Part shown: positions 1 to 33,529 of the stretch, in pieces
How the letters are laid out: each line of letters begins with the position of its first letter
Position numbering within the stretch: the stretch's first letter is position 1
NCBI GenBank assembly: GCA_003223325.1
Contig: QHYS01000008.1
Span: 1-33,529 of the forward strand
Length of the DNA stretch: 33,529 nucleotides
Reading direction: 5' to 3'
Source of the DNA: Acidobacteriota bacterium
GTDB lineage: Bacteria > Acidobacteriota > Terriglobia > Acidiferrales > UBA7541
Made by a program: the position numbers and the translations under genes
The notes under the pieces: generated by a model
Told to the model about the DNA's origin: nothing
Database searches by the model: none
The model's input: the letters and a program-made list of their open reading frames with translations, nothing else

Positions 1-255
1 TGTCGCTGCTTCGCACGACGAGGCTGGACGACCGCTTGCCTCCCCTTTGATCCCGCGTACACTCAACTTCCCAAGGCTTCAACGAAGCCATTTGGGGGCG
101 CAGAGTTCTCGACCGTGCGTTTTTATCCTGCCCGTAGGGGGACGCTCTTTCCCGCCCAAGGGTCTATTTGAAATCGTTCTTTGCTGTTCGACAAGGACAG
201 GCGCATCTGCAACGGCTAATGTTGGCCTCAATCGCGCTATGAGGGGGAAGCCCGT

Positions 256-681
256 ATGATTCGTCAATTGAATAGCCGCATGCCAACTTTAGTCCGATTG
301 TCACTGATGTGTCTTCTTGCCAGCGCTGCAGTTTTAATCGCCGTAACGATCGCAAAACGCCCACTGGCTGCTACCCTGCCGAACCACGGCGCATCTCAGA
401 ATGCGCAAGGTGTGGCGCGGTATCAGGATCTGTTGCGAAGTCGGGACCAGGCACAAAGAGCCGTGCCGCAGAAAATTGATCAGGAAGTGTATTTCAGCCC
501 CGAAGTGAAAAAGAATGTGGTGACCATCCGCTATCTCGTTCCCGGCAAGGGCGAGATACTGGTCGCTGCAGCAGAGGAAGCTCTCTTTCTCAAGCCGTAC
601 CGAGACGCTGTCGAGGCGGCGGAAAAAGCCATTGCGGATTTCCGAGGCGCCTACGCGAGTACTCATTCTTCGAAAGAGTGA
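256..681 (+). CDS. Hypothetical membrane-anchored small protein
   Basis: I do not recognise the family of this 141-residue protein. Residues 10-35 form one hydrophobic segment (LVRLSLMCLLASAAVLIAV) preceded by basic residues, so it is probably a signal anchor or uncleaved signal peptide with the rest outside the cytoplasm. The remainder is charged and Ala/Glu-rich, and its C-terminal third looks helical. A purine-rich ribosome site (gagggggaag, 241-250) lies just upstream of the ATG at 256, which supports this start. The 255 bases before it hold no convincing gene. Just downstream is the truncated end of an IS21-like transposase on the other strand. Confidence 0.6.
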   Translation: MIRQLNSRMPTLVRLSLMCLLASAAVLIAVTIAKRPLAATLPNHGASQNAQGVARYQDLLRSRDQAQRAVPQKIDQEVYFSPEVKKNVVTIRYLVPGKGEILVAAAEEALFLKPYRDAVEAAEKAIADFRGAYASTHSSKE

Positions 682-814
682 GGGGAGGGGCGAGGCCGGG
701 TGAATCAGCCTGAAGATCTTCCTTCTCTTCGGCAAAGGCGAGAATCCAAAATACATTTTTGACTGAACGTGGGCAGGGTATCGCTTCCGTAATCCCTCTG
801 ATCTGAATCTGATT

Positions 815-1712
815 CGGGCCCACATAGACCGGAATGCGCAGGGCCAATTCTTCCGGCCGCACTCTCAGCGGCCGCAGCCGTGGGGCCTCTTCCCCCAAAC
901 GCACCGCAGGAATGATTCCGGTCGCACGGCAGGGTCGTTCTTCATTCACTTCGTGGTGCCACTGGGCCAGTTGTTGGCGAAGATCCTCTTCATCATAAAA
1001 CTTCCGCACCTTGAAGAAGGAAGACTTCACAAATCCAACTAAATTCTCCACGCTCCCTTTCTGACGCGCTTGATAGGGCCAGCACAACTCCACGCCGATG
1101 CCCATCTCCAGCGTGGCTTCGGCGAAGACCGGATTCCATTCCGTCACTTCCCCGTTTTTCTCCCACTTCAGAGCGATGGTCTTCGGCCGGTCGAACACGC
1201 ACAACAGGGGACGCCCGCCCCAATCCTGCAGGTGCCCCGCCAAAGTGCGCACCAGAGGTTCCACCGTCTCGTTCGGAACCAAACTGACGCGGATATGGCG
1301 CGAGTACTTCAACCGCGAGGCAAAGAAATGAACGCGCTGCAGGGAGCCATTGAGGAACTGCACCTAGCGGCTGGGTCACCTGAGGACGCAGCGAAGCGAC
1401 CAGTTCGTACAGCGCCGTCTTTCCTCCCGGATAGCCCGCCTCCCGCACACGACGGAGAATTTCCAGTGAAGGCAGGTTGGCCTCTTGCTTCAGAATCGCC
1501 TCCACTTGCTCGCGGAAATTCTGGACCAGGTTTGGCCTGCCAATCCGCCGTTTTTCCCGCTCGGCGGCATCGTCGACATCGACCACCAACGGTTCCTTGG
1601 CGATCCGTCGCACCGAGCGCAACCCCACGCCACTCAAACGGACCACCTCGGATTGCGAATGACCCGCCTTAAGGAGAATCTCGATTTCGTGACGCTTTAG
1701 CATCCCAATCAT
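815..1712 (-). pseudogene. IS21-family transposase (istA-like), internally deleted and 3'-truncated
   Basis: Reading leftward from 1712, the N-terminal part (MIGMLKRHEIEILLKAGHSQ..., about 115 residues) is a helix-turn-helix region typical of IS21 IstA. Near 1362 the frame changes into FLNGSLQRVHFFASRLKYSR, VFDRPKTIALKW, GEVTEWNP, QKGSVENLVG and RATGIIPAVRL, which match the integrase core and following region of this family. The stretch before FLNGS that should carry the first catalytic Asp (HDFG-type motif) is missing, so a small deletion plus frame change occurred at about 1360-1375. Homology stops near 815 (after PVYVGP), so the C-terminus is lost, and no istB follows. The element is inactive. 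The family call rests on recalled motifs. Confidence 0.8.
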
Positions 1713-1788
1713 CCCTCTCCCTCCGCCCGACCGGTCTAACGACCGAGGGCATAGGGAGATTCTTAGCGTTCCTGCTTGGTACTAGACC

Positions 1789-1829
1789 GGCCAGAATTTC
1801 CGGAATGAATGGGGCCAGAATTTCCGGAA
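1789..1829. repeat. Tandem terminal repeats of the IS21-like element
   Basis: The 17-mer ggccagaatttccggaa occurs at 1789-1805 and again at 1813-1829, a 24-base period. It lies about 77-117 bases outside the start of the istA remnant. IS21-family elements carry several short repeats at each end that bind the transposase, so this is the probable outer end of the element. It ends about 70 bases before the ATG of the exeA-like gene, so the insertion sits in that gene's promoter region. Confidence 0.7.
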
Positions 1830-1900
1830 CCCGCATGGTTTAGGGCGAAAATCGCTAACCAGCGACTATTTCGGTCGCCGGCACCACCGGAGGTTGATCG

Positions 1901-3283
1901 ATGTTTCTGGACTTTTATCAACTGCGCGAGCAGCCGTTCGGGGTCACCCCCAATCCAGCATACCTCTACCGAAGCCAAACTCACTTCGCGGCACTTGATG
2001 CCCTTTCGTCGGGGGTACGAAATGACAGAGGCTTCCTGGCACTCATCGCCGAGCCAGGTATGGGGAAGACCACGTTGCTATGCCAGCTAGTCGAAGATTT
2101 GCGCGACTCGGCCCGGACCGTTTATTTGTCTCAGACTCAATGCAGTTCGCGCGAGTTCTTCCAGTACATTCTCAGCGAATTGAATCTCGGCGTAGAAGAC
2201 CTGGGGCTGGTCGCCATGCACAACAGGCTAAACGAGATCTTGTTCGCCGAGATGTTATCGAGCAAACGATTTGTGTTGGTTGTGGATGAGGCGCAAAACC
2301 TCGATGAATCCGTACTGGAAACAGTGCGCCTGCTTTCCAATTTCGAGACGCAACACACGAAATTATTGCAGATTGTGCTCGCCGGACAGCCTCAGTTGGC
2401 TGACAAGTTATTGCTCCACCGGTTGCGGCAACTGCGCCCAGCGCATTGCCGTCCTCAGCCATCTAGAGCCCCTGAGTCCGGGAGAAACAGCGCGCTATGT
2501 GGAACACCGCCTCAACGTGGCTGGATACGAAGGAGAGCCCCTCTTTGACGCAAGCTCACTGGACCTTATCGCTCGCGAGAGTCACGGCATTCCCCGCAAC
2601 ATCAACAATCTGTGCTATGACTCGTTATCGATAGCTCACGCCGGCCAGGCCAAGTGCGTTACAGCCAACATTGTGCGTCGGGCGGTGAGGCGTCTGAACG
2701 TTCGGTCGATCGGGTCCCGATCGTACGCGGTCGCGGCTTCTCCTATGAGCTCTCGAGTGAATCTCGCCGCGAATTCTGATGCCGCGCACGCGGGTGGAGG
2801 CCGCCCTCGCGCGTCTGTTCCACTCACTTATAAAGCCCCTGTGCGATTGAGCTTAGTGCGTTGGGTGCTCATCGCTGCTGCGGTCACAGGAGTTCTGCTC
2901 CTGGCGACTGCGTACTCCTCCCCTTTGATCTCGCTCCGAGAGCTAACAGTGCGCCGCTCTGCTACCAGTGCAACAACTGTCGAGGCGGCAATCTCGCCCG
3001 AAACGTCCTTGCCCTATAGCGCTGAGCCTCAAGACACGGCCTCGGGCCAGTTGCTCACGGTAACTACTGAGCCCGGGCAGACCCTCCGAGATCTGAGCCT
3101 CCGGTACATCGGATATTTCGATGCCGACTGCTTCAGAGGATCCGTGCCGTAAACCCCGAACTCGACGATCGCGCTCACCTCAATGCTGGACAACTGGTTC
3201 GCCTTCCGCTGCCACCTGGGACGCTGAAGAAGGTGAGCGACACAGGTGAAAACCCCGGTCCTTCAAGGAAGAAAATCGAGTAA
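1901..3283 (+). pseudogene. ExeA/GspA-like secretion ATPase, two single-base frameshifts
   Basis: The ATG at 1901 follows a clear ribosome site (ggagg, 1888-1892). The protein starts MFLDFYQLREQPFGVTPNP, the ExeA-type signature, with Walker A AEPGMGKTT and Walker B FVLVVDEAQ (AAA ATPase). At 2437-2439 one extra C in ccc shifts the frame; removing it gives LRQRIAVLSHLEPLSPGETA, as expected for the family. A transmembrane segment (VRWVLIAAAVTGVLLLATAY) follows. Near 3128 one C is missing; restoring it gives DADLLQRIRAVNPELDDRAH and a LysM-like end that stops at 3283. ExeA proteins help build secretins or pili across peptidoglycan. There is no other damage, so this is either very recent decay or a consensus error. 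Confidence 0.8.
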
Positions 3284-3697
3284 GACTGTTCGCCAAGGTT
3301 AGGGTTCTTCTCGACCGACTGGGATGGTGACCTTGCTTGCGGATCTTGCGGGAAAGTCCCTAGCGTGGGAAAACATTCGATTTCACACGAGTAGTCGCGC
3401 TCGAACTTGGGTCAGTCTACGCCTAACTTCAGGCCTACCCGACCTGGAGTAGGTGTGACCGAGTAACAATTTGAGGGTGGGATTATCCCGCTTGTCGCCG
3501 TCAGCCAACCCTCCACGGCTCAGGTTCTTGAGGAAAACTCGGTCCGCGGTACTGAACTGAGCTACGTGAAGCTCGGCAATCGTGTGATAGAATAATGGGA
3601 CAAGTAGGCAATCTTTGCTAAATGAAAAGAATGCATTGACTTGCGCGCGGCCGTCTGGGCGGAGAGCTACTCTAACCAGGCAAGAGCCGAATCCTTG
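3284..3697. other. Intergenic region before the pseudopilin-like gene
   Basis: About 410 bases without a convincing gene. It contains an AT-rich patch (tgatagaataatgg, about 3583-3597) that could hold a -10 box for the downstream gene, although no matching -35 box is clear. The stretch 3475-3570 can form several short GC-rich hairpins. I compared it with the c-di-GMP-I riboswitch core and did not find the conserved bases. Confidence 0.4.
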
Positions 3698-4564
3698 ATG
3701 AGTCGATTTGACAAATATTCGCGGACCAGCACGGGCGCGCCGATTGGCGGCGAATCAGGTTACGCTGTTTTGTTAGCCATTTTCCTGGTTGCCACGCTTC
3801 TCCTGGTGACTGCAGTGGCCACACCTAACGTGCTCACCCAAGGGCGCCGTCAAAAAGAGCAAGAAATGGTCTGGCGCGGGAACCAGTATGTTCGCGGCGT
3901 GAGCCTTTTTTTCCGGAAGAACGGCCGTTATCCACAAAGCCTGGAACAGCTGACAAAACCGAGCGCGGACAATGTGCACTTTCTACGCAAGGCTTATGCG
4001 GAGCCCATGAACACTGCGGACGGAAGCTGGAGGCTGATCTACGTTTCGCCATCCGGACAACTTATCGGGAGTGTGCATTACCGCACGTTGCAGGAGATGG
4101 CCGTGGCCTTTGCGATGACTGGCCAGCTCGGTGGCGGTGCTTCAGGGGTGGCGGCGCAGCTTTTCGGCCAACCGACGGCTATGGCAGCGCCAAGCCAGCC
4201 AAGCCAGAGTCAGTCTAGCCAAGGAATATCGAGTTCTGCACAACCCACTGCGGTCGGCGGCTTGCAGGCCGTCGACGGCCCTGTCTTCGGAGGCTCTGTA
4301 ATTGGCGTCGCCAGCAAGGTGAAGCAGGCTTCAGTTCGCGTCTATCAGGGCGGCACCACCTATTTCGAATGGGAATTCATTTGGAATCCGATGCTGAACG
4401 GGAACCTAGGACAAATTCCAGGAGTTCCTGGAGTTCCACCAGCAGTTCCTGGATTTCCCACTACGAACCCGGGTGTTCCTCTGCCAAATCCGATCAGCCC
4501 TCAACCGTCAGCCGGTCCCCAACCACAGCTCAGAACGCCGCAGCCGGAAACGCGGCTGCAATAA
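3698..4564 (+). CDS. Type II secretion pseudopilin-like protein with Pro/Gln-rich tail
   Basis: The segment GGESGYAVLLAIFLVATLLLVTAV near the N-terminus resembles a prepilin region (G followed by a long hydrophobic helix), although the usual Phe after the Gly is Tyr here. It is followed by TQGRRQKEQEMVWRGNQYVR and FFRKNGRYPQSLEQL, typical of GspG-like proteins of Acidobacteriota. From about residue 165 the protein is rich in Ser, Gln and Pro, and it ends in repeated PGVP/PGFP units. The ATG at 3698 is preferred because the upstream TTG at 3641 adds 19 residues of no obvious use. It lies downstream of the broken exeA-like gene and facing the pil-like operon, so it probably belongs to the same envelope machine. 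Confidence 0.7.
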   Translation: MSRFDKYSRTSTGAPIGGESGYAVLLAIFLVATLLLVTAVATPNVLTQGRRQKEQEMVWRGNQYVRGVSLFFRKNGRYPQSLEQLTKPSADNVHFLRKAYAEPMNTADGSWRLIYVSPSGQLIGSVHYRTLQEMAVAFAMTGQLGGGASGVAAQLFGQPTAMAAPSQPSQSQSSQGISSSAQPTAVGGLQAVDGPVFGGSVIGVASKVKQASVRVYQGGTTYFEWEFIWNPMLNGNLGQIPGVPGVPPAVPGFPTTNPGVPLPNPISPQPSAGPQPQLRTPQPETRLQ

Positions 4565-4888
4565 TCGCCATTCCGCGTGAGGGCCTCTCCTTTCGAGCAG
4601 GGTAGTGTCCAAAGTCTTTCGCACATTGTGGTGGCGTTCGCGGAGAGTAGCGTTGAGCACGACCGAGGATGCCTAGAAACGCTGCGGAACGTTCACAATA
4701 TTCATGCGTTTTCCAGGGCAGACAAAAAAACGAAGGCGCGGTTCCACCTATACCTCCTCGCGCAGACCCATGGTCATACATCGCCCCTGTGGATTACGCG
4801 CAGCTGTCCTCGTTCAGCGGGAAATGGAGACTCACCTTTTTTGTTAGTATAGATCTTCCGCCCTTCGGGCGGGATTTTGTCGGCGGAC
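4565..4888. other. Intergenic region between convergent genes
   Basis: No gene is seen in this stretch of about 320 bases. The only clear structure is the hairpin at 4858-4872, annotated separately. Short overlapping open frames here have no recognisable product. Confidence 0.4.
4858..4872. terminator. Possible shared terminator hairpin
   Basis: Perfect inverted repeat ccgccc-ttc-gggcgg, with a cUUCGg-type tip, followed by gattttg on the plus strand. It lies between the convergent pseudopilin-like and PEP-CTERM genes, just beyond the stop codon of the latter. The T-run is short, so efficiency is uncertain. Confidence 0.4.
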
Positions 4889-5396
4889 TTACCGCAGCCA
4901 CTTCCTTCGCACCGCGCCCCCGAGGCCCAGGAGGCCCGTACTAAGTAGAACCAGACTGCTAGGCTCTGGAGTATTCACGGCTTCCATGTTCAGCTGGAGG
5001 TTTTCACCATTACCGTCGAAGAAATAGCCAAAGTTGTTGACGGAGTCATTGTTGCTCAACAGCATAGTCGGCAGCGGCGTCAAGAAAAACGGCGAAGCAG
5101 GCACATTGGTGTCCAGATTGATGCCGATCCCTTGAATTTGAAGCTGTTGACCGGGATCGTAGTTGAAGGTTTCCAGGTCAGCTTCGACATTGGCGTTGCC
5201 GAGATCGCTGTGATAGCCATCACCGGAATCATTTATTGTGTAAGTATCGCCGTTTATGCCCAACGCCGCCGATATCGAGTTGTCAATAGAGGAGCCGGAA
5301 TAGAACGTGCCTCTGATGATTGATGACTTCATCCGCCAACGCAGGGCGGACGCCGACGAGCAGAGTTACGCGGGCGATTGCGATCCACTTCAGCAT
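4889..5396 (-). pseudogene. PEP-CTERM sorted secreted protein, signal peptide out of frame
   Basis: The C-terminus is a classic PEP-CTERM signal: TPEPSSLVLLSTGLLGLGGA followed by VRRKWLR, that is PEP motif, hydrophobic helix and basic tail. Such proteins are processed by exosortase at the inner membrane and exported to the envelope or matrix. The best start is the ATG at 5396, with a strong ribosome site (aaggaga, 5401-5407) and a signal peptide MLKWIAIARVTLLVGV...ALAD. That frame is one base off from the mature part, which begins around 5332 (SSIIRGTFYSGSSIDNSISA). One extra base (or two missing) between about 5325 and 5345 breaks the gene. The only in-frame ATG, at 5332, would give a product without a signal peptide. 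No exosortase is in the window. Confidence 0.7.
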
Positions 5397-5896
5397 GTAT
5401 TCTCCTTAGCCTCGTACTTCGTAGTCAGCGGCTCCTACATGTCGCGGCTGCGAACAGAATCTCGCGATTCGGATGCCATTTATGATATAAGTGGTACACT
5501 GTAATATGCAGAAACAAAAAAACTTACTAAATAAAGCAAGAAGGACTTTCTCTTCTGTGCTACAAGAGTAGGAAGGTTTCTCATCTTGAGAAAAGTACTG
5601 CAGTAATCTCGGAATTTCCGTTTGCCTCTGGAACCTAATTCCACCCGGCCCTTCTCGGCCACCACTCGGGACCATTGTCGGATCGAATCTGCTGCGGTAT
5701 TCCAGGCCAGATCGTCACATCAGCCAGCGTCTCGGTCCCTCGTAATTATTATGGTTGGGGTTGAGCTGTTCTAAGCGACTGCGCCTCGTACCTGGCAACT
5801 CTGGCTGCCGCATTTCCGATCAACCACTTTGAGGAGTTGTTGCCGTCGAAAATTCCAAAAACGAAGCTCCTAAAATAAAATAGTAACCGATTATTT
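5397..5896. other. AT-rich intergenic region with an IS fragment
   Basis: About 500 bases between the PEP-CTERM gene and the end of the pil-like operon. The part 5475-5540 is notably AT-rich (atttatgatataag, aaacaaaaaaac). The only recognisable coding trace is the short IS3-type fragment at 5655-5745. Small open frames on the minus strand here do not resemble known proteins. Confidence 0.4.
5655..5745 (-). mobile_element. Fragment of an IS3-type integrase core
   Basis: On the minus strand the sequence reads LADVTIWPGIPQQIRSDNGP followed by EW and then a stop. G-x-P-x-x-IRSDNGPE is the region around the second catalytic Asp of IS3-type (rve) transposases. Only about 25 residues remain, with nothing matching on either side. 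It is a relic. Confidence 0.5.
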
Positions 5897-6451
5897 TTAT
5901 TTCGAGGGATCCTGGTCTTCAAGAGCCTTAGAGGCGCGGCGGCCGCTGCCGATTTCTTCGAAGTCGAGGCTCGCACTTGTGATCTTAATTATCCGATAGT
6001 GGCCCAGCACGGTGTCGCCCTCCGCCACGATGTACACCGCCTCTCCATCGGTGAGAAACGCCCGCCGCCCTGAACTGTTGGGAGCCGCGCCATACCCGAA
6101 AAACTTCAGTGGAAGCTTCGGAGGTGGGGGTGGAGGAGGCGGTGGAGGAGGCGGAGGTTCAGGCGCCTTGATTTCTTCGGGCTCTGGAAGGTGAACAGGC
6201 GGAGGTGGAGGAGGCGGCGGCAAATGCCAGTTGAAAATATCGCGGCCCGTGGTTTTATATTCCGTCTGCTGAGCCTCAGCAAGCCGATCCCAATGGATTT
6301 GCGGATTCTCGACGCCCATCGGCTTGTAGGGAGCCGCCGATGCGGTGGCGCGCGCCGATTGCGCGGCTGGATATCCCTCATAATACAAGGCGATTCCAGC
6401 AACCAGCATGAGCATAGCCAGCGTCCCCATCTTAGAGGTCTTCTTCTTCAT
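5897..6451 (-). CDS. PilP/GspC-like inner-membrane protein with polyproline linkers
   Basis: Last gene of the four-gene pilus-like operon (184 residues). It has an N-terminal membrane anchor (MGTLAMLMLVAGIALYYEGY), a linker with runs of 8 and 13 consecutive prolines (about residues 77-84 and 99-111), and a C-terminal beta domain (FFGYGAAPNSSGRRAFLTDG, VYIVAEGDTVLGHYRIIKI) like the homology region of PilP/GspC that contacts the secretin. In type IV pilus and type II secretion systems this protein links the inner-membrane platform to the outer-membrane channel. It overlaps the pilO-like gene by 4 bases (ATGA), implying coupled translation. The proline runs would make its synthesis dependent on EF-P. 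Confidence 0.7.
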   Translation of the reverse strand: MKKKTSKMGTLAMLMLVAGIALYYEGYPAAQSARATASAAPYKPMGVENPQIHWDRLAEAQQTEYKTTGRDIFNWHLPPPPPPPPVHLPEPEEIKAPEPPPPPPPPPPPPPKLPLKFFGYGAAPNSSGRRAFLTDGEAVYIVAEGDTVLGHYRIIKITSASLDFEEIGSGRRASKALEDQDPSK

Positions 6452-7023
6452 GCGCCAGCCTTGAAGTACGATTTCAAGTGCAGATTCACTCTGACGCTTG
6501 CGAGAGCGGCCTGTCCGGACCGTTCGTTCGCCAGCGACAGACCATCGACAATATAGTGATTGTGCGAGCGTTGCATCCCGTTCACCAATCGAACCACGTT
6601 TTTGTAGTCGCCGCTCACAACCGCATCCAGGGCAACTTCCGTGATGCCTCTTCCAGCAAGATCCGTGGGATGGAAGGAGAGCGTCTCAATTTGCAGTCCA
6701 GCGTTGTGGCCGATCTGTTCAAGGTCCGCCGAGATCACAGAATAGCCTGCACGCGCGGGCGGCAGAGAGTTTTCAAAGAGCTCGCAATCCGCCTTCGTCT
6801 TTGGGATGTCTTGTTGGATCTCGCGGGCGCGCTTTAGGTCTGCATTCAAGAGCTTCAATTGAATTCTCAGCGCAGCAATTTGTTGCTGCGGAGACATCGC
6901 CGAAGAAGCCATGCGAATAGAGTACACGGTCATGGCGGCATCGGCGGCGAGCAAAGTTCCGAGCACGCCCAGGATGACGTATTTCAGGATGGCGTATTTC
7001 TTCTGGCTGGAGTCGCGTCTCAT
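6448..7023 (-). CDS. pilO: PilO-like pilus assembly protein
   Basis: This 191-residue protein has one N-terminal transmembrane segment (KYVILGVLGTLLAADAAMTV), a coiled-coil stretch (QQIAALRIQLKLLNADLKRA) and a ferredoxin-like C-terminal domain (LDAVVSGDYKNVVRLVNGMQ). That is the architecture and length of PilO/GspM, which pairs with PilN in the inner-membrane alignment complex. Its start codon overlaps the stop of the pilN-like gene by one base and its stop overlaps the pilP-like start by four, so the operon is tightly coupled. The family call comes from architecture and gene order and is supported by the YKNVVRLVNGM motif. Confidence 0.75.
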   Translation of the reverse strand: MRRDSSQKKYAILKYVILGVLGTLLAADAAMTVYSIRMASSAMSPQQQIAALRIQLKLLNADLKRAREIQQDIPKTKADCELFENSLPPARAGYSVISADLEQIGHNAGLQIETLSFHPTDLAGRGITEVALDAVVSGDYKNVVRLVNGMQRSHNHYIVDGLSLANERSGQAALASVRVNLHLKSYFKAGA

Positions 7024-7561
7024 TACGCCCTCGAATAAATGACCGTGAGCTCCAGGACTATTTGGTCGCCGCCTGGCCCCGCGTTTCCCACGCGGACGTT
7101 GGTTAGCTCAACGTGGGAAAACGCATCGGATCGTTCGAGCGCCTCTAGAAAACCTTGCTTGGCTGCTTCGCTCAGTGCGCCAACGGTGAGCTTCACGGTG
7201 GCGGCCTGTCCGTTCGCTTGCCTCGGCTCAATGTTGATCACGCGGACGCCGCCTGGCAAAACCAGCTCCAGGTCAAGGAACATACGGGTCCAATTAAAAC
7301 TCTGCGAATCAATGATCGAGTTGATAAACGATGCGCGGTCGTGGGGTCGACCTGCTCGCGTTGGTCGGTAAGCAATGCGATTTCCCTCGTCAACTGCTCA
7401 CTCTCAAGGTGGAAGGCCGCGTCCGCCTTACGGACAGCGTAAACGTGCGATCCAAGGCCGAGGAATGAGAGGGCGGAGAGGACCACCGAAATTCCGGAAA
7501 ACGTCAGGAAACGGCGATGCGTCTCCATTGGCTTAGTTGCTAGGTTTACTGGGACTTTCAT
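7023..7561 (-). pseudogene. pilN: PilN-like pilus assembly protein, single-base frameshift
   Basis: The first half, from ATG 7561, reads MKVPVNLATKPMETHRRFLT, a transmembrane segment (FSGISVVLSALSFLGLGSHV) and a helical stretch ending LLTDQREQV. One base is missing near 7335-7350. The second half continues in another frame as PHDRASFINSIIDSQSFNWT, RMFLDLELVLPGGVRVINIE and a C-terminal beta domain ending at 7023. Together they give a normal PilN of about 180 residues. The NWTRMFLDLE-LPGGV motif is characteristic. The start sits 34 bases after the pilM-like stop. As read, the gene makes only the N-terminal membrane helix. This may be decay or a base-calling error. Confidence 0.75.
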
Positions 7562-7595
7562 CTCCTACCGGCCTCGTCTTAAACAGTTGCAAAAA

Positions 7596-8570
7596 TTATT
7601 CACGACTCAACATCCAGCCCAGGAGAGCTTCCCTGCCGCCCTCCGCGAGTGGGCGTGCGTCTTCTCCAATGCGTCCATCCGGAATAGAGGTGCGCAGCAG
7701 GGGCCGCACATTGCACCGCAACTCACTCTCAATAGGTCCAGAAAACTCAGGAAACCTCTTACCAGTTCCGGAGACGCACACAGATTCTATGCGCGCGCCC
7801 AAAGTGTCTTGATAATACGCGGCGACCGGATACATCTCGTCAAGGAGTAATTTTGGCGTCAGCTCCGCGCCGCGCGCCATGAGTTCGGTGCAACGGTAGC
7901 CACAAAGGACGCCATCGCTGACCATGGCGGTGGTCAGCGCCGAATCCGAGATGCGCGTAAACAACGTGGGGCGACGGTCGTCGAGTAACGCCAGCGCTGC
8001 CAGCGAAGAACTCAAGACCACGCCGGCGCGCAAACCCACCGATTCCGCCAGCTCTTCGTATTCCCGTATAACGCGAAGCCTGCCAACCACGGCAATAATA
8101 TCCACACCGTTTTCTTGCGTTGCCTGCCGCATGTAAGAAATTACGGTATCCGCTACCTCAAACGGGACACTTTTTTTGAGCCTCCATTGAAGAAACGGCA
8201 CCGCTTCTTTCTGCGACTGAGGAAACTCTTCGAACCGTTGCACAAACACACGGATCACCGGGTCCGGCAACAACAGAGCGGCATCATCATCCGAGGCATG
8301 AAGGCGGTTGGTTACACGAGCCATTGCGGCAAGTGCAGCCGGGGAGTCCACAATATTTCTTCCTACTGCCGAAGGGACGATTGCACCCGCTGGCAACGGT
8401 TCGACCGCAAACTCTTCAACTGCTCCCGTACGAGACCACCGAACGGCAGCAATCTGATCCCAGGCAATCTCGATGGCGATGGGAGGATGGGGCATCGCGT
8501 CGAGCCAGCGTACCATTCGTTGTATGGCCTTAACCTTGAGAATGCTCTTCGGGATTGTGGCCGTAGTCAA
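7596..8570 (-). CDS. pilM: PilM-like cytoplasmic ATPase-fold protein
   Basis: First gene of the operon. This 324-residue protein contains AIEIAWDQIAAVRW and a middle region (FVQRFEEFPQSQKEAVPFLQ, WRLKKSVPFEV) typical of the shortened PilM of Acidobacteriota. PilM has an actin/FtsA fold, sits on the cytoplasmic face and binds the N-terminus of PilN. The frame opens with a TTG at 8570 behind a weak GAGG; an ATG at 8516 (residue 19) just before RWLDAMPHPP is an alternative start. It is intact, as are the pilO and pilP-like genes. The motor ATPases, platform protein and secretin (PilB/T/C/Q or GspD/E/F) are not in the window. Confidence 0.7.
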   Translation of the reverse strand: MTTATIPKSILKVKAIQRMVRWLDAMPHPPIAIEIAWDQIAAVRWSRTGAVEEFAVEPLPAGAIVPSAVGRNIVDSPAALAAMARVTNRLHASDDDAALLLPDPVIRVFVQRFEEFPQSQKEAVPFLQWRLKKSVPFEVADTVISYMRQATQENGVDIIAVVGRLRVIREYEELAESVGLRAGVVLSSSLAALALLDDRRPTLFTRISDSALTTAMVSDGVLCGYRCTELMARGAELTPKLLLDEMYPVAAYYQDTLGARIESVCVSGTGKRFPEFSGPIESELRCNVRPLLRTSIPDGRIGEDARPLAEGGREALLGWMLSRE

Positions 8571-8673
8571 TGTACATCGCCTCGTGGTCTTTCATTTTAT
8601 CTTGGCTGGGACGTGTTAATTTGCGCTATGTCAAACACGATTCCTCCCTAAGCGCCGTGCAAAGATGCTGTTT

Positions 8674-9567
8674 TCAATGAGTTGCGCTCTGCTTTGCCTT
8701 TTGCTGTATGTCGGCGGGTACGGGATCGGGCATTGTGTAATGCGTCCAAAATTCCGGGTCATTGGCGGCAAATTCCTTGGACACATGAGACATTTCAGGA
8801 CGGACGGCATAGAGGTTGGTTTCCGTGCTGGCAAACGCTTCGCGAGCAATCCGCTGGAAGGTATCCGCAGCTTGCTCGCCTTCCGCTTCCACGAGGTTAG
8901 CGCGCCAGGACAGGAGATCGTCGTTTGGCTTGAGCTCGGGCATGGGCATGAATACGAGAAAGGCTGGCGTGGGAACACCCACGTCGACCTGATACACCAC
9001 CCAAGGCGTATCCGCTTGGATTTTTGCGTAGGCATCGGCAAGGATCTTTATTGCCTCGATGAAATCGTTCTCATGCCCCGGGAAAAGGCGTATATCGAGC
9101 ACTCGCATGTAGCGTGCCTCCGAAAGGTCGATGCTATCCGCCAGGTATCCGAGGTCGTTGCGGCGCGCGGCTATTATTGTGCGGTCGCTCGCTACCAGGC
9201 CTTCGATTTCTTCTTGCATCCGGGCGAGTTCAGGATGTGCGGTAAAAAACTGCCCCCATTCAATTTTGGACTTTCCCAGGTCTTCGAAGGAGTCGAACGG
9301 ATCGAAGAACAGCGCCTCCTGGGCCCCAGTGAGGGACTGCAAGTCAATCCAGTGGCTGGGGGTTTCCAGGCGATCACAGGCTCGCGATATGGCGCTCTCA
9401 AGCTTCTGGCGTTCTGTAGTCTTTCCCTGCTGAATTTCCTGGTGCAAAAGGACCACGAGATTTGGCGGCGCGGCGGCCAGATTTGAGACTTTGTTATCCT
9501 GGGCCGACAAAATCGATGCACTGACGATTATCAGGAATCCCGCCGCGAATAGTCTGATCGATCTCAC
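8674..9567 (-). CDS. Secreted hypothetical protein downstream of cusA1
   Basis: This 297-residue protein has a signal peptide (SIRLFAAGFLIIVSASILSAQ). The C-terminal half (YMRVLDIRLFPGHENDFIEA, WVVYQVDVGVPTPAFLVFMP) has the spacing of a ferredoxin-like alpha/beta-barrel (NIPSNAP/ABM-type) fold. I do not recognise a specific family or function. The GTG start at 9567 has a GGAG site about 9 bases upstream. It lies only 34 bases after the cusA1 stop on the same strand, so it is probably co-transcribed with the efflux operon. Confidence 0.6.
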   Translation of the reverse strand: MRSIRLFAAGFLIIVSASILSAQDNKVSNLAAAPPNLVVLLHQEIQQGKTTERQKLESAISRACDRLETPSHWIDLQSLTGAQEALFFDPFDSFEDLGKSKIEWGQFFTAHPELARMQEEIEGLVASDRTIIAARRNDLGYLADSIDLSEARYMRVLDIRLFPGHENDFIEAIKILADAYAKIQADTPWVVYQVDVGVPTPAFLVFMPMPELKPNDDLLSWRANLVEAEGEQAADTFQRIAREAFASTETNLYAVRPEMSHVSKEFAANDPEFWTHYTMPDPVPADIQQKAKQSATH

Positions 9568-9601
9568 CGAATACGTCTCCAGAGTATAAAGCCGCCAATC
9601 G

Positions 9602-12600
9602 TCAGGGGATCCGCGCTAGCGTAGCGCTGGGTGTTGGCTCCGCTTCCAAATGACTGGTCACGAAGGTCCCCTCACAGCTGAGCTCTGACTTCAGCGATTT
9701 TTCCCGCCAAACTGCGTAAATGGCTGGATATACGAGCAGTTCGAGAACGAATGACGTGCAGATCCCACCTACCATCGGCGCCGCGATGCGTTTCATGACT
9801 TCAGAGCCGGTTCCGGTTGACCACAAAATCGGCACCAGTCCAATCGTCACGGTCGCAAAAGTCATGAATTTCGGACGCAAGCGTTTGGCGGCGCCTTCCA
9901 CGATCGCTTCGTAAAGATGCTCTTTCGCAAACCAGTGGTGCTCTCGTCTCGCCTTCTCGTAAGCAAGATCCAGATACAGAAGCATGAACACGCCCGTTTC
10001 GGCATCAATGCCAAATAAGGCGATAATGCCCACCCACACAGCAACACTCATGCTATAACCGAGCGCGATAACCGCCCAGATCGCACCCACGATGGAGAAG
10101 GGCACAGCCAGGATGATAATCAGTACTTTCGTCATCGAACGCGTGTTGCAGTACAGCAAGAACAGGATCGTCGCCAGCGTAACGGGAACGACCAGCATCA
10201 GCCGCTCACGCACCCGTTGCGCCGATTCATATTGCCCGGTCCAAACGACAGAATATCTCGTAGGGAGACGCAGGCGTTCCTCGAGCTCCTTTTTCGCCTG
10301 TGTCACATAGTCGCCGTATGATCGTCCTGCCACATCAACAAAAACGTACCCAGTCCGCAATCCATTCTCATTGCGAATCATGGCTGGCCCGTTGAGGGTG
10401 CGGATTGTGGCCAACTGCGACAATGAAATCTGTTTCTCGCCCGCGGAGATGAGTACTTTGCTGAGTGAATCGAGGTCCGAGCGGAAATCACGGAGATACC
10501 GTACAGAGATGGGATACCGTTCGCGGCCTTCAAACATCGTACTTACGTTGTCTCCGCCGACGGCAGTCGAAAGCGCATTCTGGGCTTCTTCCACGGAGAG
10601 GCCGTAGCGGGCCAGAGCCTCACGATCCCATGCCACATCCAGAAAATACCCGTCACCCGTTCTCTCGGAGAAAACTCCACGGGTTCCCGGCACGCTTTTC
10701 AGTACTTGCTCCGCTTGATGGCCAATCTCCTGTATCCTGTTTAAGTCGTCCCCCTGAATTTTCAGTCCAATCGGCGTTTGGATACCGGTTGTCAGCATCT
10801 CGATGCGGCCGCGGATCGGCATCGTCCATGCATTCGAAAATCCCGGAATCCTCAGAGAATTATTCATCTCTGCGATCAATTCCTGCTCGCTGATGTGATC
10901 CGGGGTAAAACGTCGCAGCACCGGGAGCAAAGCATTTGGCGCCCACGACGAATACCAGGTTTCCCGCTTCCGCCATTCAGATTGTGGCTTCAGGACGATG
11001 ATCGTTTCCAACATGGAAAGTGGCGCTGGATCGGTGGCGCTGTCAGAACGCCCCGCCTTCCCCAAGACATGGTCTACTTCAGGAAAATTCTTCAGAATCC
11101 GATTGGCCACTTGCAGCACATGTTGTGACTCCTCTATAGAAACCCCGGGCATGGTAGTCGGCATGTACAGAAGCGACCCTTCTTCAAGAGGCGGCATGAA
11201 CTCGGAGCTCAGCGTCCAGAACATCGGGATCGTTAACACAACAGTGGCGATCGCGCCGGCAATCACCGTTCTTTTCCAGCGCAGGCTCCAACGGACCACC
11301 GGATCGTACAGCCGTATCAATGGCCCGGTGATGGGCTGCTCTTCTTCTGACAGAATCTTGCCACCCAAGATACTCGCCAGCAGGCGAGAGAATTTTCCAG
11401 ATTGGCTCTTCGGAACAGAACGGCCGCGCACAAGCGTCACGAGCAGCGCAGGACCCAACGTGATGGAAAGCACAGCTGCCGCAAGCATCGCAAAATTCTT
11501 GGTGTAAGCAAGGGGCCGGAACAGCTTCCCTTCCTGTCCTGGAAGAACCATTACAGGCAGAAAAGCCACTCCAATTACGAGCAGCGCAAAAAATGTAGGG
11601 CCGGCTACTTCCCGGACGGATTCGAGGACGACACCATTGTACGAGAAAGGTTGCTCGGACCGCTCGTATTGTTCCAGTTTCTTTTGCACCTGCTCGACCA
11701 CAATGATGGCCGCATCCACCAGTGCGCCACAAGCAATCGCGATGCCGGCGAGCGACATGATGTTGATGCTCACTCCGAAGTACCGCAGGGGTATGAACGC
11801 CAGCAGCGTTGCTACCGGAATCGTAACGACGGGAAGTACCGCACTCGGGGCGTGCCACAGAAACAGCAAGATCACAATAACGACCGTAAGAATGACCTCA
11901 ATCAGAGTGGACCGCGCGTTCCTGATTGCACGCCGGATCAACTCCGAACGGTCGTACACTGGCACAATCTTGACGCCCTCCGGCAGGCTGGACTCGATCT
12001 CCTTGATCCTCGCCTTCACACGGTCGATCACCTCCAGCGCGTTGTTCCCATCGCGCATGATGATGATCCCGGACACCACTTCGCCCGTCCCATCCAAGTC
12101 CGTCGCGCCGCGTCTAATGTCCGGGCCCATAACAACGCTTCCAACATCCTTGACTCGAATAGGCGTGCCGTTGGCAGAGCTGACAATAGTTTCTTCAATG
12201 TCCGCCGGAGACTGGAAGTACCCGCGTCCCCGAATCATGTATTCCGCCCCGCCGAATTCGATCAAACGCGCGCTGGTTTCGCTATTGCCGCCCTTTACCG
12301 CCTCGACCACCCGCGAGAGGGGGGTTCCATACGAACGCAGGCGGTTCGGATCCACGTTAATCTGATACTGCGGCGAAAATCCGCCCAGGGACGCCACTTC
12401 CGCAACACCTGGAACAGCCTTCAAATAATATTTGAGATACCAGTCTTGAAAGGATCGCAGGTCTCCTAAGCTGTGCTTTCCAGATTCGTCGCGTAGCGTA
12501 TATTGAAATACCCACCCGAGCGCAGTAGCATCCGGTCCCATTTCGACCTTAACATCCTGTGGAAGTCTCGCCGTAACGCCCGACAGGTACTCGAGGGTTC

Positions 12601-12922
12601 TCGATCGCGCCCAATAAATATCGGTGTCGTCCTCGAAGATTACGTAAACATAGGAGTATCCAAAATCCGAGATGCCCCGCACCGTCTTTACCCGGGGCGC
12701 ACCGGTCATGGTCGACACAATGGGATAGGTAACCTGATCCTCGATAATGTCCGGGCTACGGTCCCACCGCGAAAGAATAATGACTTGCTTCTCCCCCAGA
12801 TCCGGGATGGCATCCAACGGCAGATTCGCCATGGACCAGGCGCCCCAGAGGCAACCCGCAAACACCAGGGCGAACACCAGGAATTTGTTCTTTACCGAAA
12901 AGGTGATGATACGATTGATCAA
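9602..12922 (-). CDS. cusA: CusA-like heavy-metal efflux RND transporter (copy 1)
   Basis: This 1106-residue protein is full length for the HME-RND family. It contains DFGYSYVYVIFEDDTDIYWA, the TM4 Asp motif ALVDAAIIVVE and the TM10 motif GIDAETGV, which carry the proton-relay acids. The three Met of the E. coli CusA Cu(I)/Ag(I) site (M573, M623, M672) are matched by LLYMPTT, PLSMLET and RIEMLTTG, so Cu(I)/Ag(I) is the likely substrate rather than Co/Zn/Cd. The start is a TTG overlapping the cusB1 stop by four bases (TTGA), so the pump and adaptor are translationally coupled. The outer-membrane partner CusC is absent. Confidence 0.93.
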   Translation of the reverse strand: MINRIITFSVKNKFLVFALVFAGCLWGAWSMANLPLDAIPDLGEKQVIILSRWDRSPDIIEDQVTYPIVSTMTGAPRVKTVRGISDFGYSYVYVIFEDDTDIYWARSRTLEYLSGVTARLPQDVKVEMGPDATALGWVFQYTLRDESGKHSLGDLRSFQDWYLKYYLKAVPGVAEVASLGGFSPQYQINVDPNRLRSYGTPLSRVVEAVKGGNSETSARLIEFGGAEYMIRGRGYFQSPADIEETIVSSANGTPIRVKDVGSVVMGPDIRRGATDLDGTGEVVSGIIIMRDGNNALEVIDRVKARIKEIESSLPEGVKIVPVYDRSELIRRAIRNARSTLIEVILTVVIVILLFLWHAPSAVLPVVTIPVATLLAFIPLRYFGVSINIMSLAGIAIACGALVDAAIIVVEQVQKKLEQYERSEQPFSYNGVVLESVREVAGPTFFALLVIGVAFLPVMVLPGQEGKLFRPLAYTKNFAMLAAAVLSITLGPALLVTLVRGRSVPKSQSGKFSRLLASILGGKILSEEEQPITGPLIRLYDPVVRWSLRWKRTVIAGAIATVVLTIPMFWTLSSEFMPPLEEGSLLYMPTTMPGVSIEESQHVLQVANRILKNFPEVDHVLGKAGRSDSATDPAPLSMLETIIVLKPQSEWRKRETWYSSWAPNALLPVLRRFTPDHISEQELIAEMNNSLRIPGFSNAWTMPIRGRIEMLTTGIQTPIGLKIQGDDLNRIQEIGHQAEQVLKSVPGTRGVFSERTGDGYFLDVAWDREALARYGLSVEEAQNALSTAVGGDNVSTMFEGRERYPISVRYLRDFRSDLDSLSKVLISAGEKQISLSQLATIRTLNGPAMIRNENGLRTGYVFVDVAGRSYGDYVTQAKKELEERLRLPTRYSVVWTGQYESAQRVRERLMLVVPVTLATILFLLYCNTRSMTKVLIIILAVPFSIVGAIWAVIALGYSMSVAVWVGIIALFGIDAETGVFMLLYLDLAYEKARREHHWFAKEHLYEAIVEGAAKRLRPKFMTFATVTIGLVPILWSTGTGSEVMKRIAAPMVGGICTSFVLELLVYPAIYAVWREKSLKSELSCEGTFVTSHLEAEPTPSATLARIP

Positions 12923-14220
12923 GGTAGGGCCTGCGGGTGATGGGTGTGAATCGCGCTACTCGCCACATGCTGCTGGTCATCCTGCTGCCTGCTTGAGGAA
13001 AAAACCGCTGTACTCCTCAACCGGCTTTCAGAATCAACAAGAAAATTCCCCGACGTTACGATGCGATCGCCTACAGTCAACCCGCTGGAGACGGAGACCT
13101 GATTCCCGTACACTTCGCCGATTTTTACTGGCCGCGGCTCGAACACACTTTCACGCGTCTCTACGTACACAATCTTTTGCATGCCGCTGTCTAGCACTGC
13201 TTCCTGCGGAATGGAAATTCCCGCCGCTATTTTGGTCTTCAATGCCACGTCAACAAACATCTCTGGGCGCAGCGCATATTCTGGGTTGTCGGCCTCCAGG
13301 CGAAGCTTCAACGTGCGCGTCGCCGGATCCACCTGCGGCAGCACATCACTCACCACCGCCGGAAACGCCTTTCCCTGGCCCGGCAGGGTCACCTGGGCCA
13401 CGGCTCCAGGATTGAACGATTCTGCGTCGTTTTCGTAGACGTCCGCTACGATCCACACCCGCTTCAGATCGGCAATGCGATAAAACTCCGTGCCCCGATC
13501 GAATTTCAGCCCCGCAGACACATTTCGAGCCAAAACAAAGCCGTCAACCGGCGACACCATATAAACGACTTCGGGTAGCTTCCGAGTCTCGGCCAGTTCG
13601 TTGATCTGGAAATCACTCATACCCAGATTGCGCAGGCGGTCGGCCCAGTTCTGCGAGCCGCGCACCGCAGTTTGACTAATTGCTCCAGGCGTCCGCTCTG
13701 TTGCGGAGATGTATCCGCCCGCCACAGTCAGAAACTCGGGGCCGTAAAAGGTGGCCAACCGCTGGTCTTTCTTGACCTTACTGCCGACAGTATCCTGGTA
13801 GGTCTCGCGAATGTATCCATCCACACCGGCATTGATCCGGTACACCCTCGTCTCATCGGCCTCCACACGGCCCAGCAATCGTACAGAGTGCATTCCCGAG
13901 CTCTTTTTCACTGTGACAACCTTAATGCCAAATGATTGCTGGCGCTCTGTGTCGATGTTGACGGCCCCGGCTGTCATCCGCGCCATGGAACTTACTTTCG
14001 TCATCTCTACATCGTCCGCATACACCGGCTCCAGTTGCATGCCGCAATCGGGAGCAATTCCCGGTTTATCGGACTTGTAGGACGGATGCATCGGATCAAC
14101 CCAGTAGAGCACGCGGTGCGCACCAGCTGCATTTGTTTGCTTTGAAGTGTGGCGCTGACCCAATAGATAGGAAAGGAACATGGCGGCCAGAAGCAGAAGT
14201 AGATAGGACGCTTTCCTCAT
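12919..14220 (-). CDS. cusB: CusB-like periplasmic adaptor with metal-binding N-terminus (copy 1)
   Basis: Membrane-fusion protein of the CusA1 pump (433 residues). After a signal anchor (LLLLLAAMFLSYLLGQ) comes a heavy-metal-binding module, YWVDPMHPSYKSDKPG then APDCGMQLEPVY, whose Met, His and Cys probably capture the metal. The hairpin, lipoyl and beta-barrel domains follow (VEADETRVYRINAGVDGYIR, LRNLGMSDFQINELAETR). The C-terminus is rich in Gln and His (HTHHPQALP). I place the start at ATG 14220, which has AAGGAGAG nine bases upstream. The frame can be extended to a TTG at 14253, but that overlaps the ribosome site. Confidence 0.9.
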   Translation of the reverse strand: MRKASYLLLLLAAMFLSYLLGQRHTSKQTNAAGAHRVLYWVDPMHPSYKSDKPGIAPDCGMQLEPVYADDVEMTKVSSMARMTAGAVNIDTERQQSFGIKVVTVKKSSGMHSVRLLGRVEADETRVYRINAGVDGYIRETYQDTVGSKVKKDQRLATFYGPEFLTVAGGYISATERTPGAISQTAVRGSQNWADRLRNLGMSDFQINELAETRKLPEVVYMVSPVDGFVLARNVSAGLKFDRGTEFYRIADLKRVWIVADVYENDAESFNPGAVAQVTLPGQGKAFPAVVSDVLPQVDPATRTLKLRLEADNPEYALRPEMFVDVALKTKIAAGISIPQEAVLDSGMQKIVYVETRESVFEPRPVKIGEVYGNQVSVSSGLTVGDRIVTSGNFLVDSESRLRSTAVFSSSRQQDDQQHVASSAIHTHHPQALP

Positions 14221-14806
14221 GGATGCATGCTCTCCTTGCCTATGCTTGCGCAACCGCTGGAAACTCGCGTCCGGAGGTGCTTGAGGCGTTCTTCACAAAG
14301 ACTGTTTGGGGTGACGACCCGGAACTTCGGAACCTCTTTCTCAAATTCTGGTGGAACCTCCGGTGTCTCTATTTCGCGTTCAGCCGAGCTCGATCCCTGC
14401 TCTCGAAAAGAGCGACTCGCCGGGCTCGGGACTCATTACTTATCGATGGCTATTTCCTCCACGGCAACAGGAGGATGGTAAAGGAAAACCGGAATACCTT
14501 CTTTGCGCCCAGTCAAACTTCAGGGCCTAACCCAGCTACGAATTGCGGGAAGGCAGAGCAACTTCCGGGAAAATGGGCTATTCACTTTTCCAGGAATAGG
14601 GACAAACACGCTGGCCCGTGCAGAAGTTCATGTCCGAGTTGGAGAATTTGCGGAAGAAGCGGCCAAGAATTGAATTGAAAGATTTGAGAATCGAAGCTTC
14701 GAAGGGCTCAATAACTAAAAGGTGACAAAGAAACACAGTCTGCAGGAAGAGCTGGCATCATTCATGGCGATCGTGGGAAATTTAGCATTTCCGAGGGAAA
14801 TAAATC
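14221..14806. other. Region between cusB1 and the M28 peptidase gene
   Basis: No intact gene in about 590 bases. A minus-strand frame without a start codon (14217-14432, 71 codons, containing EIETPEVPPEFEKEVPKF) ends in a TGA that overlaps the cusB1 ATG by four bases. It could be the tail of a lost upstream operon gene. A 54-base repeat shared with 20270-20323 lies at 14479-14532. The promoter of the plus-strand peptidase should be in 14640-14800, but I see no clear boxes. Confidence 0.35.
14479..14532 (+). repeat. Dispersed intergenic repeat, copy 1
   Basis: The stretch around gaaaaccggaata, then ttctttgcgcc, then cttcag and taacc is found again at 20270-20323 with roughly 85% identity by eye. 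Both copies lie upstream of a cusBA operon and nowhere else that I can see. On the minus strand both can be read as a similar peptide (RKEGIPVFLYH versus RKESIPVFSYP), so they may be relics of one gene. Confidence 0.6.
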
Positions 14807-16528
14807 ATGCGAACGCTCAAGGTTATAGTGGCCACTATCTTTTCGGGCGTGCTGTGCGTCCCTTACCTCCGTGCCCAGGCGAGCGAGACGACGAGCAAAC
14901 CAGAGGCAACCCCGGTCCATGCAGAGATTCATATCGACCCGGAGAAGATTCGGGCCCATGTAAAGTTTCTGGCCAGCGATATGCTGGAGGGACGTGGCAC
15001 TGGCCAGCCTGGCGGGGACATGGCCGCCGATTATATCGCGAGAGAGTTTGCGTCATACGGGTTGAGACCCGCGGGGGATAAGGGGACCTATTTTCAGGAC
15101 GTGCCGATGGTGGAGGTGAAAACGCTCGGCGAGACATCCTTCAATCTGGTAACCCCGAGCCTCGAAGTAATGACACTCAAGAACCTCGAGGATTTCGTAA
15201 CCAATAATGAAAGCCAGACAGCGACGGCGTATATCGATGCGCCGATCGTATTTGTCGGATACGGAATCAAGGCGCCAGAATATGACTGGGACGACTACAA
15301 GGGAACCGACTTGAAGGGTAAGGTCGCGCTTTTGTTTGTGAATGAACCGGCATCCGACGACCCCAAGTTTTTCAAGGGTAGGGCGCTAACGTATTATGGG
15401 ACTTGGACTTACAAGTTCGAAGAAACGGCCCGGCGCGGGGCGATAGCAACGCTAATTATTCACCGCGCAGAGCTCGCGAATTACGGCTGGGAAGTGGTGC
15501 GGAATTCCTGGGGAAAGGAGCGATCTTACCTGAACAGGGACGCTAAGCCGAAATTGCAAGCGGCATCGTGGATACAGTTCGAAATAGCGAAGAAACTCGT
15601 TGCCAAGGCAGGGTTGGACCTAGACAAGCTGCTTGAGCAGGCTCAATCGAAGGACTTCCAACCGATTGAGCTACCGGTACGTTTGCAGGCGCGTGTAGCC
15701 AGTCAATTGCGGCCATTTGTTTCGAGGAACGTGCTGGCAGCGCTGTCATCCCGAGGTCTAACATCACAAGAAGCCGTGCTGTATACGGCTCATTATGACC
15801 ACTTAGGTATCGACACTGACATGAAAGGCCACAACATCTACAACGGCGCCGTTGATAACGCGACTGGTTGCGGCGTGCTCTTGGAAGTAGCCCGGGCCTG
15901 GTCGGAGACGCCTTCAGCACCTCCACGGACGATCTTGTTCGCGGCCCTGACCGCAGAAGAGCAGGGGTTGCTTGGCTCGGAATACCTGGCAGAGCACTCG
16001 CCGGTGCCGCCGGGGAGAATCTCGTTGGACTTGAACTACGACTCGCTGGCGCCGATCGGCGATCCCGAGGAGGTAGAAGTAAGCGGCGCGGAACGTACAA
16101 CGTTTTATTCGACCGTGGAGGAAAAAGCGAAGGCCCTAGGGCTAACGATTCGGCGGGATGCGCGCCCCGAAGCTAGCTACTATTCGGACGATTTCAGCTT
16201 TGCGCGAGTGGGAATTCCCTCTTTTTCGATTTCGGAAGGATTGAAATTCAAAGGACATGATGCGGCCTGGGGCGAGGCGCAGGAACGCGACTACATGGAG
16301 CACCTCTATCACCAACCAACCGATGAATACGTCGCGGCGATGGATTTTACGGGCGATGCAAAGTTGGCAATGTTCGGTTATGAGCTTGGAGCGCAGGCGG
16401 CTTCGCAGGCCAGAGTGGTTGGTTGGCTGCCAGGCGATGAGTTCGAGGCAGAACGCAAGCGGAGCCAAGCCTTAAATCAGAGGCCGCCTCAACCGCCGCC
16501 GAGGAGGTTCAAACCGCGCAGGCCGTAG
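14807..16528 (+). CDS. Secreted M28-family metallopeptidase with PA domain
   Basis: This 573-residue protein has a signal peptide (MRTLKVIVATIFSGVLCVPY...AQA), an N-terminal region with LASDMLEGRGTGQPGGDMAA, a PA-type insert (about residues 125-260, IVFVGYGIKAPEYDWDDYKG) and an M28 zinc aminopeptidase domain. Zinc ligands and catalytic residues are visible: AHYDHLG (His), GAVDNATG (bridging Asp), TAEEQGLLGSEY (Glu-Glu), LNYDSL (Asp) and LYHQPTDEY (His). It should act in the periplasm or outside the cell, removing N-terminal amino acids from peptides. The ATG at 14807 has a GAGGGA site upstream. The tail is rich in Pro and Arg. It is divergent from cusB1, with no clear functional link. Confidence 0.88.
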   Translation: MRTLKVIVATIFSGVLCVPYLRAQASETTSKPEATPVHAEIHIDPEKIRAHVKFLASDMLEGRGTGQPGGDMAADYIAREFASYGLRPAGDKGTYFQDVPMVEVKTLGETSFNLVTPSLEVMTLKNLEDFVTNNESQTATAYIDAPIVFVGYGIKAPEYDWDDYKGTDLKGKVALLFVNEPASDDPKFFKGRALTYYGTWTYKFEETARRGAIATLIIHRAELANYGWEVVRNSWGKERSYLNRDAKPKLQAASWIQFEIAKKLVAKAGLDLDKLLEQAQSKDFQPIELPVRLQARVASQLRPFVSRNVLAALSSRGLTSQEAVLYTAHYDHLGIDTDMKGHNIYNGAVDNATGCGVLLEVARAWSETPSAPPRTILFAALTAEEQGLLGSEYLAEHSPVPPGRISLDLNYDSLAPIGDPEEVEVSGAERTTFYSTVEEKAKALGLTIRRDARPEASYYSDDFSFARVGIPSFSISEGLKFKGHDAAWGEAQERDYMEHLYHQPTDEYVAAMDFTGDAKLAMFGYELGAQAASQARVVGWLPGDEFEAERKRSQALNQRPPQPPPRRFKPRRP

Positions 16529-16550
16529 AGGGCTGCTACCGCTGAGATAA

Positions 16551-16599
16551 GGAATTGACAACCGATAGGTGGAGGCGCCTCGGTAAGTTGTCCGGAATT
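16551..16599. terminator. Probable bidirectional terminator
   Basis: A long hairpin: aattgacaaccga pairs with tcggt, gttgtc and aatt, interrupted by small bulges, with a GC-rich inner part (gaggcgcctc). It lies between the convergent M28 peptidase and Spy-like genes, just where a shared terminator is expected. There is no long T-run on either side. Confidence 0.45.
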
Positions 16600-16617
16600 G
16601 ATGCCAATGTCTCTACT

Positions 16618-17061
16618 TCACCTCGGGAGGACCTGCGTCTGCCCCTGTTGCTTCTGCTGTTCTGCCGCGCGTTCGGCAAGTATTTTCTTGCGAACTTCTA
16701 ATTGCTGCTCCTGTGTCAGCACCTTGTAAACCTGAGCGCGCTCCATGCGCCGGTACCCGTCGAGCATCGCCCCTTTCTGTTCTGGGCTCAACTTTTCGTC
16801 TTTGACCACGATATCCATGCGCGGCTTCATATTCTTTTGAATCTCATCAATCTTTGCTTTCTGCTCAGCCGTGAACTTCAACCCGGCAAAATCGTCCGGC
16901 GGGGGAGTGACTTTCCTGGGTCGAACCACAGGCGGGGCGGTGCGCGGAGCCTGCACCGGACTGGGCGGAGTGCTCTGTGCGCGGTTCAGCCCTGGCGCCA
17001 TACATAGAAAAAAGAAAGCAGAACTAACCACCATTCCTTTGACAAATCGGTCCATGTTCAT
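16618..17061 (-). CDS. Spy/LTXXQ-like periplasmic protein
   Basis: This small protein of about 147 residues has a signal peptide (FVKGMVVSSAFFFLCMAPGL...AQS), a Pro-rich linker and a helical domain containing LKFTAEQKAKIDEIQKNMKP, KLSPEQKGAML and VLTQEQQLEVRKK. Repeated (L)xxEQ motifs are the mark of the Spy/CpxP/LTXXQ group. Family members are periplasmic chaperones or envelope-stress sensors and are often induced by copper, which would fit the surroundings, but that is inference. The AAGGGG ribosome site suits the ATG at 17061 better than the one at 17067. Confidence 0.65.
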   Translation of the reverse strand: MNMDRFVKGMVVSSAFFFLCMAPGLNRAQSTPPSPVQAPRTAPPVVRPRKVTPPPDDFAGLKFTAEQKAKIDEIQKNMKPRMDIVVKDEKLSPEQKGAMLDGYRRMERAQVYKVLTQEQQLEVRKKILAERAAEQQKQQGQTQVLPR

Positions 17062-17232
17062 GCGCATCCCCTTTTGAGCGAAGCGTGATTATTCACTCTA
17101 CCACATAACTCTTCGCCTGCGATCCAGCGCGCCATCTCATACTCTCCGCTGCTTCCCATTCTCGCTCGCGCTCGCGTCGGCCAACGGCAACTCAGCTTCG
17201 GAGCTCTCCAAGATGATCAACGGACCCCTGAG

Positions 17233-17248
17233 GGATCGCACGCGATCC
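17233..17248. terminator. Inverted repeat after the LolA-like gene
   Basis: Perfect 7-base stem ggatcgc-ac-gcgatcc, about 40 bases beyond the stop of the minus-strand LolA-like gene. It may end that transcript, but no T-run follows. Confidence 0.3.
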
Positions 17249-17287
17249 AGGGAAGCGCTGTGGGCCCGGGGTGCATCTCCCGAATGC

Positions 17288-18556
17288 TCATTTCGCCGTC
17301 GGCTTCGCAAAGAGAGAGTCGTCCAACTCCGGGTTCACCACAACGCTCTCGATGGTCATCTTGTGCGATTGCCTGACCCCTTGCACACTAGTCTCGAGAA
17401 CATAGGGGACCATCAGGCCGTTCACGGTCTTGTAATCGCGATAATAAATCTCCACCGGCCGCATCCTGCCATCCATGCGCCGCGGAACGCCTTCGATTTT
17501 GACCTCCAAGAACGTCTCCGTATCCACCCAAAGGTGGCGGACTTGCCCATCTTTCGCGGTGAGCTTCAGTTTATAGGCATCGTGCCCTTCCACCGTCTCC
17601 ACTCCCTCAAGATCCACTTGGATACTTTTGGTGGCATGATCCACCAGCGGTCCGTCAAGGTCGTATTCCATAGAAGCCGCCTTCAATTCATCGGCGGAGA
17701 ATGGTTCCACGTCTCGCCGTCCAAGGTATGGCCGCAGCTTCCAGCCGTTCGCCCCGTCATAGACTTGCACGGCCTTGTCATTGGCGAACTCGATCTCCAC
17801 CCGCGTTTTGCGTGGCCGCTTCATTTCCATAAAAAATGGCAGTTGTACATTCTCTTTTCCCCCGGCATCCAGCTTACCGGAGTAGGAAATCGTGTGGACC
17901 GCGAGCCACGCTTGTAGCCCGCCCCGGGCCGACACATTCCGGTCGGCGATTTCCGTCGCCGATAAGTTGGCCGGAGCCGTTTGGCTTTCCACGCTCACTG
18001 CCACGGAGCCGGCAAATAGTAAGAAGATGCAATAGAGCAAGGTTCTTTTCAACATTAATGGTTCACTCCGATAGTGGTGTGGGCTTTGCCCGCGTTTGGA
18101 TCCAGCCTCGCCACCCGTCAGCGCTGATTGTGGGGCTTTTTCTTCGAAGCCAAACAACCACTGATTAAAATCATTCCGCATATAGCGCCCCCGATATTCC
18201 TTAATCCGTCCAGCGCTACTAAGACGCTTCAGTGTTTGATGTACCCGAGCGCCCGGATTGGAATGGCGATCTATGTCGTAACCGTAGAGTCTCAAATTCT
18301 CCATGACTTCAAGCGGAGCGAGCGGCTGACCCGCACCATTTATCAAACCCTCGATAGCCTCTCCCATGGCCAGTCGCTCTTGCATATCCGTTTGGATAAC
18401 GTCCGCCTTTTCGGTCTCGTGGAGGTTTACTGCGAGGTTTCTCAACAGCCCTTGCAACCGATAGACTTCAAAATTCCATTCGTTCTGCTGTTGGACAGCA
18501 AGGGCAAGCTGCTGCCGCGTCTCTTCCATTGTTGCCTTGAGATGGTCAGTGGTCAT
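17288..18556 (-). CDS. Winged-helix protein joined in frame to a LolA-like secreted protein
   Basis: One open frame of 422 codons. Residues 1-60 are a coiled coil (EETRQQLALAVQQQNEWNFE). Residues 65-132 look like a winged helix (LAPLEVMENLRLYGYDIDRH, VHQTLKRLSSAGRIKEYRGR). Residues 136-167 are low complexity. Residues 168-195 are a signal peptide or membrane helix (MLKRTLLYCIFLLFAGSVAV). Residues 196-422 are a LolA-like domain (RGGLQAWLAVHTISYSGKLD, YDGANGWKLRPYLGRRDVEP, VEIYYRDYKTVNGLMVPYVL). The wHTH start at 18556 has AAGGA. The LolA-like part has its own ATG at 18055, so two genes may have merged by loss of a stop. If translated whole, it would be a membrane-spanning regulator of ToxR type. 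The LolA-like part is paralogous to the gene at 30729-31625. Confidence 0.75.
   Translation of the reverse strand: MTTDHLKATMEETRQQLALAVQQQNEWNFEVYRLQGLLRNLAVNLHETEKADVIQTDMQERLAMGEAIEGLINGAGQPLAPLEVMENLRLYGYDIDRHSNPGARVHQTLKRLSSAGRIKEYRGRYMRNDFNQWLFGFEEKAPQSALTGGEAGSKRGQSPHHYRSEPLMLKRTLLYCIFLLFAGSVAVSVESQTAPANLSATEIADRNVSARGGLQAWLAVHTISYSGKLDAGGKENVQLPFFMEMKRPRKTRVEIEFANDKAVQVYDGANGWKLRPYLGRRDVEPFSADELKAASMEYDLDGPLVDHATKSIQVDLEGVETVEGHDAYKLKLTAKDGQVRHLWVDTETFLEVKIEGVPRRMDGRMRPVEIYYRDYKTVNGLMVPYVLETSVQGVRQSHKMTIESVVVNPELDDSLFAKPTAK
18053..18069 (-). promoter_or_regulatory. Internal start site of the LolA-like part
   Basis: On the minus strand GGAG (18066-18069) is followed, ten bases later, by the ATG at 18055 that begins the signal peptide MLKRTLLYCIF. 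This supports independent translation of a 255-residue secreted LolA-like protein from within the larger open frame. Confidence 0.55.
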
Positions 18557-18631
18557 TGTTCGCCATCCTTGTGTAGTAACTCGAAAGGGCCGAAAAGCGC
18601 GTCGCGCTACTCAGGTCCAGTCCTGATAGAT

Positions 18632-19189
18632 TCACGGGGACGGGAACGTAGATCGACCCGTAACGACCAGCCCTTCTGCTCGAAACGTACCGATCATCAC
18701 CGTCACATGACTTCCGGCCTTTACTTGCCGGCCTTTGTTGGAAAAGGCCATCCAGTATTCGCGGCCGTTTTGAGGCGTGGCTACTTGGCGTAATTGCCCA
18801 ACCTGTTCCAACTCCGGGATTTGGAGCGCAAGGCCATTCTTTTCGTCGATGAGATACGGAGTGGCCTTCTTGTCATTCAGTATCTTGGCCTTTTCGGCAT
18901 CGACCACGCGATAGCTGAATCGGATCAAGGAGCCCGAGGCGGTTTCCCTGACAACGATGTCGTCGATACCCCAACGCCGCCTGCAGTATTCGGCCTGTCG
19001 TTGACTTGGGACAGAGAGCGGAACAACCTTCGAAACCGGAGAGGCCGCAGGCGTCGAAAGGGTCGGCTGAGAATCCCCGATCCTGTCTTGGTCCTGAGCA
19101 GCCTGGGTTAGAGCACAAGAAACACAAATGCTGCTCACGAGTAACCCCGCGAGCAGCATCGTCTGATATGGTTGTGGCGTGCTAACCAT
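18632..19189 (-). CDS. Small secreted protein of a duplicated family (copy 1)
   Basis: This 185-residue protein has a signal sequence (TMLLAGLLVSSICVSCALTQ). The body contains RRWGIDDIVVRETASGSLIR, FSYRVVDAEKAKILNDKKAT, PELEQVGQLRQVATP, YWMAFSNKGRQVKAGSHVTV and FRAEGLVV. The same motifs in the same order are in the gene at 31758-32267. No known domain is recognised; the pattern suggests a beta-sandwich exposed outside the cytoplasm. It precedes a LolA-like gene in both copies, so the two proteins probably act together in the envelope. No clear ribosome site precedes the ATG at 19189. Confidence 0.65.
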   Translation of the reverse strand: MVSTPQPYQTMLLAGLLVSSICVSCALTQAAQDQDRIGDSQPTLSTPAASPVSKVVPLSVPSQRQAEYCRRRWGIDDIVVRETASGSLIRFSYRVVDAEKAKILNDKKATPYLIDEKNGLALQIPELEQVGQLRQVATPQNGREYWMAFSNKGRQVKAGSHVTVMIGTFRAEGLVVTGRSTFPSP

Positions 19190-19440
19190 TTGCTATGGAT
19201 TCGGATACGACGGCGGCAGGTTAGCTCCGGAGGCCCCCGTATGGTTGTAGTTACCGAGTGGCGTTTGCGAAGTATTCGTTGTATGAGCCAAGGTCGCCTT
19301 GTGCGACGGTGCCAACGAGGGTCGGGTCCGCCGCTAATCCCCTTCCTGTGACGGCCTGCAACACTCTGCGTCCATCGCCGACTGCAGTCTTTACTGCTTA
19401 CCGCCAGAAACCACTTGCGTGCAGCGGTCCGGGAGATTAA
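19190..19440 (-). pseudogene. Degraded C-terminus of an unrecognised protein
   Basis: On the minus strand a frame reading VLQAVTGRGLAADPTLVGTV then AQGDLGSYNEYFANAT runs to a stop. One base out of frame it continues as LGNYNHTGASGANLPPSYPN plus P and a stop at about 19193, right against the next gene. The two parts make sensible protein when joined near 19260, so this is probably the end of a real gene carrying a single-base frameshift and a degraded upstream part. I cannot name the family. It occupies the same place relative to the small secreted protein as the surface-protein gene in the other cluster. Confidence 0.4.
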
Positions 19441-19769
19441 GGGCGCGCCTCTACTTGCCTCGTTGCGATAGAACAAATAGCACTATGTAGATAACGATAA
19501 TTTACTAGTAATTAACATGAGTAAGACTCGAGGCATAAATGGACAAATAATTTGCGATTATCACGAAACGGGGTTGAGGTTTACAGCGGATCGCTTGTAT
19601 GGATTGGATGTAAACCGCTTTACAACGCGGCGCATAACTTTACACTCTGGCAGGATTGAGTGTCAGCGAAGCTCGGTTTGCTCGACTTTAGTCTGCAAAT
19701 CATCCTGACCTGTCCGAACCCGAAGCGCACGCATGAGGGGATAAACCTGTGAGCTGTCTTCGGATGTAG
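19441..19769. other. AT-rich spacer between remnants
   Basis: About 330 bases. 19480-19560 is AT-rich. An imperfect palindrome (gtaaaccgctttac, about 19609-19622) is present. A 63-codon plus-strand frame (19517-19708) has no recognisable product and no ribosome site. Confidence 0.3.
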
Positions 19770-20178
19770 TTTCATTTACATCTTTGGAAGGAAATCTGTC
19801 AGCGGTCGAGGCGGTCTCGGCGTACAAGGAGTTGAACGAAGGAACGAAGTGAATTGCGGGTTCTCGCACCTGAAAGATCTTTTGGAATTATGCCCGGTCT
19901 ATCACCAGAGTGACGCGCGCGTCGAGGCCCATGTGTTCGTGGCAGCGCTGGCGCTGTTACTGGATCGAGCTCTGGAGAAGAGCCTGCAGGCTGGCGGTAG
20001 CCTGCTCTCCACGCCGTTTGTTTGGCAGGCCCTCGAGATGATCCGCTGTGTGGAAGTCGATCTCGGCCAGTGCCGCAATGTTTTGCTTGACCCGCGGCAA
20101 CCAGCACGTTGCAGAAACGCTGCGGGTTCTGGGAATCACGCAGCTGGATCCGCCTTCACCTCCGGAGGGTCGCGAATG
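19770..20178 (+). mobile_element. C-terminal remnant of an IS1634/IS4-type transposase
   Basis: The peptide pieces LSAVEAVSAYKELNE, then NCGFSHLKDLLELCPVYHQS, DARVEAHVFVAALALLLDRA and LSTPFVWQALEMIRCVEVDL, then QHVAETLRVLGITQLDPPSP with a stop at 20176-20178, follow the order of the C-terminal region of IS1634-family transposases. The frame changes twice (about 19835-19850 and 20065). The N-terminal two thirds and both terminal repeats are missing, so it is a dead fragment. Confidence 0.7.
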
Positions 20179-20850
20179 ACTCATGTAGTGACCAAAGTTA
20201 AAAACCCCTCCTTTGGTTTCAAGGGCTTATAAGTCACCGTGACAAACATGTGCTAGTCAATAATGAGGGTAAGAGAAAACCGGAATACTTTCTTTGCGCC
20301 AAATCAACTTCAGCGGCGTAACCTCGTCTTGGGAGCCGATTCGGCAGCAGGAGCGCCAGCCGCCGCCGGCTCCGCAGCCGAGCAGCGGATGTGCGCCCCT
20401 CGTAACACGAAAATGCCGCTGGCAAAAACCGTGGCCAGCAGCACCTTATAATAGTGCCCGATATCGAGTTATGGTCAAACATCGTTGATAGACCCCGTTC
20501 TCGATCTTCGCCTCTGGAGGCATTCCCAACCCTTTCGTGCACCCGGAAACGAATACAAAACAGAGTCAGCAGTTCTTCAATCCGAAATCCGTTAAAGCGC
20601 CGGAAGCTGACCAAGCCCATTTGCGCAGGCGCAAAGACAAATTGAGTCCGTACCCCCATCCTTGTGATTCAGTTAGACGTGTGGATTCGAGAGGGTTCTT
20701 CTCGCGGAAGCCCTTCAACCTTGATATGAAAGCCTTATTCGGTACCGGCCAACTCTGTGAAATACGCAGTACGAGAGGTCGAGGGCGTTCCTTCATACGG
20801 CTAGCACTAATGCTTCGCGTCGGTCCGAACCCAAACCAATCGAGAGGGGA
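20179..20850. other. Upstream region of the cusB2-cusA2 operon
   Basis: About 670 bases without an intact gene. It holds the second copy of the dispersed repeat (20270-20323) and should contain the cusB2 promoter, for which I see no clear boxes. An open frame on the minus strand (20234-20659) has no recognisable domain. An inverted repeat ccaaag...ctttgg lies near 20191-20216. Confidence 0.35.
20270..20323 (+). repeat. Dispersed intergenic repeat, copy 2
   Basis: Matches 14479-14532: gaaaaccggaata, ttctttgcgcc and caacttcag are shared in the same order. Relative to the neighbouring cusB gene this copy is in the opposite orientation to copy 1, which argues against a simple promoter element and for a relic of a duplicated gene. 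Confidence 0.6.
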
Positions 20851-22266
20851 ATGATCCAAATGCGGCGGATGACCCTGGTAGTGGCGGTGGTTGCAGCGAT
20901 CGCTGCGTCATTCGGACTCGGTCGGTACTACCCCCATTCACAAACAGACAGCAAGACTGGGCGACGCGTAATCTACTACGTGGACCCCATGCATCCCGCA
21001 TACAAATCGGACAAGCCCGGCATCGCCCCCGACTGCGGAATGCCGCTGGTACCCGTCTACTCCGACGAGGTTGGATATAAACCGTCATCTTCGAACCTGG
21101 CGCAATTGTCCGCAGGAGCGGTCAGCATTGATGTTGTGACGCAGGGATTACTGGGGATCCGGACCGCACCGGCAGAAAAGGCCGGCGCCAATCGCAGCGT
21201 CCGCGTAGTAGGCCGCGTAGTTGCGGAAGACACGCGCGTATACAGCGTCAACTCTGGTGTGGACGTGTTCATTCGAGAGACTTTCGAGGATTCGGTTGGA
21301 ACCGAAGTCAAGAAGGATCAAAAGCTGGCGAGCTACTATGCGCCAGACTTTTTGGCGGCAGCTTCAGGTTTCCTGGCAGCGACCGAGCGTGTGCCGGGCG
21401 CCGTGGGCAAGGACGGGGCACGGTTTTCGCCGAACTTTCCGGGCACGATTGCCAAAGAAGGGGTACGAAGCATTCAGGGATACACCGATCACTTGCGCAA
21501 TCTCGGCATGAGCGACGAGCAGATCAAACGAATCGCCGATAGCCGCGAGCTCCCCCAGAGTATTGATGTCGTCGCGCCGGCCGACGGATTTATTCTCGCT
21601 CGGAATATTTCACCCGGACAACATGTTGACCACATGATGGAGTTTTACCGTATCGCGGATTTGAGCCGCGTGTGGGTGGTCGCCGAAGTTTTCGAACAGG
21701 AGGCGGCGAACCTGCACTCAGGCGGCATGGCTCAGGTCATCTTGCGCGAGGAAGGTCGCCGATTGCCAGCGCATTTGACTGACAGCCTGCCGCAATCAGA
21801 ACCAGGTGGTGGTACCGTCAAGCTTCGCTTAGAAGTTGAAAATCCCAAATTCGTCTTGCGGCCCAATATGTTGGTTGACGTCGAGCTTCCAGTCCGTCTA
21901 CCACCTGCGGTCACCGTACCGTTGGACGCACTGGTCGATTCCGGCGAGAACACGCGTGTTTACGTCGAGCATGGCGAAGGCGTTTTCGAGCCTCGCGAGG
22001 TCGAAGCGGGATGGCGTAGTGGCGACCGGGTCGAAATCCTGCACGGAGTTCAGCCAGGTGAGCGCGTCGTTGTCGCCGCCACCTTTCTGGTCGACTCGGA
22101 GAGTCGGTTGAGGTCACCAAACGCAGCAATGTCCACGCCGAATCCTGCAAGACTATCTGAGACAATGCCCAAACAAATGGCCGACGACTCCGCTGAGCAC
22201 AAAAAGGCCTTCCAAAACGATCCAGTCGGCTCAATCAGCAAGAACCAAGGCGCTGGCAATGATTAG
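20851..22266 (+). CDS. cusB: CusB-like periplasmic adaptor with metal-binding N-terminus (copy 2)
   Basis: This 471-residue membrane-fusion protein is paralogous to the adaptor of the first operon. A signal anchor (LVVAVVAAIAASFGLGRY) is followed by YYVDPMHPAYKSDKPG and APDCGMPLVPVY (metal-binding module), then VVAEDTRVYSVNSGVDVFIR, LRNLGMSDEQIKRIADSREL and a beta-barrel region. It is slightly longer than copy 1, with an insert around VGKDGARFSPNFPGTIAKEG. Its C-terminal tail is hydrophilic and Met/His-containing. GAGAGGGGA suits an ATG at 20860 as well as the one at 20851. It overlaps cusA2 by eight bases. Confidence 0.9.
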   Translation: MIQMRRMTLVVAVVAAIAASFGLGRYYPHSQTDSKTGRRVIYYVDPMHPAYKSDKPGIAPDCGMPLVPVYSDEVGYKPSSSNLAQLSAGAVSIDVVTQGLLGIRTAPAEKAGANRSVRVVGRVVAEDTRVYSVNSGVDVFIRETFEDSVGTEVKKDQKLASYYAPDFLAAASGFLAATERVPGAVGKDGARFSPNFPGTIAKEGVRSIQGYTDHLRNLGMSDEQIKRIADSRELPQSIDVVAPADGFILARNISPGQHVDHMMEFYRIADLSRVWVVAEVFEQEAANLHSGGMAQVILREEGRRLPAHLTDSLPQSEPGGGTVKLRLEVENPKFVLRPNMLVDVELPVRLPPAVTVPLDALVDSGENTRVYVEHGEGVFEPREVEAGWRSGDRVEILHGVQPGERVVVAATFLVDSESRLRSPNAAMSTPNPARLSETMPKQMADDSAEHKKAFQNDPVGSISKNQGAGND

Positions 22267-25200
22267 TAGGATTATTGATTATTCCGTAAAGCACAAACTA
22301 GCGATATTGGCCCTGATCGCTATAGCGTGCATCGCCGGCTGGTGGGCGATGATCACGATGCCTCTCGATGCCACCCCCGACTTGAGTGACACACAGGTCA
22401 TCATCTTTTCGCATTGGGATAAGAGCCCGGACATTGTCGAAGACCAGGTCACATATCCTATTGTGACTGCCATGCTGGGGGCGCCGAAGGTTAAGACGGT
22501 GCGGGGGTTCTCCGACTTCGGCTACTCCTACGTCTACGTTATTTTTGAGGATGGGACCGATCTTTACTGGGCCCGCTCTCGAACGATGGAGTATCTCTCG
22601 AGCGTTCTTCCGCGCCTGCCGGAGGGGGTTAAAACCGAGCTAGGCCCTGATGCTAGTTCCCTTGGATGGGTTTTTCAATATGCTCTGGTGGATAAGTCAG
22701 GCAAGCACAGCCTCGCTGAGCTTCGTTCGTATCAAGATTGGAACCTGCGCTACTACCTCCAGTCGGTCCCGGGTGTAGCCGAGGTCGCCCCGATTGGTGG
22801 TTACACGCGACAATACCAGGTGGACCTCGACCCAAATCGTCTGCGGGCGTATGGCATCTCGGTTAGTCGCGTGGTCGAAGCGGTACGCAGCGGCAACAAC
22901 GAATCCAGTGGACGACTGCTTGAATTTGGCGGCACGGAGTACATGGTTCGTGGCCGTGGCTATGCGCACTCGCTCGAGGATTTTGAAAATATCCCGCTGA
23001 GCGTCACCGACACAGGTTCGCAAATCCGAATCAAAGACGTCGGCCAAGTGGTTATGGGGCCTGACTTGCGCCGCGGCCTTGCCGATATGGATGGGAAGGG
23101 CGAAGTCGTTTCGGGTATCGTCGTCATGCGCAACGGCGAGAACGCGCTGGACGTAATTAATCGGGTGAAAGCGAAAATCAAAGAGATCGAGCCGGGGTTT
23201 CCGGATGGCGTCAAAGTCGTTCCGATTTATGACCGGTCCGAGCTGATCTACAACACGATTAGCAATGTGAGGGGCACGATCATTGAGGTTGTAATCACGG
23301 TCGTTCTCATCATCCTGGTTTTCTTACGGCATTTCCCCAGCGCGTCCATCCCGATTGCAACCATGCCGATCGCGGTGTTGCTCGCGTTCATTCCGTTCCG
23401 CTTGATGGGGATGAGCGCCAATATCATGTCCTTGGCGGGATTGGCGATCGCATTCAGCGAGCTTGTTGACGCTTCGATCGTGGTCGTCGAACAAACTCAC
23501 AAGAAACTCGAACTTTGGCAAGAGGCGGGGCGCAAGGGTGACTGCCGCGAAGTCGTGGTCGGTGCGATCAAGGAAGTCGCTGGGCCAACGTTCTTCACAT
23601 TGCTGGTGATCGCCGTCTCCTTTCTGCCAGTTCTCACGTTGCAGGCGCAAGAAGGCCGGATGTTCAGGCCGCTGGCCTATACCAAGACGCTGACCATGGT
23701 TGTCGCCGCCTTCCTGGCGATCACGCTTGATCCGGCGTTGCGTCTGCTGCTGACACGTGTCGAGGGCTTCGACTTTCAGCCAAAGTGGCTGTGCCGCGTT
23801 TTTAATGCCGTGCTGATCGGCGAAGTGAGGCCCGAGGAATCCAGCTTCGTCAGCCGGCGACTGATGCGCGTTTACGAGCCCGTTGTCCGATGGACGCTGC
23901 GCCGGAAATGGCTCGTCCTCGGCGCTGCCGTGGCATTAATGATAGTCACTGTGCCGGTTTTCTACCATTTGGGATCAGAGTCCATGCCGCCGCTGGATGA
24001 AGGCGCGATTTTGTACATGCCCACGACGCTGCCCGGGATCTCCATCAGCCAGGCGGAGCAGTTACTTCAAGCCAGCGACCACATTATTCGTCAATTCCCA
24101 GAAGTCGACCGCGTCCTGGGCAAAGCTGGGCGCGCGGAAACTGCCACCGATCCCGCCCCCCTCTCGATGCTGGAGACGGTAATCATCCTGAAGCCACGGT
24201 CTTCTTGGCGTCGCGTCGGTACTTGGTATTCATCGTGGGCCCCGGAATGGGCCAAGGGAATCTTCCGTCACGTTACACCCGACACGATTTCGACCGAAGA
24301 ACTGGTCAGCCAGATGAACTCTGCGCTGAAGCTTCCCGGAGTCACCAACTCTTGGACGATGCCAATCCGAGGGCGCATCGACATGCTGTCCACCGGCATT
24401 CGCACGCCGGTGGGGCTGAAGATCGCGGGCGCGGATTTGAAGCAAGTCCAGGAAATCAGCTCCGAAGTCGAAACTGAATTGAAGAAAGCAAAAGGGACAC
24501 GCGCTGTGCTCGCCGAGCGCACGGCCGGTGGTTACTTCCTCGACCTGCAATGGGACCGGGAACAGTTGGCACGTTATGGCATCAGTGTTGACGATGCACA
24601 GAGGGTAGTCGCAAACGCGATCGGGGGCGACAACGTCAGCACTGTCGTTCTCGGTCGCGAGCGTTATCGCGTAAACGTACGCTATCAGCGTGATTTCCGC
24701 AGCGACATGGCGGCGCTCGGCCGGATCCCCGTCCCGGCACCCGGTCAGCGACAATTGCCATTGAGCGATCTGGCGCAAATCAACGCCGCGACCGGGCCAA
24801 CCATGATCCGCGATGAAAACGGCTTGCTCACGGGATACGTTTATGTGGACATTGCCGGCCGCGATCTTGAAAGCTACATCACGGAAGCGAACGAACTCCT
24901 GCGTAACGACCTGAAACTGCCCCCAGGCTACTCCATTTCCTGGAGTGGGCAGTATGAAACGATGCAGCGGACCAAGGAGCGCCTGAAATTGATGGTTCCG
25001 ATCACGCTCGTTCTGATTTGCATGCTTCTGTACTTCAACACCGGGTCCATGGCCAAGACCATGATTGTCTTGCTGGCGGTGCCCTTTTCAGCGGTGGGCG
25101 CGATCTGGTTTCTCTACGCAGTCGGCTACAACATGAGCGTCGCCGTGTGGGTGGGACTGATTGCCCTGCTCGGAATTGATGCCGAGACAGGAGTTTTCAT

Positions 25201-25591
25201 GCTGCTCTACCTCGACTTGGCCTACGAGGAGGCCAAGCTGAATGGCCGACTGCAAAGCCTCGGCGACCTCCGCGAAGCCATCGTTCATGGCGCAGCCAAG
25301 CGCCTGCGCCCAAAGTTCATGACGTTCGCCACCACCTGCATCGGATTATTTCCCGTCATGTGGGCGACCGGAACCGGTTCCCACGTGATGAAGCGGATCG
25401 CCGCCCCAATGGTCGGCGGCATCTTCACCTCCTTCCTTCTTGAGTTGCTGGTGTACCCGGCGATCTACGAAGTCTGGCGATGGAATACCGCAGTTAAGAA
25501 GCTGCAAAAACCCAGCGAATACGCAGAGAAATCCCTAAGAGGATTGCAACTCATTCCTCACTTACCAGCCGAGAATCCCACCGGCGACTAG
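22259..25591 (+). CDS. cusA: CusA-like heavy-metal efflux RND transporter (copy 2)
   Basis: This 1110-residue protein is full length. The methionine triad of E. coli CusA is kept (ILYMPTT, PLSMLET, RIDMLSTG), as is the TM10 motif GIDAETGV. The TM4 motif reads AFSELVDASIVVVE, with the key Asp present but the usual Gly-Ala before it replaced by Ser-Glu. It should export Cu(I)/Ag(I) from the periplasm with CusB2 and an outer-membrane channel encoded elsewhere. Both pumps diverge from the middle segment, so the operons form an inverted pair. Sequence divergence between copies is clearly large, so this is not a recent duplication. Confidence 0.93.
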   Translation: MISRIIDYSVKHKLAILALIAIACIAGWWAMITMPLDATPDLSDTQVIIFSHWDKSPDIVEDQVTYPIVTAMLGAPKVKTVRGFSDFGYSYVYVIFEDGTDLYWARSRTMEYLSSVLPRLPEGVKTELGPDASSLGWVFQYALVDKSGKHSLAELRSYQDWNLRYYLQSVPGVAEVAPIGGYTRQYQVDLDPNRLRAYGISVSRVVEAVRSGNNESSGRLLEFGGTEYMVRGRGYAHSLEDFENIPLSVTDTGSQIRIKDVGQVVMGPDLRRGLADMDGKGEVVSGIVVMRNGENALDVINRVKAKIKEIEPGFPDGVKVVPIYDRSELIYNTISNVRGTIIEVVITVVLIILVFLRHFPSASIPIATMPIAVLLAFIPFRLMGMSANIMSLAGLAIAFSELVDASIVVVEQTHKKLELWQEAGRKGDCREVVVGAIKEVAGPTFFTLLVIAVSFLPVLTLQAQEGRMFRPLAYTKTLTMVVAAFLAITLDPALRLLLTRVEGFDFQPKWLCRVFNAVLIGEVRPEESSFVSRRLMRVYEPVVRWTLRRKWLVLGAAVALMIVTVPVFYHLGSESMPPLDEGAILYMPTTLPGISISQAEQLLQASDHIIRQFPEVDRVLGKAGRAETATDPAPLSMLETVIILKPRSSWRRVGTWYSSWAPEWAKGIFRHVTPDTISTEELVSQMNSALKLPGVTNSWTMPIRGRIDMLSTGIRTPVGLKIAGADLKQVQEISSEVETELKKAKGTRAVLAERTAGGYFLDLQWDREQLARYGISVDDAQRVVANAIGGDNVSTVVLGRERYRVNVRYQRDFRSDMAALGRIPVPAPGQRQLPLSDLAQINAATGPTMIRDENGLLTGYVYVDIAGRDLESYITEANELLRNDLKLPPGYSISWSGQYETMQRTKERLKLMVPITLVLICMLLYFNTGSMAKTMIVLLAVPFSAVGAIWFLYAVGYNMSVAVWVGLIALLGIDAETGVFMLLYLDLAYEEAKLNGRLQSLGDLREAIVHGAAKRLRPKFMTFATTCIGLFPVMWATGTGSHVMKRIAAPMVGGIFTSFLLELLVYPAIYEVWRWNTAVKKLQKPSEYAEKSLRGLQLIPHLPAENPTGD

Positions 25592-26254
25592 AAAACGGGA
25601 GGCGATTATCCGTTAATCCGAAGGTCCGAAGGTCCACCAATCGTGGACGTCTAATTCGAGGTTGAGCTCTTGAAGGGGATGGCTAACGGTGAGTATCTCT
25701 ATTGTCCCCATACTTCGCCTGGGAGGAAGTATCCTGCTGCGAGCCCAGCTAAAAAGTTTCCACAGCCGCTTTCTGATCGTGCCGGGCTGGCATGTTGCCA
25801 ACCTGGGGTCCCGGGTTCTGGCTCTCTGTCAAAGGCGTCTGGCGAGCGATGAGAAAGAAACCTGGGTACAGCGCTACGCCGCAATCCCCCAAGATAGTCT
25901 TCCCCCGCGGGCCGATGCCCGCAGATTGTTGCGGCGCGCCACTCTCGGTCCACCTTATCTTATAGCAGGCTCCTCCAGGAGGCTCACTGCCGATCAGATG
26001 CAATCGCTACCCGCGTTTTTTCCCCCGATCCCTGCCGCGCCCCCGGACGGCGACATCGCTTGTCCACGGTTCTGACGCTGGCCGCCGGGGCCGTTTTATG
26101 TGGCATGCGCGGATACCTGGGGATCTCGGATTAAGCCAAAAGTCTGGGCCAGAAGTCCCGGGAGCGTTTGTGCTGCCGTCGCGAAGCGGGCCGGTTACGT
26201 GGTCCCCAGCGAGTACATCCTCCGCAACGCTGATCCGTGTCGAACCCGCGCAAC
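25592..26254. other. Degraded mobile-element DNA downstream of cusA2
   Basis: About 660 bases with no intact gene. It contains a DUF4338-like relic (25719-25868, listed separately). The part 25880-26254 has open frames on both strands rich in Pro and Arg but nothing recognisable. Confidence 0.4.
25719..25868 (+). pseudogene. Fragment of a DUF4338 (DruA-like) protein
   Basis: The peptide LKSFHSRFLIVPGWHVANLG then SRVLALCQRRLASDEKETW resembles the core of DUF4338 proteins (pattern N-x-RFLI-P-x-V-x-x-LAS-x-x-L...RL..DW). These occur as the DruA component of Druantia anti-phage systems and as stand-alone proteins near insertion sequences. The following conserved segment (ETFVD...GTCYRAANW) is not found in any frame, so only about 50 residues survive. 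Recognition is from memory of the motif. Confidence 0.5.
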
Positions 26255-26575
26255 TGGACCTGGCTCAGATAGGCGGGGGTATTACGTCGTTGCATCTGAC
26301 AAGTGCGCGTGATGGTCAGCAGGCGAGCTACGGAGAGTTCTCCTTCCGCACTACGATTGGCAAAGGTGATCTTGCGCCATTCACCGCCGTGCGCAGGGCT
26401 CGCTCGGCACAGTTGTGGGTCGGCGCGACGCTCTCGTGCTCCAGAAAGAATTTCTCGCTAGGCCCGAATAGAGCCCGGGCCAAGTTGTGCACATCTCGGT
26501 CCGCACAGTCCAGCTAGCGCTGCCCCAAGGCCAAGAACTTTTGCTGCCAGGGATCGATGTTAGTCCAATTCCCAT
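26255..26575 (-). mobile_element. C-terminal remnant of an IS66-family transposase
   Basis: Reading leftward: DPWQQKFLALGQR, stop, LDCADRDVHNLARALF, KFFLEHESVAPTHNCAERAL then RTAV and, in another frame, WRKITFANRSAEGELSVARL and LTITRTCQMQRRNTPAYLSQ. The motif (V)xPT-x-N-x-AERALR...WRK-x-x-F-x-NRSAEGE is diagnostic for IS66 TnpC. It contains a stop and at least one frameshift and lacks the N-terminal two thirds. Confidence 0.75.
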
Positions 26576-26619
26576 TATAGGGTCGCGAACGAGAATTTTG
26601 TCCTCGTTGCGCTTCCCTC

Positions 26620-26895
26620 TTAGGCGGCTTTCAAACCGACAGCCTCGACGAGATTGATGGCGCCTGAATGACAGCGGTATATCGATGATCGAGAGCGGTG
26701 ATCTTGTCTTTGGGAATGGATCGGTCCGCAGGAAAGGGCTGCAGAATGACGGCGGTCAGCGGGGCATAGATTTTTTCATAGAGCTTCAGGAACACCAAAC
26801 AGATTTGATAGCATAGCCATGTGGAAGAAGCCGGGGCGGCGGGAATGAGGGATCTTTTCCACCAAGCCCTTGGCGCGCAGCTTCCAGAGGTCATA
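26620..26895 (-). pseudogene. Winged-helix protein remnant, frameshifted
   Basis: Pieces in successive frames read LRYDLWKLRAKGLVEKIPHS, then YQICLVFLKLYEKIYAPLTA, ILQPFPADRSIPKDKITALD, HRYTAVIQA and INLVEAVGLKAA with a stop at 26620. This resembles the C-terminal winged-helix part of an element-associated protein I have seen in Acidobacteriota, but I cannot name it with confidence. Two single-base frameshifts are needed. Confidence 0.45.
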
Positions 26896-26907
26896 ACGGA
26901 GAGTTCG

Positions 26908-27215
26908 GCCAGCAGCAGTTCGCCTTTTTCAATGGCCACTATGATTGCCACTGTTATCTGCCCGTAGTTTACTTTCTCACCTTCAACGAAGAGGTGGAAC
27001 AATACTTGGTCGCGGCCGTGTTACGCCCGGGCAATGTTTCCGGCTCCTGCGGGGCGATCGGTATTTTGCGCCGGTTACTGCGGCGCTTGCAGGCTGCTTT
27101 TCCCGGAGTCGTCCTGCGGGTGCGGCTGGATGGAGGGTTCGCGGCGCCGGAGGTTTTGGAGTTTCTGGACCGCCAGCCCAGAGTAGAATATGTCCTGAAC
27201 CTGGCTTCCACCGAT
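26908..27215 (+). mobile_element. Internal fragment of an IS1380-family transposase
   Basis: One frame reads GQQQFAFFNGHYDCHCYLPV, VYFLTFNEEVEQYLVAAVLR, PGNVSGSCGAIGILRRLLRR and VRLDGGFAAPEVLEFLDRQP then RVEYVLNLA. HGQQ...F-x-GHYD...YLP and RLDGGFA-x-PE-x-x-x-FLE are hallmarks of the DDE core of IS1380 transposases. Homology begins and ends abruptly, so only about 100 residues survive. Confidence 0.75.
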
Positions 27216-27249
27216 CCTGTGACATTCTGCTGCACCTCGTTAAGTGATT

Positions 27250-27272
27250 GACAATATTGGACAATCGACAAT
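27250..27272. repeat. Three copies of gacaat beyond the IS1380 fragment
   Basis: gacaat occurs at 27250-27255, 27260-27265 and 27267-27272. The site is where transposase homology has stopped and before the recombinase remnant begins. It may be part of an element end, or chance. Confidence 0.25.
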
Positions 27273-27399
27273 CAAATCTCAGTTTGCGGGCCGCCATGTC
27301 ACTGGCTCCCTGCAGCGGGAGGAGCTTTCTCGCGCGGGTCTCCTTGCGCTCAGACTTGTCCCGCATGGCTCGTGAACGTGGTTCTATCTGCTCTACTCG

Positions 27400-29140
27400 T
27401 CAAGATTCCACAGCTGGTGCGTCTGGATCAGAAAATCCCGTCAACTCCAGCGTGCGTTCGTCGCGAAACTGAGCTCCGCTTGGATGACGGCGACTCTGGA
27501 TATCCATCACGACTTGCCGGACCTCCGGAGCTTCCACGGCCGCGACCGGAATCTGCCACGGCGCTCCTGGCACCACTTGCGTGGCTGGAATGGTTTTACG
27601 CTGAATCAAGTGCCGCACCACGGTGGCACTCACTCCCAACCGCCCGGCAGCTTGCTCGAGTGTGAGGCTGTCCGCCGTGACACGACTCGCATCGTAGGCG
27701 GGCAGTTGATGGTAGTGCCGCAGCTTGCGCACCCTCACTTCGCTCCAGCCGTTGCCTGCACCGGTTCGCATCCCTAAACGATTCAGGGTGGAAGCGATCT
27801 GCTCGTCGCTTAATTGATCCGCCATCTGTCGCACCACTTCCACCGCCTCCAGCTTCGTGCAATGACGATGCCGACCGACAGCGTTCTTCTTGACCCGCAA
27901 CTCCGAATGACGACCTCCGGCCCAGTGCGGGAGTAGGACAATCTCCTGTTTCTCCTTGTCTATGTCCGCGACAATCTCGCGGATCAAAATCCGCACAATC
28001 CGCTGCTTCAAACGCATGTCCGTCGAGGGAGCATTCCATACGGCCGGAAGATCCTGCGCCAGGCTCAACAGCACTTCCTTGGACGGAATCGAAACGGCCT
28101 GTGGGTCGCTCCCGAATGTCTGCAGCTTCTTCTCCAAATCTCGTACGTTCTGCAAAGCCACATTCCAGCGAGCCTCCAGTTCTGCGGCGACTAACCGTTG
28201 CTCCGGATCGACCGCTTCGTAGCGCCGCTCCGCCAGTCGGGCTTCGTAGCGCGCCTGCTCCACCTCCATCTCGGACGCGCGTCGACGTGCTTCTCGCTGT
28301 TGCCTCAACTGATCGGCCGCTTGCAACGCCGCCTCGACGGCGTTGCCTCCGATGGCTTCGAGCACCTCTTTTGCGACCGCCTCGTCTGGACGCCAACTCC
28401 CGAAGGAAATACACCGACAATCCTCACGCGCATTCGCTTGTGCATCGCGGCAGCAGTAGCGTCCTTGCATATGGCGTCTTCCGTATTCCACGCGCAGCAT
28501 CCGACCGCACTGCCGACATCGCAACAGCCCGGCGAGCAACGCGCGTCCTCCCCGCGCCGCCTTTGGCTCCATGTGCGATTTCATGTGAGCGTTGGCCGCA
28601 ATCATCGCTTGGTTCTTCTCGTATTGCTCCCAGGAAATGTACCTAGCATGATGATCGCGAATCAACACCATCCATTCGGTGCGTGGCTTGCAATGCCCTT
28701 TGGTCTTGTGTGCCTTCCCTTCCACGATTTGCGTTCGCGCTTCCGTCTTGCCGAACGCGTACGCCCCCGCGTACAGAGGATTCGTCAGTATCGCCCAGAT
28801 GGTGTCATACAGGGGCAGCTTCCACACCAGACGGCGCTCGCCTCGCCCGGAAGGAATAGCCGGCAAGGCGATCTTCTCGCGGCGGAACCACAACGTCACT
28901 TGCCGAACACTGCCAAGCTCAGTGAACTTGTTGAAGACCAGATCTATGCTGTCTTGGATCCGGCGATCCGGGTCCATCTCCATCTTGCCGTTCTTGCTCC
29001 AGCAGAGGCCCACGGGAAGATAAAACTGCAGTTCGCCCCGCCGGGCCTTTTGGCGGATGGCTTCGAGCGATCGCTGCCGCAGCAGACTCAGTTCAAACGT
29101 CGCCATCTCTCCTTTCATGCCCAAGAGCAAACGGGGGCGC
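27400..29140 (-). pseudogene. Large serine recombinase lacking its catalytic domain
   Basis: The frame starts inside the family at RLLLGMKGEMATFELSLLRQ, directly after the catalytic resolvase domain, and continues through the recombinase domain (LGSVRQVTLWFRREKIALPA, ILTNPLYAGAYAFGKTEART), a zinc ribbon (LLRCRQCGRMLRVEYGRRHM...CC), a coiled coil and C-terminal helix-turn-helix domains (LTLEQAAGRLGVSATVVRHL). About 580 residues remain. The N-terminal part of roughly 120 residues with the nucleophilic Ser is gone. It is replaced by the reverse end of an IS630 fragment joined at about 29131-29141. The first 20 residues of the longer open frame (from 29190) are IS630 sequence in the wrong frame. 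It is catalytically dead. Confidence 0.85.
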
Positions 29141-29677
29141 CCAAGTCCGGACCACCAGGGGAGCCAATAGAAAGCCGCTTTCATCGGCAAAAACTATGTA
29201 GCCGCGCGGCGTTTTTTTTACCCGGGGCCAGACTTTTTTCTTCCAGCGCTGAATGGCCTGCTCATCGCGTTCTAAAGCGCGCCTTTCAGGTTTTTGTGGT
29301 GTCCAGTCGAGCCGATGGAGGAGTTTGCCAGCGGTATTGTAATGGCAGGGCACGTGGAAGGTCTTTTCAATCACTTCCGCGACTCGCTTCGTCGTCCATA
29401 CTTCCGTGCGGTAGCCATTGGCTAGGGCTCCGCGGAGCAAGATGCGGACCAGCCGTTTCTCTTGCCGGCGGGTGAGTCTTCTCGGGCGGCCCGGAGAAAA
29501 TCGCACCTTGAGGGCATCGGCGCCGTGTCGTCGCCACGCATTCCGCCACCGCATCACGGAACTGGCCGCACACCTGATGCGTCGAGCCACTTCGTTCAGG
29601 GACAATTCCGCGAGAAGAAGTTTCAGCGCACGCCTGCGCCGGTCGGACAGCAAGTCGGCCGAACCCTTGGGTCGCAC
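29131..29677 (-). mobile_element. IS630-family transposase, 3'-truncated
   Basis: From the GTG at 29677 the protein has the IS630 helix-turn-helix region (LSLNEVARRIRCAASSVMRW, FSPGRPRRLTRRQEKRLVRI), the linker VWTTKRVAEVIEKTFHVPCH and the first catalytic motif FADESGFLLAPLVVRTWAP. It then runs into serine-recombinase DNA. The second and third acidic residues are lost, so it is inactive. It lies between the recombinase remnant and the truncated third cusB. Confidence 0.85.
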
Positions 29678-29700
29678 AGGGACCTCCAGTCATGCGGAGA

Positions 29701-29737
29701 TCCTATTATTGCATTATTTTATGTGAGAGCAATAGGA
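29701..29737. repeat. AT-rich inverted repeat next to the IS630 remnant
   Basis: tcctattattgc (29701-29712) pairs with gcaatagga (29729-29737) apart from a 3-base bulge. It sits just upstream of the IS630 start codon and could be part of that element's end or a terminator. There is no proof of either. Confidence 0.3.
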
Positions 29738-29890
29738 AATTTTACTCGTCACGCTCTACTCGAGGTGTTTCTTTTGGCGTCAAAATCTGACTGCGAACCA
29801 GGCTAACAGTCTTAGAATCAGTCTTTCCTTTCACCCAAATTCTTCTCTCGTCGCGTATCTTTTCGCAGTGACAAAAAACTCGTCGCGAGG

Positions 29891-30250
29891 TCAGCTTTCA
29901 TGAATAATGTGGGTTAACCTCGCATTATAATAGGAGCCTGCTTTTATGGAACTTCGGATTAATCGCTGCGTGGCGGCATCAAGGGCGACTACCCCTGCGG
30001 GTAATCCTGCCAGGGGCGAAGATGGCTGTCCATTCCCGAGGTCCTCGGCAAAAACCGGAACAAGTGGCATTCCGCAGTCAGAGGCAATACCGGGTTTGTC
30101 GGATTTGTAGGAAGGATGCATGGGGTCCACGTAGTAGAGTACGTGCCGACCCGTCTTGTTACCCGGTTGGGAATGCGAATTGTAGCGGCCAATTCCGTAG
30201 GACGCAGCTATAGCTGCAACCACTGCAATCGCAAGACTCGTCCGCTTCAT
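29891..30250 (-). pseudogene. cusB: CusB N-terminal fragment with metal-binding module (copy 3)
   Basis: From ATG 30250 (ribosome site GGAGAGGGA) the protein begins MKRTSLAIAVVAAIAASYGI and has YYVDPMHPSYKSDKPG and ASDCGMPLVPVFAED, very close to copy 2. After GVVALDAATQRLI the match to other CusB proteins stops and unrelated residues run to a stop at 29891. Only 119 codons remain, without the adaptor domains, and no cusA follows. It could still be made as a small exported metal-binding protein. The break is next to the IS630/recombinase DNA, which probably caused it. The longer frame from 30367 has no extra recognisable sequence. Confidence 0.75.
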
Positions 30251-30728
30251 TTGGCGCGCTCCCTCTCCACCTGTTTTGTCCCGGATCAGCGCAACGCGCT
30301 TGTCCATGCCGCGCTTGGTTCGGAGTAGACTGAGCAGACGCCGCGCTTCGAAAAACGCTGCTCGCATGAACCGCGCACAACTCCCGGCAATGCACGTTCG
30401 TTGGGTTTCCCGGCATCCTTTCAGGTCTTCACACCGAGGTGGTTACACCAACAACCGCGCGAGTCCAATGCTGAGAAGAGGCCTATACCATTAACACGTA
30501 TTACTGGCAGCCACCTACGATGAGCGAGAGGAGGCGTCCTTGCACTTGCGCAAATACCACAATACCGACTTCCCAGAAGCTGATTTCAATGCAATCGCGG
30601 CCGGAAAAACAACTGAACAACTAATGATCCGCAGTGATCCTAAAAACCAGAACCACAGCTTAACAAGCGGCTCTAGTGTCTCTCAAAGCCGCCAAGGACC
30701 GATACGTCGGTCAAACCTCTGCTGTAGT
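30251..30728. other. Spacer between truncated cusB and the LolA-like gene
   Basis: About 480 bases without a convincing gene. A 75-codon plus-strand frame (30540-30767) runs into the end of the LolA-like gene on the opposite strand and has no recognisable product. No clear terminator or promoter is seen. Confidence 0.35.
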
Positions 30729-31625
30729 TTAATTGGCCTTCGCTACGACTCCGGAGTCCGGTTTTGAAAACAGCGATTCATCGAACTTGGGATTCACTAC
30801 GATTTTGTCGATCATGATTTTCTCCGGCGGAACGGCAGGATCCTTAAACCCCAGCTTCGTTTGCGCCACCGGGAGAACTCTCGTCTCCAGAACATACGGA
30901 ATCTGTAGTCCATTTAACGGCCGGTAATCGCGGTAGTACACTTCCACCGGATGGTATTCGCCATCGAGCCGTCTGGGCTGGCCTTCGATTTTCGTTTCCA
31001 AGAAGGACTGCGCGTCAATCCAGACATGAATCGACTGCCCGTTATTCATCGTCAGTTTAAGCTTATAGGTATCGCGGTCTTCGACCTTTTCCATGCCGAC
31101 CAGCTCGACCTTGGTGCCCTTGGCCGCGTAATCGACCAGAAAACCATCGAGATCTGCTTGCATGGATGCCGCTTTTATTTCGTCAGTCGTATAAGGCTCG
31201 ACCACCCTGCGGTTCAGGAACGGCCGCAACTTCCACCCGTTGGCGCCGTCAAACACCTGGATTGCCGTCTGACCGTTGAACTGTAGCTCAAACCGCATTT
31301 TGCGGGGGCGCTTCAGCTCCATCACAAACGGCAGTTGAGCCTCCTCGGCCGGCCGGGAAGGGAGCGACTGTCTACTGGCCTTCTGGTCTGGAATTGGAAC
31401 TGGAACCGCAGCCCGCCGATTCCCTCCGGCACCAAGTTTCCCAGCCAACGAGATCGTCTGGACCGCCCGCCACGCCTGCAACCCGCCTCGGGCCTCAATG
31501 TTCTTGTCCACGATAGCGGCAGCGGAAAGATTGGTCCCCCTTGGGGTATCCCCTGCCGCGAAGAGTGAAATGGCAAGTGCCAGGGATGCGCATACTACGA
31601 AGACTACCAGGGACTTTCGGATCAT
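30729..31625 (-). CDS. LolA-like secreted protein (copy 2)
   Basis: This 298-residue protein has a signal peptide (SLVVFVVCASLALAISLFAA) and a LolA/LolB-like beta-sheet domain: ARGGLQAWRAVQTISLAGKL, ELKRPRKMRFELQFNGQTAI, FDGANGWKLRPFLNRRVVEP and VEVYYRDYRPLNGLQIPYVL. It aligns motif by motif with the C-terminal part of the 422-codon frame at 17288-18556. It has no winged-helix part, and it carries an extra Pro/Arg-rich insert of about 25 residues (around residues 68-94). Family members carry lipid-linked molecules across the periplasm; the cargo here is unknown. It follows a member of the small secreted family, as in the other cluster. Confidence 0.75.
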   Translation of the reverse strand: MIRKSLVVFVVCASLALAISLFAAGDTPRGTNLSAAAIVDKNIEARGGLQAWRAVQTISLAGKLGAGGNRRAAVPVPIPDQKASRQSLPSRPAEEAQLPFVMELKRPRKMRFELQFNGQTAIQVFDGANGWKLRPFLNRRVVEPYTTDEIKAASMQADLDGFLVDYAAKGTKVELVGMEKVEDRDTYKLKLTMNNGQSIHVWIDAQSFLETKIEGQPRRLDGEYHPVEVYYRDYRPLNGLQIPYVLETRVLPVAQTKLGFKDPAVPPEKIMIDKIVVNPKFDESLFSKPDSGVVAKAN

Positions 31626-31757
31626 TTATGCGCCTCGCTGGGATCTTTTTGATATTACGACCTACAGATGATAATGCCAGCCCGATTTCCAGTCTTTGCT
31701 CCACGTCAATGTTCAGGCGGGCCTATATGTTGGCTACGAATTTGGGGAAAGCGAACG

Positions 31758-32267
31758 CTATTCCACCACGAGTCCATTGGCACGAAACTTCCCAATCACG
31801 ACATTAACCCGATCTCCACGCTTCACGTGCCTACCGCTGTTCGAGAAAGCCATCCAGTAGGACACGCCCGCCTTAGGCGTCGCGCTCTGGCGCAATTGCC
31901 CGACCTGCTCGAGTGCCGGGACCACTAGACTAACCCCGGCCTGCGGGTCGATCAAGGAAGGCTCGTCCTTCTTATCGTTGAGTGCCTTGGCTTTGTCCGC
32001 GTCTAACACGTGGTAGCTAAATCGAATCATCTCGCCCGACTCCGCCCACTTAACGCTGAGCGCCTCAATTCCCCAGATGAGTTTGTAATATGTACCGGCT
32101 CGTGCCGCGAACCGATCTGGCTTATAGCGGGATGAAGCGGCAGTCACTGAAGGCTTCGCGGCCGGGGCAGCGGATTGGGACCCAGCGGGTAAAACTAGAA
32201 TGCTGCTGGCGAGAACCCCTACCAGCAGCATCGACGTTGTTTTCAAGATCACGTTGCGGTCAATCAT
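31758..32267 (-). CDS. Small secreted protein of a duplicated family (copy 2)
   Basis: The best start is ATG 32267, with AAAAGGA just upstream, giving 169 residues; the longer frame to 32318 runs through a strong hairpin. There is a signal peptide (TTSMLLVGVLASSILVLPAG) and a body with KLIWGIEALSVKWAESGEMI, RFSYHVLDADKAKALNDKKD, PALEQVGQLRQSATP, YWMAFSNSGRHVKRGDRVNV and FRANGLVVE. It is clearly paralogous to the gene at 18632-19189. The function is unknown. It lies 132 bases before the LolA-like gene on the same strand. Confidence 0.7.
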   Translation of the reverse strand: MIDRNVILKTTSMLLVGVLASSILVLPAGSQSAAPAAKPSVTAASSRYKPDRFAARAGTYYKLIWGIEALSVKWAESGEMIRFSYHVLDADKAKALNDKKDEPSLIDPQAGVSLVVPALEQVGQLRQSATPKAGVSYWMAFSNSGRHVKRGDRVNVVIGKFRANGLVVE

Positions 32268-32308
32268 TTTTTCCTTTTCCCCGTCCCGTAGTGTCTGTTC
32301 GCCGAACG

Positions 32309-32340
32309 GGGCGGGCATCCAAAGATTTGGATGCCCGCCC
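32309..32340. terminator. Perfect 15-base hairpin
   Basis: gggcgggcatccaaa (32309-32323) and tttggatgcccgccc (32326-32340) are exact reverse complements with a 2-base gap. The structure lies 18 bases after the stop of the surface-protein gene and about 40 bases before the start of the small secreted gene, both on the minus strand. No T-run follows, so it may be a terminator, an RNA-stability hairpin or an attenuator. Confidence 0.6.
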
Positions 32341-32357
32341 TGCCAGGGTTGAATCGG

Positions 32358-33529
32358 TTAGTTTGCGTTGTAGGTGATATTAATTAGCGGTGCTGTTGAA
32401 GTGGTGCCATACCCCGTTACCGTGAGGTGTGCGCTCCCGTTCAGCGCCGCCCCCGTTGCTCCCGCGGGCGGCGTATAGGTGATCGTGATCGTGCAACTCG
32501 AACCTGCTGCGGGCGGTACCAAGGTTCCTCCCGGGTTGATGGGAGTGCCTACCGCGCAAGTGCCACCGAGCGCGAAAGTCCCCGTGCCGGAGAGCCGTGT
32601 GAGCGTAATGGCTGAGGGGATGTATGGCCCAGCATCGGCATTGGTGTTCGGGTTGATCGTGTTGGTGAGTGTTCTCGTGCCGGTCACCGCAACGGTGTTG
32701 GCCGGAGTTGCGGTCAACGCCGGGGTGAGTGGGGACACGCTTACCGTCGCAATCGTGTCGTGGCCGCTGAGCGCGACAATCTGAGTGATGCCGCCCGCAG
32801 TCACGTTCAGACTTGCAGTCCTCAGTGCTTGCGACGTGCTGGTGGGGTTAAAGACCACGTTGATCACGCAGCTTTCGCCCGCACCAAGTGTCGTGCCGGC
32901 GCAGGTAGAGAACGGGCTGGGTTGGATGCTGAAGCTTGGCGGATTGCATCCAGCAGCCGCGTTCACGCAGTTAATCGTGCCGTTGTTGGCGATCGTCAGC
33001 GGGCCGCTACCCGTGTTAATAACCTGTATGTCTTGATCCAAGGTCGTGGGACTATGCATTGGCACAAGACCAAAGTCCACCGCCCCCGGTGAGAGAGTGA
33101 ACTCTGTGCCACCGCCAGTGCTTGTCAACCTGACCGCGCCGGAATCAGTTGAACTGCCGGGCTTCCTCGGAGTGTTGAAGAAGTCGTATGCGGGAGCGTC
33201 AGTGAAGTTCGCTCCAGTGACCCTACCCGCAGCCGAGGAACCGGTCGTGATGCCGTAGTTTCCGAGCGGAAGTCCGCCACCGAAATTCCCGTTGGCTCCA
33301 CCCACGACTGTGGGATTCGTCATCGACAGCGGGCCCCAGCTGAGGTTGACCCAGTTGTTGCCCTCGTCCACCGTAGCGGCTGGAGTCAGGTTGAAGATTG
33401 GGTTGGGCACGGTCGCATCCGAAATACCCGGAGGCACTTGCCAGCCCGCCGCCACTGCGGGAATAACGCCCGCTGCCACTGCTTCCGGGGGTGTCCGCGA
33501 ACCGTCGCAGTACGAACTGATGAGGTTCG
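32358..33529 (-). CDS. Choice-of-anchor surface protein, partial (5' end outside window)
   Basis: The frame is open to the window edge; an in-frame GTG at 33479 is not the true start, because the upstream sequence (NLISSYCDGSRTPPEAVAAG) continues in frame. The N-terminal visible part (PNPIFNLTPAATVDEGNNWV, GGLPLGNYGI, YDFFNTPRKP then DSGAVRL) resembles the end of a right-handed beta-helix with a choice-of-anchor Q domain. It is followed by a choice-of-anchor D/ASH-type domain (LSPGAVDFGLVPMHSPTTLD, NTGSGPLTIAN, CVINVVFNPTSTS) and further Ig-like repeats ending at 32358. It is probably a large exported surface protein. Its place upstream of the small secreted and LolA-like genes suggests a shared envelope role. 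Confidence 0.75.
   Translation of the reverse strand, partial: NLISSYCDGSRTPPEAVAAGVIPAVAAGWQVPPGISDATVPNPIFNLTPAATVDEGNNWVNLSWGPLSMTNPTVVGGANGNFGGGLPLGNYGITTGSSAAGRVTGANFTDAPAYDFFNTPRKPGSSTDSGAVRLTSTGGGTEFTLSPGAVDFGLVPMHSPTTLDQDIQVINTGSGPLTIANNGTINCVNAAAGCNPPSFSIQPSPFSTCAGTTLGAGESCVINVVFNPTSTSQALRTASLNVTAGGITQIVALSGHDTIATVSVSPLTPALTATPANTVAVTGTRTLTNTINPNTNADAGPYIPSAITLTRLSGTGTFALGGTCAVGTPINPGGTLVPPAAGSSCTITITYTPPAGATGAALNGSAHLTVTGYGTTSTAPLINITYNAN

Follow-up and report, generated by a model that had tools for sequence, protein, structure and literature searches.

A single reading frame between two sets of metal pumps

The window analysed here is a stretch of 33,529 nucleotides from a draft genome of 6.1 Mb (377 contigs); the close relatives identified for it in the named collection belong to the Acidobacteria gp2 MAGs (Acidobacteriota). 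On its minus strand lies a reading frame of 422 codons (17288 to 18556, counted from an ATG) without any internal stop; from stop to stop, the frame extends over 440 residues. The original prediction had stated that a winged-helix part and a LolA-like part share this frame, that an ATG preceded by GGAG lies inside it, that another LolA-like copy in the window lacks the winged helix, and that copper-type pumps are encoded close by. These observations hold: CusA/CzcA-type permeases with CusB-like adaptors are encoded on both sides of the frame, at 9602 to 12922 (minus strand) and 22259 to 25591 (plus strand), and the other elements are found among the following features:

17288 to 18057, minus strand: gene for a LolA-like (PF17131), probably secreted protein of 255 amino acids, defined by Pfam and by orthologs of 255 to 260 amino acids that share an equivalent start methionine; dN/dS about 0.2
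18058 to 18075, minus strand: junction that represents the former LolA leader (ATCGGAGTGAACCATTA; alignment A4), with an extra T at 18059 to 18060 relative to the sister leader
18077 to 18556, minus strand: coiled-coil/winged-helix-like coding part, residues 1 to 160, defined by dN/dS and family alignment A3; constrained to about residue 134
18076 to 18620, minus strand: inserted unit of about 545 bp with the coiled-coil/winged-helix gene, delimited by the ends of homology to G003:C3 and C543 and absent at the G003:C307, G030 and G056 sites
18632 to 19189, minus strand: gene B, 185 amino acids, no Pfam family; relatives normally have it next to and upstream of their LolA-like genes
19339 to 19663, minus strand: upstream region, repeat R, also present in G000:C188 and, in G003:C3, 28 bp ahead of the insert copy
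30729 to 31625, minus strand: LolA-like paralogue that lacks the winged helix and follows a paralogue of gene B (31758 to 32318)

The C-terminal part of the 422-residue frame (residues 309 to 418) matches PF17131 (LolA_like) in Pfam with an E value of 1.8e-9 and a score of 38 bits, above the curated cut-off of 30. A hydrophobic segment at about residues 171 to 191 (19-residue hydropathy 1.92), preceded by basic residues (MLKR), corresponds to the putative signal peptide of the LolA-like orthologs. The N-terminal 160 residues are predicted to be helical and rich in coiled coil, and the order of the helices fits, with low confidence, a coiled coil combined with a helix-turn-helix. Relatives of this part weakly match the winged helix-turn-helix models HTH_69, MarR_2 and HARE-HTH, and a profile search of the PDB returned coiled-coil matches as well as non-significant Fur-type winged helices. 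Since the N-terminal part has no significant Pfam family (and none in NCBIfam), we only infer the label winged helix from the helix order and these weak matches. The mean pLDDT of the predicted structure is 37 for the whole chain and 52 for the N-terminal part.

Several other elements of the neighbourhood deserve mention. Repeat R (about 325 bp) has further copies at G000:C188:17616-17941 (91%) and G003:C3:12318-12493 (77%); as these adjoin a histidine kinase/response regulator pair and multicopper-oxidase-like genes, the repeat may be a shared regulatory region. A large serine recombinase with an additional C-terminal HTH_17 domain is encoded at 27400 to 29190 (minus strand), and some of the relatives' loci have a gene for a long protein ahead of gene B. 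No RNA family of Rfam was detected anywhere in the window.

Empty sites in relatives and copies of the insert

Information on the history of the frame comes from relatives in which the LolA-like gene has no such extension. The orthologs in G003:C307 (79%), G030 (81%) and G056 (70%) begin at a methionine equivalent to the internal ATG at 18057 to 18055, and homology to them starts only at about residue 155 to 167 of the 422-residue frame. In the window, both this start codon and the upstream Shine-Dalgarno motif GGAG are retained, and the signal-like N terminus that follows is shared with the orthologs, as judged by eye and hydropathy. At all three sites gene B directly precedes the LolA-like gene, an in-frame TAA lies between the two, and there is no winged-helix gene. 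The genomes G135, G052, G062, G064 and G048 likewise have gene B ahead of a LolA-like gene and no winged-helix copy close by; this locus-by-locus check by single-sequence BLAST is blind to distant winged-helix relatives, which are covered by the family profile search described below. Thus, these loci and the pair at 30729 to 32318 in the window itself indicate that, at the level of gene order, the arrangement without the winged helix is the old one. Long N-terminal extensions on LolA-like genes elsewhere were also considered and rejected: the loci checked mostly have short open leaders of less than about 45 codons, and the single long one (L025, 216 codons) looks like a reading out of the gene.

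Sequence comparison shows that the inserted gene belongs to an Acidobacteriota family whose members are stand-alone proteins. With a profile made from 17 members (alignment A3) and the best nine candidates per genome scored, at least 62 places were found in 42 of the 399 relatives. Among the places scored, the other stop-to-stop frames measure 48 to 324 residues, and only the frame of the window reaches 440. The window (G000:C117:18137-18556) matches this profile with an E value of 6e-45, the query itself being part of the profile; the best of the independent pairwise matches has an E value of 3.8e-8 (to G246). The winged-helix part is 84 to 87% identical to the two copies in G003 and 18 to 26% identical to distant family members, in each case over the full length. 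Another LolA-like gene, in the distant genome G050, has a family member about 400 bp ahead of it; that family member ends in its own stop codon and is read in a different frame. The same fusion had been suggested as something to look for in related genomes, and the search (best nine candidates per genome) found no second in-frame fusion with a LolA-like part among the 399 relatives.

The two copies in G003 differ in their surroundings. In G003:C3, at another locus, the insert forms a free-standing open reading frame of 185 amino acids with a histidine kinase and a response regulator downstream, whereas the copy in G003:C543 follows a copy of gene B. None of the three copies, including that of the window, has its own stop codon up to the end of the insert: the frame in G003:C3 stops 25 codons into unrelated DNA, and in G003:C543 it is still open where the contig ends, 12 bases beyond the insert homology. 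The flanks of the insert resemble the LolA leader (left: ATCAGGAGTGAA in C543, degraded to ATCAGGACTG in the window; right: ATCGGAGTGAA), and ATC(A)GGAGTGAA is present on both sides, reminiscent of a target duplication that is short and imperfect. The plasmids and viral contigs searched contained no copies of the insert.

Two further observations concern G003. Its MAG holds both an empty (C307) and a filled (C543) site with gene B copies that are 93% identical, i.e. paralogues or two strains that were binned together. Moreover, the tail of the insert in C543 (L037:7975-8045) contains on the antisense strand a perfect 15-bp hairpin followed by T5 (-36 to -39 kcal/mol), which resembles an intrinsic terminator acting on transcription that runs towards the gene; it has decayed in the window (18100 to 18170) and in G003:C3.

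The junction and the selection acting on its two sides

The open frame depends on one base. The closest empty leader, that of G003:C307, reads CCATAATG where the window has CCATTAATG (full leaders: GGAGTAAACCATAATG and GGAGTGAACCATTAATG, respectively). On the sister leader, the frame of the inserted gene would run into ...CCA TAA TG with a stop codon that overlaps the start of the LolA-like gene (TAA/ATG), whereas the extra T of the window gives CCA TTA ATG and leaves the frame open. When the end of an open frame was placed at random in two empty-site leaders in a simulation, an open in-frame junction resulted in 6 to 10% of the cases. Selection for the fusion is therefore unnecessary, and the joining is unremarkable.

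The two parts of the frame are both under purifying selection. For codons 1 to 134 of the winged-helix part, dN/dS is about 0.27 in the comparison of the window with each G003 copy (dS 0.18 to 0.21, dN 0.05 to 0.06; Fisher P 0.0015 and 0.0006), on a branch that also spans the time before the insertion; for the LolA-like part, dN/dS among orthologs is 0.20 to 0.23. In the tail, codons 135 to 160, divergence is about threefold higher at synonymous and non-synonymous sites alike. We conclude that both proteins are constrained, unlike the stretch connecting them in the fused frame.

Origin of the joined frame and its possible product

In our view, two genes have probably been joined recently: on the line of descent that led to this genome, a coiled-coil/winged-helix gene of the stand-alone family was inserted between gene B and the LolA-like gene, as revealed by the empty sites. 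As the insert brings no stop codon, its frame would end in whatever DNA lies beyond, on the sister leader at the TAA, and the extra T may then have abolished this stop; the base difference is seen in the comparison, and this order of events is our proposal. It agrees with the simpler reading already offered in the original prediction, two genes whose separating stop was lost. Three observations speak against this explanation: the C543 insert also follows gene B with its frame open at the contig end, and a second genome might thus share the joining; the purifying selection on both halves implies that a joint product is at least tolerated; and the possible target duplication is imperfect and short. 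The C543 copy, together with the family member upstream of a LolA-like gene in G050, would also suit a winged-helix gene that was ancestral at this site and lost in the relatives. We regard this as highly improbable given at least eight loci with gene B and a LolA-like gene but no winged helix in the relatives, the paralogous pair in the window that lacks it as well, and the duplication-like flanks around the insert. A one-base assembly or consensus error would leave two separate, translationally coupled genes with a TAATG overlap. The dependence of the frame on a single T, the fragmented state of the draft genome and the fact that its nearest named relatives are metagenome assemblies make this conceivable; it is nevertheless unlikely, since there is no notable homopolymer at the site (ATTAATG) and the length of the leader differs among relatives anyway.

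The leading idea of the original prediction was a regulator of the ToxR/CadC type with a LolA-like sensor, i.e. a true membrane-bound one-component regulator with a cytoplasmic winged helix, one membrane helix and a periplasmic LolA-like domain that would transmit metal or lipid stress to the pump genes. The predicted domain order indeed resembles that of ToxR/CadC-type proteins (a cytoplasmic DNA-binding-type part, one hydrophobic segment, a periplasmic part), the charge pattern fits an N-in/C-out topology, the frame is open from 18556 to 17288, and the locus is flanked by CusA/CzcA pumps. Moreover, the N-terminal domain of MucB/RseB, which is similar to LolA/LolB, is able to bind lipid signals (PMC7400510), so that a LolA-like sensor is not an absurd idea; RseB/MucB, however, is a separate protein that acts on an anti-sigma factor, and its Pfam match to the window protein is not significant (E 0.06). 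A search of the literature collection used here found no LolA-type one-component regulator. In contrast to the ToxR/CadC-type proteins, whose N-terminal domain is an OmpR/PhoB-type winged helix (Trans_reg_C, PF00486) and which keep their architecture as one protein, the window protein has no match to this domain in Pfam even at E values up to 10, and its architecture occurs in one genome while in the 399 relatives (best nine candidates per genome scored) the parts are separate or absent. It also differs from other LolA_like proteins by 166 extra in-frame codons upstream, and from the members of family A3, with which its N-terminal part aligns over the full length, in that these stop well before 325 codons at the places scored. 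The fusion is not conserved: orthologous sites have a stop codon before the LolA-like gene and no adjoining winged helix, the linker is the least constrained region, and the LolA start and its ribosome-binding site have been kept. The stop codon and the absent winged-helix neighbour are the very observations that the original prediction had named as refuting its idea. An established regulator of this kind is thus very unlikely. A newborn one, in which the inserted gene captured the LolA-like sensor beside copper-type efflux pumps by way of a signal peptide turned into an anchor, has hardly any claim to be the correct reading either.

Returning to two recently joined genes, the retained Shine-Dalgarno sequence and start codon suggest that the normal secreted LolA-like protein is still made from 18057 and would be exported as in the relatives. 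Ribosomes that start at 18556 would necessarily produce the fused chain of 422 residues. In this chain, the former signal peptide might serve as a signal anchor in N-in/C-out orientation; alternatively, cleavage by signal peptidase would free the LolA-like protein, and the winged-helix part would keep a membrane tail. The latter part, which is under purifying selection, probably still binds nucleic acid. No evolved coupling of a sensor to a DNA-binding part is indicated, and the fusion is most likely a recent event, so far unique to one genome, rather than an evolved sensor-regulator. Were it functional, the fusion would add a new instance of a membrane-bound regulator arising by the in-frame insertion of a DNA-binding gene before a secreted protein. 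As it stands, the locus clearly illustrates how one insertion and a single base can create an annotated multidomain protein that resembles a new regulator and yet is private to a single genome.
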